Shown: positions 1-64,000 of the stretch, piece by piece
Layout: every line of letters starts with the position of its first letter
Position numbering within the stretch: position 1 is the stretch's first letter
Origin: Chitinophagaceae bacterium
Lineage (GTDB): Bacteria; Bacteroidota; Bacteroidia; Chitinophagales; Chitinophagaceae
Length of the DNA stretch: 64,000 nt
Reading direction: 5' to 3'
Assembly: GCA_903642275.1 (NCBI GenBank)
Contig: CAHJWK010000007.1
Location: forward strand, 1 to 64,000
The notes under the pieces: model-generated
The model's input: the letters and a program-made list of their open reading frames with translations, nothing else
Told to the model about the DNA's origin: nothing
Databases searched by the model: none
Position numbers and translations under genes: made by a program

Positions 1-156
1 TATAATGCCGGCGCTTATGGTTTTGAAATGAGCAGTAATTTTAATTCTCGTTTAAAACCTGCCGAAGTTTTATATAAAGATGGTAAAGCGCATTTAATAA
101 GAAAGCGTGATGTGTTTGAAGATTTATTAAAGAATCAGATAGAAATTGAATTATAA
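1..156 (+). CDS. lysA: Diaminopimelate decarboxylase, C-terminal end (partial)
   Basis: The open frame enters from outside the window and ends at the TAA at 154-156, giving the last 51 residues. They start YNAGAYGFEMSSNFNSR and continue with KPAEVL and HLIRKR. This matches the C-terminal beta domain of PLP-dependent diaminopimelate decarboxylases, where the Tyr of the GAYG segment contacts PLP and substrate. The enzyme makes L-lysine from meso-diaminopimelate in the cytoplasm. The N-terminal barrel lies outside the window. An ABC ATPase gene follows 77 bp later on the same strand, and the gap holds an AT-rich inverted repeat that begins at the stop codon. The family call is firm; only the tail can be judged. 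Confidence 0.85.
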   Translation, partial: YNAGAYGFEMSSNFNSRLKPAEVLYKDGKAHLIRKRDVFEDLLKNQIEIEL

Positions 157-228
157 GTTATGAATTATAATGATGCAAACAGAAAGTAAAAATTCTTTTT
201 ATTTATAACTCATAACTTTAACTTATAA
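151..228. repeat. AT-rich imperfect inverted repeat between lysA and the ABC gene
   Basis: The left arm at 151-170 (TTATAAGTTATGAATTATAA) pairs with the right arm at 203-228, which carries the reverse complement with one substitution and a 6-nt internal duplication (TTAACT). The left arm overlaps the lysA stop codon. It could fold into a long hairpin with a loop of about 30 nt and may end or attenuate lysA transcription, but it has no GC-rich stem. Confidence 0.5.
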
Positions 229-233
229 CTTAA

Positions 234-1082
234 ATGATTGAAGTAAAAAATATAAAGAAAAGTTTTGGTGATAAAACTATACTCGAAGACATAAGTGGCA
301 CATTAGAAACAGGTAAGTGTAATCTTATTATCGGCTCAAGCGGTAGCGGCAAAACTGTTTTTACTAAATGCGTTGTTGGTTTGTTTAAGCCGGATAAAGG
401 TGAAATTTCTTTTGATGGCAAGAATATGCTTGAAATGGATCGTGAAGAACGTACGTCTTTACGTCAGCAAATTGGTATGTTATTTCAGGGCTCTGCGTTA
501 TTTGATTCAATGACGGTAGAGCAGAATATTATTTTTACGCTGGATATGTTTTCAAAGATGGGCTTTCGTGATAAAGTGCGACGTATGAATGAAGTGCTTG
601 AAAAAGTTGAGCTGAAAGGCGTTAATAAAAAATTTCCTGCAGAAATAAGTGGTGGTATGAAGAAGCGTGTAGGTATTGCAAGAGCCATTGTGCTTAATCC
701 AAAATACCTTTTTTGCGATGAGCCGAATAGCGGTCTTGACCCGCAGACATCTTTGGTAATTGATAAGCTTATTAAAAATATAACAACAGAATATAATATT
801 ACAACTGTTGTTGTAACACATGATATGAACAGTGTAATGGAAATCGGTGATAAAATTTTATACTTGTATAAAGGCAAAAAAGAATGGGAAGGAAATAATA
901 AAGATATTATTCACAGCAAAAATGAACAATTGAATGATTTTATTTTTGCGTCTGATTTTTTACAAGGTGCTAAAGCAATCCGGATGCTGGAAGTGGAAGG
1001 GAAAATTGAAGAAGGAACAAGCGTTCAGCGTGCACAGGAAATTATTGATAACAATGAAGAGTTACCGGAATTAAAACCGTAA
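234..1082 (+). CDS. ABC transporter ATP-binding protein, MlaF-like
   Basis: A 282-aa ABC ATPase. It shows Walker A GSSGSGKT (about residues 34-41), the signature ISGGMKKRVGIARA, Walker B YLFCDEPNSGLDP and an H-loop in VVVTHDMNS. The SGGMKKR signature and the NSGLDP Walker B are typical of the MlaF/Ttg2A group, which powers phospholipid or organic-solvent-tolerance transport between the membranes with MlaE permease and MlaD substrate-binding partners. No mlaE or mlaD gene lies in the window; it could be downstream of partners encoded elsewhere. The last 12 bp overlap the end of the convergent rpe gene. The ATPase call is firm and the substrate is inferred from family. Confidence 0.85.
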   Translation: MIEVKNIKKSFGDKTILEDISGTLETGKCNLIIGSSGSGKTVFTKCVVGLFKPDKGEISFDGKNMLEMDREERTSLRQQIGMLFQGSALFDSMTVEQNIIFTLDMFSKMGFRDKVRRMNEVLEKVELKGVNKKFPAEISGGMKKRVGIARAIVLNPKYLFCDEPNSGLDPQTSLVIDKLIKNITTEYNITTVVVTHDMNSVMEIGDKILYLYKGKKEWEGNNKDIIHSKNEQLNDFIFASDFLQGAKAIRMLEVEGKIEEGTSVQRAQEIIDNNEELPELKP

Positions 1083-1715
1083 CTGCTTAATAACAGACAG
1101 TGGATCATTTGAACTAAACACCATATTACCTGCAACTAAAACATCGGCACCTGCATCAACTAGTTCCTTTGCATTACCAACAGTAACGCCTCCGTCAACT
1201 TCAATTAAAACGTTTAAATTTTTTTCGTTTATCATCTTTCGCAATTGTTTTATTTTTTCAATAGAATGCGGAATAAATTTTTGCCCACCAAAACCAGGGT
1301 TAACTGTCATTATTAAAACGTGATGCAGATCAACTAAAATATCTTCCAATAAAAAAACAGGCGTATGTGGGTTTATGGCAACAGCTGCATTCATGCCAAG
1401 CTCTTTTATTTGCTGAATATTGCGATGCAGGTTTGGACATGCTTCAAGGTGAACAATAATATTATCAGCACCGGCTTTTTTAAATGTAGGAACAAGATTG
1501 CCTGGTTCTTCAATCATTAAATGCACATCACAAATTTTCTTGGTTGCTTTACGCACATGTTCAATTACAGGAATGCCAAAACTTATATTTGGAACAAATC
1601 GTCCATCCATCACATCTAAATGTAACCAATCGGCTACACTTTCATTTATCATATTACAAGCTTCTTCAAGTTTTAAAAAATTTGCCGCTAATAAAGATGG
1701 TGCAACAATTGCCAT
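1071..1715 (-). CDS. rpe: Ribulose-phosphate 3-epimerase
   Basis: A 214-aa TIM-barrel protein of normal family length. It interconverts D-ribulose 5-phosphate and D-xylulose 5-phosphate in the non-oxidative pentose phosphate pathway. Family motifs are clear: APSLLAANF at the start, WLHLDVMDGRFVPN with metal-binding His and Asp, CDVHLMIEEP, VNPGFGGQKF (phosphate-binding loop region) and IEVDGGV. It lies 18 bp downstream of scoA on the same strand and may be cotranscribed. rpiA, which acts on the same metabolite, is 8 kb away. Confidence 0.96.
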   Translation of the reverse strand: MAIVAPSLLAANFLKLEEACNMINESVADWLHLDVMDGRFVPNISFGIPVIEHVRKATKKICDVHLMIEEPGNLVPTFKKAGADNIIVHLEACPNLHRNIQQIKELGMNAAVAINPHTPVFLLEDILVDLHHVLIMTVNPGFGGQKFIPHSIEKIKQLRKMINEKNLNVLIEVDGGVTVGNAKELVDAGADVLVAGNMVFSSNDPLSVIKQLRF

Positions 1716-1733
1716 AATTCAGATTTTAATCGC

Positions 1734-2426
1734 TTATAATTTTACTGTTTTTCGCTCAATACGCTTTTCATAATTCGTGCCTTTAAAAACACGATGTACA
1801 TACACACCGGCCACATGTATATGGTCTGCATCAAGTTCACCGGGCTCAACCAGTTCTTCTACTTCAGCAATAGTTATAGTGCCTGCCTTTGCCATTGATG
1901 TAGAAAAATTCTGTGTTGTTTTTCTAAATACCAGGTTGCCCATGCTGTCACCTTTCCATGCTTTCACCAGCGCAAAATCAGCATGCAAAGCCAGCTCCAT
2001 TAAATAATTTTTATTATTGAATTGCCTTACTTCTTTACCTGTTGCAACTTCAGTTCCATAACCTGCGGGGGTATAAAATGCAGGGATGCCCATGCCTGCC
2101 ATTTGTATGCGTGTTGCCAGTGTACCTTGAGGAATTAAATCAACCTCTAATTCACCAGATAATAATTGTCTTTCAAACTCTGCATTTTCACCAACATAAC
2201 TGCTCATCATTTTTTTTATTTGATGTGTTTTCAACAATAATCCTAAACCAAAATCGTCAATGCCGGCATTGTTAGAAATGCATATTAAGCCTGTAACGTT
2301 TTTTCTTTTTAATGCATCAATTAAATTTTCAGGAATACCACAAAGCCCGAAGCCACCCAGCATAATAGAAGCATTGCTTTTAATATCAAAAATGGCAACA
2401 TCAGCGTTAGCAAAAACTTTATTCAT
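1734..2426 (-). CDS. scoA: 3-oxoacid CoA-transferase subunit A (SCOT alpha)
   Basis: A 230-aa protein if started at the ATG at 2426 (MNKVFANAD). The frame stays open to 2528, but those 34 residues do not resemble the family. SCOT subunit A motifs are present: MLGGFGLCGIPE near residues 21-32, SNNAGID, the hallmark MMSSYVGEN, a PAGYGT segment and the ending VYVHRVFKG. The enzyme is an A/B heteromer that moves CoA from succinyl-CoA to acetoacetate, with the catalytic Glu on subunit B. No subunit B gene is adjacent: rpe follows at 18 bp. The B subunit must be encoded elsewhere. Confidence 0.9.
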   Translation of the reverse strand: MNKVFANADVAIFDIKSNASIMLGGFGLCGIPENLIDALKRKNVTGLICISNNAGIDDFGLGLLLKTHQIKKMMSSYVGENAEFERQLLSGELEVDLIPQGTLATRIQMAGMGIPAFYTPAGYGTEVATGKEVRQFNNKNYLMELALHADFALVKAWKGDSMGNLVFRKTTQNFSTSMAKAGTITIAEVEELVEPGELDADHIHVAGVYVHRVFKGTNYEKRIERKTVKL

Positions 2427-2592
2427 GCAATTAAATATAATACTTACTGCAAAGAAGATTAAATCAAACGGTAAAAACAAATTAATACAATAAGTTACAT
2501 CAGGTTTATTAATGATTAATAAAGACATTTGAAATGGTGTAAACTTTGTATTATTAATATGTGGTTTATATTAGTGTATTGTTTTGATAACA

Positions 2593-5100
2593 ATGAGAAA
2601 GCTCCAACTTAAAATATTTTATTTAATCAGTGCTTTATGTTTATCGTTTAATATAAAAGCGCAGGTAATACTAGATTCTTTGCGTGTTGATTGGTCATCT
2701 GCGGGCTATCAGGGTTCAATACCTTCACCTTCATTAATAATTAATGTAAAAAATTTTGGGGCTTACGGCGATAGTGTGCATGATGATTATACTGCTGTAA
2801 TAAACGCCATTAATTCTTCATCACAGCTTCGGGTAATTTATTTTCCTGCGGGAAAATATCTTATCCAATCAACATTACAATTGCCTTCAAATGTGGTGCT
2901 TAGAGGCGAAAGCAGTAACAACACAATGCTTTACTTTAATTTAAAAAGTGGTGATTGTATAGATATAACAAGTGCTCAGTCCGGCAGCTTTACAAACATT
3001 GACAGTGGCTATATTAAAGGCTCAAACCGTTTAAATGTTTCTAACGTTACATCACTTAATGAAAACAGTTATGCTGAACTGCGTGAAGCAAACGGCTCAT
3101 GGGATGTTGCACCTGCCACCTGGGCTAAATACTGCGTTGGTCAAATTGTAAAAATAGATTCGGTTACAACTAATTCAATTGTTATTGAACCAGCTTTGCG
3201 CATTACTTATTTACAAAGCCTGCAGCCGCAGATGCGCTCAATTAATCCTGTACAAAATACCGGTATTGAATGTATGAAAATTATAAGGATTGATTCTACA
3301 CCGAACAATTATGGTTACAACATTAATTTTTCTTATGCCGAAAATTGCTGGGTAACGGGAGTTGAAAGCAATAAAAGCCAGGGAAGTCATATAATGATAA
3401 ATGCTTCAGGGCATATTACTGTGAGCGGTTGTTATTTTCATGATGCATTTACGTATGATGGCACCGGTACTGCTGGCTACGGTGTAACGCTTATACAACA
3501 TGCAAGTGATTGTAAAATTGAGAACTCCGTATTCAGGCATTTGCGGCATTCAATGATTGCGAAGCAAGGTGCTAATGGAAATGTGTTTGCTTATAATTAT
3601 TCTATTGAGCCAAACAGAAGTGAATTTCCAAATGATGCCGGCGGAGACTTATTATTACACGGCCATTATGCTTTTGCAAATTTATTTGAAGGCAACATAA
3701 ACCAGAATATAATTATTGATCAAACCTGGGGCCCTTCAGGCCCATACAATACTTTTTTCAGGAACCGGGCAGAATTGTATGGTATCGCAATTTTTGATAC
3801 GATTGTTCCGAGCATAAAAGAAAATTTTGTGGGTAACGAAGTGACCGGTTCCGGAACTGATGGTGGTTATCCTTTAGGAAATTATTATATCAACAGCAAC
3901 AATCAATTTACTTATGCGAATAATATAAATAATGTAATTCAGCCTGCTGGTACAACTGCATTAAATGATAGCAGTTATTTTCTTTACACTAAACCTTCTT
4001 ATTGGAATATAACTTCATTTTGGCCTTCTTTGGGCATTCCTAATGCAATCGGTTCGGGTAGTAATCCTGCCAAAGAAAGATATTTATCAGACAGTATTAA
4101 AACAACCTGCAGTAACCAGCTTATTAGTTTAAAAATTATTGCGGCTGCCGACAGCATAACCTGCAATGGAGCAACTACTGCAATTACAGTAACAGCTTCA
4201 GGTGGTGTAAGTCCGTATCATTATAGTATTGATAGTGCTAACTTTCAAGCCGGAAATACTTTTATTAGACCTGCGGGAAATTATACAATTACTGTAAGTG
4301 ATGCAGCTGCAGATACTCTTGCAACAAAAATTTCTTTTTCTCAGCCCGTTGCAATTAAAGCATCATTAAAAAAAATAAACCTGACCTGTTATAATGATTC
4401 AAGCGGATTAATTACAGTTATAGCAAGCGGCGGCGTAAAACCTTATTTATATAATTTGAATGTTGGCACTTATCAAAGCACCAATGCTTTTAAAAATCTT
4501 AAAGCAGGCACATATATCATTACCGTTAAGGATGTGAAAAATTGCATATTAAATGTTCCGTCTGCAAGCATCACACAGCCTGTTGCAATATCTGTTTCTA
4601 ATGCAGCAAAAGGTGTAAGTTGTAAAAATGCTTCTGATGGTTCTATAACGGTTACAGCAAGTAAAGGCACAAGTCCGTATCAATATAGTTTAAGTGGTGG
4701 CGCTTATCAAAGCAGTAATGTATTTAACGGTTTACCTACAGGTACTTATACCTTGGCCGTTAAAGATTCAAAAGGATGTGTTACTGTTGCAAAAACTCCT
4801 GTAAAAATAAATGCTTCAACCAAGACTTGCACATCAGCTTTTACTTCAGATGATGATAAGAATTTTGATGTAAATGTTTTTCCGAATCCAACCAAAAATA
4901 CTTTCTCTTTAAGCTTTAATAACAGTGACAATGAGATGGTTAAAATAAAAATCACAGATATGTTTGGCAAGAAAATATATCAGTATAATAGCCCGACCAA
5001 TCATATCAATAGCCTCGGCGCAAATCTTGCAGCAGGTATTTATTTTATACAGGTTATGAAAGATTCAAGTATTAAAACCTTTAAAATTATAAAGCAATAG
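2593..5100 (+). CDS. Secreted pectate-lyase-fold protein with SprB repeats and T9SS sorting domain
   Basis: An 835-aa secreted protein. The ATG at 2593 is chosen over an in-frame TTG at 2584 because it starts a clean signal peptide ending in NIKAQ. Residues about 45-500 form a right-handed beta-helix domain: NVKNFGAYGDSVHDDYTAV is the classic opening of the Pectate_lyase_3 family. Then come three SprB-type repeats (about residues 510-740), each with TC/SC at the start, a central SGGVxPYxY-like core and a G-(N/T)-YT(I/L)xVxD ending. The last 75 residues, from VNVFPNPTKN to IKTFKIIKQ, are a type A T9SS sorting domain. The domain plan predicts surface display or release and action on polysaccharide; the actual substrate cannot be read from the sequence. 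Confidence 0.85.
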   Translation: MRKLQLKIFYLISALCLSFNIKAQVILDSLRVDWSSAGYQGSIPSPSLIINVKNFGAYGDSVHDDYTAVINAINSSSQLRVIYFPAGKYLIQSTLQLPSNVVLRGESSNNTMLYFNLKSGDCIDITSAQSGSFTNIDSGYIKGSNRLNVSNVTSLNENSYAELREANGSWDVAPATWAKYCVGQIVKIDSVTTNSIVIEPALRITYLQSLQPQMRSINPVQNTGIECMKIIRIDSTPNNYGYNINFSYAENCWVTGVESNKSQGSHIMINASGHITVSGCYFHDAFTYDGTGTAGYGVTLIQHASDCKIENSVFRHLRHSMIAKQGANGNVFAYNYSIEPNRSEFPNDAGGDLLLHGHYAFANLFEGNINQNIIIDQTWGPSGPYNTFFRNRAELYGIAIFDTIVPSIKENFVGNEVTGSGTDGGYPLGNYYINSNNQFTYANNINNVIQPAGTTALNDSSYFLYTKPSYWNITSFWPSLGIPNAIGSGSNPAKERYLSDSIKTTCSNQLISLKIIAAADSITCNGATTAITVTASGGVSPYHYSIDSANFQAGNTFIRPAGNYTITVSDAAADTLATKISFSQPVAIKASLKKINLTCYNDSSGLITVIASGGVKPYLYNLNVGTYQSTNAFKNLKAGTYIITVKDVKNCILNVPSASITQPVAISVSNAAKGVSCKNASDGSITVTASKGTSPYQYSLSGGAYQSSNVFNGLPTGTYTLAVKDSKGCVTVAKTPVKINASTKTCTSAFTSDDDKNFDVNVFPNPTKNTFSLSFNNSDNEMVKIKITDMFGKKIYQYNSPTNHINSLGANLAAGIYFIQVMKDSSIKTFKIIKQ

Positions 5101-5158
5101 AATTGTAGCTATGTTTAAACAATTGTAAGGCGCTTACGTTAATACTATAAATAATATT

Positions 5159-5341
5159 ATGTCAGAAGAAAAACAAGAAAATACAGATCAGAAATCAGAT
5201 AAAAAAGACGATGTATTTAAGAACGAACCTGAAACTTTAAATACAACAGATCCCCAGGAGCACATGGAAGGACCACTATCTTCTTTAATGCAAAAGGGAA
5301 AAGATAAGGCTAAAGAAAATGATGAGAAAGACCAACAATAA
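5159..5341 (+). CDS. Small highly charged protein, function unknown
   Basis: A 60-aa protein starting MSEEKQEN, rich in Glu, Asp, Lys and Gln, without hydrophobic segments and probably disordered. It stands alone 58 bp after the beta-helix gene and ends 5 bp before a strong bidirectional hairpin, which supports it as a real transcript end. A second small charged protein starting MSEEKK is encoded at 49355-49534. No function is recognised. Confidence 0.55.
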   Translation: MSEEKQENTDQKSDKKDDVFKNEPETLNTTDPQEHMEGPLSSLMQKGKDKAKENDEKDQQ

Positions 5342-5346
5342 TTGTC

Positions 5347-5394
5347 ATGTATTATATCCTGAATAAGACTAATAATATTCAGGATATAATACAT
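5347..5394. terminator. Bidirectional terminator, perfect 19-bp inverted repeat
   Basis: Positions 5347-5365 and 5376-5394 are perfect reverse complements (19 bp) around a 10-nt loop. The stem contains ATCCTGAATA. It sits exactly between two convergent genes, 5 bp after one stop and 1 bp before the other, and both flanks are AT-rich. A shared terminator is the simplest reading. Confidence 0.85.
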
Positions 5395-5395
5395 A

Positions 5396-5812
5396 TTATT
5401 TACCAAACAAACTACCTAAGCCCCCAAATTTTCCCGATAATGAACTGGTAATACTATCAGAAGTCACACTGCTGTCATTTGGATCATTTGCTTTATGAAT
5501 AAACTTTTGAATAAGATTTGGTAAAGCACCGGCAATAGCTCCGGTAACCATTGGCGGCAAGCCAAATTTGCTGGTAAGGCTGCTTACCAACCCACCTTCA
5601 ATTGCATTGGTAACAGTACTACCTGAACCCATTGCATTTTGTAACATAGACATTATACCGCCTGATGAAGATGACTGGTCTTTAATACCGTTTGTAATGT
5701 GTTGCGATACTTCACGGCTAACTTCATCCTGTTTATCTGCAGGTATAGCAGAGGATAGCTGTGGATTACTGCCGATATGCTCTTTTACAAGATTAACGAT
5801 TTGTTCAAACAT
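5396..5812 (-). CDS. DUF937-like glycine/serine-rich protein
   Basis: A 138-aa protein without signal peptide. The N-terminal 60 residues are helical and polar (MFEQIVNLVKEHIG). The middle has SSSSGGIMSMLQNAM and a hydrophobic Gly/Ala segment (MVTGAIAGALPNLIQKF). The C-terminus is Ser/Gly-rich and ends GGLGSLFGK. This composition fits the DUF937/YidB-like family, whose function is unknown. It shares a terminator with the convergent small protein and is transcribed away from the GH109 gene. Confidence 0.7.
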   Translation of the reverse strand: MFEQIVNLVKEHIGSNPQLSSAIPADKQDEVSREVSQHITNGIKDQSSSSGGIMSMLQNAMGSGSTVTNAIEGGLVSSLTSKFGLPPMVTGAIAGALPNLIQKFIHKANDPNDSSVTSDSITSSLSGKFGGLGSLFGK

Positions 5813-5920
5813 GATAATTTTTTAAGTGAACATCAAATGTACCATGAAAAAATAATTATAACCTATTATAAAATTGGCTGAATATAATCACAACCATAAA
5901 TTTAATATGTTTACGTATAA

Positions 5921-7321
<1,401 letters not shown>

Positions 7322-7352
7322 TTTTTGCAGGGTAAACAGTGCAACGGAGATT

Positions 7353-8414
7353 TTATTCTCTCTGCGCAATATTCTTTATTATTGAATTATAATAATCTTC
7401 TTTTTCAATCAAACATTCTAATAAACGCAATTGGTTTTTTGCACGGTTAAAATTATGTAACTCATATTTTGCTCCGTAATAAACATCGTTGTTCAGGTAG
7501 TCAGTTATAAAGCGCAAAGCCTGCATGTATATCATAAATTTGCCGGCATAAACAAAAGCATTTAGTTCTTCTTTTGAAAGCTCATCTTTCATTTCACTAA
7601 GATATCCTTCTGCTACAGCTTTAAAATACTCATCTCTTACTTCAATCAAATTAAAATTTATTTCTTCCTCACTAACAGGTGAAAGATAAGTGCGCAGCAT
7701 ATCGCCAACATCACTTATAAAATAGCCGGGCATTATTGTATCTAAATCAATAACTGCAATGCCTTTGTTATGGTCGTTAAATAACACGTTACTTATTTTG
7801 GTATCATGATGTGTTACTCTTTTTTTAAATGCAGCGCTTTGAAGGATATTGTTATACTCATCAACAATATTCTTATGTTGCTGCAGGGATTGAATTAATT
7901 TTTCTGCATGGTTAATTCTTTCCTGATTATTTTTTTTTATTGCTTGTTCAAATTGATTATACCGGAGTTGAATGTCATGAAAATGCGGAATAGTTTCATT
8001 TAGCCTGGATGCATTAAAGCCGGATAAGTTTTTTGTAAACTTTCCAAACTGTTTTGCGGCTTCAAAAGCAATAGAAACATTATCAACAACAGAATAAACT
8101 TTTGACGGAATAAATTTTATCAGCCTGTAATATTCGTCTTTATAATCAACAATTGTTTTACCGTTTAACGACGGCAATGGTATAATAAAATTGTATTCAG
8201 GTTTAGATTGTTTAAGATAAGAATCAAGGAGGTTAATATTTTCATCAATCAGCGAAGGATTGGTAAATACATCTTTATTAATTTTTTGAAGAATGTATTT
8301 ATTGCCATTGCTTATAAGCCATGTATGATTGATTAATCCGCTTCCAAAATTTTCAATAGAGTATTCATCAACCTTTAAGCCGTAGAGTTCAAAAATATCT
8401 TTCATTGTACTCAA
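7353..8414 (-). CDS. N-acetylhexosamine kinase-like phosphotransferase (NahK/APH family)
   Basis: A 353-aa cytoplasmic protein of the aminoglycoside phosphotransferase/choline kinase fold. It opens with a nucleotide-binding loop FGSGLINHTWLI and carries YILQKIN, a catalytic loop VTHHDTKISNVLF and a metal-binding segment AVIDLDTIMPG. It resembles bifidobacterial NahK over its length: ETIPHFHD, HxDTKxxNxL, IDLDTIMPG, and the C-terminal MxALRFxxDYL and Y.AKYELHN blocks. NahK phosphorylates GalNAc and GlcNAc at C1 with ATP. Its convergent neighbour encodes a GalNAc-releasing enzyme, which supports a sugar kinase over an antibiotic or homoserine kinase. The ATG 9 bp further in (8405) is an equally good start. 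Fold confidence is high; substrate is inference. Confidence 0.75.
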   Translation of the reverse strand: MSTMKDIFELYGLKVDEYSIENFGSGLINHTWLISNGNKYILQKINKDVFTNPSLIDENINLLDSYLKQSKPEYNFIIPLPSLNGKTIVDYKDEYYRLIKFIPSKVYSVVDNVSIAFEAAKQFGKFTKNLSGFNASRLNETIPHFHDIQLRYNQFEQAIKKNNQERINHAEKLIQSLQQHKNIVDEYNNILQSAAFKKRVTHHDTKISNVLFNDHNKGIAVIDLDTIMPGYFISDVGDMLRTYLSPVSEEEINFNLIEVRDEYFKAVAEGYLSEMKDELSKEELNAFVYAGKFMIYMQALRFITDYLNNDVYYGAKYELHNFNRAKNQLRLLECLIEKEDYYNSIIKNIAQRE

Positions 8415-8433
8415 ATGAAAAGATGAAAGAAAA

Positions 8434-9327
8434 TTATATATTATTTGAAGTAACCATTTCTTTACTGGCAGCTCTATAAATTTGTTTCTCTTTCCATTTA
8501 TACCATTTACCAGGCACAGTTTTTTTCATTAAGTTATCAATATTGCGCATACCTACTACATTCCAGCCACCATGTATTTTACCGGTTATTGTTTTATTCC
8601 ATGCACGCAGGCTCATAGCAAAGCCGCTTTCAATATACTCCATGTGATGCCAGAAACCACTTGGCATAAACAGTGTATCGCCGTGTTCAAGTATTACATC
8701 ATAGCCGTGCGTTAATTCAAGTGCCGGGAATTTTTTAGTGTCAACTTTGCTTTTTGCATCATCATAATAATTACTAAAATCTGCAAGACTTAATACTTCA
8801 AAAGGTTTACGGTAAAGTTTATATTTTTCTTCATTAGGAAATAACAGCACTCTTTTTTTTCCGATGAATTGGGTATGAATAAGGCTTGGAAGATCTATAT
8901 CAAAATGCATGTGTGTTATTGAACCCTGGCCGCCCGCAAACATAGAAGGCATGCTTTTTAAAAATCCTTTTATATAATTATCAGGCCAGGTAAAATCTTC
9001 TTTTAACTGTGGTGAATGTGAGAAAATATTGAAGAAAAAAATCCGCCATTCAGCAGGCCCTTTACTTATCATATCAATATAATCACCAAAAGTGGTATAA
9101 CCGTCTGCCTTGTTTATTGGCGTGTAAGCGTCACTCTTTACATTATTATAAATAGGAATTTTTTTATCACCGGCAACCTGTTTTAAATAATTCCATGTCC
9201 ACTTTGTATAAGCAGGCCATTGTTTAGAAAGATTGCGCAATACTACCGGCTTATTCTTATTATAGTATTTGTTCTTAAACTCTTCAGCAGAAATATCATA
9301 AACAACGTCTACAGGATTAAGCTGCAT
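8434..9327 (-). CDS. JmjC/cupin-8 type Fe(II)/2-oxoglutarate hydroxylase-like protein
   Basis: A 297-aa cytoplasmic protein. The N-terminus has the family opening KPVVLRNLSKQWPAY. An HxD iron-binding motif is at residues 141-143 (THMHFD), a KRVLLFP strand follows, and the distal His sits in GDTLFMPSGFWHHMEY (residues 227-228). This is the facial triad of FIH-like JmjC oxygenases. Bacterial members hydroxylate proteins or small molecules; the substrate here is unknown. It lies 19 bp upstream of the NahK-like kinase on the same strand, so the two are probably cotranscribed. Confidence 0.75.
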   Translation of the reverse strand: MQLNPVDVVYDISAEEFKNKYYNKNKPVVLRNLSKQWPAYTKWTWNYLKQVAGDKKIPIYNNVKSDAYTPINKADGYTTFGDYIDMISKGPAEWRIFFFNIFSHSPQLKEDFTWPDNYIKGFLKSMPSMFAGGQGSITHMHFDIDLPSLIHTQFIGKKRVLLFPNEEKYKLYRKPFEVLSLADFSNYYDDAKSKVDTKKFPALELTHGYDVILEHGDTLFMPSGFWHHMEYIESGFAMSLRAWNKTITGKIHGGWNVVGMRNIDNLMKKTVPGKWYKWKEKQIYRAASKEMVTSNNI

Positions 9328-9428
9328 TAATCAGATTTTTGTAAAAGTAAGATTCTTAAATGCAGTGAATATTATAATCTTTATTTATGCAACCATTGTA
9401 ATCATCTTTGCAATTATTATTTTTATTG

Positions 9429-10118
9429 ATGCTTAATCAAAATGATATTAAACAAAAGCTTGGCATTTATGCAGCAGATTTTATAAAGCAGGATATGCTT
9501 GTTGGTTTAGGAACCGGTACAACTGTTTATTTTTTATTAAAAGAGTTAGGCAAACGCAAACATCAGGGATTGAATTTCACCGCAGTTTGCACATCTAGCC
9601 AAACGCAAAATATTTTGGTTGAAAAAGGCATTAATTATGTTTCAATAAATGAAGTGAGTAGTTTGCAGCTAACGATTGACGGCGCTGATGAAGCGGATGT
9701 AAATGGCAACCTTATTAAAGGTGGTGGTGGTGCACTGCTGCAGGAAAAAATTGTAGCTGCAGCATCAAAGCAATTAATAATTATTGTTGACGAAAAGAAA
9801 GATGTGCAAACATTAGGCGCTTTTCCTTTGCCGGTGGAGGTAGTAACATTTGGCTGGAAACAGGTGCAGCAAAAAATTGAATCAAATTATAATATTAAAG
9901 CATTACTTAGAAAGAAAGATGATTCAGTTTTCATTACAGACCACAAACATTATATATTGGATTGTTTATTTAATTCAATTGAAAATCCTTCCCAATTAAA
10001 TAACGAGTTACACCTTATTCCAGGAGTAGTAGAAACGGGTTTATTTATTAATATGGCAACAACTATCATTATCGGTTTCTCAAACGGTGATATAAAAGAA
10101 AGAAAGTTAACACGTTAA
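9429..10118 (+). CDS. rpiA: Ribose-5-phosphate isomerase A
   Basis: A 229-aa protein starting at the ATG at 9429. A TTG at 9408 would add seven hydrophobic residues that the family does not have. RpiA motifs are complete: GLGTGTT (phosphate loop), DGADEAD (catalytic Asp region), [12 protein letters not shown] (Lys and catalytic Glu), IIVDEKK and LPVEV. It interconverts ribose 5-phosphate and ribulose 5-phosphate. The last 4 bases overlap the stop of a tiny convergent membrane-protein gene. Confidence 0.96.
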
Positions 10119-10270
10119 AGCCTGCCGCGAATCAATGAAACAAGAAACAACACTATAAAAATAAAGAAAAGTATCCGTGCAATATCAGTTGCACCTGCAG
10201 CAATGTTACCAAAACCAAAAATGGCGGCGATAATCGCGATAACGAGAAAGATAATAGTCCAGCGAAGCAT
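10115..10270 (-). CDS. DUF1328 (YtjA-like) small membrane protein
   Basis: A 51-aa protein. It reads [20 protein letters not shown], then [20 protein letters not shown], then [11 protein letters not shown]. It has two hydrophobic helices joined by a [11 protein letters not shown] turn, exactly the DUF1328/YtjA pattern, including the MLRWTI start and a basic end. Function in the family is unknown; members are often associated with envelope or osmotic stress. Its stop codon overlaps that of rpiA on the other strand, so the two genes are packed tail to tail. It faces the same direction as the PspC-PadR pair behind it, with a terminator in between. Confidence 0.9.
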
Positions 10271-10319
10271 TACAAAATTTTTAGATAAATAATTATACTG
10301 ATGTTTCTAAAAACATGCC

Positions 10320-10355
10320 AATAAAAAAGAACCTTGCCTTGCAGCAAAGTTCTTC
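10320..10355 (-). terminator. Rho-independent terminator of the PadR-PspC operon
   Basis: On the minus strand AAGAACTTTGC and GCAAGGTTCTT pair (one mismatch) around a short loop and are followed directly by TTTTATT. It lies 20 bp past the pspC stop and before the DUF1328 gene, so it closes the PadR-PspC transcript. Confidence 0.8.
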
Positions 10356-10375
10356 ATTTCCAAACTTAACCTATT

Positions 10376-12517
10376 TTATAATGATAATCTTTCTAAAAAT
10401 GCTGTAGTAATATCAGATATTTTCACATGCGGGTGTATGGTTTCTACAGCCGCAACTTTAACTTTCTGCACCGGTGTATCCGGCTTTGTATCAGATGGTT
10501 TATAGTGATAGTGTGTTGTGTCTGTATGCTGATCCTGTTGCTGCGGTGTGTTGTTATCATTATTATCATCGCCGTTATTATCGTCATCATCATCATTTTT
10601 GTTGTCAGGATGAACAGGCTTTAAACCCGTTTCTGTCATGATATATTCAACATTACCAGACCAGCTATAACCATCATCATTGTTTCTCCAATCCCATTCA
10701 TTTACGTTATCGCCAAAATCAAAATTAAAATCATTGTTTCCATCAATATCATCATCAATAATTATTCTTTTACCAACCGGTACATACACTGTTGTATATA
10801 TTGATTGATTACGGAATTTATCAGTTTTATTAATTGGTATTCCCCTGTCAAAAAGCAATGTTGAATCTTTCTGACTGGTATTGAATAAAATATTGTTTGC
10901 TCTGATTTGTGCTGCTTGTCTTGATGAGCCATACGCCATTTTCAGAATTGTAACCTGGAAGCTGTCATTATCAGATTTTAAAATGCGCACATGTATGTTT
11001 CTTACAAATGCTGTATCCTCATCAATAGATTTGAATGGTTCAAAATCTAAAAAACTTGTATTAAAATAATAGCGTGTATTTTTTGCATATTTTATCTCAA
11101 GCTTATTAACCCCTGCATTAGCTAAAGACACGTTAAGTTCTGCAGGTGAATTATGGTATGAAAAATCAGCTCTTAAGGAAGCTAACAATCCAATAAAACA
11201 AAACAATCCAAATAGCCACATTGCAGCAAAACTGAAACGCATTATGCTGCTGTTGCTTTTAATTTTTGCAATACGCCTGATAATGAAAGTAATTAGCCCG
11301 ATTATAGGAACCCAAATGAAGAATATAAATGTTCCCCATACAAGAGCGCTCTGCCATCCATCAGAAATTAAATAACCTTTATATGGTAAGAACCCGGTTG
11401 AAAAAATACCAATGCAGAATAATCCAATTACTACTGCAATCAGTATCACTGCAATAATAAAGTAAGCAAATATTTTAAACAGTAAAGTAATGATGTTACC
11501 GAGTGTACTTCCGCTTTTTTTAGCAACCTGCGCTGCTTCTCCACTAAACTGTTTGCTTCTGTTACCAATTTCTTTACTCCAGTCTTTTGCTCTTTCGCCA
11601 ACTTCTTTACCGAAATCTTTAGCTCTTTCACCAAAACCTTCCATATCTTTTTGTATGGTATTTTTTATGCTGTTAAGATTTACATGTTCGCCCTTCATTT
11701 CAAGACGGTCTGATGTAGTCGTTGCTTCGGGTATTAACAACCAGAGAATAATATATACCAGTATGGTTCCAGGGCTGAATGAAAGATTTAAAAAATTTGG
11801 AAAATTAAACATGCCCCAGTGGTGCCAGCTTGTTACAAATGATAAGAATGGAATCAGGAAAAGAATTCTTGGTATCCAAACGTTCACACCAAAATAAGAA
11901 GCAAGGCCACCGCAAACACCGGATACAATTTTATTTTCAGGGTCTCTGAACAATCTTTTGCGCACTGAACCGATAGTAGTTGAAGCTGTGCTTGGAATGG
12001 CTACCCATAAAATAAGATATGCTATAATTGCAAAGCCGAAAGCAAATGCAAACACTACAAACAATATGCGTACAACAAGTTTATCTATACCAAAATAATT
12101 TGCCACACCTGCACAAACACCGCCTAACAGTTTATGATTTTCATCCCTGTATAAGCGTTCCTGCCTAACATTACCTGTATTTGTATACGTAGATGAAGTG
12201 TCTGAATAATTAGCAGAAGTACCATCAGATTTTGTGTTTGTGTTTTCATTAAGGTCAGCATCAAAATCTTCAGGCCTGCCTATACTTGCAATAACTGCAT
12301 GTACGTTATCTTCTGTAATGCAGGTTGAGCCTTTGCTGAGCACTCCGCTGAACAGTTCGGCAATGCGGCCTTCTATATCATTTATAATTTCATCTTTACC
12401 TTCTTCAGCAGCAAAGTGTTGTCTCAGGCTATCAATATATTGCTTTAAAATTTCATAGGCTGTCTCCTCAATCGGGATAACACGGCCCTGAAAATTTATA
12501 TTAATTACCTTTTTCAT
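10376..12517 (-). CDS. PspC-domain membrane protein with two PspC repeats
   Basis: A 713-aa inner-membrane protein. Residues 1-90 form a soluble domain (MKKVININFQGRVIPIEE, DIEGRIAELF, GRPEDFD) found at the head of many Bacteroidota PspC proteins. Two PspC domains follow: LYRDENHKLLGGVCAGVANYFG plus a membrane helix, then LFRDPENKIVSGVCGGLASYFG plus a helix. After a helical linker (RAKDFGKEVGERAKDW) there are three further membrane segments and a C-terminal extracytoplasmic domain with an Asp/Asn-rich tract near residue 640. PspC proteins belong to envelope-stress responses. It lies 11 bp downstream of a PadR regulator in one operon, so PadR probably controls it. Confidence 0.88.
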   Translation of the reverse strand: MKKVININFQGRVIPIEETAYEILKQYIDSLRQHFAAEEGKDEIINDIEGRIAELFSGVLSKGSTCITEDNVHAVIASIGRPEDFDADLNENTNTKSDGTSANYSDTSSTYTNTGNVRQERLYRDENHKLLGGVCAGVANYFGIDKLVVRILFVVFAFAFGFAIIAYLILWVAIPSTASTTIGSVRKRLFRDPENKIVSGVCGGLASYFGVNVWIPRILFLIPFLSFVTSWHHWGMFNFPNFLNLSFSPGTILVYIILWLLIPEATTTSDRLEMKGEHVNLNSIKNTIQKDMEGFGERAKDFGKEVGERAKDWSKEIGNRSKQFSGEAAQVAKKSGSTLGNIITLLFKIFAYFIIAVILIAVVIGLFCIGIFSTGFLPYKGYLISDGWQSALVWGTFIFFIWVPIIGLITFIIRRIAKIKSNSSIMRFSFAAMWLFGLFCFIGLLASLRADFSYHNSPAELNVSLANAGVNKLEIKYAKNTRYYFNTSFLDFEPFKSIDEDTAFVRNIHVRILKSDNDSFQVTILKMAYGSSRQAAQIRANNILFNTSQKDSTLLFDRGIPINKTDKFRNQSIYTTVYVPVGKRIIIDDDIDGNNDFNFDFGDNVNEWDWRNNDDGYSWSGNVEYIMTETGLKPVHPDNKNDDDDDNNGDDNNDNNTPQQQDQHTDTTHYHYKPSDTKPDTPVQKVKVAAVETIHPHVKISDITTAFLERLSL

Positions 12518-12528
12518 TGTTGTAAAAT

Positions 12529-12897
12529 TTATTGGTTATTGTTGGGATTTTCTGAAGGGACTTCTTTACCATTTTGCGTGGTGAGCAATTGAACTGCATC
12601 TGCAAGCTCTTTCCAGGTTCTTTCTAATTCGCCATAAAATTGCAAACCCTGATCTGTCATTAAAAAATATTTTCTTGGTGGTCCTGAGTTGCTTTCAACC
12701 CACCTGTATGTTAAGTAACCGGCGTTTTTCAGTCTTGTTAATAAGGGGTAAAGTGTGCCTTCAAAAATGTTGAGATTGGCGCTTTTCATTTTATCAACAA
12801 TGTCACTTGGATAAACTTCACCTTGTCTGATTACCGATAAAATGCAAAATTCCAGAACACCTTTTCTCATCTGGCTTTGCGTATTTTGTATATCCAT
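12529..12897 (-). CDS. PadR-family transcriptional regulator
   Basis: A 122-aa winged-helix regulator started at the ATG at 12897 (MDIQNTQSQMRKG); an upstream in-frame start would add seven residues not seen in the family. PadR hallmarks are clear: MRKGVLEFCILSVI, GEVYPSDIVDKM, the wing FEGTLYPLLTRLKNAGYL and GPPRKYFLMTDQG. It is a short, subfamily-2 type PadR with a single dimerisation helix. It is the first gene of the PadR-PspC operon, a pairing common in Bacteroidota, and is likely autoregulated at the inverted repeat 40 bp upstream. Confidence 0.93.
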   Translation of the reverse strand: MDIQNTQSQMRKGVLEFCILSVIRQGEVYPSDIVDKMKSANLNIFEGTLYPLLTRLKNAGYLTYRWVESNSGPPRKYFLMTDQGLQFYGELERTWKELADAVQLLTTQNGKEVPSENPNNNQ

Positions 12898-12936
12898 GGT
12901 TTTAAAATTGCAGAACAAAGATAATTGCTATTTTAA

Positions 12937-12955
12937 TACTATGCAATATATAGTA
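12937..12955 (-). promoter_or_regulatory. Candidate PadR operator
   Basis: TACTAT (12937-12942) and ATAGTA (12950-12955) form a 6-bp dyad with a 7-nt AT-rich spacer, 40 bp upstream of the PadR start. Position and symmetry fit an autoregulatory site; no experimental motif is available for this protein. Confidence 0.4.
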
Positions 12956-13083
12956 CCAAGTTTTTTTAAGTAATAGTTATAGATAGCTAACTTGCTTTAA
13001 TAATATATTGAAATTCAAATAGTTAGGCTTGATAGCAATTTTATAAAAATTATAAATGGAAATTTTGAATGATAAATGGACAT

Positions 13084-15312
13084 CTATTTTCGCAAAAAAT
13101 CTAAAATATTTCTGAAAGCCATCTGGTTATTTTTTCCATTAAGTGTTTCAGTAATTCCTATTTTTTCTGTTTCGGTTAAATGAAAACTTAAAGATGCGGA
13201 GGTAGATTTACGGTTTAATTCGTAGGCAAACCCTGTAAAGTATAAATTTTTGTCAAGCGAGGTAAGCATGTAGTTGAGTTGGTCTTTTTCGTAATAGTTC
13301 TGAAGGTTGAACCAATTATTCTGCAGCAGAAAAATTGGTTTGGTTATTAAACCCAATATTGAATTTGTTTCATATGGCCGTTGCCAGTTATCAGCAGTTC
13401 TATCCCTGATTTCTATGATTATTACTTTTGAAGTATTTGCTTTAAGCCAGTTTTTAAAAACATCTAAAAAGCGCAGCGTTGTTTCATGCCCAAAATTATC
13501 TCTGAAACCACCATCCATAACATCTACAGTTGGTTTACAAGGCAATTCCACATTAGGTAATACAAATGGAAATGTTGCATTCATGCGCAACAATGTTAGA
13601 AAATGCAGTTGCCCAGGATTTTCATTTTTGAAAAAAGATTGAAAGTCCAGAGCATCAAAATCATAATCATTTAAATGATTGAATTTTTTTACTGGCTTCA
13701 TCATAAACCGCATAGGCTGTGTGCCGATTAATAGTTTTCTGCCATCTCTTGTAATAGCTGTATTAAAGAGCATTAATGGTATAATAACATTTGCTTCAGC
13801 CAAACTATAATCGCTTAAATTTTTATTTAAAACATTGTAAGTATTAGCGTTTAGTTTTTGTTCAAAGGCATAACCTCTGTCGAGAATGTATGAATTATTA
13901 TTGGAATGAAAGCTGCGCAATGGTCCAATCATATCCTGCGTAACCAATGATGAAAAGACGGGGTTAAGAAGATCCTTCGAAATGTTTTTCAGATATTGCT
14001 TTTGCTGAAGTGAATTTATTTTCCCCTGTATTTTTTCAAGATATAATTCCCTGAAATAAGAAGCACCAATCATACCACCGGAAGCACCGGTAATTAAAAA
14101 TGTATGCTGAAAAAATTTACCATTGGTTAAGGTATCCAGTTGCGTTAAAATATTCATTGTAAAATCGGCGCTGCGGTTGCCGCCACCACTAACATCCGTA
14201 ATAAACATTACCGGTTTTTCTTCGTGTTGCTTTGCCTTCCAGTTATTTAAAATGGCAATAAATTGTAAGCTATCATTTTTTATAGCACTATCATTTGCAA
14301 GTTGAGTGAAAGCCTCTTTACTGTAATCAGGTTGTTGTTTTTTATCATTATAATTTAAGCCATACGCTTTGCTGCGCGGGTCAATGAAATGTTGCTGAAA
14401 CAACCAGTTTATGCCAAGATAAATTATTAAGATAAAAGGCACCGTCCAATTGCCCAGGAATAATGATAATGCGCCCGCAACAGCAATTAATATGGTAAAG
14501 AAAAGTGTGATGCTTGCCGCAGCCGGTATCTGGAAAAACCTGTTCTCCGCAAAGAAGCCAAGTATTACAAGCAGCGTTAATGCAAGGAGCACTGCCTGTA
14601 TCGCAGCAATGTGATGGCGCTTGAAAATAGAACTCAAAAATTCCGGGTTGTAATGCCGCACGTTCCTTGGTTTTCTTAAACCAAATGTGGCGCTGAAAAA
14701 CCAGTCAACACGCATTTCATATTTTTCTGTTACCGGCCTTTTAATCATTCGCGAAGCCCGTTCATATTTTTCATTAGCGGATGTAATATGCGTAGCCATT
14801 TTGCGGTAGATGTTTTTATCGGTGCTAAAAAAGTACCCAAATGCTAATACAATTGATAAAATAAACCCGCCAAAGAAACCACCGGTAAGCGTTAGTAATT
14901 GTATGCCTGTTGCAAGCTCTTCATGCATTTGATAGCGTACTGTAAACACGCAGTAACAAATAAGAAATATTAATGGAATAACAGCATTGTTAATACAATA
15001 TTTTAGAAAAGGTTGAGAAGTTGTGGCAAGAAACCTGATGTGTTTTGTATGCAGTATAAATGTAGTTATGTTCCAGCTCATGATGTATGAACCGATTGTG
15101 AAACCAACAAACGCAATGCTTAATGCACCGACATTACCAAGATATTCCGGGTCGAGCATTAATGAATCTGCACCATAGGGTTTTAAAAAATTTCCACTGA
15201 TGGTTGCAAACAATATCACCCAGAACAAAAGCAAAACCTGGTAGCGCCTGAAATGAAGAAAAACAAGCTGAACCGGAAGTGAATAAAATAATCCTGCAAA
15301 AAAATTTTTCAT
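13084..15312 (-). CDS. Membrane-anchored patatin-like phospholipase
   Basis: A 742-aa protein in two halves. Residues 1-310 hold about eight hydrophobic segments (for example LLLFWVILFATISG and VLLALTLLVILGFF). Residues 365-742 form a patatin-like hydrolase domain: VSGGGNRS (oxyanion glycines, residues 374-381), GASGG with nucleophile Ser411, and DGG with Asp600. Patatins are Ser-Asp dyad lipid acyl hydrolases. The catalytic part probably lies on one face of the inner membrane. Fusion of a multi-helix membrane domain to the N-terminus is unusual compared with stand-alone patatins. The gene is monocistronic and divergent from the esterase gene. Confidence 0.8.
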   Translation of the reverse strand: MKNFFAGLFYSLPVQLVFLHFRRYQVLLLFWVILFATISGNFLKPYGADSLMLDPEYLGNVGALSIAFVGFTIGSYIMSWNITTFILHTKHIRFLATTSQPFLKYCINNAVIPLIFLICYCVFTVRYQMHEELATGIQLLTLTGGFFGGFILSIVLAFGYFFSTDKNIYRKMATHITSANEKYERASRMIKRPVTEKYEMRVDWFFSATFGLRKPRNVRHYNPEFLSSIFKRHHIAAIQAVLLALTLLVILGFFAENRFFQIPAAASITLFFTILIAVAGALSLFLGNWTVPFILIIYLGINWLFQQHFIDPRSKAYGLNYNDKKQQPDYSKEAFTQLANDSAIKNDSLQFIAILNNWKAKQHEEKPVMFITDVSGGGNRSADFTMNILTQLDTLTNGKFFQHTFLITGASGGMIGASYFRELYLEKIQGKINSLQQKQYLKNISKDLLNPVFSSLVTQDMIGPLRSFHSNNNSYILDRGYAFEQKLNANTYNVLNKNLSDYSLAEANVIIPLMLFNTAITRDGRKLLIGTQPMRFMMKPVKKFNHLNDYDFDALDFQSFFKNENPGQLHFLTLLRMNATFPFVLPNVELPCKPTVDVMDGGFRDNFGHETTLRFLDVFKNWLKANTSKVIIIEIRDRTADNWQRPYETNSILGLITKPIFLLQNNWFNLQNYYEKDQLNYMLTSLDKNLYFTGFAYELNRKSTSASLSFHLTETEKIGITETLNGKNNQMAFRNILDFLRK

Positions 15313-15424
15313 GAAGCGACTGCTTTCGTGTCTTTACAAGACAATATTAAACACAAGCCGTTTAAATTTTCATAAATATAAATTAAGTTTATCGCGGTTA
15401 ATATTAAATCATCTATATAGTTGT

Positions 15425-16828
15425 ATGAAAAAACTTGCCTGCGTTTTATTATTTCTATTGCCTGTTTGTTTTGCTTTTGCTGATGTAAGATTACCGGCAG
15501 TTATCGGGAATAATATGGTGTTACAGCAAAACTCGCTTGTTAATTTATGGGGATGGAGTGATGTTGCTGAAAAAATTTTTATCACCACATCATGGAATAA
15601 TAAAACAGATTCAACTGTTGCTACAAGAGATGCAAAGTGGAGTATAAAAATTCAAACACCTGCAGCCGGTGGTCCATATTCAATCACAATAAAAAGCAGC
15701 AATACTATTACATTAACTAATGTAATGATTGGTGAAGTTTGGGTTTGCTCAGGCCAGTCAAATATGGAGTTTCATCATTTTTACCAGGGTTCAAAAGATA
15801 TTGAACCGGAGCTTAAAAATCCACACAACAATAATATTCATTTGTTTCTTATTCCAAGAACAACAGCGCAGTATCCGCAGGAAGATTGCCATGCGCAATG
15901 GACAGTTGCAGATTCAACCACATTAAAATTATTTAGTGAAGTAGCTTACTTCTTTGCAAAAAAATTAAACAACAATTTGAATGTGCCGATTGGTTTGATT
16001 GAATCAAGCTGGGGCGGTACACCTGCTGAAGTATGGACACCTGAAGAAGCTATAAACAGTGACGTGGATTTAAAAGAATCAGCACATAAACTTGAGCCGT
16101 ATAAGTGGTGGCCATTCTTTTCGGGTTATGCTTATAATGGCATGATTGCTCCACTAATCAATTACAATATTGCTGGTGCAATATGGTACCAGGGCGAAGG
16201 CAACACCAGCAATGCAAATACATATGCTCAACTGCTTAAAACAATGATAAAAAGCTGGCGTGCAGCGTGGCGAAATGATTTTCCTTTTTATTATGTGCAG
16301 ATAGCACCATTTACTTATGACAATAATTATAATGGTGCTATTATAAGAGAACAACAACAAAAAGTATTAGCGCTTGCAAACACCGGCATGGTTGTAACAA
16401 CGGATATAACTGCTGATACAACCAACATTCATCCGCCGGATAAACTGGATGTTGGTAACAGACTTGCAAACATTGCATTGGCAGAAACTTATCATCAAAA
16501 TATAACCGGTTATAAAAGTCCTTTATATAAAAACATGTCGGTCAATAATAATAAAGTTGTTATAAATTTTACTGATGCTGATAAAGGATTGATGGTTAAA
16601 GGTGACCACATCTCGCAATTATATATTGCTGGTAAAGACAGTATATTTTATTTGGCTGATGCAAAAATTGAAAACAATATATTAGTAGTAAGCAGTACCA
16701 ATGTGGATACACCGATTGCTGTACGATATGAGTTTAGTAATGCAGCAGTAGGAAATTTATTTAGTAAAGATGGGTTGCCTGTTGCACCTTTCAGAACAGA
16801 TGATTGGAATGTGATTGAGAAAAAATGA
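15425..16828 (+). CDS. Sialate O-acetylesterase (SASA/DUF303 family), secreted
   Basis: A 467-aa protein. The ATG at 15425 is chosen because it begins a proper signal peptide (MKKLACVLLFLLPVCFAFA); the frame is open back to 15311 but the extra 38 residues fit nothing. Family motifs: LPAVIGNNMVLQ near the N-terminus, GEVWVCSGQSNMEF with the nucleophile Ser, ESSWGGTPAEVW, AIWYQGEGNT and the catalytic His segment HPPDKLDVGNRLA. It removes O-acetyl groups from sialic acids or related acetylated glycans in the periplasm or outside. Together with the GH109 enzyme it points to host- or mucin-like glycan use, although related esterases also act on plant xylan. Confidence 0.88.
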   Translation: MKKLACVLLFLLPVCFAFADVRLPAVIGNNMVLQQNSLVNLWGWSDVAEKIFITTSWNNKTDSTVATRDAKWSIKIQTPAAGGPYSITIKSSNTITLTNVMIGEVWVCSGQSNMEFHHFYQGSKDIEPELKNPHNNNIHLFLIPRTTAQYPQEDCHAQWTVADSTTLKLFSEVAYFFAKKLNNNLNVPIGLIESSWGGTPAEVWTPEEAINSDVDLKESAHKLEPYKWWPFFSGYAYNGMIAPLINYNIAGAIWYQGEGNTSNANTYAQLLKTMIKSWRAAWRNDFPFYYVQIAPFTYDNNYNGAIIREQQQKVLALANTGMVVTTDITADTTNIHPPDKLDVGNRLANIALAETYHQNITGYKSPLYKNMSVNNNKVVINFTDADKGLMVKGDHISQLYIAGKDSIFYLADAKIENNILVVSSTNVDTPIAVRYEFSNAAVGNLFSKDGLPVAPFRTDDWNVIEKK

Positions 16829-16831
16829 TTT

Positions 16832-18268
16832 CTAAAACTCGCAGTTCTTTGGTGTTCTTGCAAAAGGTATTACATCACGAATGTTCGTCATGCCTGTAAC
16901 AAACTGAACCATACGTTCAAAGCCTAAACCAAAGCCTGCATGTGGAACGGAACCAAAGCGACGCGTATCTAAATACCATTGCATTTCATCAATAGGCACA
17001 TGCATTTTTTGCATGCGGGCGGTGAGTTTATCCAAACGTTCTTCACGCTGCGAGCCGCCAACAATCTCACCAATGCCGGGTGCAAGAATATCCATTGCAG
17101 CAACAGTTTTCCCGTCATCATTCATACGCATATAAAATGCTTTTATCTGTTCAGGATAACCTGTAACAATTACCGGCTTTTTAAAATGTTTTTCAACAAG
17201 ATAACGCTCATGTTCACTCTGCAAATCAATTCCCCATTCAACATCATACTTAAATTTTTTCTTCTTGTAAGCAGCGCTGTTTAATAAAATATCAATTGCT
17301 TCAGTGTAAGTAATTCTTTCAAATGCATTCTTTAAAACGAACTCTAATTTTTCAATCAAACCCAGTTCACTGCGCTTATCCTGCGGCAATTGTTTTTCTT
17401 CATCAAGCAAGCGTTGCGCAAGAAATTCAAGGTCATCTTTATTGTTATCTATTGCATATTGAATAATATACCTGATGAACTCTTCCGCCAGGTTCATGTT
17501 GTCTTCAATATCATAAAAAGCCATCTCCGGTTCAATCATCCAAAATTCTGCGAGATGCCTTGTGGTATTGGAATTTTCTGCGCGGAAAGTTGGGCCAAAC
17601 GTATAAATATCACTAAATGCCATTGCTGCAAGTTCGCCTTCAAGCTGGCCGCTTACGGTAAGGTTTGTGCTCTTGCCAAAAAAATCTTCTTTAAAATTGA
17701 TGTTGCCATCTTCATCATGTGGCGCATTGTTTAATGGCAAAGTAGTTACACGAAAAGTTTCGCCGGCACCTTCTGCATCGCTGGCTGTAATAATTGGTGT
17801 ATGTAAATAAATAAATCCTTTATCATTAAAAAATTTATGAACCGCAAAAGCCAATGTATGCCGCACACGAAACACAGCGCCAAATGTGTTTGTGCGAAAA
17901 CGTAAATGCGCTATCTCTCTTAAAAACTCAAGGCTGTGTTTTTTGGGTTGAAGTGGGTATTGTTCAGCATCACTATCGCCCAAAATTTCTATGGATGTGG
18001 CTTTAAGTTCAACACTTTGTCCTTTGCCTAAACTTGCTACTAATTCACCCATAACTTTTAATGAAGCACCGGTTGTAATGCGCTTCAGCGTTTCATCATT
18101 CAATAAACCTAACGCAGCAACCACCTGTAAATTCTGATTGGTACTGCCATCGTTTAAAGCGATAAATTGGTTATTGCGAAATGTACGCACCCAACCCATT
18201 ACAGTAACTTCTTTGCCGGTTTCTGCAGCAGATAACAGGTTTTTGATTTTTGTTCTTTTATTAAACAT
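16832..18268 (-). CDS. asnS: Asparaginyl-tRNA synthetase
   Basis: A 478-aa class II synthetase of normal length. It has the N-terminal OB-fold anticodon domain ([20 protein letters not shown]), motif 1 region ([15 protein letters not shown]), motif 2 ([21 protein letters not shown]) and motif 3 ([15 protein letters not shown]), ending in [11 protein letters not shown]. It charges tRNA-Asn with asparagine. The stop is 3 bp from the convergent esterase stop. Upstream lies a 447-bp gap dominated by the 21-bp repeat, then adk on the same strand. Confidence 0.97.
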
Positions 18269-18354
18269 AGCAATTGAAAAAAGGACGGCAAAGATATGGT
18301 TTGAGAAGAATGGTTTTGGTGTAAAACAGAGTTGCGCTTTACAGTTTTAATTGA

Positions 18355-18689
18355 ATGACGCGATTTGAAACTTACACAATAGCTTTTCCTAAAAGTGAAC
18401 AGGTTTTGATAAAAGCGGGATGGTTTTTAGCGAGACCCAACAGGTTTTTATTAAAACCGAGTTGACTTTTACTAAAACCGAGAAGGATTTTGATGAAAGC
18501 GAGATGGTTTTTAGCGAAACCGAGAAGGTTTTTGGTGAAAGCGAGATGGCTTTTAGCAAAAACCAACAGGTTTTTATTAAAACCGGGATGACTTTTGCTA
18601 AAACCGAGAAGGATTTTGATGAAATCCAACATGTTTTTGACTCAATTAATATTGCTTTCATAAAACAGACGCGGAGCAGCAATGGTTAA
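18355..18689 (+). pseudogene. Heptad-repeat ORF interrupted by a single-base frame break (possible gene)
   Basis: From the ATG at 18355 the frame reads MTRFETYTIAFPKSEQ and enters the second 21-bp unit, where one T is missing from the T-run near 18404-18407 (unit of 20 nt). Past it the frame shifts by one and stays open to the TAA at 18687-18689, coding heptads such as VFSETQQ, VFIKTEL, TFTKTEK, DFDESEM. Adding one base makes the whole 335-nt stretch a 111-residue ORF of about 13 heptads with Phe at position 2. Without repair, only the downstream part from the ATG at 18420 (89 aa) is intact. Both minus-strand readings are also partly open, so coding is uncertain. It may be a decayed gene, a slippage-controlled gene, a sequencing error, or a noncoding repeat. 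Confidence 0.3.
18382..18674. repeat. 21-bp tandem repeat array (about 14 units) between asnS and adk
   Basis: Fourteen consecutive units can be laid out, each 21 nt except the second (18403-18422), which is 20 nt. The consensus is close to GTTTTTnnTAAAACCGAGATG. Examples are at 18444-18464, 18465-18485, 18486-18506 and 18591-18611; the last two units are the most diverged. Each unit has a TTTT-N3-AAAA core that is nearly self-complementary. A six-unit superperiod of 126 bp is visible: units at 18444-18506 recur at 18570-18632. The array fills the gap between two essential genes, asnS and adk. Confidence 0.93.
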
Positions 18690-18715
18690 AAACGGCTTTT
18701 TCGTACTCAAGTAAA

Positions 18716-19315
18716 TTATGAAACTGTTGCCTGGATTTTTTCTTTGCGCTTTTCTATTTCATTGGAGAGAAATTCAAAAATCTCATTTACCGTGCCTTCG
18801 CCTTTAATGTGAATTACCTTGTTAAAACGCTTGTAGTAATCGGCAACAGGCTTGGTTTTATTTTCATATTCCTGAATGCGGCTGCGGATAATGTTTTCAC
18901 TTACATCATCTGAACGGCCGCTGCTTTGTCCACGATTCAACAAACGTTTTATCAGTTCATCCTCAGAAACATCCAAAGCAAACATTACGGCAATAGACGT
19001 TTTTTTTAGCGTTAATAATTTATCAAGTGCTTCCGCCTGTGCATCAGTTCGCGGAAATCCATCAAACAAAAAACCTTGTGCTTCAGGATTTGTTTCAAGT
19101 GCCGTGCTTATCATTCCAATCACCACTTCATCGGGTACAAGCTGGCCTTTATCCATAAAATTTTTTGCTTCAATTCCAAGAGGTGTTTGTAAAGTAATCT
19201 CACTGCGCAGTAAGTCGCCGGTTGAAAGATGTTTCAGCCCATACTTTGAAATTAAGTTTGCACTTTGGGTACCTTTTCCACTACCTGGCGGACCAAATAA
19301 AATGATGTTGAACAT
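18716..19315 (-). CDS. adk: Adenylate kinase
   Basis: A 199-aa enzyme. It has the P-loop GPPGSGKGT at residues 8-16, LSTGDLLRSEI (AMP binding), GFLFDGFPRT and DDVSENIIRSRIQEYENKT. The LID is the short type without zinc cysteines (LNRGQSSGRSDD), which gives the short-form length. It balances ATP + AMP with 2 ADP in the cytoplasm. The nearest upstream gene on this strand starts beyond msrB, so adk probably has its own promoter in the 182-bp gap before msrB. Confidence 0.97.
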   Translation of the reverse strand: MFNIILFGPPGSGKGTQSANLISKYGLKHLSTGDLLRSEITLQTPLGIEAKNFMDKGQLVPDEVVIGMISTALETNPEAQGFLFDGFPRTDAQAEALDKLLTLKKTSIAVMFALDVSEDELIKRLLNRGQSSGRSDDVSENIIRSRIQEYENKTKPVADYYKRFNKVIHIKGEGTVNEIFEFLSNEIEKRKEKIQATVS

Positions 19316-19497
19316 TATTGCTTGCTGACCTTATAAAACAAATATAACGTTTGAGATTCATAAATTAACATCCTGCTTTGTCAAAAAACATCTTTTCATA
19401 AATGGCATTTGTAATTGAGAAGTAATGAAAATGTTAGATTTTATGTATGATTATTGCTATCACTAAATATATCTTGTAACACAATTAAAAAATAAAG

Positions 19498-19974
19498 ATG
19501 GATAATGATTCAAAAGATTTAGCGAACTCAAACACTGATACAGATAAAGTAGTATTGAGTAATGAAGAATGGAAGAAAATACTTTCACCTGAAGTATATC
19601 ATGTAGCGAGAGAAAAAGGAACTGAAAGGCCGTGGACAAGCAAGTATGAAGACTCAAAAGAAATTGGCACTTATTACTGCGCAGTTTGTGGCAATGCTTT
19701 GTTTGAAAGTGATACAAAATTTGAGAGCGGCTGCGGCTGGCCAAGCTTTTATAAACCTATCTCCAAAGGTTCAGTAATTTACGCAAATGATACAGCTTAT
19801 GGTATGAAACGTACTGAAGTTATGTGCGGTAAATGTAATTCACATTTAGGCCATGTATTTGAAGATGGGCCGCCACCAACAGGTTTGCGTTATTGTATAA
19901 ATGGTGTTGTGCTTGATTTTGAAAAAGCAAAAGAAGCGGAAGAAAAATATAATGCAGAACAGAAAGAGAAATGA
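19498..19974 (+). CDS. msrB: Peptide-methionine (R)-S-oxide reductase
   Basis: A 158-aa protein without signal peptide. Two structural zinc pairs are visible (CAVCG near residue 61 and CGKC near residue 107). The substrate-binding block GCGWPSFYKPI, HLGHVFEDGP and the catalytic Cys in RYCINGVVLDF are all present. It reduces methionine-R-sulfoxide in proteins, using thioredoxin. About 20 acidic, polar residues precede the domain. The gene is monocistronic and ends 24 bp from the convergent histidine kinase gene. Confidence 0.96.
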   Translation: MDNDSKDLANSNTDTDKVVLSNEEWKKILSPEVYHVAREKGTERPWTSKYEDSKEIGTYYCAVCGNALFESDTKFESGCGWPSFYKPISKGSVIYANDTAYGMKRTEVMCGKCNSHLGHVFEDGPPPTGLRYCINGVVLDFEKAKEAEEKYNAEQKEK

Positions 19975-19998
19975 ACATTGCTTTGTTAAGCTGGTAAA

Positions 19999-21546
19999 TC
20001 AACTCAAGTTTAAATTTTTATGCAATACTTTACCAATAGCTTTATTAAGCTCTTTCGGAGCAAACGGTTTTAATACAAAATCAGTAAAACCATCGTGCTT
20101 TATTTTATCTAACAATTCAGAACTTGCAGATGCTGTAAGCGCAATTATAGGTGTAACCTGATTAAATTTTCTTATTTCGCGTGTGGCGGTAATGCCATCC
20201 ATTACAGGCATACGTAAGTCCATCAGGATAACATCATATTCATGTTGTTTAACTGCATCTATGGCTTCTTTTCCATTGACTGCAACATCAGATAAAATAC
20301 CCCATTTTTTAAACAGTTGTTCAGCCAGCAATACATTAAACTCTATATCTTCTACCAGCAAGACTTTCTTGTTGCTAAATATTTCAATATCGCCTTCGTT
20401 GTTAAAAAAATTTAAAGGCTTATCCGCCTGCTGCGATTTTTCAAATTCAATTGTAAAGTAAAATTTAGATCCTTTACCATGTTCACTTTGTACCTGAATG
20501 TCTGAATTATAAAGCTTCAATAATTTTTTTACAATAGCAAGCCCTAAACCTGAACCTCCAAAGCTCCGGGTAATTTGACTATCCGCCTGGGTAAAATGAT
20601 CAAAAATAATTTCCTGCTTTTCTTTTGGAATACCGATACCTGTATCTTCTACAGAGAAGTGAATAATCGCTGATGTAAGTGTTTGATTTATTAAAGAGAC
20701 TTCAATATTTATAGACCCATTCTTTGTAAACTTTATTGCGTTTGATACAAGATTGTTTATTACCTGGTTTAATCTTAATTCATCAGCAATGATGAAGCCT
20801 GGTAAATCCTGATCAATCATCAACTTTATTTTATTTCCTCTTTCCAGTGCTACCTGGTTATTTGCAGCTTTTATTTTCCTAACTAACTGACAAATTTCAA
20901 CAGGAGCTTCCGTTAAGGTTATTTTTCCTTCTTCAATCTTGCTAAAATCAAGAATATCATTTATAAGCAACAAAAGATTCTCAGCTGAAATGTGCAGCAC
21001 AGAAACATTATTTTTATCCTCAACACTAAGCTCATCAGAGTACATCATCAAATCAGAAATACCAATTATTGCATTTAGAGGTGTTCTTATTTCATGACTC
21101 ATTACTGAAAGAAATTCGCTTTTTGCCTGTGACGCTTTTTCTGCCTGCTCTTTTGCAAGTATAAGGTCAGTCTCAAGCTGTTTTTCCTGCGTGATAATTG
21201 TCTTTAAAAAATCTATGATATTAATTATTTCTGTTCCTGAACCTTCATTTGTAAAATTACTTTCAGGGTTAAGTTCAGTAATTGCATTTTTTATTTGCTG
21301 TATTGATTCTTTAATGATTTTATTTTGCCTGCCTACATTACTTAATACTTCCTGGTACTCTTTTTCACTCACTGAAAACGCATGCTCAGCAAGCATTTTA
21401 TCCCTTTCAAACATTTTATATGTTTTGGAAATTGCATGCAGAAAATTATCAAGCGATGGTGTTATGCTTCCTTCATTTTCAAAATAAACATGGAGTTGTT
21501 TTTCAAGGATATTATGATAATGTGTAACCGTATTTATTTCGGGCAT
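19999..21546 (-). CDS. Cytoplasmic hybrid histidine kinase (HisKA-HATPase-REC)
   Basis: A 515-aa kinase with no membrane segment. Residues 1-145 are helical, probably coiled coil, with no recognised sensor domain. The H-box is SHEIRTPLN (His151), the N-box [10 protein letters not shown] (261-270), G1 DTGIGIP (301-307) and G2 [11 protein letters not shown] (331-341). A receiver domain fills residues 393-510: [11 protein letters not shown], phospho-acceptor Asp443 in [16 protein letters not shown], and Lys493 in VLKPF. With no DNA-binding output, the phosphate must pass to another protein. It lies 10 bp after the FIST gene in one operon, so the FIST protein is its likely sensor. Confidence 0.92.
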
Positions 21547-21556
21547 TAATTAAAAT

Positions 21557-22696
21557 TTATATTTCCTTAAAAGCAGTAATAGTCATTGTTTGATTGTGTA
21601 AATCACAACCTTCTGTTGAAGTCTGAAACGGAGATATTTCACCATAAGAATAAAAACCTGTTATTGAAACATCAGAACCAAAAACATCTTTTGCGGCATG
21701 AATTTCTTCAGTAACTCTTTCCTGCAATACCAGCTTTCTGCCAATACAACTTATCAGGATTGAGAGATCAGGATTGCTAAACGCTTTCAAGCTATTTTGG
21801 GCAGCAATACCTGATGCGTTGATCAGGTTATCAAAATTTGCTTTCATCAATCTTATCTTACTTCCCTGCGGCATGTTGCCGGCAAACGTCATTGACTTAG
21901 CATTTTCATCAATACTTAAAATTGTTCTTACTATTTTTTTATCATCGGAATTTTCGCATACCGATATTGGAAATAGTAAAGCAGAACCGGGCAACTCATC
22001 TTTGAACGGTCCTAAATATTCTTTGTACAGATCAAGTGCAGATTTATTATCAATTTCATACAACACATTTTTTTCAGATTTGGTAATTGTTTTTTCAGGA
22101 CCAAATTCATCCCATCCACCCAACGAACCATGACCTAATTGTATATAATCTCCATAGAAGCCAATAGCAATTACATTACCTGCAGAAGGTGCTGCATTGA
22201 GTGAAGTAACTGTTTTTTCAAACTTATCACCATCGCCGGCAAGGCCGCCGGTAATTAAAGCACCGGTTGTATTCGCCTCGTTTAAGCCGGATACTAATTC
22301 ACTGCCATTAATTAAAGTGCCATCAGATATAACAAAAACAAACCGGAGACCTTCATCATCAAAACTGCTTCTCAGAAATTTACCTGTTTCAAAACTATTG
22401 CTATGTTTATTAATGTTAGTGTCAATGCACTTAACGGGTGTTTTTTCAAATTGAATAGCTGTGACAGAAACGGTATTTTCGTAAGTTCGGGAACCCGCAA
22501 TTTCGCCGGCAGTCGAACAAAATACTAAATCGGCGAAAGGGTAATCTTTTTTAAGGGAAGTGTATAAATTTTCATCTTTGATTTTGTCATAATTACCAAA
22601 AACTAAAACCAAAGTGCTTTTAATACTTTCAGTATTTTTTTTAGAACCGATATTTTCCCATTGATTTTTTAAAAGCAATTTTTGCTCTATGCGCAT
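21557..22696 (-). CDS. Stand-alone FIST-domain sensor protein, possibly NosP-like
   Basis: A 379-aa soluble protein started at the ATG at 22696; a GTG 21 bp further upstream is possible. The N-terminal half is FIST_N: LVLVFGNYD, DLVFCSTAGEI, FVISDGTLINGSELVSGL, TTGALITGGLAGDG and VIAIGFYGD. The C-terminal half is FIST_C: SALDLYKEYLGP, LLFPISVCEN, MTFAGNMPQGSKIRLM, LILISCIGRKLVL-like and ITGFYSYGEISPF. FIST domains are cytoplasmic ligand sensors. Stand-alone FIST proteins encoded beside hybrid kinases include the haem-based NO sensor NosP, and this operon has that plan. Haem binding cannot be shown here. Confidence 0.85.
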   Translation of the reverse strand: MRIEQKLLLKNQWENIGSKKNTESIKSTLVLVFGNYDKIKDENLYTSLKKDYPFADLVFCSTAGEIAGSRTYENTVSVTAIQFEKTPVKCIDTNINKHSNSFETGKFLRSSFDDEGLRFVFVISDGTLINGSELVSGLNEANTTGALITGGLAGDGDKFEKTVTSLNAAPSAGNVIAIGFYGDYIQLGHGSLGGWDEFGPEKTITKSEKNVLYEIDNKSALDLYKEYLGPFKDELPGSALLFPISVCENSDDKKIVRTILSIDENAKSMTFAGNMPQGSKIRLMKANFDNLINASGIAAQNSLKAFSNPDLSILISCIGRKLVLQERVTEEIHAAKDVFGSDVSITGFYSYGEISPFQTSTEGCDLHNQTMTITAFKEI

Positions 22697-22855
22697 AATA
22701 TTGGATTTTTGAAACACAAACGTAAAAACAATTCCCGTTATTTTGAGTATAACAGGATAAATAGAATATCCTAATCAGTCTTTTTGATTAAAATTTTTAA
22801 AAGAGTTTGAGTTTCAACGAAGCAGTAAAGAAAATATGTAATAAACAATTTGAAA

Positions 22856-23488
22856 TTATAAATCGTCATATTCATAAATATCATCCATTGCTGAACCCGG
22901 TTGCATATCAAGAATATTATGTATTATACCATCTTTTAAGCTATAAACCCAGCCATGCAAAACGGGGCGTTTATCGTGTTTCCATGCACGTTGAATAATA
23001 GATGTTTTTGCAAGCTTCATTAGCTGTTCCCGCACATTTAATTCAACAAGTTTATCAAAGCGCTGTTCTTCATCATCAACAGCATTCAATTCATCTTTAT
23101 GCAAACTGTAAACATCTTTTATATTGCGCAGCCACATGTTAAGCAAATAATTATAATCGTGGTTACTCATTGCAGCTTTCACGCCACCGCAACCGTAATG
23201 TCCACATACTATTACATGATTTATTTTAAGATGATTTACAGCATAATCAAGTACGCTTAAGAGGTTAACATCTGTATGTATAACAAGATTTGCAATGTTA
23301 CGATGCACGAAAATTTCACCTGGTTGAGTACCGGTAATTTTATCAGCAGGCACACGGCTATCACTGCAACCAATCCATAAAAATTCCGGTGTTTGAATAT
23401 GCGCAAGCCTGTTGAAATAATCGGGGTCTTTTTCTTTTTGCTCTTTAGCCCAGGCTTTATTATCAATCAATAATTTTTCGTAAGGCAT
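22856..23488 (-). CDS. can: Beta-class carbonic anhydrase
   Basis: A 210-aa cytoplasmic protein with the full beta-CA zinc site: Cys41 and the Asp43-Arg45 dyad in [12 protein letters not shown], and His97 and Cys100 in [15 protein letters not shown]. It hydrates CO2 to bicarbonate for carboxylation and pH balance. Its ATG overlaps the stop of the Rrf2 gene by one base (TAATG on the minus strand), so the two are translationally coupled and it is the last gene of the suf operon. No terminator was recognised in the 138 bp before the FIST gene start region. Confidence 0.95.
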
Positions 23489-23964
23489 TACTTAATGCTG
23501 ATTAATTGTTCCTGTACTGCAAGCAAAGCGTTCATTTTTATAACTGATTCTTCCCTGCCGCATAAATCAGCCAAAGTTATTTTATCTAAAACCTGGTCAA
23601 GCGTAAACTGAATAATTTTCCAGAGGGAACGTGCAGAGCAATCAACAGAATTTGTACATAGATTAAGCGCACCAATATGAGTGGCGCAAAATTCATCATC
23701 GAACATTGCGCCACCCAATGTTTTTAAAACCTGGTTAATATTTATTTTTGATGTTGGTCTTGATAAAACGTAACCACCTTTTTGTCCCGGTGTACTGTTA
23801 ATAAAACCACCCAACCGCAACAGACGCGTAAGCTTTGCAACGTAGTGCTGTGTTAAACCTTCTGTTTCGCTGATTTGAGGAATACTGAATCCACTTTCAT
23901 CAGCGCATCGTGCAATGCGGATGAGAATGCGTATGCCATATTCTTCCTGTGCGCTTATCTTCAT
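23488..23964 (-). CDS. Rrf2-family regulator with probable Fe-S ligands
   Basis: A 158-aa winged-helix protein. The N-terminus [18 protein letters not shown], helix-turn-helix region [23 protein letters not shown] and wing [11 protein letters not shown] are standard Rrf2. Cys93, Cys103 and Cys109 cluster in one loop, as do the three cluster-binding Cys of IscR, though the first gap is wider (10 rather than 6). An Fe-S-sensing repressor of the suf operon is the natural reading since it is encoded inside that operon, 12 bp after the bacilliredoxin gene. Target sites are probably the TACAAAT repeats upstream of sufB. Confidence 0.9.
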
Positions 23965-23976
23965 TACAAATTCAAA

Positions 23977-24537
23977 CTATTTGTTTTCGGCTTCAACTTC
24001 CATCGGGTCAACATCATAATTTTTAATGAAGAACTGTCTTAATTCTTCAACAGATGCATCATCATTTTGCTTTGTACAAAATTCATTGAACTTATTCATC
24101 AGTTCATCCGCAATATTTCCAGCACTGCTTCTTTCAATTTGATAGCGATGTAAAATGAATAACAATTCACCATCTTTAAACAAAGAAATAGTTGGTGAAG
24201 TTGGTGTGATGCCAGGCAAATAATTCAAGCGAAAATGATTCACTGCATCTTTTTCCATACCTGCAAACAACGTAAGTCTTTCGTCTGGAATATTTTTGCT
24301 GAATAAAGAAAGCAATGCACCCGGACGAGCCACTCTTGCACCGCAACCGCATACCGAATTCAATACAACCATTTGTGTTTTACCATCGTTGCGTTGTAAT
24401 GCATTGTCCACATCTTCAGGAGTCAGCATTTGTGTGAAGCCATTATCAGTAAGTTCTTTACGATAAGGCGCGGCAATTTGTTCAGGATAAGTTGGTCCTT
24501 CTCTGCCGAGTAAACTATCTACGCTTATTTGTGCCAT
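23977..24537 (-). CDS. BrxA/BrxB-family bacilliredoxin (YphP/YqiW, DUF1094)
   Basis: A 186-aa thioredoxin-fold protein. The CGC active site is Cys63-Gly-Cys65 in LNSVCGCGARVARPG, and GREGPTYPEQ-like, ERLTLFAGMEKDA and SPTISLFKDGELLFILHR blocks match the family. Bacilliredoxins remove bacillithiol from mixed disulfides on proteins. The C-terminus is about 40 residues longer than in Bacillus BrxA and acidic (PMEVEAENK). Its place between sufT and the Rrf2 gene links thiol repair with Fe-S assembly. Confidence 0.88.
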   Translation of the reverse strand: MAQISVDSLLGREGPTYPEQIAAPYRKELTDNGFTQMLTPEDVDNALQRNDGKTQMVVLNSVCGCGARVARPGALLSLFSKNIPDERLTLFAGMEKDAVNHFRLNYLPGITPTSPTISLFKDGELLFILHRYQIERSSAGNIADELMNKFNEFCTKQNDDASVEELRQFFIKNYDVDPMEVEAENK

Positions 24538-24564
24538 TTTATTTAATTTATATTGAATAATTAG

Positions 24565-24879
24565 TTACATAAATCCTAATTCCAACGCCGCCACTTCACT
24601 CATCATACTTTTATCCCATGCCGGCGTCCATGTTACAGAAACATGTACATCATTTACACCTTCTACTTCTCTCAGTTTCTGGTCAACTTCAACCGGTATT
24701 GTTTGGGCTGCCGGGCAACTTGGTGCCGTTAATGTCATTGTTATCTGCACGTTATTTATCGGCAAAACATCAATGCTATATATCAAACCCAAATCATAAA
24801 TGTTCACCGGAATTTCCGGGTCATGAATGGTTTGCAGTTTCTCAATTATTTTTTCTTTCAGTTCTTCTTCGTTCATCAT
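24565..24879 (-). CDS. sufT: SufT-like DUF59 iron-sulfur assembly factor
   Basis: A 104-aa DUF59/MIP18 protein. Visible motifs are IHDPEIPVNIYDLGLIY, MTLTAPSCPAAQTIP with the conserved Cys, and VSVTWTPAWDKSMMSE. SufT proteins help mature Fe-S proteins in the SUF pathway, probably at cluster transfer. The start ATG overlaps the sufE stop by 4 bases, and an equally possible ATG lies 3 bp further in. Confidence 0.92.
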   Translation of the reverse strand: MMNEEELKEKIIEKLQTIHDPEIPVNIYDLGLIYSIDVLPINNVQITMTLTAPSCPAAQTIPVEVDQKLREVEGVNDVHVSVTWTPAWDKSMMSEVAALELGFM

Positions 24880-25313
24880 GACTGCTGTTTTATTTTATAA
24901 GCCAGCGCATAATTTTTCATCTGTTTCACCATTGACAATAAACCATTGCTGCGTGTTTGTGCTAGATGATTTGTCATACCAATCTTATTTACAAAATCAA
25001 GTTTTGTATCAATGATTTCCTGTGGCGTATGCCCGGATAAAACGCGAATCAACATGCTAACTAAACCTTTTACAATTACTGCATCGCTATCTGCTTTAAA
25101 ATAAATTCTGCCATCATCTTCATTTGCAGTAAGCCAAACTTGGCTTTGGCAACCTTTTATTTTATTGATATCAATCTTATATTCTGCTGATAACGGCTTA
25201 AGCTTCTTTCCTAAATCAATGATGTATTCATACTTATCTTCCCAATTATCAAACAAAGAAAATTCATCTGTTATTTCTTCTTCTGTTTCCTGTATTGTTT
25301 GAACGGCTTCCAA
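24876..25313 (-). CDS. sufE: Sulfur acceptor protein SufE
   Basis: A 145-aa protein. It holds the SufE pattern: WEDKYEYIIDLGKKL, the acceptor Cys in KIKGCQSQVWLTA, DSDAVIVKGLVSMLIRVLSG and the C-terminal NGLLSMVKQMKNYA. It takes persulfide sulfur from SufS and hands it to the SufBCD scaffold. It has about 15 extra acidic residues at the N-terminus. It is 26 bp after sufS and overlaps sufT by 4 bp. Confidence 0.95.
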   Translation of the reverse strand: MEAVQTIQETEEEITDEFSLFDNWEDKYEYIIDLGKKLKPLSAEYKIDINKIKGCQSQVWLTANEDDGRIYFKADSDAVIVKGLVSMLIRVLSGHTPQEIIDTKLDFVNKIGMTNHLAQTRSNGLLSMVKQMKNYALAYKIKQQS

Positions 25314-25339
25314 TTTTTTTTGACTTTTATCTTTAAAAT

Positions 25340-26584
25340 TTATCTCAACATCTTCACAGCTTTTTCAACACCTTTCACCAATTCATCGACCTCTTCTTTT
25401 GTATTATACATCGCAAATGATGCACGCACCGTTCCAGGAATTTCAAACCTGTTCATCAAAGGCTGGCAACAATGGTGACCGGTTCTTACAGCGATTCCAT
25501 AATTATCCAGCAAAATCCCCATGTCCTGCGGATGCACGCCATCAACTATAAACGAAACAACGCTGGTTTTATGTTTTGCTGCTCCAACTAACCGAACACC
25601 TTCAATCTGCGACAACTTATTCATCGCATATTTTGTAAGTGCAACTTCATACTTACGAATATTGTCTTTGCCAACTTCATTCACAAAATCAAGCGCTGCT
25701 TTAAAGGCAACGGTGTCTGCAATATTTGGTGTACCGGCTTCAAATTTATACGGCAAATCGTTGTAAGTCGTGCCATCAAAAGTTACTTCTTTAATCATCT
25801 CGCCACCACCCATGTACGGCGGCATTTCTTCAAGCAATTCTTTCTTTCCATACAACACGCCAACGCCGGTTGGTCCATAAATTTTATGACTTGATAATAC
25901 AAAAAAATCACAATCCATATTCTGCACATCAATATCCAAATGAACCGCAGACTGTGCACCATCAACCAAAACAATTATATTATGCTGATGAGCAATTTCT
26001 ATAATTTCTTTTACCGGGTTTATTGTTCCAAGCGAGTTTGAGGCATGAACAATAGAAATAATTTTTGTTTTTAATGTGATGAGTTTTTCATATTCATCCA
26101 TTATAAGTTCACCATTATTATCAACCGGAATTATTTTAAGTTTTGCTTTCTTTTCTTGACACAACATCTGCCACGGAACAATGTTGGAATGATGTTCCAT
26201 TCCTGAAATAATTATCTCGTCACCTTCTTTAATATTTTGTCTTCCCCACGTTGCTGCAACTAAATTAATACTTTCTGTTACGCCATGTGTAAAGATGATT
26301 TCTTCGCGATATTTTGCGTTTATGAAATCCTTTACTGTATCACGTGTTGCTTCAAAAGCAGCCGTTGCTTCTTCAGCCAATGAATGAATGCCACGATGAA
26401 TATTTGCATTGAATTGCTGGTAATAACTTACCAACGCATCAATAACAACCTGTGGTTTTTGTGCTGTTGCGGCGTTATCAAAATATACTAAATTTTTCCC
26501 TTTTACTTTTCTTTGAAGCACGGGAAATTCTTTGCGAATTGCCGTAACATCAAAAGGTTTTATATCTGTATCAGCAGAAATCAT
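25340..26584 (-). CDS. sufS: Cysteine desulfurase SufS
   Basis: A 414-aa PLP enzyme, the normal SufS length. YFDNAATAQKP opens the fold, the PLP Lys is in LSSHKIYGPTGVGVLYG, and the persulfide Cys is in RTGHHCCQPLMNRF. It converts cysteine to alanine plus enzyme-bound persulfide, which SufE accepts. The start overlaps the sufD stop by 4 bp, so the two are translationally coupled. Confidence 0.97.
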   Translation of the reverse strand: MISADTDIKPFDVTAIRKEFPVLQRKVKGKNLVYFDNAATAQKPQVVIDALVSYYQQFNANIHRGIHSLAEEATAAFEATRDTVKDFINAKYREEIIFTHGVTESINLVAATWGRQNIKEGDEIIISGMEHHSNIVPWQMLCQEKKAKLKIIPVDNNGELIMDEYEKLITLKTKIISIVHASNSLGTINPVKEIIEIAHQHNIIVLVDGAQSAVHLDIDVQNMDCDFFVLSSHKIYGPTGVGVLYGKKELLEEMPPYMGGGEMIKEVTFDGTTYNDLPYKFEAGTPNIADTVAFKAALDFVNEVGKDNIRKYEVALTKYAMNKLSQIEGVRLVGAAKHKTSVVSFIVDGVHPQDMGILLDNYGIAVRTGHHCCQPLMNRFEIPGTVRASFAMYNTKEEVDELVKGVEKAVKMLR

Positions 26585-27882
26585 AACTCATCAATATTCA
26601 AACGTTCATTAATTTTTTTCCCGATGTAAGTGCGCAATGCTTCCGGTTTCACCTGTTCCAAAATATCAGATGCAAACGCATTTAGCAATAAAGCTTTTGC
26701 CTGCTTTTCATCAATGCCTCTTGCACGCAAATAAAATAAAGCTTCATTATCCAAACGACCAACCGTACAACCATGCGAACACTTTACATCATCTGCATAA
26801 ATCTCGAGCTGCGGTTTAGTGTTTACAGAAGCTGTATCGCTCATCAATACATTTTTGTTTGATTGATAAGCATTTGTTTTTTGCGCATCCTGCCGAACAT
26901 AAATCTTACCGTTAAATACGCCGGTTGAATTGCCTTCCATGATGCCTTTATATAATTCATTGCTGAAACAATTCGGCATCACATTATCAACGATACTGTG
27001 ATTATCAACATGTGTTTTGCCATCAACCATATACAAGCCATATAAATGACCTTCATTGTTTGGCGCTTCCAGAATCATGTTGATGTTATTGCGTATGGTT
27101 CCGCCATTCAACGTAACCGTTACACAATGCGTAAAACATTTGCCAACCTGCTGCACATGCGTTGTTCCAACATGGTGACAATTCTCAGTTTCATCCTGCA
27201 CTTTATAATATTCAAGCTTTGCATTTTCATGCACAGCAATTTCAATCACCTCGTTGGTAAAACTTTCCTGCAAGCCATTGTTTTTATATAATTCAATTAA
27301 CTGAACCTGCGCGTTTTCTTCAATCACAAATAAACTTCTTGGCTGCACAAAAACATTATCATCGGTTGTATCAGTAAGATGATAAATGATGATTGGTTTG
27401 TCAACAACCTTGTCCTTTTTAATCAATACAAATAAACCGTTTGCAGTGAATGCTGCGTTCAAAGCATTCATGCCATCTTTCATGTATTTGCTGCTTTGAT
27501 TTAAATGCTGATGCAGGTAATTTTTGTGTTCACTTTCTGCTGCTTCATTCAATGGTAAAACAACCATTGCATCATTTTGAAAAGATGAAATTTCTTTTAT
27601 AAAAACACCATTTATAAAGAACAGTTCCGCAGCGTATTCAGTTTGTAAACGAATGCTGTTCAACACTTCATCAGAAGGCAAAATAGCAGTTGCATTCAGT
27701 TCAAAATTTTTATTGGCAAGCGATGTTAAACGTGTGTATTTCCACTCTTCATGCCTCGACGTAGGAATGCCTGATTTGTTATATTTTTCAAAAGCTTTTT
27801 CACGCATAGAACCCAGCAAACCATTACCTGCAAATGTGTTTAGCTCGTTATATTTATCTTGTATCGTTTCAACTAAACTCAT
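26581..27882 (-). CDS. sufD: Fe-S cluster assembly protein SufD
   Basis: A 433-aa protein of the SufB/SufD beta-helix family. The opening GIPTSRHEEWKYTRL and the C-terminal core IYADDVKCSHGCTVGRLDNEALFYLRARGI with the conserved Cys and His are diagnostic. SufD forms the SufBC2D scaffold with SufB and SufC. It lies 2 bp after sufC and overlaps sufS by 4 bp. Confidence 0.95.
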   Translation of the reverse strand: MSLVETIQDKYNELNTFAGNGLLGSMREKAFEKYNKSGIPTSRHEEWKYTRLTSLANKNFELNATAILPSDEVLNSIRLQTEYAAELFFINGVFIKEISSFQNDAMVVLPLNEAAESEHKNYLHQHLNQSSKYMKDGMNALNAAFTANGLFVLIKKDKVVDKPIIIYHLTDTTDDNVFVQPRSLFVIEENAQVQLIELYKNNGLQESFTNEVIEIAVHENAKLEYYKVQDETENCHHVGTTHVQQVGKCFTHCVTVTLNGGTIRNNINMILEAPNNEGHLYGLYMVDGKTHVDNHSIVDNVMPNCFSNELYKGIMEGNSTGVFNGKIYVRQDAQKTNAYQSNKNVLMSDTASVNTKPQLEIYADDVKCSHGCTVGRLDNEALFYLRARGIDEKQAKALLLNAFASDILEQVKPEALRTYIGKKINERLNIDEL

Positions 27883-27884
27883 AA

Positions 27885-28643
27885 TTAAACTTCTTCAGCC
27901 ACTTCTTGTTTAATAAAATCGTAGCCTCTTTCTTCAAGTTCTAAAGCCAGTTCTTTGCCGCCTGATTTTACAATCCTTCCGTTATACAATACATGTACAA
28001 AATCAGGAACAATATAATCCAACAAACGCTGATAATGTGTTATCAATAACACCGCATTGTCTGCTCTTTTTAAAGTATTTACACCATCAGCAACAATACG
28101 TAAAGCATCAATATCGAGCCCGCTGTCTGTTTCATCTAAAATAGCAAGCTTTGGTTCGAGCATTGCCATCTGAAAAATCTCATTCCGCTTTTTTTCACCA
28201 CCACTAAAACCTTCGTTTAAAGAACGGCTTAGCAAACTTTGGTCAATTTTCACCAACTTCATTCTTTCTTTCATCAGCTTTAAAAAAGCAACAGCATCCA
28301 AAGGTTCTAAGCCACGATGTTTACGCGTTTCATTAACCGCTGTTTTTATAAAGTTTGTTGTACTAACACCAGGAATTTCTATCGGATACTGAAAAGCTAA
28401 AAATAAACCTTCCCTTGCTCTTTCTTCAGGCGACATTTCTAATAAATCAACGCCATCAAATTCCACTGAACCATATGTAACTTCATAATCGTTTCTTCCA
28501 GCAAGCACAGATGCCAACGTACTTTTACCTGAACCATTTGGTCCCATAATCGCATGCACTTCGCCTGCGTTTATTTGCAAATCAATTCCGTTTAAAATCT
28601 TTTTATCTTCTATTGATGCATGTAAATTTTGAATGCTTAACAT
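27885..28643 (-). CDS. sufC: Fe-S cluster assembly ATPase SufC
   Basis: A 252-aa ABC-type ATPase starting at the ATG at 28643 (MLSIQNLHAS). The frame extends upstream to 28688, but those residues run into the sufB stop region and lie outside the family. Walker A is GPNGSGKST, the signature FSGGEKKRNE, and Walker B LAILDETDSGLDIDA, all in SufC form. Its ATP cycle drives cluster building on SufBD. A 37-bp AT-rich spacer separates it from sufB. Confidence 0.96.
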   Translation of the reverse strand: MLSIQNLHASIEDKKILNGIDLQINAGEVHAIMGPNGSGKSTLASVLAGRNDYEVTYGSVEFDGVDLLEMSPEERAREGLFLAFQYPIEIPGVSTTNFIKTAVNETRKHRGLEPLDAVAFLKLMKERMKLVKIDQSLLSRSLNEGFSGGEKKRNEIFQMAMLEPKLAILDETDSGLDIDALRIVADGVNTLKRADNAVLLITHYQRLLDYIVPDFVHVLYNGRIVKSGGKELALELEERGYDFIKQEVAEEV

Positions 28644-28680
28644 GTATAAGTTATAAGTATTAAATCTAAGTAATAAGTTA

Positions 28681-30129
28681 TTATCCAACTGAGCCTTCCA
28701 AACTAATCGCCAAAAGCTTTTGCGCTTCTACAGCAAACTCCATAGGCAACTGATTCATCACTTCTTTTGCAAAACCATTAATGATTAATGCAATAGCAGT
28801 TTCTGTATCAATACCACGTTGATTACAATAGAAAATCTGGTCTTCACCAATCTTACTCGTTGTTGCTTCGTGCTCAACTATGGAAGTACTGTTTTTTGTT
28901 TCGATGTAAGGAAAAGTATGTGCGCCGCATTTATCGCCTAACAACAAAGAATCGCATTGCGAGAAATTGCGGGAATGATGTGCATTTTTTCCAACTTGTA
29001 CTAAACCACGATAACTATTGTTACTGCGACCTGCAGAAATGCCTTTTGAAACAATTCGGCTGCGGGTATTTTTTCCAACATGCAACATCTTGGTACCGGT
29101 ATCTGCCTGCTGAAAATTGTTGGTAACGGCAACAGAATAAAATTCACCAACCGCATTATCACCTTTTAAAATAACGCTTGGATATTTCCAGGTGATTGCC
29201 GAACCGGTTTCAACCTGCGTCCAGGAAATTTTTGCGTTGGCACCGCAAATGCCGCGTTTAGTTACAAAATTATAAATGCCGCCTTTGCCTTCTTTATCTC
29301 CGGGATACCAGTTTTGAACCGTTGAATATTTTATCTCTGCACTATCTAAAGCCACGAGTTCAACGACGGCTGCGTGCAACTGGTTTTCATCACGCATGGG
29401 TGCAGTGCAACCTTCGAGATAACTTACATAAGCGCCTTCATCTGCCACCAACAATGTACGTTCAAATTGACCTGTATTTTCAGCATTAATTCTAAAATAA
29501 GTTGACAACTCCATCGGGCAGCGAACGCCTTTTGGAATATAACAAAATGAACCATCGGTGAAAACGGCTGAGTTCAGCGCAGCAAAATAATTGTCAGTCA
29601 TTGGAACAACAGAACCCATATATTTCTTAACTAAATCAGGATGATGCTGAATGGCTTCCGTTATTGAACAAAAAATAATTCCCTGTTCTGCCAACTGCGC
29701 TTTAAATGTTGTGCCGATGGAAACACTGTCAATCACCGCATCTACTGCAATTCCCGATAAACGATTTTGTTCATTCAAAGAAATACCAAGCTTATCAAAA
29801 GTTTTGCGCAATTCCGGGTCAATTTCGTCTAGGCTTCCAGGCGCAATTTTCTGCTTTGGTGCAGAATAATACCTTATATTCTGATAATCAATTTTAGGAT
29901 AAGAAATGTTTGCCCACGTTGGTTCTTTATCTTCAATGCTTAACCAATAACGGAAAGCTTTTAAGCGCCACTTCAACATCCATTCTGGCTCACATTTTTT
30001 TTGGGAAATAAAACGGATTATATCTTCATTTAAACCAAGCGGCGCCTCATCTGCTTCGATATCTGTAACAAAACCATATTTATAATCACTAAGCGCTGTT
30101 TGCTCTAACGTCTCAATCATTTCGCTCAT
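28681..30129 (-). CDS. sufB: Fe-S cluster assembly scaffold SufB
   Basis: A 482-aa protein. Diagnostic blocks are [56 protein letters not shown] and the C-terminal core [13 protein letters not shown] and [21 protein letters not shown]. SufB carries the nascent 4Fe-4S cluster. It is the first gene of a nine-gene operon running sufB-sufC-sufD-sufS-sufE-sufT-brx-rrf2-can. The start ATG lies only a few bases after -7-like elements; a second ATG 9 bp in could be used. Confidence 0.97.
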
Positions 30130-30133
30130 ACTG

Positions 30134-30170
30134 CAAATTTACAAATCTATTTGTACAAATAAGTACAAAT
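30134..30170 (-). promoter_or_regulatory. suf operon promoter with overlapping palindromic operator
   Basis: On the minus strand two TAnnTTTG -7 elements occur just before sufB: TAGATTTG (30142-30149) and TAAATTTG (30134-30141). Overlapping the upstream one is the perfect 12-bp palindrome ATTTGTACAAAT (30149-30160), and TACAAAT is found three times (ending at 30146, 30160 and 30170 on the plus strand). A repressor bound here would block the promoter. The Rrf2 protein encoded in the operon is the likely binder. Confidence 0.55.
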
Positions 30171-30237
30171 TCAATTTAATCATAGAAGTTTGCAAAGTTT
30201 TTGTATGAGCTGGCTTAAAAAATTCTATAATCACTTC

Positions 30238-30900
30238 ATGAAAAAGTTTACACTACTTCTATCTATTTGCATCTCTGTTTTTACGTTAAGAATATTTGCG
30301 CAGCAAAAACCTTTTTATAATGAAATAAGGGCATTTAAAATTGAAGACAGTTTAAATCCGCCACCACAACACGCCATTCTTTTTACAGGCAGTTCTTCCT
30401 TTAGAAAATGGATTGATGTGCAGTCATGTTTTCCAGGCTATAAAATATTAAACCGCAGTTTCGGTGGTTCTACTTTGCCTGATGTAATTGGTTATGCGAA
30501 TGATATTATTTTTCCATACAACCCTAAAGAAATAGTAATTTATTGCGGTGAAAATGATTTTGCTGAAGACACTACAATTTCTGCTTTAACTGTTTTCAAG
30601 CACTTTAAAACATTGTATGAAATAATACGTGCAAGAATGAAAGATGTTCCGGTTGTTTTTATTTCGATAAAGCCAAGCCCGAGCCGCAGAGAATTCTGGA
30701 GCAAAATGGTAGAAGCAAACACACTAATTAAAAATTATATCAACCAGCAAACACATGTTTCGTTTGTGAATGTGTATGATTTAATGATGGGCAGTAACAA
30801 TCAACCAAAGCCTGAAATATTCTTAAGTGATAGTTTGCACATGAATAAGAAAGGTTATGCAATTTGGAAGAAAGCAATTCAACCTTATTTGATAAAGTGA
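30238..30900 (+). CDS. Secreted SGNH/GDSL hydrolase
   Basis: A 220-aa protein. The ATG at 30238 begins a signal peptide (MKKFTLLLSICISVF, cleavage after FAQ); the frame is open further upstream only from a TTG. SGNH blocks are in order: block I ILFTGSSSFRKW with the nucleophile Ser, block II Gly in SFGGS, block III CGENDFAED, and block V DSLHMNKKGYAIW with Asp and His. Such enzymes deacylate lipids or acetylated sugars. Substrate is unknown. It is divergent from the suf operon across a 108-bp gap and probably has its own promoter. Confidence 0.85.
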   Translation: MKKFTLLLSICISVFTLRIFAQQKPFYNEIRAFKIEDSLNPPPQHAILFTGSSSFRKWIDVQSCFPGYKILNRSFGGSTLPDVIGYANDIIFPYNPKEIVIYCGENDFAEDTTISALTVFKHFKTLYEIIRARMKDVPVVFISIKPSPSRREFWSKMVEANTLIKNYINQQTHVSFVNVYDLMMGSNNQPKPEIFLSDSLHMNKKGYAIWKKAIQPYLIK

Positions 30901-30964
30901 TGAAACTTTAGTTATAAATAATTATTGGTAATGCTATCAGCGATACCTAAAAGCCAACAGCTTA

Positions 30965-32137
30965 TTACTTCACTTCGTTCGCCTTCAAAACCCTTATAAA
31001 ATTACCGCCAAGAATTTTTTTAATGTCTTCATCTTTATAACCACGTTCCATTAATGCTTTTGTAATTAGCGGAAAGGCAGTAACATCATCCAGTTGCTGC
31101 GGCGGGAAAGTAATGCCGTCGAAATCACTTCCTAATCCAACATAATCAACGCCGACAAGTTTTACAATGTAATCAAGATGGTCAAGCAACAGATGAAAAG
31201 GTGCACGCATATTTTTCACTTCATCAGCATATTTTAAGAACAAATAATTATCTGCAAAAAATTCCTGCTTGCCAGCTTGCATTAATGAGTCTTTTTCTGC
31301 TTTATGCCTTGCTTCGAATGCTGTTTCTTTTGCGGGAAATGTACTGTCTAAAAACCCTGAATAAAAATTCAACTGAATAACACCACCATTTTTTGCAACA
31401 GCTTTTATCTGCTCATCTTTTAAATTTCTGAACACAGGGCACAAAGCATAAACATCACTATGCGAAACTAAAATTGGTTTGGTTGAAGTATGAATGGCAT
31501 CCCAAAAAGTATGTTCGCCAACATGACTTAAATCAACCAACATTCCCATCCTGTTCATGCTTTTCACAACCTGTTTTCCAAAATCATTCAAACCTAAATG
31601 CGCCGGATGCGAAGTGTCTGTTTCATGTTTTGCACTTGTTGCCCAGGAAGTATTATTGTTCCAGGTAAGCGTCATATATCTTGCACCACGTGCATACAAG
31701 CTGCTAAGTTTATTTACATCATCTTCTATCATGTGGCCACCTTCTACACCAATCATACAAGCCAGTTTATGTTGCTGCACTGCCTGAATTAAATCATTTG
31801 AATTTTTAACAATCACCATGCTATCAGGATGGCGGTTTATCCATGCATACAAAGTATCAATTTCACGGTTGGCAAAAGCAAAAGGTTGTGGCTGCGTTTC
31901 ATCGCACCAGATACTAAAAACCTGCACATCTATGCCGGCTTGGAACATGCGTTTTAAATCACTGTGCGTTTTGCCGGTAAGATTACTATCAAAGCGATAA
32001 CCTTTTTCAAGGCATGTGCTTATAATATCGTTATGCGTATCGCAAACTATACTGTTAAAGTGAAGTGTTTTATAGGATTGTGCATTTGCATCAATCAAAA
32101 AAATTAGGCAGCTGATTATTAAATAAAATTTTTTCAT
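30965..32137 (-). CDS. Secreted M19 membrane-dipeptidase family protein
   Basis: A 390-aa protein with a signal peptide (MKKFYLIISCLIFLIDANAQ); an ATG 6 bp upstream is also possible. M19 metal and substrate motifs are VCDTHNDI (His-x-Asp), GVEGGHMIEDD, MLVDLSHVGEHTFWD, ILVSHSDVYAL and GLGSDFDGI. These zinc enzymes cleave dipeptides, including those with a D-residue, in the periplasm. It converges on the SGNH gene and is divergent from holA across the inverted repeat at 32165-32246. Confidence 0.93.
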   Translation of the reverse strand: MKKFYLIISCLIFLIDANAQSYKTLHFNSIVCDTHNDIISTCLEKGYRFDSNLTGKTHSDLKRMFQAGIDVQVFSIWCDETQPQPFAFANREIDTLYAWINRHPDSMVIVKNSNDLIQAVQQHKLACMIGVEGGHMIEDDVNKLSSLYARGARYMTLTWNNNTSWATSAKHETDTSHPAHLGLNDFGKQVVKSMNRMGMLVDLSHVGEHTFWDAIHTSTKPILVSHSDVYALCPVFRNLKDEQIKAVAKNGGVIQLNFYSGFLDSTFPAKETAFEARHKAEKDSLMQAGKQEFFADNYLFLKYADEVKNMRAPFHLLLDHLDYIVKLVGVDYVGLGSDFDGITFPPQQLDDVTAFPLITKALMERGYKDEDIKKILGGNFIRVLKANEVK

Positions 32138-32164
32138 TTGCATGAATGTAAGAAGAAAGTTTGG

Positions 32165-32246
32165 AAGTCAGTAAGTCCGGAAGTCGGAAAAAAATTTGAT
32201 TAAATTTTTGCTTTTCTGACTTCCGGACTTTCCAGTTTGCTGACTT
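32165..32246. repeat. Long imperfect inverted repeat in the dipeptidase-holA intergenic region
   Basis: AAGTCCGGAAGTCGGAAAA (32173-32191) is the reverse complement of TTTTCTGACTTCCGGACTT (32212-32230) with one mismatch. Outer copies of AAGTCAG (32165-32171) and CTGACTT (32240-32246) extend the symmetry, and the centre is AT-rich (AAATTT to AAATTT). The stem is GC-richer than the surroundings and lies between two divergent starts, so it may be cruciform-forming, a regulator site, or a mobile short palindrome. Confidence 0.8.
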
Positions 32247-32256
32247 ATTTTTGAAT

Positions 32257-33258
32257 ATGTCTGTTGAAAAAATTATTGGTGACTGGAAGAATAAAAAATT
32301 TAAACCTGTTTACTGGCTTGAAGGTGAAGAACCATTTTTTATTGATGAAGTTGTTGATTACGCAGAACATAAAATTTTAAGTGAGGCTGAAGCGCAATTT
32401 AATCTTACCATTTTTTATGGCAAGGATGCTGACTGGCCAAGTGTGGTGAATGCATGTATGGGTTACCCAATGTTTGGTGAAAGAAAAGTGGTGTTGCTGA
32501 AAGAAGCGCAGCAAATGAAGGATATTGACAGGCTTGAAAATTATATTCAAAAGCCTTTGTCTTCTACAGTTTTAGTAGTAAGTTATAAAGACAAAAAATT
32601 AGATTCACGAACCAAATTTTCTAAAGCAGTTAAGCAACATGGAGAGCTTTTATCTACAAAAAAAATTTATGAAAACCAGCTTCCTGAATGGACAAAGCAA
32701 TTAATTGAAAGCTTTGGTTTAAGCATCAATCATACAGCGTTATTATTATTGGTTGATCATATCGGGAATGATTTGAATCGCTTAAAAAATGAAATAAAAA
32801 AAATTTCTATCAACCTTAATAATAAAAAAATCATTACCGAAGATGATATTGAAAATTATGTTGGTGTAAGCAAAGAATTTAATGTGTTTGAATTGCAGGA
32901 TGCTATCAGTCAGAAAAATTTTTCAAAAGCAATTCGCATCATCCAATATTTTCAAAGCAACCCAAAAGCCGCTCCATTGCAACTAATTCTGCCAACCTTG
33001 TATAATTATTTCACTAAAATTTATACAGCTGCTTCTTTAAATGATCATTCTGAAAATGCTTTGAAGCCTTTTTTTTACAATAATACATTTGCTGCAAAGC
33101 AGGCGATAACAGCTATAAAGAACTATGGTTTTTCAGGTGCAGAAAAAATTATTTTATTGCTGCATGAATATAATCTTAAAGGTATTGGTATAAATAATAA
33201 TGGTGCCGGGGACGCATCATTATTAAAAGAATTGATTGTAAAGATTATGACTTTGTAA
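32257..33258 (+). CDS. holA: DNA polymerase III subunit delta
   Basis: A 333-aa protein started at the ATG at 32257 (MSVEKIIGDW); a TTG 6 bp upstream is less likely. Domain I opens with FKPVYWLEGEEPFFIDE and FGERKVVLLKEAQ, the middle has DHIGNDLNRLKNEIKK and ITEDDIENYVGVSKEFNVFEL, and the C-terminal helical collar domain follows. HolA opens the sliding clamp in the clamp loader. It lies alone between a divergent dipeptidase and the M4 protease gene. Confidence 0.92.
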   Translation: MSVEKIIGDWKNKKFKPVYWLEGEEPFFIDEVVDYAEHKILSEAEAQFNLTIFYGKDADWPSVVNACMGYPMFGERKVVLLKEAQQMKDIDRLENYIQKPLSSTVLVVSYKDKKLDSRTKFSKAVKQHGELLSTKKIYENQLPEWTKQLIESFGLSINHTALLLLVDHIGNDLNRLKNEIKKISINLNNKKIITEDDIENYVGVSKEFNVFELQDAISQKNFSKAIRIIQYFQSNPKAAPLQLILPTLYNYFTKIYTAASLNDHSENALKPFFYNNTFAAKQAITAIKNYGFSGAEKIILLLHEYNLKGIGINNNGAGDASLLKELIVKIMTL

Positions 33259-33434
33259 TTTATTTATCAGCCTGTGTAAGTAATATTGTAAAAACAACTA
33301 ATTTCATTACTGCTTATTTTTTAATACCAACTTCTGAAAACTGCTATCCGTGTTGTATTAACTGTAACAAATAACTGTTTTTATGTACAACAATACTGCC
33401 CGTTATATTTATTCCTGATACTTTAAATTATGCT

Positions 33435-36062
33435 ATGCGAAAAATAATGTTTCTGTGTTTTTTAAGTTTTATCATATTTAAAACCAAAGCACAGGTTTCG
33501 CTGAGTCAACTCCTTCGCGGCGGGCATGGAATAAGTAAGCAGTTGATATCAATTCCTGAAAATCAATACATAAATTTTTCTGTCACCTCACTTAATGAAT
33601 TACTTAACATTAATGCCGCCTCACAGCTTGTGCTAACTCAAACTGTACAGGATAAATCCAATTTTATTCATTATCGTTATTATCAAACCTACAAGGGCGT
33701 TCGTGTTGAAAATAGTCTATATATCGTTCATACTAAAAACGGTTTATTAAAAAGCCTTGGTGGAAATATTGTTACAGATTTCGATCCAATAATTGATAAG
33801 TATTCATCAGCAAAAATTTCAGTTGAGCATAGTATTAATGCAGCAGTAAAATATGCTGATGCAAAAATCTATGCATGGCAGGATGATGATATGCAACAAA
33901 GAATAAAAAAGCAAACCGGCAACAGCAATGCTTCTTATAAACCTGCTGCAAGTCTTGTTTGGTATAGTGCAGATGAAGATGCAGAAAAGCTGCGCCTTTG
34001 TTATAAAGTGGATGTGTATGCAATAAAGCCATTAAGCCGTGCATACTATTATGTTGATGCAATAACAGCGAAAGTTTTAGGCAGGGAAGATGAAATTTTT
34101 TATTCTGATACAACGGGCACAGCCGCTACCGCTTACAGCAGGATACAAACCATACATTCTGATTATAACAACGGCAGCTGCCGTTTAAGAGATTATAGTA
34201 AAGGCGGAGGTATTCTTACATTTCATGGTGAACCGGATATCAGTGGCACCGATTATATAAGCACCCCATCAAACTGGAATTTGGCGGGTACAAACCAGGC
34301 GGCACTTGATATACATTACGGTTTATCTCAAACTTACTTATTCTATAAAACCGTTTTTAACAGGAATAGTTACGATGACAGAGGTGCTACAATTACTGCT
34401 TATGTAAACACACTAAACACAGATGCTTCTTTTTGGGATGGTAATGCTGTAATTTTTGGAAACAGATCATCAGGCGCGAATGGTGGTATGGCTGCTATTG
34501 ATATTGTAGGGCATGAACTTACGCATGGCATAACGCAACAAACAAGCGGTTTAATTTATAGCAAAGAATCCGGCGCTATGAATGAAAGTATGAGTGATAT
34601 TTTCGGTAAATCCGTTCAGTTCTGGACTAAGCCAAATGATTTAGACTGGAGGTTAGGTAATGATATGAATTTTATTTTGAGGGATATGAGTAACCCGAAA
34701 GCTTATAACCAGCCAAATACTTATAAAGGCATTAACTGGGCAATGGACAGTTATGATAATTATGGCGTTCATACCAATTGTGGTGTAGGCAACTTCATGT
34801 TTTATTTATTAGTTGAAGGTGGCAGCGGCACAAATGATAATGGTAATAATTATTCAGTTACAGGTATAGGCATAACAAAAGCTGAAGCAATTTTATACCG
34901 CACCAATGCAATGTATCTTACTCCAACATCTCAATATGCGGATTGGCGCACAGCCTGTATAAACGCTGCTGCAGATTTATATGGAGCTTCTTCAAAAGAA
35001 GTTACACAAGTTGAGAATGCATGGTATGCAGTTGGCATTGGTGCGCCAGGTATCGCAAGCTGCGCTACACCGGTAAATCTTGTTTCATCATCAGTAACAT
35101 CATCATCTGCAGCACTTAGCTGGAGTGCTATACCTGGCGCAGCAACTTATAATCTTCAGTATAAAATATCTTCTGCTTCTGCATGGATTACCATTACCGG
35201 TATTCTCACATCTTCATATACTATTACAGGATTAAATGCCGGCACTGCTTATAACTACCAGGTTCAAACAGTATGTTCAGGTAATTCTTCAGGCTCTTAC
35301 AGCCCGGCTTTATCATTCACAACATCAGGCATTGCTTATTGTTATGTTAAGGGCAATACAACATATGAGTATATAAATAAGGTTACTTTAGGCAGTATAA
35401 ATAATACAAGTGGAAATAATAATGGTTATGGTGATTATACTTCGTTAACTGCAACACTTAATGCAGGCACTTCAAAAGCCATTACGCTTACCCCGGGGTT
35501 TACTAATGCAGCATATAAGGAATACTGGACAGTCTATATTGATTATGATAAGAACAAAGTTTTCGATGCAAATGAAGAGGTAACAAGCAGCAATGGAACA
35601 GGTACTGTTTCACGAACATTTACAATACCTGCTAACGCTAAAAGCGGTTACACACGTATGCGGGTTATCATGCATTATAACAGTTCACGTACAAACACCT
35701 GTGATACATTTTCTGGCGGTGAAGTTGAAGACTATAGGATACATATAATCAATACATCAACAGGCAATAGTGCAAATGTAGATGCAGAATCAACTTTGTC
35801 ATCAGGCATGTTTGTTACACCTGATCCTGCTGAAGGAAATAATGTAAAAGTCATGCTTCATCTGCCGCAGGTTGCACCTGTTACATTACGCATAACAGAC
35901 ATTTCAGGCAGGCTGTTGGCGAATAAAAAATTATCTAATGTATCAAGAGGTCAAAATATTTATAGAATGAATGGTTTGCATCTTAAACCAGGCACTTATG
36001 TAATTATTGCAGAACAAGGCAATGGGATTGTTGCAAGAACTAAGTTTATTGTTGTTGAATAA
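33435..36062 (+). CDS. Secreted thermolysin-like (M4) metallopeptidase with Fn3, GEVED and T9SS sorting domains
   Basis: An 875-aa secreted protease. Signal peptide MRKIMFLCFLSFIIFKTKAQ, then an FTP/PepSY-type propeptide (YRYYQTYKGVRVENS and similar) to about residue 225. The M4 catalytic domain has HELTH at 360-364 with Glu361, third zinc ligand Glu384 in NESMSDIFG (24 residues from the first His, as in thermolysin), and the transition-state His in GVHTNCGVGN. Residues about 540-635 are a fibronectin III domain, about 636-775 a GEVED domain (ending GGEVEDYRIHI), and the last 80 a T9SS sorting domain. The three C-terminal modules recur in the two S8-like proteases downstream. Confidence 0.93.
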   Translation: MRKIMFLCFLSFIIFKTKAQVSLSQLLRGGHGISKQLISIPENQYINFSVTSLNELLNINAASQLVLTQTVQDKSNFIHYRYYQTYKGVRVENSLYIVHTKNGLLKSLGGNIVTDFDPIIDKYSSAKISVEHSINAAVKYADAKIYAWQDDDMQQRIKKQTGNSNASYKPAASLVWYSADEDAEKLRLCYKVDVYAIKPLSRAYYYVDAITAKVLGREDEIFYSDTTGTAATAYSRIQTIHSDYNNGSCRLRDYSKGGGILTFHGEPDISGTDYISTPSNWNLAGTNQAALDIHYGLSQTYLFYKTVFNRNSYDDRGATITAYVNTLNTDASFWDGNAVIFGNRSSGANGGMAAIDIVGHELTHGITQQTSGLIYSKESGAMNESMSDIFGKSVQFWTKPNDLDWRLGNDMNFILRDMSNPKAYNQPNTYKGINWAMDSYDNYGVHTNCGVGNFMFYLLVEGGSGTNDNGNNYSVTGIGITKAEAILYRTNAMYLTPTSQYADWRTACINAAADLYGASSKEVTQVENAWYAVGIGAPGIASCATPVNLVSSSVTSSSAALSWSAIPGAATYNLQYKISSASAWITITGILTSSYTITGLNAGTAYNYQVQTVCSGNSSGSYSPALSFTTSGIAYCYVKGNTTYEYINKVTLGSINNTSGNNNGYGDYTSLTATLNAGTSKAITLTPGFTNAAYKEYWTVYIDYDKNKVFDANEEVTSSNGTGTVSRTFTIPANAKSGYTRMRVIMHYNSSRTNTCDTFSGGEVEDYRIHIINTSTGNSANVDAESTLSSGMFVTPDPAEGNNVKVMLHLPQVAPVTLRITDISGRLLANKKLSNVSRGQNIYRMNGLHLKPGTYVIIAEQGNGIVARTKFIVVE

Positions 36063-36498
36063 TCAGTTATTAAATTATGTTGACGTAAGCAAAGAGTATA
36101 TGCGTTTGAATTACGAAATACAACCATCAAAAATCTTTTAAAGCTGTCCTGATTATTAAGCATTCCAAAATGTTATATTGATACTTCAAATATGATTTTT
36201 AATTAGAATTGAATTTAAAAATTACAATACATAATACTTATGTTTCAGGTTTAAATATAGTTTCTTAAAAAGTTTTTTGTAAATAATTTTTATATAATTT
36301 CCCCTCCGCTTTAGAAAAATTATAATTCCGTTTTACAGTTAACGACTGCTTCTCTGTTTTTTATTGAACTTAAAAAAATGATTCATCAATCAAGTACTTC
36401 TTTATGAAAAAAAGAATAGTTCCTCCATGAATCTATTGCTATGTATAACAATCAAAAATCTTAACAGTCTCCAAAAACTTTAATTTTAAAATCATTTT
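36063..36498. other. 436-bp intergenic gap between protease genes
   Basis: AT-rich sequence with no convincing ORF on either strand, no clear terminator and no RNA gene. The last 70 bp before the S8 gene hold short A/T tracts (TTTTAAAATCATTTTATG) and probably the promoter, but no exact TAnnTTTG element was found. Confidence 0.6.
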
Positions 36499-39435
36499 AT
36501 GATGAAAAAAACTTTATCTCTTTTTGCATTCAGCTTTATTTTATTACAATCTTTTTCACAGGTAACACAAGCAACTTTGCAGCAGATTCAATCTTTGCTT
36601 GCAGAAAAAAGTAATCGTACACCGGCGCAACGTAAAATTGATTCACGCTTATTACAGGCAGTAAGAGAGAACCGCGGTGAAAAAATGGCTGCTGATGTTA
36701 CATTAGATGCTGCAAAGGTAGATGCAGATTTTGCCGGTGTTTTAAAAGTGGATATCAGTGCAAATATTACAGATGCATTTCTGGCAGAACTCACTGCACT
36801 TGGTGCAAAAATTATCTATGCTTCACCAAAATATAATACTGTTCGTGCAACCATAAGTCTTAAGTCAGTTGAAACTATTGCAGGTTATACAGGTGTAAAA
36901 TTTGTTGAGCCGGCTGTAAAAAGTATGGTGGTTGATGCGGGGATGAACAAACAAAATACATCTGTTTCTTTTGAAGACCGTATTGCAAGGGTGCGGAAAC
37001 AGGTAAGTGCTTATCTTAATAAAATGCGTCCGTTAATCGGGAGTGTTACTTCAGAAGGCGATGCTGATCATCGTGCCGCTGATGTAAGAACCACGTATGG
37101 TTACTTGGGGCAGGGAATAAAAATCGGTGTTTTATCTGACAGCTATAATGCAACAGGTGGTGCTGCAGCAAATGTTACCAGTGGTGACCTGCCGGGTACA
37201 GGAAATCCTGATGGCTATACAACTCCGGTAACGGTGGTTCAGGATTATTCAGGTGGTGAAGATGAAGGCAGGGCAATGCTGCAGGTAATACACGATCTTG
37301 CACCGGCTGCTACTTTATATTTTGCAACTGCTGATGTAAGTGAAGCATCATTTGCAACAAATATTCAAACACTCCGCAATACTTATGGTTGCAACATTAT
37401 AATTGATGATGTTGCTTATTTTGATGAGCCTGCTTTCCAGGATGGTATAACTGCCCAGGCTGTAAATGCGGTAACGGCAGCCGGCGCCCTGTATTTTTCT
37501 TCAGCAGGTAATTCAGGCTCATTAGCAAAGGGTACTTCAGGTGTTTTTGAAGGAGACTTTAATAATGCTGGTTCTTCACCTTTTTCAGGCGGCAGCAAAG
37601 CCGGTACCATTCATAATTTTGGAACAACATCATCCCCGGTAAACGGAGACATTATTAAATCTGTTGGTCAGGTATATAATTTAAACTGGAGCGATCCATG
37701 GGGCGCTTGTTCTAATGATTATGACCTTTTTCTTGTAAGTTCAACAGGTACTGTTAAAGCTTCTTCTACGAATGTTCAAAGTGGCTCTCAAAATCCTTAT
37801 GAACAAATATCTGCACCGGCATTAAAAAGCGGTGACCGGTTAATAGTATTTAAAACAAACGCTGCTGCCGTAAGAGCATTTCATCTTAATACCAACAGGG
37901 GTACATTAACGGTAGCTACCAACGGGCAAACTACAGGGCATGCCTGTGCTGTTAATGCTTTTTGTATGGCGGCAACACCTGGAAACGTAGCATTTTCAAC
38001 AGGATATCCAACCGGTCCTTATCCTAATCCTTTTAATTCATCTAACAAGGTAGAACCTTTTTCTTCTGATGGGCCAAGACGCATATTTTATAATCCTGAT
38101 GGAACGGCAGTTACTCCGGGTAATGTTATATTCGGAACCAATGGCGGAACATCATTATCCAAACCTGATTTAACCGCTGCGGATGGTGTTAAAACAACCT
38201 TCGCCGCATCTACCGGGTTGAATCCTTTTTTTGGTACTTCATGTGCCGCACCTCATGCCGGTGCGATAGCAGCTTTAATTTTGTCCGGCAATCCTTCATT
38301 AACAACCTCACAGGTAAGAACAATACTTACTTCATCTGCTTTAGATGTAGAAGGTTCAGGTTATGATATCAACAGCGGGTATGGTATTATACAGGCATTC
38401 CAGGCAGCAGCCCAGGTTGGTGGTTCCGGTCCAACATGCGCTGCACCAAAAGGCCTTGCTTCTTCATCTGTTACAAGCTCATCAGCAACGGTGAGCTGGA
38501 GCGCAGTTACCGGTGCAGCAAGCTATAATCTTCAATATAAAACATCGGCTGCTACAACATGGACAACCGTTAGCGGGCTTACAGGCACATCATATAATTT
38601 AACCGGTTTATCTGCAATCACAACTTATAACTACCAGGTACAAACCGTTTGTTCAGGTACATCTTCAAGCGCATACAGTACATCTTCATCGTTTACAACA
38701 TCCGGTTCAGTTACTGTTACTTATTGCACAACAAAAGGCACTACCACTTATGAATATATAAACAAAGTTGTGCTGGGCAGTATAAGCAATACAAGTGGTA
38801 ATAACAGTGGCTATGCAGATTATACAGCATTAAGTACAAGTCTTGTTGCAGGTAGTTCTGCAAGCATTGCACTTACGCCGGGCTTTACAGGTTCATCATA
38901 CACTGAATACTGGACTGTTTATATTGATTATAATCATGATGGTGATTTCACAGATGCTGGTGAACAGGTTACTTCAGGTAGTGGCAAAGCTGCCCTAACC
39001 AAGGCATTTACTGTTTCAACAACGGCTACCAGTGGCGCTACACGTATGCGTGTTATTTTGCATTACGGAAGCAGCCGAACCACAACCTGCGGAACATTTA
39101 CGTATGGCGAAGTGGAAGATTATACAGTAAATATTACAGGCGGTGCTGGTGCATCATTTGCTTCTGCTAAAACTTTCATTGTTGCACCGGAAATGGTGGT
39201 TATGCCAAATCCTGCAAAAGGCAATAATGTAAAAGTTCAGTTGCAACTGGCGCAAACTATGCAGGTAACATTAAAAATTACTGATCTTTCCGGTAAAATA
39301 TTGCGTGTTGATAATAACCTTAATTTAAGTGCCGGTAAAAATACGTACAGCTTAAACGGGCTGAACATAAGACCGGCAACTTATATAATTAGCGCAGCAC
39401 AAAACAATAAAATTATAGCGCGTACAAAATTATAG
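36499..39435 (+). CDS. Secreted S8-like serine protease 1 with Fn3, GEVED and (truncated) T9SS sorting domain
   Basis: A 978-aa secreted protein: signal peptide to about residue 21, then a helical/inhibitor-like propeptide (SLLAEKSNRTPAQRK) to about residue 180. The peptidase domain has Asp214 in GVLSDSY, oxyanion Asn338 in SSAGNSG and nucleophile Ser581 in GTSCAAPHAGAIAAL. At the usual subtilase HGTH position the sequence is EDEGRAMLQVIHD, with Glu256 in place of His. Fn3, GEVED and sorting modules follow. The protein ends IIARTKL, about four residues short of its paralogue (ARSQFIVAE); one extra base before the TAG would restore FIAE and a stop. Its paralogue starts 202 bp downstream, so a tandem duplication is evident. 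Confidence 0.88.
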   Translation: MMKKTLSLFAFSFILLQSFSQVTQATLQQIQSLLAEKSNRTPAQRKIDSRLLQAVRENRGEKMAADVTLDAAKVDADFAGVLKVDISANITDAFLAELTALGAKIIYASPKYNTVRATISLKSVETIAGYTGVKFVEPAVKSMVVDAGMNKQNTSVSFEDRIARVRKQVSAYLNKMRPLIGSVTSEGDADHRAADVRTTYGYLGQGIKIGVLSDSYNATGGAAANVTSGDLPGTGNPDGYTTPVTVVQDYSGGEDEGRAMLQVIHDLAPAATLYFATADVSEASFATNIQTLRNTYGCNIIIDDVAYFDEPAFQDGITAQAVNAVTAAGALYFSSAGNSGSLAKGTSGVFEGDFNNAGSSPFSGGSKAGTIHNFGTTSSPVNGDIIKSVGQVYNLNWSDPWGACSNDYDLFLVSSTGTVKASSTNVQSGSQNPYEQISAPALKSGDRLIVFKTNAAAVRAFHLNTNRGTLTVATNGQTTGHACAVNAFCMAATPGNVAFSTGYPTGPYPNPFNSSNKVEPFSSDGPRRIFYNPDGTAVTPGNVIFGTNGGTSLSKPDLTAADGVKTTFAASTGLNPFFGTSCAAPHAGAIAALILSGNPSLTTSQVRTILTSSALDVEGSGYDINSGYGIIQAFQAAAQVGGSGPTCAAPKGLASSSVTSSSATVSWSAVTGAASYNLQYKTSAATTWTTVSGLTGTSYNLTGLSAITTYNYQVQTVCSGTSSSAYSTSSSFTTSGSVTVTYCTTKGTTTYEYINKVVLGSISNTSGNNSGYADYTALSTSLVAGSSASIALTPGFTGSSYTEYWTVYIDYNHDGDFTDAGEQVTSGSGKAALTKAFTVSTTATSGATRMRVILHYGSSRTTTCGTFTYGEVEDYTVNITGGAGASFASAKTFIVAPEMVVMPNPAKGNNVKVQLQLAQTMQVTLKITDLSGKILRVDNNLNLSAGKNTYSLNGLNIRPATYIISAAQNNKIIARTKL

Positions 39436-39451
39436 CAGAGTAATTTCATAC

Positions 39452-39487
39452 AATGGAAAGCTGCCTATTTAGGAGCAGCTTTCCATT
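39452..39487 (+). terminator. Hairpin terminator after S8-like protease 1
   Basis: AATGGAAAGCTGC (39452-39464) and GCAGCTTTCCATT (39475-39487) are perfect complements (13 bp) around a 10-nt loop, 16 bp past the stop. There is no long T-run after it, so it may act as a terminator or mRNA-stabilising stem. Confidence 0.7.
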
Positions 39488-39637
39488 AATGCATTAATTG
39501 CTCTAAAACATTAAATATAGGAGTTGAATACCGCAGCAAGGTTTTTTAAAATTGTTTGCGTTCGTTCTTTACTATACTTTAAGTCTTATTTATTGCTGTT
39601 ATTCTTAAATCATTCATATAACTTAAAACAATTGTTT

Positions 39638-42595
39638 ATGTACAAGAAAAATTACATTAAATTTTTATTCATCTTAATTGTCTTTGGCAGCTATCATTCT
39701 TATGCGCAGGTAACATCTGCCACTATGAAGCAGATAGAATCTTTATTACAGGAAAAAAACAGCCGCACACCGGCACAGCAAAAGATGGATTCCAGATTGC
39801 TTCAGGCAGCAAAAGAATTCCGCGGCGAAAAAATGGCCGCAGGCGTTGACCTGGAGCCTGCTGCCGCTGATATAGAAGCGGATGCCGTTACCGGAACATT
39901 AAAAGTGGATATTAAAGGTGATATAACCCGGGCATTTCTTTCAAAGCTTACTGCAGCAGGCGGAAAGATCATATTTGCGTCGGAACAATATCATACCGTT
40001 CGTGCAACAGTAAACCTGAAGATAATAGAAGCTATTGCTGCTTATCCCGAAGTAAAGTTTATTGAGCCAGCCATAAAATCAATGGTGGTAGATAAAGGCA
40101 GGAATGAATTAACGAGAACAATACCATTTGAACAAAGAGTTGCAAATGTACGTACACAATTATCTGCTTATTTAAAGAAGCAGCGTCCGCTTGAAGGCAC
40201 TGTTACTTCACAAGGCGATGCAGACCATCGTGCTGATGATGTAAGAAGTACTTATGGTTATTTAGGACAGGGAATAAAAATTGGTGTATTGTCTGATAGC
40301 TATGATGCAAAAGGTGGAGCAGCAGCAGATGTGACCAGTGGTGATTTGCCTGGTGCAGGAAATCCTGACGGATATACAACTCCGGTAACCGTGGTTCAGG
40401 ATTTTTCAAGCGGTTCTGATGAAGGCCGGGCAATGCTGCAGGTAATACATGATCTGGCACCGGCAGCTACATTATATTTTGCAACTGCTGATGTTAGTGA
40501 GGCTGGTTTTGCCTCTAACATACAGGCACTTAGAAATACCTACGGCTGTAATGTAATATTGGATGATGTTGCTTATTTCGATGAACCTGCATTCCAGGAT
40601 GGCGTACCTGCACAGGCAGTTGACGTTGTAACAGCAGCAGGCGCTTTATATTTTTCATCTGCAGGTAATTCCGGTTCATTGGCAAAAGGTACATCCGGTG
40701 TTTTTGAAGGAGATTTTAATGATGCGGGCTCTGCAGCATTTACCGGTGGCAGCAAAGCAGGTACTATCCATAACTTTGGAACCGTTGGCTCACCTGTTAA
40801 CGGAGATATTATTACTGCGGCAGGTGAAGTATATAATTTAATCTGGAGCGATCCTTATGGCGCATCTGCCAATGATTATGATCTCTTTTTAGTAAGCTCA
40901 ACAGGTACAGTAAAAAAATCTTCTACCACTGTTCAAAACGGTACCCAGGATCCTTATGAAGAAATAACACCTTCATTGCGGCTTACAAAAGGTGACCGTT
41001 TAGTTGTTTTTAAAACTACGGCTGCAGCTGTAAGAGCATTTCATCTTAATACAAACAGAGGTACTTTAACTGTGGCAACCAATGGTCAAACAACGGGACA
41101 TGCATGCGCAGCAGCAGCTTTTTGTATGGCAGCAACACCTGCCGCTACAGCCTTTACAACGGGTTACCCAACCGGCCCTTACCCAAATCCTTTTGTGTCA
41201 ACAAATAAAGTAGAACCATTTTCTTCAGACGGGCCAAGAAAGATATTTTATAATCCTAATGGCACAGTAATAACTGCCGGCAGCTTTACGTTTGCAAGCG
41301 GCGGCGGAAGTACACTTGCCAAACCAGATTTGACCGCTGCCGATGGTGTTTCCACAACATTTAAAGCATCAACAGGGCTTAGCCCGTTCTTTGGCACATC
41401 CTGCGCTGCACCACATGCCGGCGCCATTGCAGCATTGCTGTTATCTGGTAATCCATCTTTAACACCGGCACAGGTAAGAGCTATTCTTACGTCAACAGCA
41501 TTAGATGTTGAAAGCTCCGGCTATGATAATGTTAGCGGTTATGGCATCATACAGGCTTTCCAGGCAGCAGGCCAGGTTACAACAGGTTTATGCAATGCAC
41601 CTTCAGGTCTTGCAGCATCGTTCGTAACCAGCACATCAGCTACGATAAGCTGGGGTGCAGTAACAGGCGCCGTGAGTTATAATCTTCAATATAAAACCGC
41701 AGCGGCTATTACTTACACAACTGTGTCAGGCATTACAGCAACATCCCGTAGTTTAACAGGCTTAAGTGCCAGCACCACTTATAATTATCAGGTACAAACC
41801 GTTTGTTCAGGCAGCACAACAAGCGCCTACAGCAGTGTGGCATCATTCACTACACTGGCTACAACCGGCACTACATATTGTTCTACCACGGGCAGCACAG
41901 CTAATGAATATATAAATAATGTTACTTTAGGAAGCATTAACAATACAAGCGGCAACAACAATGGTTACGGTGATTATACCTCTTTAATGGCAACGCTTGC
42001 TACAGGCAGTTCAGCAGGCATTACACTTACGCCTGGTTTTACAGGTTCATCACGCAATGAGTACTGGACTGTATATATTGATTATAACAAAAACAAAGTA
42101 TTTGATGCTGTTGAGCAGGTGGCAAGTGTAAATGGTACGGGTATAGTTACCGGAACATTTATAGTGCCGGCAAGTGCTTTAACCGGTTATACACGTATGC
42201 GTGTTATTATGCATTACAATAGTGCACGCACAACAACATGTGGTACATTTACTAATGGTGAAGTAGAAGATTACAGGATACATATAACCGGCGGTACCTC
42301 TGCAGCATTTGCAACTGCAAATACAATAGCATTACCGGGAATTTTAGTTACACCAAACCCGGCAAAAGCTAATAACATAAAAGTTGTACTTCAGTTAGCG
42401 CAGTCATCACTTGTAACGTTACGTATTACGGATCTTTCAGGGAGAGTGTTGCATGTTGAAAACTCACTCAATGCATCAACAGGTAAAAACGCATATAGTA
42501 TAAATGGGTTAAACATCAGGTCAGGCACTTATATAATTCTTGCTGAACAAAACAGCAGGATTGTGGCAAGGTCTCAGTTTATAGTGGCTGAATAA
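39638..42595 (+). CDS. Secreted S8-like serine protease 2 with Fn3, GEVED and T9SS sorting domain
   Basis: A 985-aa paralogue of the preceding protease. The ATG at 39638 is chosen since it begins the signal peptide MYKKNYIKFLFILIVFG ending SYAQ; the frame opens 114 bp earlier at 39524 without family support. Propeptide, peptidase, Fn3, GEVED and sorting domains are in the same order. Key residues are Asp220 (GVLSDSY), Glu262 in SDEGRAMLQVIHD at the subtilase His position, His271, Asn344 and Ser588 (GTSCAAPHAGA). The sorting domain is complete and ends ARSQFIVAE. Its GEVED domain is closer to that of the M4 protease than to that of protease 1. Confidence 0.9.
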   Translation: MYKKNYIKFLFILIVFGSYHSYAQVTSATMKQIESLLQEKNSRTPAQQKMDSRLLQAAKEFRGEKMAAGVDLEPAAADIEADAVTGTLKVDIKGDITRAFLSKLTAAGGKIIFASEQYHTVRATVNLKIIEAIAAYPEVKFIEPAIKSMVVDKGRNELTRTIPFEQRVANVRTQLSAYLKKQRPLEGTVTSQGDADHRADDVRSTYGYLGQGIKIGVLSDSYDAKGGAAADVTSGDLPGAGNPDGYTTPVTVVQDFSSGSDEGRAMLQVIHDLAPAATLYFATADVSEAGFASNIQALRNTYGCNVILDDVAYFDEPAFQDGVPAQAVDVVTAAGALYFSSAGNSGSLAKGTSGVFEGDFNDAGSAAFTGGSKAGTIHNFGTVGSPVNGDIITAAGEVYNLIWSDPYGASANDYDLFLVSSTGTVKKSSTTVQNGTQDPYEEITPSLRLTKGDRLVVFKTTAAAVRAFHLNTNRGTLTVATNGQTTGHACAAAAFCMAATPAATAFTTGYPTGPYPNPFVSTNKVEPFSSDGPRKIFYNPNGTVITAGSFTFASGGGSTLAKPDLTAADGVSTTFKASTGLSPFFGTSCAAPHAGAIAALLLSGNPSLTPAQVRAILTSTALDVESSGYDNVSGYGIIQAFQAAGQVTTGLCNAPSGLAASFVTSTSATISWGAVTGAVSYNLQYKTAAAITYTTVSGITATSRSLTGLSASTTYNYQVQTVCSGSTTSAYSSVASFTTLATTGTTYCSTTGSTANEYINNVTLGSINNTSGNNNGYGDYTSLMATLATGSSAGITLTPGFTGSSRNEYWTVYIDYNKNKVFDAVEQVASVNGTGIVTGTFIVPASALTGYTRMRVIMHYNSARTTTCGTFTNGEVEDYRIHITGGTSAAFATANTIALPGILVTPNPAKANNIKVVLQLAQSSLVTLRITDLSGRVLHVENSLNASTGKNAYSINGLNIRSGTYIILAEQNSRIVARSQFIVAE

Positions 42596-42614
42596 TACTA
42601 TAAATTTTTTTTAC

Positions 42615-42648
42615 AAGGCTGCTTTTTACAAGGCAGCCTTTTATTTTT
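42615..42648 (+). terminator. Rho-independent terminator after S8-like protease 2
   Basis: AAGGCTGC (42615-42622) and GCAGCCTT (42633-42640) form an 8-bp GC-rich stem followed by TTATTTTT. It lies 20 bp past the stop and 7 bp before the next ATG, so the glycosyltransferase gene must be transcribed from within or through this element. Confidence 0.88.
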
Positions 42649-42654
42649 GCGCAC

Positions 42655-43755
42655 ATGCGCATTGCCGTTATTCAACACATAAATGCAGGTTATTATTCTG
42701 ACTATATATCTTCTTTGCTTGATGAAGCTGCTTTGCAATTAAACTACCAGGTTAAAACGTGGAGCAATTCTATACCTGCTTTTAAACAACAGATTACAGA
42801 AAATGCTATCGTATATATATTAATTGAAAGTAACAGCAGTTTTGTATTAAAATGGTGGTACGTAGTAAAGCTTAAATCTATTTTAAAGAAACTTAAACCC
42901 GTTGTATTAATTGATCTTAATGGTATTACTATTAATAACAAAATTCCGCAGTTGATTGTTTTAGACCAAACTTTGCTTAATAAAAATAATAGTTCTTTAT
43001 CTGGCATTAATAAGATTGCGATAGATAAATTTCAGCATACAATTAATAAGGTATATGGTGCAATAACATATTCTGAAAAAAAGGTAATAGGTTTAAATAA
43101 AGAAAATAAATTAAACAACATTGTTTATGCAATACGTTTTACAGCGCCTGATAATTTTAGGAAGTTTGAATGGCATGAAAAGATCATGATTAAAGCAATG
43201 CAGTCTGAAAACAACGACTTTTTTATAAGCGTAATAAATGATAATGCTGAAGATGATTTTACAATCTTACTGCGCGGCTTTTCAATTTTTAAAAAATGGC
43301 AGCAAAGCAATATGAAGCTACTGCTGCTGCCAAAGCATGAAGGCTTTGATGCAGGCATTCACGAAAAATTAAAAAAATATAAACACCGTGGTGATGTTAA
43401 CTTATTAGAAAACCTTGATGAAATGAATGTTGTTTCTGCGCTTTCATCTGCACATTCATTTATTCATTTTTCATCCGGCTTTGCTGACCTGGCGGTTTTA
43501 TCTATCGCTTTAAAATGTGCATTGCCCATCATCAGTTTTAAAGACGAAGAAGTGCATGAATATTTAGGTGATGCTGCTTATTACACTGATAACAGGTTGC
43601 CTGAATCTTTAGGAAACGCTTTAATTAATTTATATAAAGATGAAAACCGGCAGGCGCAGTTACGGGAAGCCGCAGAAAAACAGGCATTGAATTTTAATCG
43701 TGAAACTTACCGCAATCAATTGTGGCAACTTTTAGAGACTGCGACACATTCTTAA
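42655..43755 (+). CDS. Glycosyltransferase-like protein (GT4 C-terminal type)
   Basis: A 366-aa cytoplasmic protein. The N-terminal half (MRIAVIQHINAGYYSDYISSLLDEAA) looks like a Rossmann-type acceptor domain. The C-terminal half resembles GT-B family 4: KLLLLPKHEGFD, a LLENLDEMNVVSALSSAHSFIHFSSGFADLAVLSIALKC stretch and CALPIISFKDEEVHEYLGDAAYY. The second Glu of the usual EX7E motif is weak, so the family call rests on overall pattern. Donor and acceptor are unknown. gldC follows 21 bp later, so they may share a transcript. Confidence 0.6.
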   Translation: MRIAVIQHINAGYYSDYISSLLDEAALQLNYQVKTWSNSIPAFKQQITENAIVYILIESNSSFVLKWWYVVKLKSILKKLKPVVLIDLNGITINNKIPQLIVLDQTLLNKNNSSLSGINKIAIDKFQHTINKVYGAITYSEKKVIGLNKENKLNNIVYAIRFTAPDNFRKFEWHEKIMIKAMQSENNDFFISVINDNAEDDFTILLRGFSIFKKWQQSNMKLLLLPKHEGFDAGIHEKLKKYKHRGDVNLLENLDEMNVVSALSSAHSFIHFSSGFADLAVLSIALKCALPIISFKDEEVHEYLGDAAYYTDNRLPESLGNALINLYKDENRQAQLREAAEKQALNFNRETYRNQLWQLLETATHS

Positions 43756-43776
43756 AACCGTTTTATAAAATTATAC

Positions 43777-44121
43777 ATGAAAGATTCAACAATAACAATT
43801 AAGGTAAAGCTTGATGAAGACAAATTTCCGCAGCAGATAGAATGGAATGCAACCGGCAGCACGATTGAACATACGCAGCAGGCAAAAGGCATCATGCTTT
43901 CTTTTTGGGATGGTGAAGAAAAAACAGCCATGCGCATTGACCTCTGGACAAAAGAAATGCTGGTAGATGAAATGGCAGATTTTTTTTACCAGACACTAAT
44001 AACAATGGCAGACACCTATAACCGCGCCACGCATCAAAAAGAACTGACAGATGAAATGAAAGCGTTTGCTAAAAGCTTTCATGAGAAGTTCACAGCTATA
44101 CAGGCAAAAGAAAATAAGTAA
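43777..44121 (+). CDS. gldC: Gliding motility protein GldC
   Basis: A 114-aa soluble protein. It matches GldC of gliding Bacteroidota: an N-terminal TITIKVKLDEDKFPQQIEW strand region, GIMLSFWDGEE, the near-invariant MRIDLWTKEMLVDEMADFF and QTLITMADTYNRAT. GldC is needed for efficient gliding in Flavobacterium, but its molecular role is unclear. No other gld or spr core gene lies in the window. Confidence 0.9.
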   Translation: MKDSTITIKVKLDEDKFPQQIEWNATGSTIEHTQQAKGIMLSFWDGEEKTAMRIDLWTKEMLVDEMADFFYQTLITMADTYNRATHQKELTDEMKAFAKSFHEKFTAIQAKENK

Positions 44122-44166
44122 TAACATTCGGTGCTATAAAAGGTTAACGCACATAAAACTTGCTGC

Positions 44167-44745
44167 ATGACCGGCAAACATCCTTTAAATAAATATTCAG
44201 AAGAAGAAATAGTATTTGTTTTCGCGTTAGAGTCCGAGGCAGCAGAAGAATTTAAAAATTACAATTGTCTGTTTACAGGTATCGGCAAATTAAGCGCAGC
44301 GTATGTGCTTACAAAATACATTGAACATACAAAACCATCACTGATTGTAAATCTTGGTTCTGCCGGCAGCAGCCGTTTTAAAAAAGGCGAAGTAATCTGT
44401 TGTACAACGTTTATTCAGCGGGATATGGATGTAAGAGGGTTAGGTTTTCAGCAATATGAAACACCATTATCTGATATTCCGGTTGTGCTTGAATATGGAA
44501 TGAATTTACCTGGGCTCCCACAAGGTGTTTGCGGCACGGGTGATAAATTTGAAATGAATCATCTTTCCGGAGATTATACGGTTATTGATATGGAAGCTTA
44601 TGCGTTGGCTTTAATTGCCATGAAAGAAAGTATTCCTTTTCTGTGCCTGAAATATATTTCAGATGGGGCTGATGGTTTGGCAGCTGATGATTGGAATGTA
44701 CATGTACACAAAGCAGCGAAAGCCTTTAAAGAAGTTTTGTTTTAA
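44167..44745 (+). CDS. Nucleosidase of the MTA/SAH-phosphorylase family
   Basis: A 192-aa protein, short for the family. It has VFALESEAAE (opening strand), the Gly-rich VNLGSAGSS phosphate/ribose loop, and the active-site pair VIDMEAYALALIA and LKYISDGADG with catalytic Glu and Asp as in 5'-methylthioadenosine/S-adenosylhomocysteine nucleosidase. It cleaves a purine nucleoside to base and sugar. Which nucleoside is used cannot be told. It follows gldC by 45 bp. Confidence 0.8.
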   Translation: MTGKHPLNKYSEEEIVFVFALESEAAEEFKNYNCLFTGIGKLSAAYVLTKYIEHTKPSLIVNLGSAGSSRFKKGEVICCTTFIQRDMDVRGLGFQQYETPLSDIPVVLEYGMNLPGLPQGVCGTGDKFEMNHLSGDYTVIDMEAYALALIAMKESIPFLCLKYISDGADGLAADDWNVHVHKAAKAFKEVLF

Positions 44746-44826
44746 TAAACTTCATTATCTATATATTGTCAACTTAATTGTTTAATCAGTAACATGCCAT
44801 CACCATTAAAAGAGTTATAATTTTTA

Positions 44827-44834
44827 TAAGTTTG
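44827..44834 (+). promoter_or_regulatory. Candidate -7 promoter element TAAGTTTG
   Basis: An exact Bacteroidota -7 consensus (TAnnTTTG) 33 bp before the DUF899 start. No TTTG-like -33 element is found at the usual spacing, so the call is tentative. Confidence 0.4.
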
Positions 44835-44866
44835 CTAAACAGCATCAAATAATTAAAAACATTTTT

Positions 44867-45706
44867 ATGCCTGGTATAACAACTGCTCATGGTACTGGAA
44901 ACCACACAATAGTATCGCAGGAAGAATGGACCACAGCCAGGGTTGATTTGCTAAAAGCAGAAAAGGAATTAACCAAACTTAGCGACGATGTTACACAAAA
45001 ACGCCAACAATTGCCTTGGGTTAAAATAGGTAAGGATTACCAATTTAATACAGACGCGGGTAATAGTATGCTTGCTGAATTGTTTAAAGGGCGCTCACAG
45101 CTGCTCATTTATCATTTTATGTTCGGGCCAGATTTTGATGCAGGTTGCCCGCATTGTTCAGCAATTGCAGATGGGTTCAATGGCATCTATACACACCTTG
45201 CAAATCATGATTTAATGTTGTGGGCAGTATCCCGTGCACCGCTAGAAAAATTAAACGCTTTTAAAAAACGCATGCAATGGACGTTTCCATGGGCATCATC
45301 ATTTAACAGCGATTTTAATTATGACTTCAACGTTTCGTTTACACCTGAACAACAACGCAGTGGTAACGTAGAATATAATTATAACCAAGGCAATGTCCAT
45401 TCAAAGCAAAGCGAAATAAATTCAAATGATACAGCGCCGGAAGAAGGTAAAAAAATTGCGGCCACTACAGGTGCAGACTGGGCAACATACACACAGGAAG
45501 CGCCTGGCATGAGTGCCTTCGCATTGCATGAAGGAACGGTGTATCATACCTACTCTGCTTATGCAAGAGGCATGGATGGTTTATGGAATATTTATCAATG
45601 GCTCGACCGTGCACCTCTTGGCCGTAATGAAAGCGGAATGTGGATGCGCCGCCATGATGAATATGATGAGCCATTACAAAACAACAGCAAAGATTGTTGC
45701 CATTAA
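44867..45706 (+). CDS. DUF899-family thioredoxin-like protein
   Basis: A 279-aa cytoplasmic protein. The thioredoxin-like fold is seen in QLLIYHFMFGPDF and the CPHC motif in DAGCPHCSAIAD. The DUF899 hallmarks are SRAPLEKLNAFKKRMQW, the aromatic FPWASSFNSDFNYDFNV and the C-terminal TYSAYARGMDGLWNIYQWLDRAPLGRNE. The family is related to AhpC/thioredoxin proteins and its function is uncharacterised. Confidence 0.88.
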   Translation: MPGITTAHGTGNHTIVSQEEWTTARVDLLKAEKELTKLSDDVTQKRQQLPWVKIGKDYQFNTDAGNSMLAELFKGRSQLLIYHFMFGPDFDAGCPHCSAIADGFNGIYTHLANHDLMLWAVSRAPLEKLNAFKKRMQWTFPWASSFNSDFNYDFNVSFTPEQQRSGNVEYNYNQGNVHSKQSEINSNDTAPEEGKKIAATTGADWATYTQEAPGMSAFALHEGTVYHTYSAYARGMDGLWNIYQWLDRAPLGRNESGMWMRRHDEYDEPLQNNSKDCCH

Positions 45707-46016
45707 GAATTTTAATGATACCAATCTATAAGTATTTTGTTTAGGCTTGGTAGTTTGCACATTGCATATAATTGATAGAAAACAGACTATTAAAACAATA
45801 CGTATAAATACTTAAAGCAATTGACATTAATTGCAACAGGCGCCAAAGTAAGTTAACAGATTTAATGCACACAATACGTTAGTTAAAACCATCAATTTAA
45901 TAAGACTGTTTTTAAAACTTTTTAAAACAATTCTTCAGTTCTATAAAAATATTTCTCGGTCCGCCTCAAGAACACCAACAAGCCTGAATTTTATAGGAGT
46001 AAGAAAGCGCAGGTTT

Positions 46017-46060
46017 TATCTCCATCAACAAAGAAAAGCAGACTGCTTCTTATCTCGCAT
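46017..46060. repeat. Degenerate intergenic hairpin element, copy C
   Basis: ATCAACA at 46024-46030 is followed by CTGCTTCTTATCTCGCA near 46043. The CTGC and GCA ends are weakly complementary. It resembles the copies at 46222-46272 and 48058-48101. Confidence 0.35.
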
Positions 46061-46221
46061 GGGGCAATTACTTACTGTTTCTGATTGTACTTATTTTAGT
46101 GTATTATCGTCACAACAGCCCGGACTTTGTTGTGAAAAATATATTTCAACGGCAGGAACGGGTTGATATTGACAAATAGTAATTGTGTTGCCTGATGGCA
46201 GGCCATCAATCGGGCGTTTTC

Positions 46222-46272
46222 TATTTATCAACACATAAAAAAATTTAAACAAGACTGCCTCGTGCGCTGCAG
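46222..46272. repeat. Degenerate intergenic hairpin element, copy A
   Basis: TATCAACA precedes an A-rich run, then CTGCCTCGTGCGCTGCAG (46255-46272), a short hairpin with CTGC/GCAG ends. Aligns well with the copy at 48058-48101 over both the TATCAACA and CTGC(C/T)TCGTGC parts. Confidence 0.4.
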
Positions 46273-46397
46273 TGACCTTAATTATATCAGGAAAATTTAT
46301 TCTTAAACAGCACCAATAAAGACAGAAATGTTTTTTTAAGATTACGTGCAGATAATTTTGTAGTATCATTTTCAATTATTTTAGAAAACAATATGCT

Positions 46398-46889
46398 ATG
46401 AAAAAAGATTCAAATCTTAAAGCCCTGCTGGTAAAAATTTTAGTGGCGCAATATAATCAGGAAGTTGCTTTTGCAGAGGTGGAAAAGAAAGGTGTTTTTG
46501 TTTACCGCCTGCTTGTAAAGAACATGGACATTGTATTTGGCGTTGTGGGTTTTCCGGAAGATAATACGGATGAGTATGATTTCAGGTTTGAAATGGGTGC
46601 GCCACGAGATAATAGTAAAAAGGTGATAGATGATGATTGCTTTGCAAAAGAATGGCTTGAAGATTATTATCACGAGATAACACAAGAATTGTTTGATGAG
46701 AAAAATCTTGTTGTTACACCAACAGGCATTGATGTAAGCGAAGGTGCCAATACTGAGATAGTGAGTGAAAAACTGGGTGAGTATATTGACTGGCTATATG
46801 AAGAGTATGATAAATATAAAAATGGTGAACAACCCTGGGAAGCTTACTTTAATGAAAGAGAAACAGATGAAAACCATGACGAGTTGTAA
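46398..46889 (+). CDS. Acidic hypothetical protein
   Basis: A 163-aa soluble, strongly acidic protein, starting MKKDSNLKALLV. Features include VFVYRLLVKNMDIVFGVVGF (core strands), many Asp/Glu runs (EDYYHEITQELFDEKN) and a C-terminal EYDKYKNGEQPWEAYFNERE. No signal peptide and no membrane segment. I do not recognise the family. It stands alone between long noncoding gaps. Confidence 0.7.
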   Translation: MKKDSNLKALLVKILVAQYNQEVAFAEVEKKGVFVYRLLVKNMDIVFGVVGFPEDNTDEYDFRFEMGAPRDNSKKVIDDDCFAKEWLEDYYHEITQELFDEKNLVVTPTGIDVSEGANTEIVSEKLGEYIDWLYEEYDKYKNGEQPWEAYFNERETDENHDEL

Positions 46890-46982
46890 ATATTAATTCC
46901 TGCCTGCACCAATAAGCTTAATCTTCATATGCGTTAGAAAGTTCAGCGTTTATATAATCAAAATAAAGAACGCGTAAGCAGC

Positions 46983-46999
46983 CTGCTTAGTACCCGCAG
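46983..46999. repeat. Short CTGC/GCAG hairpin element
   Basis: CTGCTTAGTACCCGCAG: 4-bp complementary ends with a 9-nt loop, similar to the copies at 46255-46272 and 48086-48101. Chance cannot be excluded for a stem this short. Confidence 0.3.
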
Positions 47000-47087
47000 T
47001 AATAACCAGGGTTTCAGTAATATTTATTCTGATTATGGCTGTTATAAATATTACTTCTGCATTAGATTTACTCAAATTATTTACAAC

Positions 47088-47981
47088 ATGGCTTTAAACA
47101 ATCAATGGAACAGGAGACAGTTTATTAATGTATTAACCACTGCTGCTGTATCAATACCAAAAATTGCTTCTGCCGGTCTGTTGCACCGGGACGATTTAAC
47201 CATACAACAGGTGATTGACATGTTTATTAAAACTGTGCCTGGTGCACCTTTTAAAGATACTGTTGATACTATTAAAGCCGGTGATGCATCACAAAGCGTT
47301 ACAGGCATTGTTACCACCATGTTTGCCACGATTGATGTGATTGAAAAAGCAGCGGCTGCCGGTGCTAATTTTATTATAGCGCACGAGCCAACATTTTATA
47401 ACCACCGGGATGAAACGCAATGGCTGCAGAATGATGAAGTATATAAATACAAGCTTACCTTGATTAATAAACATAAGATAGTTGTATGGCGCTGTCACGA
47501 TTACATTCATGCACATATACCTGATGGTGTGTTAATGGGCACGCTTGAAGCGCTTGGCTGGGATAAATATTATAATGCTGCAAACGCCCATGTTATAACC
47601 ATACCTTCCGCCAGCCTGAAAAATATTATTCAATATACAAAAAACAAACTTGATATAAGCCATGTACGATTTGTGGGTGATTTGAATCAGCCTTGCGAAA
47701 AGATAATAATTATTCCAGGTGCAGCCGGTGGCACAGAACAAATTCAATCTATAGAGAAAGAAAAACCAGACCTGCTTATTGTGGGTGAAGTGAATGAATG
47801 GGAAACCAGTGAATATGTACGCGACCTGCAGCGGATGGGGCAGAAAACTTCATTGCTTGTGTTAGGGCATATTGTAAGCGAAGAAGCAGGTATGCAGTGG
47901 TTGAAAACATGGCTTAACCAGCAACTGCCACTAATTAAAACACTACACATACCAAGCACAGATGCATTCAGCTGGGCTTAA
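47088..47981 (+). CDS. Nif3-family dinuclear metal protein with Tat signal
   Basis: A 297-aa protein. The N-terminus has twin arginines (NRRQFINVLTTAAVSIP), a Tat-type signal. The rest is Nif3/DUF34: LTIQQVIDMF, GIVTTMFATIDVIEKAAAAGANFIIAHEPTFYN with metal ligand His, WRCHDYIHAHIPDG, and the late LGHIVSEEAGMQWL with His and Glu ligands. The family forms hexamers with a dinuclear metal centre; the substrate is unsettled. Most Nif3 proteins are cytoplasmic, so export is notable. Confidence 0.88.
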   Translation: MALNNQWNRRQFINVLTTAAVSIPKIASAGLLHRDDLTIQQVIDMFIKTVPGAPFKDTVDTIKAGDASQSVTGIVTTMFATIDVIEKAAAAGANFIIAHEPTFYNHRDETQWLQNDEVYKYKLTLINKHKIVVWRCHDYIHAHIPDGVLMGTLEALGWDKYYNAANAHVITIPSASLKNIIQYTKNKLDISHVRFVGDLNQPCEKIIIIPGAAGGTEQIQSIEKEKPDLLIVGEVNEWETSEYVRDLQRMGQKTSLLVLGHIVSEEAGMQWLKTWLNQQLPLIKTLHIPSTDAFSWA

Positions 47982-48057
47982 AATTTTACACGCTTATTGT
48001 TTTTCGCCAATAAGCCGTTTTTAATCTTTATGATGTGTAAGATATCCCGGTGTTTTG

Positions 48058-48101
48058 TATCTATCAACATATAAAATAAAGTAAACTGCTTCGTGCCCGC
48101 A
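48058..48101. repeat. Degenerate intergenic hairpin element, copy B
   Basis: TATCAACATATAAAATAAAG then CTGCTTCGTGCCCGCA (48086-48101). Best pairwise match is copy A at 46222-46272; both lie in gene-free gaps. Confidence 0.4.
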
Positions 48102-48172
48102 TTTACCTCAACCATAGCTTAAAAATTATTTCTGGTTAACTGTGATTTTTTCTTAATGCCGCATACTAATAT

Positions 48173-48691
48173 GTGACAGTATTAAAATTTTATTTATCAG
48201 TGAATAGGAACGATTTATTTATACCAACCATAAAAGAGCATGAAAAACTGATCTATAAAATTGCTTCGGTATATACAAATTGCGTTGAAGACAGGAATGA
48301 CCTTGAACAGGATATTATTTATCAGCTTTGGAAATCGTTTGAAACGTTTAGTGAAAAATCGGGTATTAGTACTTGGATATATAAAGTTGCCATGAACACA
48401 GCGATTCATCATCTTAAAATAAATAAAAGAAAAATTGTAACCGTGCCGTTAGAGGAACAGTTGTTAGATTTTTATGAACCAGATAATAGTGTTGCTGAAG
48501 ATAAATGGAAAGTATTTAAACAACATATTGATGAACTAAACCTGCTGGATAAAGGCATTGTAATTCTTTACCTGGAAAATAAAAGCTATGAAGAAATCTC
48601 GAAGATTATAGGTATTTCGGTGAGTAATGTAGGCACCAGGTTAAACCGCATAAAAGAAAAAATTAAACAACAAATTTTAAAACAAAAATAA
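48173..48691 (+). CDS. ECF-type RNA polymerase sigma factor
   Basis: A 172-aa sigma-70 family protein. No in-frame ATG is near; the likely starts are GTG at 48173 or GTG at 48200 (first residues then MNRNDLFI). Region 2 is seen in EHEKLIYKIASVYTN, DRNDLEQDIIYQLWKSF and GISTWIYKVAMNTAIHHLK. Region 4 is DKGIVILYLENKSYEEISKIIGISVSNVGTRLNRIKEKIKQ. It directs core polymerase to its own promoter set. A membrane protein gene starts 1 bp after its stop and is probably its partner. Confidence 0.92.
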   Translation: MTVLKFYLSVNRNDLFIPTIKEHEKLIYKIASVYTNCVEDRNDLEQDIIYQLWKSFETFSEKSGISTWIYKVAMNTAIHHLKINKRKIVTVPLEEQLLDFYEPDNSVAEDKWKVFKQHIDELNLLDKGIVILYLENKSYEEISKIIGISVSNVGTRLNRIKEKIKQQILKQK

Positions 48692-48692
48692 T

Positions 48693-49289
48693 ATGGAACT
48701 TGATGATTTTAAAAACACCTGGCAGGATATAACCAGCCACATCATCGTAAAAGAAAATATAAACCTTCAAGTATTTGATGCAATGAGTAAAAAAAGGTTC
48801 AGGGCAACCCTGAAAAAAATAGTACTGCCGGAAGTACTGGGCAGTATTGTTTGTATTGCCTGCGCTGTTTTTATTGCATTTAATTTTTATGTACTAACTA
48901 CCATTGCTTTTAAAATTACAGGTATAATAACAATCCTGCTTTTTTTTATACTGCCTGTATTAAGCTTTATGAGCATTCAACAGTTATACATGTCGGCAAA
49001 CATCAATAAATCTTATACAGACACTTTAAAAGATTTCAATATTAGAAAAATAAAATTCAATAAGCTGCAAAAACTAAACCTTACTTTATGTTACCTGCTG
49101 TTTGTTACAGTAATGCTTTTATTAACGCATTTGTTTGGAAGGAACGCAATTACAGACAGTAAATATTTCTTTATAATTTCTTACAGTGCCGGCTTTATAC
49201 TACTTGCTGTTTTTTCAAAGTGGGTGTTTAAAAGTTATAATAAAACAATCAGCGAAACACAAGGTTTATTAAGCGAATTATCATCGTGA
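48693..49289 (+). CDS. Membrane protein, putative partner (anti-sigma) of the ECF factor
   Basis: A 198-aa protein. A soluble N-terminal part of about 50 residues (MELDDFKNTWQDITSH) is followed by four hydrophobic segments in two pairs (near residues 50-100 and 132-180). The layout of a short cytoplasmic domain plus membrane helices, and the 1-bp spacing after the sigma gene, suggest an anti-sigma or sensor role. It lacks a recognised zinc anti-sigma motif. Function is inferred from position. Confidence 0.6.
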   Translation: MELDDFKNTWQDITSHIIVKENINLQVFDAMSKKRFRATLKKIVLPEVLGSIVCIACAVFIAFNFYVLTTIAFKITGIITILLFFILPVLSFMSIQQLYMSANINKSYTDTLKDFNIRKIKFNKLQKLNLTLCYLLFVTVMLLLTHLFGRNAITDSKYFFIISYSAGFILLAVFSKWVFKSYNKTISETQGLLSELSS

Positions 49290-49354
49290 ACATTAGATAT
49301 GCATTTACTTGCTATTTAGCTGATGACTGAAGACCAACATTGTATACTTCCTAA

Positions 49355-49534
49355 TCAACCCTCATTTCGCCAATTCTCAGCATCTTCTTTTTCTTCCTTG
49401 TCTTTTTGTTTGGCCGGCATGTCTTGCTTATTAACTGCGTTATGCGCATCTATTGCTTTTTTACCAGCCTTTACAGGATCTTCAATTTCATCAGCTGGTG
49501 ATTTTGATTCAGGCTCTTTTTTTTCTTCACTCAT
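49355..49534 (-). CDS. Small highly charged protein, function unknown
   Basis: A 59-aa protein starting at the ATG at 49534 (MSEEKKEPESKSPADE). It is rich in Lys, Glu, Asp and Ala, has no hydrophobic segment, and ends ENWRNEG. A TTG 36 bp upstream keeps the frame open but is not needed. It recalls the 60-aa MSEEKQEN protein at 5159-5341 in length, start and composition. No function is recognised. Confidence 0.5.
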   Translation of the reverse strand: MSEEKKEPESKSPADEIEDPVKAGKKAIDAHNAVNKQDMPAKQKDKEEKEDAENWRNEG

Positions 49535-49831
49535 AAATTTTTTTAAAAGTATTAATAAAGGACTGTTCAAATATTTAAATGTGTAACAAATATGAATCTA
49601 ATATTATTCCAATTCTTAAAACATGAAACCGTCACGGGTAAAGTGTATAGTAAATTGTGTATGATTCTATCTGTTTTTTTGTAACCTAATCAAACAAAAA
49701 ATAAAGCATATTGCTACGTGGCTTGAAGTAATGAAACTTAATTTTAATAGGAACTAATATAATATATCGGTGGTAAAAGGCATTTGTATATAATCAGTAT
49801 TTAAACATTTGCCGTTTAAAATGAATCTATT

Positions 49832-50197
49832 ATGAACAAAGATGTAATACAATTTCAGCCGTTAACGGTTATTGATGTTAAGAACGAAGCAGCAATAGAA
49901 ACTGATGGATATCTTAATTTGCCATTGTGCCTGATAAATGACCATGTGATAAGAATGAGTATAATGACTGAGCCGTTTTACTTGCATTATCATCCAAATT
50001 CTGATGAAACTTTTATAGTGATTGAAGGAGCGATATATATTGATCTTGAAACACACACTTTGGAATTGTTGCTTGGGCAACTATTTACTATACCCGTGAA
50101 CGTGAAACACCGCACACGTCCAAAAGGAAAACGATCCGTTAACTTAACTTTTGAACATACTGCAATACAAACCGTGAAAGTTATTACTGATGTATAG
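49832..50197 (+). CDS. Cupin-domain protein
   Basis: A 121-aa single-domain cupin. The metal motif 1 is YLHYHPNSDETFIVIEGAIYID, with His-x-His and Glu, and motif 2 is QLFTIPVNVKHRTRP with a late His. Small cupins bind a metal and act as isomerases, dioxygenases or sugar-binding proteins; the role is unknown. The gene is alone, 297 bp from the small charged protein. Confidence 0.8.
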   Translation: MNKDVIQFQPLTVIDVKNEAAIETDGYLNLPLCLINDHVIRMSIMTEPFYLHYHPNSDETFIVIEGAIYIDLETHTLELLLGQLFTIPVNVKHRTRPKGKRSVNLTFEHTAIQTVKVITDV

Positions 50198-50302
50198 CTT
50201 GTTTCTGCCTGCAGTACCGAAAATTATTTTATACACGAATTATTATTCAGTTGATAATAACAGGCAATAATGATTGCTTATCTTACCCACATTTAAAATT
50301 AT

Positions 50303-50947
50303 ATGCAAAAGATACAGGCAATTATTTTTGATATAGACGGTACGCTGGCAGATACGGTGCCATTGATTGTTGCCGCGTTCCGTAAAGCTGTTGAACCGCT
50401 GGTTAACCGGCCGCTTACAGATAAAGAGATCATTGCGAGTTTTGGACCAGACGAAGAAGGTTCAGTTAAAGCGCTGGCGCCAGGTGATTATAAAAAGGGC
50501 ACAGCAGATTTTATAAAATATTATAAAGACATGCATGGCATGTGCATGCAACCCTTTGAAGGTATTATACCGTTACTGCACAAGCTGCAAAAAAAAGGTG
50601 TGCATATAGCAATAGCAACGGGAAAAGGAAAAGAAACGGCTGACCTTACCTTAGAGTTGCTTAATCTGAAACCGTTTTTTAAAAGAATAGAAAATGGCTC
50701 ACCGGAAGGCTCACGCAAAGTTGAAGCGATACACCTGATACTTGAAGCTTTTGGCAGTGTACCTGCTAATGTGGTTTACGTGGGTGACTCGCCAAATGAT
50801 ACGAAAGAAAGTAAGGAAGCCGGTATTAAAAGTATTGCTGCCTGCTGGGCAAGCAACGCTGAAAAAGATAAATTAAAAGAAGCCGTACCAGATGAAATAT
50901 TCTATACGGTTAGTGATTTTGCAGACTGGCTGAAAAAAAATACTTAA
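50303..50947 (+). CDS. HAD-superfamily phosphatase, phosphoglycolate phosphatase-like
   Basis: A 214-aa cytoplasmic HAD hydrolase of subfamily IA. Motif I is IFDIDGTLADT, motif II VHIAIATGKGK, motif III Lys in SRKVEAIHLILEAFG, and motif IV VVYVGDSPNDTKESKEAGIKSIAA. The cap lies between about residues 15 and 80. Such proteins dephosphorylate small metabolites, phosphoglycolate being the type substrate; true specificity is unknown. It is convergent with the beta-helix gene across a terminator. Confidence 0.88.
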   Translation: MQKIQAIIFDIDGTLADTVPLIVAAFRKAVEPLVNRPLTDKEIIASFGPDEEGSVKALAPGDYKKGTADFIKYYKDMHGMCMQPFEGIIPLLHKLQKKGVHIAIATGKGKETADLTLELLNLKPFFKRIENGSPEGSRKVEAIHLILEAFGSVPANVVYVGDSPNDTKESKEAGIKSIAACWASNAEKDKLKEAVPDEIFYTVSDFADWLKKNT

Positions 50948-51034
50948 ATGCCTGTATACTTTCTATAGCATTATACTGCATATGCATGTATAATCTATTC
51001 AGAAATTTATGCTGAAGCAATAAAACCTGCTTAA

Positions 51035-51066
51035 AAAAGGTTGCTTCAATTATGAAACAACCTTTT
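51035..51066. terminator. Bidirectional terminator, HAD gene and beta-helix gene
   Basis: AAAAGGTTG (51035-51043) and CAACCTTTT (51058-51066) pair, and TTC/GAA inside them extends the stem around a small loop. A- and T-runs flank both sides. It lies between convergent stops. Confidence 0.78.
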
Positions 51067-51087
51067 AAATTAATATATTATTATTTA

Positions 51088-52632
51088 TTATTCTCTAATA
51101 AACTTCAAACAGGTTTTTGTTTCACTACTTAATATCTGTAAAACATATAAACCTGCACTTAACATTTTTACATTCAGTGTTTCATTTGATGCACCTCTGC
51201 TCTTTGTTATATTTTTTGTTTGCAGTAAACTGCCGGCGGCATTAAAAATATTTAATGAAACATTGCCTGTTAGCTTACTGTTCAGTTGTACATTAAGAAC
51301 GTCTTTTGCGGGATTTGGAAATACGTAAGAAGTGTAATCTATAGTTGAAGCAGTGGCAGTAACGGGACTTGTTGGTATTGATGTTAGACCGGTAAGAGGT
51401 TTTCCTGAACAATCCAAAATGGTAATACCGGTATTAACTGCTACCGTTGCCCTGTTAGTGGTATTAAGTATTGTATCATGGCAGATAACATTATTTGCAT
51501 TGTAGGTGGCATACGTATTATATACCCTGATATTACAGTCGGTATTAGCACCTAATTTGTTATTGTTAACTGTAAAAGTTAGCATTTCAGGATTGGCTTT
51601 GTGAGGTGAAGGGTTAGTTGTACTTCGCGTGTCAACTTCAACATTTGCAAACCCGGTAGAAGTACGGCCATTTAAAAAGCCGGAATTATCAACTTTATTA
51701 TTTTCAATCCTAACCTTACCTGCTCCAAGTGAAAAAATACCGCTTGCATAAGTGTTGGAAATTGTATTATTATGTATGTAAGCCGAAGTATAACCACCTA
51801 AGACTATCCCATTGCCCTGCTGATTATTATATTCATAACCAATATTTGTAATCTGGTTATTATATATTTTACTTACGCCGCTGTCAGCACCGCTTAACTG
51901 AATGGCGCCTCGGCTTATGCTATCAAAAATATTATTATAAATACTAAAGACGCCTAAACGCATTGGCAACAGGCTGTCACCGCGGCCATTGCTGCAATAA
52001 ACAGAGGGATGCTGAGAGCCTTCAAAACCGTTAGGCGCAGTAGAGCCCAGATACATGCCTTCAGCAGCTGTGTTGTGAATATAATTATCATGCAGTTTAA
52101 AATTATGCAACACCCAATTAGGAAAAGATAAACTATCCTGGCAGGCAGCATCAGCCTGTTCTTCTTTTACCCAGAAACCTGCATTTTTTTTATACATTTC
52201 ACAATGGTCAACCTCAACCCAGGCAGAGCGGCCATGCACATCAACACCAACACCTCTGTTCGTAGGGGTAGTAATTAAAAAACCATATTTAATACCTGGT
52301 ACACCTGTACCAGTGAGATGTATGTGCTTACATCCGTCTAAAATAAAACCGCCTGGAATGGCGCCATTATTAAACCAGTTTAGAACAACCTGGCCACCTT
52401 CATTTATTACTGTAACTGAATTAATGTTGGTTAAGAAAACCCAGCTGTAAGGGCCTAGTGATGATTTTAAAACAAGCGTATCTCCGGGTTTAAGATTAGT
52501 AGGATCAAAACCTAAAGTATTGTCTGCTGCTTTGGTTGGGTAAACCCTGTTACCAACCCTGGTTACAACGGATTGCTGATAACTGTGCACACAAATAAAT
52601 ACACATAATACAAGTGATAGTACTGTTTTCAT
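51088..52632 (-). CDS. Secreted right-handed beta-helix protein with T9SS sorting domain
   Basis: A 514-aa protein. The signal peptide is MKTVLSLVLCVFICVHS. The middle repeats short NN-rich rungs (NKVDNSGFLNG, HNNTISNTYASGIFSLGAGKVRIENNKV) typical of parallel beta-helix/NosD-PelB-fold enzymes. It ends in a T9SS sorting domain (YVFPNPAKDVLNVQLN to LKFIRE). Likely a polysaccharide lyase or epimerase, but no catalytic residues can be assigned by eye. Confidence 0.82.
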   Translation of the reverse strand: MKTVLSLVLCVFICVHSYQQSVVTRVGNRVYPTKAADNTLGFDPTNLKPGDTLVLKSSLGPYSWVFLTNINSVTVINEGGQVVLNWFNNGAIPGGFILDGCKHIHLTGTGVPGIKYGFLITTPTNRGVGVDVHGRSAWVEVDHCEMYKKNAGFWVKEEQADAACQDSLSFPNWVLHNFKLHDNYIHNTAAEGMYLGSTAPNGFEGSQHPSVYCSNGRGDSLLPMRLGVFSIYNNIFDSISRGAIQLSGADSGVSKIYNNQITNIGYEYNNQQGNGIVLGGYTSAYIHNNTISNTYASGIFSLGAGKVRIENNKVDNSGFLNGRTSTGFANVEVDTRSTTNPSPHKANPEMLTFTVNNNKLGANTDCNIRVYNTYATYNANNVICHDTILNTTNRATVAVNTGITILDCSGKPLTGLTSIPTSPVTATASTIDYTSYVFPNPAKDVLNVQLNSKLTGNVSLNIFNAAGSLLQTKNITKSRGASNETLNVKMLSAGLYVLQILSSETKTCLKFIRE

Positions 52633-52990
52633 GATTATTCTATATTAATTAAAAACTGATTTGTTATTAACAACCAGATAGCAAAAAATATCAAAAGAAA
52701 TAAACCTTAATTCTTTTCAATAAATCCAGTTTCCTGCAAAATGTTGTTGAAAGTAGTCGAGTACAAATTCACCCCGGATTATCGAAAATTATGCCAAGAA
52801 GAAATATAATAAAATTTTTTATGTACAAACTTATTCGTACAAAGAATTATAAAGGATGTTGTTTAAAGTGTAAGTAAGAAAGCGAATGTATGTGTCTATT
52901 TATGTAATGAAACTTTGTTCCTGTCGTACGGCAACATAAGTTAAGAAGATCTGGCAATTATTCTATTATGCAACCAATAATTAAACTGCT
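52633..52990. other. 358-bp intergenic gap
   Basis: AT-rich, no convincing ORF or RNA gene. Two GTACAAA copies lie about 14 bp apart near 52830 (ATGTACAAACTTATTCGTACA), the same heptamer that recurs before sufB. Probably holds the promoter of the beta-helix gene. Confidence 0.4.
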
Positions 52991-54502
52991 TTATTTTTTC
53001 GTTACATAAACCGGTGATAAAAAATTACTATTGCTAATAAACGAAATGCTTTTCCCATCAGGGTTCCAGTTGGGTGTATTCATCGTTCCCTGTCCTCCAT
53101 AAACATATGCGATTACTTTTGGCTTGCCGCCATCAACCGGCATTAATCTTATATACACATGTTTATAAAACGGATGGTCAGACGCACTTACATCCTGTCC
53201 AAAAGAAATAAACACCATCCACTTTCCATCGGGCGAAATGTGGGCAAACCAGTTATTAAATTCATCATTGGTTAACTGTTCCGGGTTGCTTCCATCAGTT
53301 TCCATTCTCCAGATTTGCATAGAGCCACTGCGCACAGAATTAAAATAAATATATTTTCCATCAGGTGAATATTCAGGCCCGTCATCCAGTCCTCTTGTAT
53401 CAGTTAATTTTTTTTCTGTGCCACTTCCATCAGATGCGATCGTGTAAATATCAAACTCGCTATTACGCTCACCAACAAAAGCAAGTGTTTTTCCGTCAAT
53501 GCTCCAGCCATGTAAATAAGATGGCCCCGTTACTGTTATCTGCTTTGGTTTGCCACCTGTAATTGGCAATGTATAAACCAGCGACGCATCATCTTTTCCG
53601 CTATTGCTGCTTATGCCAAGCATCTTTCCGTCAAAAGACATTACATGGTCATTATTATTATGGTTGATATTTCCTGTATTTAAAACTTTTGTTGTATTAT
53701 TTGAAAGATTGAAAGTGTATAATAAACCATCACTGTTATATAAAATTGACTTTCCATCTTTCATATAATTAGGCGCCTGCAATGAGCGTGATGATTGATA
53801 AATAATTTTGCTATCACCTGTTTCAACATTTAAAATTTCTAACTGGCTGCCGATATATTGTTTATAAGGAACAAGTGTTTCCGGCGCCGGAATTACAATG
53901 CGCACATTATAAAAATCAGCTTTTTCTGTAACTGTTGCATTATGCGAACAAATAAACAAACCTGCATACACATCATTTCCTAAATCAACCTGGATACTGT
54001 CTGATGTAAATAAATCGCCTTTTCTTGCCACAGACATTATGTATGTATTCCCTTTTTTTTCAAGCTGGATAATATCTGCTGCGGTAAGGGACGATTTTAC
54101 TTCCTGCATTGAATCATTATTTGCTTTGCGGTATTGTAAAGATGTTAATCCATCGCCATGCACAGCAACGCTTACACATGCACTCGTGCTGTCAAGTGAA
54201 GAACGTATCATCCATCCCAGCTTGCGATGTTCTTCCACACCTTTGCCAATAAATGAAGCATTGCAACGTAAAATAAAATCACCATTCATCTTATTAAACA
54301 CATAATGAAAGCCATCATGATTGAACCATATATTATTACCTGAACCGCCAAGTATGTAATGTTGTGTTTCATCGTTAAAAGTTGTATTGCCCTGCTTTGT
54401 GTTTCCAATATCAGCCTGCTGTTGAAAGATGCCAGTATTATTTTGTGCAATTGCAAAAAATGAGGAACTAATCAATACAAAAACAAAAATGAATTTTATC
54501 AT
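52991..54502 (-). CDS. Secreted TolB-like beta-propeller protein
   Basis: A 503-aa protein with a signal peptide (MIKFIFVFVLISSSFFAIAQ). Residues 25-215 look like a jelly-roll domain seen in DUF1349/laminin-type proteins (FNKMNGDFILRCNASFIG, VHGDGLTSLQYRKANND). Residues 230-500 carry WD40-like PD40 blades: APNYMKDGKSILYNSDGLLYTF, DGPEYSPDGKYIYFNSVRSGSMQIWRM, FAHISPDGKWMVFISFG and TPNWNPDGKSISFISNS. It may bind glycans or regulate an envelope process. It has no T9SS tail, so it is probably periplasmic. Confidence 0.78.
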   Translation of the reverse strand: MIKFIFVFVLISSSFFAIAQNNTGIFQQQADIGNTKQGNTTFNDETQHYILGGSGNNIWFNHDGFHYVFNKMNGDFILRCNASFIGKGVEEHRKLGWMIRSSLDSTSACVSVAVHGDGLTSLQYRKANNDSMQEVKSSLTAADIIQLEKKGNTYIMSVARKGDLFTSDSIQVDLGNDVYAGLFICSHNATVTEKADFYNVRIVIPAPETLVPYKQYIGSQLEILNVETGDSKIIYQSSRSLQAPNYMKDGKSILYNSDGLLYTFNLSNNTTKVLNTGNINHNNNDHVMSFDGKMLGISSNSGKDDASLVYTLPITGGKPKQITVTGPSYLHGWSIDGKTLAFVGERNSEFDIYTIASDGSGTEKKLTDTRGLDDGPEYSPDGKYIYFNSVRSGSMQIWRMETDGSNPEQLTNDEFNNWFAHISPDGKWMVFISFGQDVSASDHPFYKHVYIRLMPVDGGKPKVIAYVYGGQGTMNTPNWNPDGKSISFISNSNFLSPVYVTKK

Positions 54503-54567
54503 ATAACAAATGTTAGAGCAAGAAAGATAAATAATAGAATTTAATTTTAAGGTCTTAATTCATTTAT

Positions 54568-54575
54568 TAAGTTTG
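54568..54575 (+). promoter_or_regulatory. Candidate -7 promoter element TAAGTTTG
   Basis: An exact TAnnTTTG match 28 bp before the TspO-like start at 54604. No convincing -33 TTG was found at the normal distance. Confidence 0.45.
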
Positions 54576-54603
54576 AAAAAATCGTTTACTATAATTATTA
54601 TTC

Positions 54604-55401
54604 ATGAATAGAAACACGAGGCTGGTAGTTTTAAATACCATTAGTTTTTTGATCGTTCTTTTTATAAGCTATGCGTCTCAAACAACTTTGCTTTCAAACA
54701 TTACCATGTCTGCAGTGGCGCATAAACATGATACTTTGTTTGCTCCTGCTGACTACGCTTTTATAATATGGAGTTTTATTTATATTGGTTGTGCTGCCTT
54801 TATTATTTATCAATGGATTATTTTAAAAAATGATGTGCATCAATATATTAAACGCACAGGTATATGGTTTACATTAAGCAATTTTTTAAACGCATTATGG
54901 GTTTATTGCTGGGTGCATGAATGGCTTGGGTGGTGTGTATTAATTATGTTGTTACTGTTATTAAGCCTTATAATATTAACTGTTAGGTTAAGGCTGGAAT
55001 TAGATGATGAACCTGTCCGCACTATATTTTTTGTATGGTGGCCGGTAACTTATTGTTTAGGATGGATACTTGTTGCAACCATTGCCTGCATTGCATCCTG
55101 GCTTGTTAACATTAACTGGAATGGGTTTGGAATTGAACCAAATATCTGGGCGGTAATTATGATTGCAGTTGCCACTTTAATATATGTTTTTTTAACGCAA
55201 AAAAGGAATATGCGTGAAGCAGCAACTGTTGGTATATGGGCATTTGTTGCTATTGCTGTACGCCGCTGGAGTGACTATAAAGAAATTGCTGTTGCTGCAA
55301 TTATTGGCTGCATTCTTTTATTAATTGTAATAGCAAGACATGGTTATAAGAACAGGTACTATGCTCCCGGTAATAAAATTAAACGGGCTGAATGGAAATA
55401 A
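54604..55401 (+). CDS. Tryptophan-rich sensory (TspO-like) membrane protein
   Basis: A 265-aa integral membrane protein with about seven hydrophobic helices. Trp-rich segments (FLNALWVYCWVHEWLGWCV, FFVWWPVTYCLGWIL) and an opening FAPADYAFIIWSFIYIG resemble the TspO/MBR group and its longer bacterial relatives. It exceeds the five-helix, 160-aa canonical TspO. Ligand is unknown. It is alone between convergent and tandem neighbours, with its own terminator. Confidence 0.6.
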   Translation: MNRNTRLVVLNTISFLIVLFISYASQTTLLSNITMSAVAHKHDTLFAPADYAFIIWSFIYIGCAAFIIYQWIILKNDVHQYIKRTGIWFTLSNFLNALWVYCWVHEWLGWCVLIMLLLLLSLIILTVRLRLELDDEPVRTIFFVWWPVTYCLGWILVATIACIASWLVNINWNGFGIEPNIWAVIMIAVATLIYVFLTQKRNMREAATVGIWAFVAIAVRRWSDYKEIAVAAIIGCILLLIVIARHGYKNRYYAPGNKIKRAEWK

Positions 55402-55437
55402 CAATGATAAAATATATCATTGTTATTTCAATCTTTT
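55400..55437 (+). terminator. Terminator of the TspO-like gene
   Basis: AACAATGATA (55400-55409) and TATCATTGTT (55415-55424) form a perfect 10-bp stem with a 5-nt loop, then T-rich sequence (ATTTCAATCTTTTT). The stem starts inside the stop codon. Confidence 0.82.
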
Positions 55438-55528
55438 TAAGTCAAACATAACTTTAATTACACCATTTTAAGTAATCAAAATTTCACTTGCCAATTATAT
55501 TATCTTCATTCTTTTATAAATTTTATAC

Positions 55529-57766
55529 ATGAAAAAAATTGCCATAACTATAGCTGCGATGCTTGCAGTTGTAATTTCTTTTGCTCAAAACAAATCAACA
55601 GATGAGCAAAAAGTTGGTGCATTATTAAAGAAGATGACGCTTGAAGAAAAAGTGGGGCAAATGACACAGGTAACGCTTGATGTTGTAAGTACTGAACAGG
55701 ATGGAATTTTAGATGCAGCTAAATTAAAAAAGGCTGTTGTTGATTATAAAGTTGGTTCAATGCTAAACGTAACGCACCATGCATTAACGGTTGGCAACTG
55801 GGATTCTGTAATTACACAAATTCAGGATGAAACAAAAAATACAAGATTAAAAATTCCAATCATTTATGGGCTTGATGGAATACATGGACAGACTTATACA
55901 TTAAATTCAACATTGTTTCCGCAAAGCATTGCAATGGCTGCAACACGTGATACAGCGTTGGCTGCAAAAGCAGCACATATTACTGCTATGGAATTGCGTG
56001 CAAGTGGTGTTCGCTGGGAGTTTGCTCCTGTACTTGATTGCGGAAGACAGGAGTTGTGGTCACGTTTCCCGGAGACTTATGGTGAAGATGTTTTTATTGG
56101 TAAAACAATGGGTGCTGCCGTTATAAAAGCGTATGAAGGCAATGATTTGAAAGATGCGACTGCGGTTGCAAGTTGCATGAAGCATTACATTGCTTATTCA
56201 GCTTCGAGAACAGGTAAAGACAGAACACCGATTTATTTGCCTGATATTGAAATGCGCGAATATTATTTGCCGCAGTTCCAGGCGGCTGTTAAAGCAGGCT
56301 CATCAACCATCATGATAAACTCGGGTGAAATAAATGGTACACCCGTTCACGCAAGTCATTATTTATTAACTGATGTGTTGCGCAAAGAGCTTGGCTTTAC
56401 AGGTGTTGCTGTGAGCGATTGGGAAGATATTGAGCGTTTATATACAAGGCATTTTGTTGCATCTTCACCTGAACAGGCAGTTGCAATGGCGGTTAATGCA
56501 GGCATTGATATGAGCATGGTACCAAGTGATTTTTCTTTTTATGATTTATTGATTGAAGCTGTAAAAAAGGGTGATGTTTCAATGAGCCGCATTGATGAAG
56601 CTGTAAGAAGAATTCTTGGTTTAAAAATTAAGTTGGGTTTGTTTGATAATCCTTATCCTGAAGCTGCTGCCATTGCAAATTTTGGCAAACCGGAATATCA
56701 GCAGGTGGCTTTGGATGCAGCACATGAAGCAATCACTTTATTAAAAAATTCAAACAATATTTTGCCTTTGCAAAAGAACGTAAAGGTATTAGTTGAAGGT
56801 CCGTCTGCACAAAGTATAACCGCATTAAATGGTTGCTGGAGTTATACATGGCAAGGCAACAATGCGCAATATTATTCGGCAGATAGTAAAACAATTTTTC
56901 AAACAATTGCAGACAAAGTTGGTGCTGCAAATGCTATAACAACAACATCAAAAAATTTTGATGATAAGACGAATTATGATACTGCTGCATTACGAGCAGC
57001 ATCAGCAAACAGTGATGTTATTGTTTTGTGTTTGGGTGAAAATGCTTACGCTGAAAGTCCGGGTAACATAAGAGATTTAGCATTGCCTGATAATCAAATT
57101 GCGTTGGCTAAAGTTGCTGCATCAACAGGTAAGCCAGTTATATTAATATTGACAGAAGGCAGGCCACGTTTTATTACATCAGTTGATTCCAGTATGAAAG
57201 GAATTTTAATGGCCTACTGGAGCGGAAAGAAAACCGCAGAAGCAGTTTCAGATGTATTATTTGGTGATTATAATCCGGATGGTGTTTTGCCTTTTGATTA
57301 TGAACGCAGCATGGGCGAAATGGTTTTGTATGATAGAAAACCAACAGAAGATATCCGCGAAGTATTTAATGATAACATCAGCGGCGGTTATGATCCTTTA
57401 TATCCTTTCGGTTATGGGTTGAGTTACACAACATTTGAGTACAGCGATATTAAGTTAAGCAGTAATACACTTACAGCTAATGATAAGCTTACAATAAATA
57501 TCACTATAAAAAATACCGGCACACGTGATGGTAAGCATACAGTTGAATTATACACGCATGAACATTTTTCAAGTATCACACCAAACATGAAACGGCTGCG
57601 TGCATTTCAAAAGGTTGACTTAAAAGCAGGCGAAAGCAAAACGCTTACATTCATGCTAGATAAAAATGATCTTGCTTTTGTAAACGAAGCTTTAAAAACC
57701 GTAACTGAACCAGGTGATTTTGATGTGATAATCGGTGATAAGAAAGCCACGTTTAGTTATAAATAA
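55529..57766 (+). CDS. Glycoside hydrolase family 3 beta-glucosidase
   Basis: A 745-aa secreted enzyme, signal peptide MKKIAITIAAMLAVVISFAQ. The TIM-barrel half has LLKKMTLEEKVGQMTQ, IIYGLDGIHGQTY, CMKHYIAYS and the nucleophile Asp in GVAVSDWEDI. The C-terminal half has the alpha/beta domain (VIVLCLGENAYAESPG) and a Fn3-like end (KNTGTRDGKHTVELY). It removes terminal beta-glucose or xylose units from oligosaccharides. It lacks a T9SS tail, so periplasmic action is likely. Confidence 0.92.
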   Translation: MKKIAITIAAMLAVVISFAQNKSTDEQKVGALLKKMTLEEKVGQMTQVTLDVVSTEQDGILDAAKLKKAVVDYKVGSMLNVTHHALTVGNWDSVITQIQDETKNTRLKIPIIYGLDGIHGQTYTLNSTLFPQSIAMAATRDTALAAKAAHITAMELRASGVRWEFAPVLDCGRQELWSRFPETYGEDVFIGKTMGAAVIKAYEGNDLKDATAVASCMKHYIAYSASRTGKDRTPIYLPDIEMREYYLPQFQAAVKAGSSTIMINSGEINGTPVHASHYLLTDVLRKELGFTGVAVSDWEDIERLYTRHFVASSPEQAVAMAVNAGIDMSMVPSDFSFYDLLIEAVKKGDVSMSRIDEAVRRILGLKIKLGLFDNPYPEAAAIANFGKPEYQQVALDAAHEAITLLKNSNNILPLQKNVKVLVEGPSAQSITALNGCWSYTWQGNNAQYYSADSKTIFQTIADKVGAANAITTTSKNFDDKTNYDTAALRAASANSDVIVLCLGENAYAESPGNIRDLALPDNQIALAKVAASTGKPVILILTEGRPRFITSVDSSMKGILMAYWSGKKTAEAVSDVLFGDYNPDGVLPFDYERSMGEMVLYDRKPTEDIREVFNDNISGGYDPLYPFGYGLSYTTFEYSDIKLSSNTLTANDKLTINITIKNTGTRDGKHTVELYTHEHFSSITPNMKRLRAFQKVDLKAGESKTLTFMLDKNDLAFVNEALKTVTEPGDFDVIIGDKKATFSYK

Positions 57767-57797
57767 GAATCAAATTCTATCAATTATTTTCATGTTG

Positions 57798-57825
57798 ATC
57801 TAACTAATTTTAGATAATTTTTTTT
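57798..57825 (+). terminator. Rho-independent terminator of the GH3 gene
   Basis: ATCTAA (57798-57803) and TTAGAT (57810-57815) form a 6-bp stem, followed by AATTTTTTTT. It lies 31 bp past the stop. Confidence 0.6.
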
Positions 57826-57874
57826 AAAGTTATCAGATTATTTCATCGCTAAGTCTTAAACATTCAATACAACT

Positions 57875-58450
57875 ATGAATGACAACATAAAAATTCTTTC
57901 TACAGAAATCCTTTCTAACAACTGGTATGTTTTAAAGAAAATTACCTATGAATTTTTAAAAAATAGTGCATGGAAAAAGCAAACACGGGAAGCTTACGAC
58001 CGTGGTAATGGCGCCACCATTTTATTGTATAATAAAGAAAGTAAAACAGTAATCCTTACAAGGCAATTCAGATTGCCAACTTTTATCAATGGCAATGAAT
58101 CAGGCATGTTGATTGAAGCCTGCGCAGGTTTATTGGATAAAGACAATGCGGAAGATTGCGTAAAACGTGAAACAGAAGAAGAAACGGGCTACAAGGTTAA
58201 AGAAGTACACAAAATATTTGAGGCCTATATGTCACCTGGTTCTGTAACAGAGATTTTATATTTTTTTGTTGCTGAATATGCCAAGTCAATGAAAATACAT
58301 GAAGGCGGCGGAATTGAAGATGAACAGGAAAATATAGAAGTGATAGAATTAAAATTTGATGATGCTATGCAAATGATTAGTAACGGTGAAATAAAAGATG
58401 CTAAAACAATTATGCTTTTACAATATGCAAAACTTAACCAACTGGTTTAG
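57875..58450 (+). CDS. nudK: NudK-like NUDIX hydrolase (GDP-mannose type)
   Basis: A 191-aa protein that follows E. coli NudK closely: REAYDRGNGATILLYN, VILTRQFRLPTFINGNESGMLIEACAGLLD, the Nudix core RETEEETGY, YMSPGSVTEILYFFVAEY and GGGIEDEQENIEV. NudK hydrolyses GDP-mannose and related nucleotide sugars. The yihY gene starts 11 bp later, so the two are cotranscribed. Confidence 0.9.
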   Translation: MNDNIKILSTEILSNNWYVLKKITYEFLKNSAWKKQTREAYDRGNGATILLYNKESKTVILTRQFRLPTFINGNESGMLIEACAGLLDKDNAEDCVKRETEEETGYKVKEVHKIFEAYMSPGSVTEILYFFVAEYAKSMKIHEGGGIEDEQENIEVIELKFDDAMQMISNGEIKDAKTIMLLQYAKLNQLV

Positions 58451-58461
58451 ATAAATGTATT

Positions 58462-59358
58462 ATGAATTTCAAATCAGTTATAAAAATTTTACAAAAAGCT
58501 TTTCGTGAATTGTCGGGGAAAAATCCTTTGCGAATGGCTGCAGCTACTGCATTTTTTACAACATTTTCGTTGCCGGCAATCATGCTTATTTTTATTGAGT
58601 TAATTGGTTTATTTTATAATCCTGATGTTATAAAGCACGGTATTTTTACAGAGCTTGTTTCTGTAATTGGCAGAGAAAGTTCTGTGAAGGTTTATCAAAT
58701 ACTTTATAAGTTTATACAACTTGCGCACAACTGGTTTGCTATATGTGCAGGTTTTATTTTTTTGATATTTGTTGTTACCACGCTGTTTAGTGTGGTAAGA
58801 GATTCTATAAACGAACTGTGGAATATTAAAATTGAAAATAATCCCGGTTTAAATTTTCACTTAAAACTCAGGTTAAAATCTGCTGCTGCCATCTTTTTTG
58901 CATGCATTCTTTTAGTTGCCCAATTAATTGCAACAGCACTGCAGATACTTTTAAAAAATTATATACACCAGGTATGGGACGATTCTAATTCTATTCTTTA
59001 TAAAATAATAAGCAAGTTAATATTTGCCATTATTGCAACGGGATGGTTTACTATTATATTCAGGTATCTTGCAAATGCGCATCCTGACTGGAAGATATCA
59101 TTAACAGGCGGAGTTTTTACAGCCATTCTTTTTACAACCGGGAAAATAATTTTAAGCTTCCTGCTAACCTTTAATGCACTTAGTGAGGTATTTGGAAAAA
59201 CAGGAGGTTTTGTATTGATACTTTTATTTGTTTTTTATTGCTCATTCATTTTTTATTATGGCGCTGCATTTACACAGGCATTATTAATAGAACGCAAGAA
59301 ACATTTTAAGTTAGATAAACATGCATATATGTACACAATAAAAGTGGTAAGAGAATAA
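58462..59358 (+). CDS. YihY/BrkB-family inner-membrane protein
   Basis: A 298-aa integral membrane protein with five to six helices. The family opening NPLRMAAATAFFTTFSLPAIMLIFIELIGLFYN and the later GVFTAILFTTGKIILSFLL and FYCSFIFYYGAAFTQALL fit UPF0761/BrkB. Once annotated as ribonuclease BN in error; the true role is unknown. A short basic tail ends the protein. It is downstream of nudK by 11 bp. Confidence 0.88.
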   Translation: MNFKSVIKILQKAFRELSGKNPLRMAAATAFFTTFSLPAIMLIFIELIGLFYNPDVIKHGIFTELVSVIGRESSVKVYQILYKFIQLAHNWFAICAGFIFLIFVVTTLFSVVRDSINELWNIKIENNPGLNFHLKLRLKSAAAIFFACILLVAQLIATALQILLKNYIHQVWDDSNSILYKIISKLIFAIIATGWFTIIFRYLANAHPDWKISLTGGVFTAILFTTGKIILSFLLTFNALSEVFGKTGGFVLILLFVFYCSFIFYYGAAFTQALLIERKKHFKLDKHAYMYTIKVVRE

Positions 59359-59434
59359 TATCACAAAAAAATCGGCTATATATTTTTAATATTTTGATTG
59401 CTTTCAGATATTTACAAAAGCTTAATTAAAACGT

Positions 59435-60313
59435 ATGAAAAATTTTGTGTCAGTCTTTTTATTTATGAACGCATGGCTGCTGGCTTGTGTAAATATTAAA
59501 TCATCCGGCAGCAATAATGATTCAACAGCAATATTATCTGCTGATACTTCAGGTCCCTGGAAGTTTGGTGTTGCTTTATATACGTTTCATGATGTAGATT
59601 TTCTAACAGCATTAAACAGGATTGATAGTACAGGTTTGGTTTATATTGAGCCAACTACATTTCACAATGCAGGTTTTGAATTTAAAGATTCAACCATTGG
59701 TCAATTATCAATGCCAGGTATTGATAAGCTGAAATCTATGATTTCAGCTAAAAATTTAAAAGTTGAATCATTGTACATTGTTGGCGATTCAACCATTGCT
59801 TCATGGAAACACCAGTTTGATATAGCTAAAGCATTTGGTGTGCAATATGTAACAACAGAACCGCCGCTAAATATGTGGAACAGCCTTGATAGCCTTGCCG
59901 GCGCTTATAGAATAAAGATTGCAATTCATGATCACTGGAAAGGCCCTAGTCATTACTGGAATCCTGATACTACTTTGCTGGCAATGAAAGGCCACCCGAA
60001 TTTCTATGTGTGCGCAGATCTGGGTCACTGGCCAAAGAGCGGTATTAATCCATTGGAAGCCGTAAAAAAATTAAGCGGCCATATCATCGGCATACATTTA
60101 AAAGATATTGCTGCTTATAACAACACTGCTTTAAAAGATGTTAGAGTTGGAACAGGTATTGTTAATTTTCCTGCCATCTTCGCTGAACTTAAAAAGCAAA
60201 AATTTAACGGGCATATTTATATAGAACGAGATTCAATTGAGGCAGGCGGCAACCTGCAATCAGTTATCGCAGAAAAAAATTATTATAATGCACAGGTAAG
60301 TAAATTGAAGTAA
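59435..60313 (+). CDS. Sugar phosphate isomerase/epimerase-like lipoprotein
   Basis: A 292-aa lipoprotein: signal and lipobox are MNAWLLACVN with the lipid Cys near residue 18. The rest is an AP-endonuclease-2/xylose-isomerase-like TIM barrel: GPWKFGVALYTFHDVDFLTALNRID, a metal-site segment KIAIHDHWKGPSHYW, FYVCADLGHWPKSG and GIHLKDI, ending GHIYIERD. It probably isomerises or epimerises a sugar at the membrane surface; substrate is unknown. Confidence 0.85.
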   Translation: MKNFVSVFLFMNAWLLACVNIKSSGSNNDSTAILSADTSGPWKFGVALYTFHDVDFLTALNRIDSTGLVYIEPTTFHNAGFEFKDSTIGQLSMPGIDKLKSMISAKNLKVESLYIVGDSTIASWKHQFDIAKAFGVQYVTTEPPLNMWNSLDSLAGAYRIKIAIHDHWKGPSHYWNPDTTLLAMKGHPNFYVCADLGHWPKSGINPLEAVKKLSGHIIGIHLKDIAAYNNTALKDVRVGTGIVNFPAIFAELKKQKFNGHIYIERDSIEAGGNLQSVIAEKNYYNAQVSKLK

Positions 60314-60582
60314 TCATCATCTTACTGGATAAATTATTTTCATATTGAATGTAAGTGCATATAAACACAGCAGAAGTTTAAAGCCATCTATGTGTAACTT
60401 ATGTTTATTTAAATCCTGCGTGGTTTACTTCAATCATTTTTTAAATCAGCTATTGCCTTCATTCAAATAAAGATTTCCACCAAAACTTAAAAACAGTTTA
60501 TAAATATTTTCTAATTTTGCTTATATATAATTTTCTATACATCAACTTTGTACAGAGAAATTAAAGTTCCCTCAACTTATAG

Positions 60583-62691
60583 ATGCCGGTTTACAATCAA
60601 TCCCGCAGCAGGATTATACAGGTTATATTTATTCTGGTTTTTCTTGTAATTATTTTACAATTACTAAACCTGCAGATTTTTTCAACTGAATATAAACTTC
60701 AGGCTGAGAACAATGCCATTTACCGCAAAGTAGTTTACCCTGACCGTGGTATTATTTATGACAGGCATGGCAAAGCTGTTCTTGAAAATACTATCATGTA
60801 TGACCTGATGGTTACACCTTCAGAAGTTAAAGGTTCTGATACAAATGCTATATGTAATATTTTAGGAATAGATACGGCCGAGTTTAGAAAACGTATTATT
60901 GCTTCTATTATAAAAAATTCACGTTATAAACCCAGCGTTTTTGAGCCGCTGATAAGTGATACGTTATTTGCCAGGCTGAATGAAAGTATGTACAAGTTCC
61001 AGGGGTTTAATATTACAGAACGGCCTGTTCGTGCTTATCCTTTTCACAGCGCTGCTAATGTGCTGGGATATTTGGGTGAAGTTGACACTAATTTTTTAAA
61101 GAGACATTCAGGCGAAGGCTATGAACCTGGTGATTATGCAGGCATGACGGGTCTTGAACGCAGTTATGAAAAAGTATTAATGGGCCAGCGTGGCGTAAAA
61201 AGATATATACGTGATAACAAAAACCGAATACAAGGTTCTTATAACAATGGCTTGTATGATACATCTGCAATTGCCGGCAGAAATTTATATACCAGCATGG
61301 ATGAAGACCTGCAGTTGCTTGCAGAAAAATTATTACAAAATAAAATTGGCAGTGTTGTAGCCATCAATCCAAAAACAGGAGGCATATTAGCAATGGCAAC
61401 GGCGCCAACTTATGATCCTGTTATGCTTACCGGTTCACAACGGCGTAAAAATTTTGGCAGGCTGATTTTAGATACGGCAAGGCCTTTATTAAACCGTGCT
61501 ATAAAAGGGCAGTACCCGCCGGGTTCTACCTATAAGCCATTAAGCGCATTAATTGCGTTGGATGAAGGTATTATTACGCCGTCTTATGGTTATCCTTGTG
61601 CAGGTGCATATTATTCCTGCGGCCGGCCGGTGAAATGTACAGAGCACATACCAGGTCATTCAAAAAATCTGCGCACAGCAATAGCTTATTCATGTAATTC
61701 TTACTTCAGCAATGTATTCAGATTGATTGTTGATAATCCTAGGTATCATAATGTAAGATTAGGTTATTTAGAATGGAAACATTACATGAACGCTTTTGGT
61801 TATGGAACTGATTTAAGTGCAGACTTGCCCGGTGAAGATGATGGCAATATACCTGATACCTCAGGTTATAATAAAGATTTTGGTGGCCCTCATTGGAACA
61901 GTTGCAACATTGTTACACTTGGAATAGGACAGGATAGAATGCTTGCAACACCGTTGCAAATAGCAAATGCCATGTGTATCATTGCTAATAAGGGTTATTA
62001 CTACACGCCGCATTTTGTTGACAGCATTGAAAATGAAACGCCGGCGGATTCTCAATTTGTTGGAAAGTATAGAATAAAGCATGTGCCGCTGGAACATATT
62101 TCAGATTCTTCTTTTAATACTGTTCAATTAGGCATGCATGATGTTTCTGTTTTTGGAACCGCTCATGCAGCTGCAATTCCAGGTATTGATATTTGTGCTA
62201 AAACGGGTACGGCACAAAATCCGCATGGTAAAGATCATTCATTATTTGTAGCCTTTGCACCGATGCAAAACCCAAAGATTGCCATTTGCGTTGTAATTGA
62301 AAATGCAGGCTTTGGTGCTACCTGGGCTGCGCCAATCGCATCTTTACTATTAGAAAAATATCTAAAAGATTCCATCGCAGCAGATCGTCAGCCAATGGTT
62401 GACAGAATTTTGAAGGCAGATCTTATACCTGCCGCTATCAGGCATTGGTATATTGCACGGGATTCAATCAAGCTATTGAAAGAAAGCCAGAAGATAAATG
62501 CTGATGCAGCACCTGTATTTAAAAATAATTTAGAAACATCAAAGCCTGTAACTTATGATCCTGAAGCTGAGCCAAACAGGAATGATAATGATTCAGGCAC
62601 AAACAGAAATAATAGAAAAGATTCAATAAAATATAAGCAGGAGTTGGATAAGCAAGAGAAAAAATATAATCCAAAACCAAAACAGAAATGA
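60583..62691 (+). CDS. mrdA: Penicillin-binding protein 2 (elongasome transpeptidase)
   Basis: A 702-aa class B PBP. One N-terminal membrane helix (RIIQVIFILVFLVIILQLLN) leads into the pedestal domain (PDRGIIYDRHGKAVLEN). The transpeptidase active site is complete: Ser315 with Lys318 (GSTYKP), SCN at 370-372 and KTG at 540-542. It cross-links peptidoglycan during elongation. A polar C-terminal tail of about 70 residues (DPEAEPNRNDNDSG, KQEKKYNPKPKQK) is longer than in E. coli. The stop overlaps the rodA ATG by 4 bp. Confidence 0.96.
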   Translation: MPVYNQSRSRIIQVIFILVFLVIILQLLNLQIFSTEYKLQAENNAIYRKVVYPDRGIIYDRHGKAVLENTIMYDLMVTPSEVKGSDTNAICNILGIDTAEFRKRIIASIIKNSRYKPSVFEPLISDTLFARLNESMYKFQGFNITERPVRAYPFHSAANVLGYLGEVDTNFLKRHSGEGYEPGDYAGMTGLERSYEKVLMGQRGVKRYIRDNKNRIQGSYNNGLYDTSAIAGRNLYTSMDEDLQLLAEKLLQNKIGSVVAINPKTGGILAMATAPTYDPVMLTGSQRRKNFGRLILDTARPLLNRAIKGQYPPGSTYKPLSALIALDEGIITPSYGYPCAGAYYSCGRPVKCTEHIPGHSKNLRTAIAYSCNSYFSNVFRLIVDNPRYHNVRLGYLEWKHYMNAFGYGTDLSADLPGEDDGNIPDTSGYNKDFGGPHWNSCNIVTLGIGQDRMLATPLQIANAMCIIANKGYYYTPHFVDSIENETPADSQFVGKYRIKHVPLEHISDSSFNTVQLGMHDVSVFGTAHAAAIPGIDICAKTGTAQNPHGKDHSLFVAFAPMQNPKIAICVVIENAGFGATWAAPIASLLLEKYLKDSIAADRQPMVDRILKADLIPAAIRHWYIARDSIKLLKESQKINADAAPVFKNNLETSKPVTYDPEAEPNRNDNDSGTNRNNRKDSIKYKQELDKQEKKYNPKPKQK

Positions 62692-64000
62692 GCAGCAGTT
62701 ATTCAAGATCAGCATCAAAAAATATAGACTGGCTTTTGGTTTTTCTTTACGCGCTGCTTGTTGCTATTGGTGTGCTATGCATTTTTATGGTTGAATATAA
62801 TCCGGCTACATTTTCTGCAGACTCATTCTTCAACGGCAATACAAATTACAGCAAGCAGATTTTGTTTTCAGGTATCTGCATTGTAGTTGCAACTTTTATT
62901 ATTTTAAGTGATAGTAAATTATACCCTGCATTTGCAAACCTGTTGTATGTATTTGGCATCCTGCTTATGTTATCAGTATTTGTCATCGGAAAAGATATAA
63001 ACGGTTCAAAAAGCTGGATACCATTAGGTGGCGGATTTAACTTACAACCTGCTGAATTATGCAAAGTTTTTGCAGCATTGGCACTAGCAAAATATTTATC
63101 ACAATTAAACATGGATTTTACAAAGCTGCAATCACAGTTTATTGCAGCAGTGCTTGCATTGTCGCCGGCATTAATTTCTATCTTACAAAATGAAACCGGG
63201 CTTGCATTGGTTTATATGAGCTTCTTTGTTGTAATGTATCGCGAAGGTTTACCGGGAATGATTTTGGTTATTGGATTTTCTTTTGGCGCATTGGTAGTGG
63301 CTACTTTACTGGTTGAAAAAAATACGCTTGCAATCATACTAACGCTGCTTGCTGCTTTTATAGTTTTTGCTTTACGGCGACAAATTTTTGTAAGAAAGCG
63401 ATGGAATATTTTTATACTGATTATTTCAGTTTGGGTTTTTTGTGTAGGCATTCAAAGGTTTGCGGTGCCTTATATTTTTAATAATGTTTTTGAATGCTAT
63501 CAAAGCCAGCGTATTTACAGTGCTGTTGGTAAAGATTATGATTGCAGCCAGAACAAACATGCGCAGCAATCTGAAGCATCATCTGGTAAAGCTGCTGTTA
63601 AGCCTGATGATTATAATGTACGGCAAAGCAAGATTGCCATTGGTTCCGGCGGATTTTTAGGCAAAGGTTTTTTAAAAGGCACGCAAACACGTGGCAAGTA
63701 TGTGCCTGAACAACATACTGATTTTATTTTTACCTCATTAAGCGAGGCATTTGGTTTTGTAGGTTCTTTTTTATTCCTTGGTATTTATTTTATATTGTTG
63801 TTTCGTATTATACAGGTTGCAGAACGGCAACGGAGTGTGTTTAGCCGCGTATATGCATATAGTGTTGCCAGCATTTTATTTTTTCATATCGCCGTGAATG
63901 TTTGCATGACAGTTGGCTTGTTTCCTGTTATTGGTATTCCACTTCCGTTGGTCAGTTATGGCGGTTCTTCATTGTTAACTTTCACTATCATGCTTTTTAT
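62688..64000 (+). CDS. rodA: Rod-shape protein RodA, SEDS glycosyltransferase (runs off window)
   Basis: The ATG at 62688 overlaps the mrdA stop (ATGA). The frame is open to the window end, giving at least 437 residues of a multi-helix SEDS protein. Seen motifs include KSWIPLGGGFNLQPAELCKV, the signature of SEDS proteins, TDFIFTSLSEAFGFVGS, and MTVGLFPVIGIPLPLVSYGGSS near the end. RodA polymerises glycan strands with PBP2 in the elongasome. A long loop of about 50 residues (QRIYSAVGKDYDCSQNK to NVRQSKIAIGSGG) is typical of Bacteroidota RodA. The C-terminus lies outside the window. Confidence 0.95.
   Translation, partial: MSSSYSRSASKNIDWLLVFLYALLVAIGVLCIFMVEYNPATFSADSFFNGNTNYSKQILFSGICIVVATFIILSDSKLYPAFANLLYVFGILLMLSVFVIGKDINGSKSWIPLGGGFNLQPAELCKVFAALALAKYLSQLNMDFTKLQSQFIAAVLALSPALISILQNETGLALVYMSFFVVMYREGLPGMILVIGFSFGALVVATLLVEKNTLAIILTLLAAFIVFALRRQIFVRKRWNIFILIISVWVFCVGIQRFAVPYIFNNVFECYQSQRIYSAVGKDYDCSQNKHAQQSEASSGKAAVKPDDYNVRQSKIAIGSGGFLGKGFLKGTQTRGKYVPEQHTDFIFTSLSEAFGFVGSFLFLGIYFILLFRIIQVAERQRSVFSRVYAYSVASILFFHIAVNVCMTVGLFPVIGIPLPLVSYGGSSLLTFTIMLF

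Follow-up and report, generated by a model that had tools for sequence, protein, structure and literature searches.

A gene for a FIST protein lying next to a gene for a soluble histidine kinase raises the question of whether a member of the Bacteroidota has a nitric oxide (NO) signaling operon of the NosP type and, if so, where its signal goes. Such a pair occurs in a Chitinophagaceae bacterium (assembly GCA_903642275.1), within the stretch of 64,000 nucleotides of contig CAHJWK010000007.1 analyzed here as a whole and referred to below as the window.

A probable two-gene unit of FIST and hybrid kinase

Domain searches bore out the gene content given in the preliminary description, namely, a FIST_N/FIST_C gene followed at 10 bp by a gene for a HisKA-HATPase-REC kinase (Table 1). 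The FIST open reading frame matched both FIST (PF08495; E = 2e-42, 145.5 bits, residues 28 to 218) and FIST_C (PF10442; E = 5e-34, 117.6 bits, residues 220 to 356), and both matches exceed the Pfam gathering cutoffs, which places the protein in the FIST domain family. Its closest homologues in a FastTree phylogeny come from other Chitinophagaceae. The kinase, encoded downstream on the same minus strand, has HisKA, HATPase_c, and REC domains and intact catalytic motifs, including SHEIRTP with H151, as well as D443, and is therefore classed as a hybrid histidine kinase. Neither protein has a hydrophobic segment pointing to a membrane helix. The same-strand neighbor upstream of the FIST gene encodes a carbonic anhydrase and lies 159 bp away, while msrB lies beyond the kinase gene in convergent orientation, so the two genes are likely to form their own transcript. 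Some 20 bp upstream of the FIST start codon, the motif TACGTTTG matches TAnnTTTG, which we take to be the Bacteroidota −7 promoter consensus; as a single short motif, it is a weak match. Elsewhere in the window, the intergenic region at 18372 to 18690 holds a tandem repeat of 21-bp (also 42-, 63-, and 84-bp) units that is open in several frames, and a different 21-bp array occurs on contig C41 of the same genome (L219, 3802 to 4083).

Table 1. Positions in the window of the FIST-kinase gene pair, its domains, and its candidate functional sites
Feature	Position	Strand	Details
FIST_N/FIST_C protein gene	21557..22696	-	379 aa; stand-alone predicted sensor; ATG at 22696
Soluble hybrid histidine kinase gene	19999..21546	-	515 aa; FIST-partner module, HisKA, HATPase_c, REC (domain search)
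Promoter-like motif TACGTTTG	22717..22724	-	match to −7 element TAnnTTTG; weak
FIST Cys317	21746..21748	-	conserved in 140/140 aligned FIST sequences; aligned with FBXO22 Cys326
FIST Glu353	21638..21640	-	conserved in 140/140 (alignment); aligned with FBXO22 Glu362, beside Cys326
FIST His367	21596..21598	-	95% conserved (alignment); CxLHNQT motif; candidate metal/heme ligand
FIST-partner helical module	21301..21519	-	kinase residues 10-82; consensus HxLLxRQ...Y...DRxLLERSxxxSSxE
HisKA domain	20926..21126	-	E 1e-17; predicted phospho-acceptor H151 at 21094-21096
HATPase_c domain	20440..20784	-	E 1e-29
REC (Response_reg) domain	20035..20364	-	E 3e-26; predicted phospho-acceptor D443 at 20218-20220

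A helical module shared by FIST-associated kinases

The kinase had been described as lacking a sensor domain of its own. This holds for sensor domains of known families, but residues ~10 to 82 form a helical module that is conserved in FIST partners and almost confined to them, and no Pfam or NCBIfam model matched it. In the AlphaFold model of the kinase, the module consists of a short helix (residues 12 to 21) and a long helix (residues 30 to 92) that continues as a coiled-coil into the phospho-acceptor helices. From this model, we infer that it resembles an interaction or transmission element rather than a ligand pocket.

A scan of species genomes recovered FIST homologues at 80 loci in Bacteroidota, Nitrospira, Chloroflexota, Myxococcota, Acidobacteria, Proteobacteria, and further groups, and at 77 of these loci, spread over many phyla, the gene directly downstream of FIST carries the module. 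The kinases to which it is fused range from proteins of 300 aa through hybrids of ~500 aa, such as the 515-aa kinase of the window, to PAS kinases of more than 1,000 aa. Because the same module is joined to such different kinases, it probably serves as their FIST-coupling input. With the module present and its gene directly after a same-strand FIST gene, the window kinase belongs to this FIST-partner group. Searched with a profile that was built from FIST-adjacent genes, and that may thus favor such matches and undercount weak unlinked relatives, 296 Bacteroidota genomes yielded 37 module sites, 34 of them one gene downstream of a same-strand FIST gene; FIST was present in 35 of the 36 module-bearing genomes (p ~1e-24, a value that ignores kinship among the 296). 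The same profile in a sample of 274 gammaproteobacterial genomes placed 11 of 17 module sites, among them the ten strongest, after FIST. The divergence of FIST is also correlated with that of the module (Mantel r of 0.89 versus a permuted maximum of 0.12), although shared descent contributes to this value. Among the examined loci, we found no credible natural fusion of FIST to the module. The very strong conservation of adjacency supports the view that FIST and kinase act as a functional pair.

The two genes could instead simply be coexpressed, with the kinase controlled by its own helical N terminus or by some other protein. Module sites occur away from FIST (three in the Bacteroidota and six weaker ones in the gammaproteobacterial sample), 54 of 88 Bacteroidota FIST genes are without a module kinase partner, and FIST genes on Legionella plasmids have no kinase, all of which would suit a FIST protein that is not the sensor of its neighbor. 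However, adjacency across phyla, swapped kinase architectures, and correlated divergence are hard to explain without direct partnership, and we regard this explanation as very improbable. The module partner is used by only part of the FIST family.

Several loci depart from the usual arrangement. In one genome, the module stands on a 605-aa kinase with no adjoining FIST gene (L222, 4806 to 6623), and a normal FIST pair is encoded elsewhere in that genome; the FIST protein of that pair may have the 605-aa protein as an additional partner kinase. The Bacteroidota also have a second, distant FIST lineage whose genes are often arranged in tandem, two or four in a row, with no kinase module (L132, L136, L134, and L137; G585:C4, G410:C2, and G445:C9). 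On conjugative Legionella plasmids, the kinase-free FIST gene, 43% identical to that of the window (L140, 4476 to 5642), has a P-type ATPase region on one side and an efflux cluster on the other.

Relationship to NosP

In NosP-VpsS of Vibrio cholerae and NosP-NosK of Burkholderia, a stand-alone FIST protein is cotranscribed with a soluble kinase in which no known sensor domain is present, and VpsS, a hybrid kinase, signals to a distinct Hpt protein, LuxU (PMC6769237, PMC12570481). Like these pairs and NosP-NahK, the window locus encodes FIST beside a soluble histidine kinase that has no sensor domain of a known family, and this kinase is a hybrid, as is VpsS. This shared organization, together with a weak match to the NosP model, would be expected if the pair were a true NosP system, in which a heme-binding FIST protein responds to NO and governs the hybrid kinase just as in Proteobacteria. 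Against this, the window FIST scored 50.2 bits with the NosP equivalog model (NCBIfam NF041558), far below its cutoff of 450 bits; its relatives scored 41 to 75 bits, and a protein above the cutoff scored 569 bits. In the FIST tree, proteins recognized by the NosP model formed their own clade (support of 91), and the window FIST fell in a Bacteroidota-rich clade. A His and a Cys that mark the NosP group are both replaced by Gly in the window FIST (G194 and G273); our literature search found no paper naming the NosP heme ligand at the residue level.

The kinases also differ. NosP kinases begin with a different coiled-coil, with no detectable relation to the FIST-partner module (hhalign probability of 5%), and we discarded the idea that the two are homologous. 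With the model for the C-terminal family of the NosP-associated kinases NahK and ErcS (NF041832), the window kinase scored 174.5 bits against a cutoff of 400 bits, less than it scored with general hybrid kinase models. In addition, the host has no domain for cyclic-di-GMP synthesis. We therefore reject the identification of the window FIST as NosP proper on its score, its separate clade, and the different input module of its kinase, and consider a true NosP system here distinctly unlikely. What stands of the earlier comparison is the design of the operon rather than membership in the family: the pair is probably a gas-sensing switch akin to NosP in design but outside the NosP family.

Fold of FIST and candidate sensing sites

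The AlphaFold model of the FIST protein (pLDDT of 91) has its nearest solved fold in the FIST domain of FBXO22 (Z = 22.5), followed by chorismatase (Z = 14) and cyanuric acid hydrolase (Z = 12). Profile and fold searches both led to FBXO22; a sequence-only search with the single FIST protein found no solved relative. The relation of the FBXO22 fold to chorismatase and cyanuric acid hydrolase has been reported, and FBXO22 has no obvious ligand pocket (PMC11185555). The window FIST shares with human FBXO22 an invariant Cys-Glu pair as well as the fold, but identity is ~15%, and FBXO22 is a substrate receptor of a ubiquitin ligase without a kinase partner, whereas the window FIST is paired with a kinase.

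In FBXO22, Cys326 is reactive by experiment, with Glu362 as its helper (PMC13316043). The alignment of Cys317 and Glu353 with these residues makes a thiol-based signal a serious rival to heme. On this explanation, FIST would sense through the Cys317-Glu353 site, by redox change, S-nitrosation, or reaction with an electrophile or aldehyde, and pass the signal to the kinase via the module. The presence of both residues in all 140 aligned sequences is consistent with such chemistry, and the MsrB and bacilliredoxin genes near the pair may point the same way. The invariance of the two residues may nevertheless be structural, the reactivity of FBXO22 was shown with synthetic aldehydes, and the NosP relatives are reported as heme binders, and we judge this route unlikely, though less so than a true NosP system. 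As for heme, His367 is a candidate ligand of a metal or of heme because it is the only near-universal His among the aligned FIST sequences. Arguing against a heme step, none of FBXO22, chorismatase, and cyanuric acid hydrolase is a heme protein, and the His and Cys of the NosP group are missing.

Association with H-NOX

The argument for NO comes instead from the company that the pair keeps in related genomes. H-NOX occurs in 21 of the 296 Bacteroidota genomes, and 12 of these 21 carry the module, compared to 36 of 296 overall (hypergeometric p of 2e-7, phylogeny ignored). A same-strand cluster in the order REC, H-NOX, kinase, FIST, module kinase, Hpt, and REC-LytTR is found in seven genomes of four genera, four of the seven being from one genus and two having one extra kinase gene. 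These operons (L205, L206, L207, L208 to L211, and L046) belong to the Flavobacteriaceae and one further Bacteroidota family, and their parts were confirmed by Pfam in L046. Their H-NOX proteins retain what we take to be the heme motifs of H-NOX, namely, YxSxR and a His close to the proximal position.

In other relatives, one sensor appears to stand in for the other. Some have the layout NtrC-type regulator, FIST, and module-HK-REC-Hpt (L223 and L224), and two have NtrC-type regulator, H-NOX, and HNOBA-HK-REC-Hpt (L220 and L221), so that FIST with its module takes the place of H-NOX with HNOBA. FIST thus fills the slot between regulator and hybrid HK-REC-Hpt kinase that H-NOX has in the H-NOX/HNOBA-kinase NO operons of Bacteroidota, some of which also contain FIST; the sensor and the kinase input module are what differ. 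The host assembly (96% complete) gave no H-NOX match, and H-NOX is likewise absent from most relatives that have the pair. FIST genes have been noted near group 1 H-NOX genes (PMC8738867); beyond this remark, our literature search found no paper on the FIST-kinase pair or on the Bacteroidota H-NOX/FIST operon. The sharing or replacement of FIST by H-NOX in relatives' operons supports a role in NO signaling indirectly, by association only.

Output and phosphorelay partners

No GGDEF domain was found in the host assembly, and we rejected cyclic-di-GMP as the output of the pair; here again the pair differs from NosP systems, its Bacteroidota relatives being tied to sigma-54 or LytTR regulators. 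With REC as its last domain, the window kinase depends on an Hpt to pass its signal to a regulator. The preliminary description called for a search for the downstream Hpt or response regulator, and left the receiver partner unknown. Within the 64-kb window we found no other REC, LytTR, or Hpt, but relatives with the same type of hybrid kinase have an adjoining Hpt (Runella, L013) or an adjoining LytTR regulator (Flectobacillus). The use by relatives of an Hpt together with a LytTR or NtrC-type regulator narrows the range of likely partners. On contig C41 of the host, unlinked to the pair, a gene for an NtrC-type regulator overlaps a 135-aa Hpt-like open reading frame that scores below the Pfam cutoff. 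This regulator is 52 to 58% identical to FIST- and H-NOX-linked regulators, compared to 35 to 39% for general NtrC regulators, and by this analogy the C41 pair is a candidate partner of the window kinase. The idea that the C41 regulator belongs to a FIST-specific family is weakened by two plasmid regulators, in Aureispira (as regulator-Hpt) and Hymenobacter, which are 52 to 56% identical to it and not near FIST. An Hpt match on contig C1 of the host was set aside as a partner because it belongs to a disrupted hybrid kinase reading frame (L082, 1462 to 2751), where a PAS-HisKA-...-Hpt kinase is split over several frames, either as a pseudogene or through assembly errors.

Proposed mechanism and significance

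We propose that FIST and the adjoining kinase form one signaling unit, with FIST as its cytoplasmic auxiliary sensor. FIST would dock on the helical module of ~75 residues at the N terminus of the kinase and, once docked, may set the balance between kinase and phosphatase activity through the coiled-coil leading into the HisKA dimer. The kinase is predicted to autophosphorylate H151 and pass the phosphate to D443 of its own REC domain, the standard transfer in hybrid kinase architecture. Judging from relatives, the phosphate would then move via a separate Hpt to a DNA-binding response regulator, for which the C41 Hpt-like protein and NtrC-type regulator are the best host candidates, even though regulators of the C41 subfamily also serve loci without a nearby FIST. 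Since the unit shares an operon with H-NOX in some relatives and FIST gives way to H-NOX at the corresponding operon position in others, the likeliest signal would be NO or some other molecule that binds a cofactor carried by FIST. The output would be gene expression by sigma-54 or LytTR regulators rather than cyclic-di-GMP. The unit would work in the manner of NosP/VpsS, but its FIST belongs to a different lineage and would couple to the kinase through a module peculiar to that lineage. Taken as a whole, with docking on the module, relay via Hpt to a regulator, and NO or a cofactor ligand as the signal, we put this mechanism at slightly better than an even chance.

FIST proteins occur in bacteria and, as FBXO22, in humans, and a short module that accompanies FIST across phyla offers a small target for binding and structural studies of how they transfer signals to their partners. 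The operons shared with H-NOX are the best available reason to consider NO as the signal outside the Proteobacteria, and the pair suggests a route by which NO could control genes in Bacteroidota without cyclic-di-GMP. More tentatively, as a reading that we think falls somewhat short of an even chance, a large cross-phylum family of FIST signaling systems may exist beside NosP, defined by a previously undescribed helical kinase module that would serve FIST as HNOBA serves H-NOX. In the Bacteroidota, Hpt-LytTR or Hpt-NtrC phosphorelays would then take their input from FIST, from H-NOX in its stead, or from both together, and would provide NO-dependent transcription without cyclic-di-GMP.
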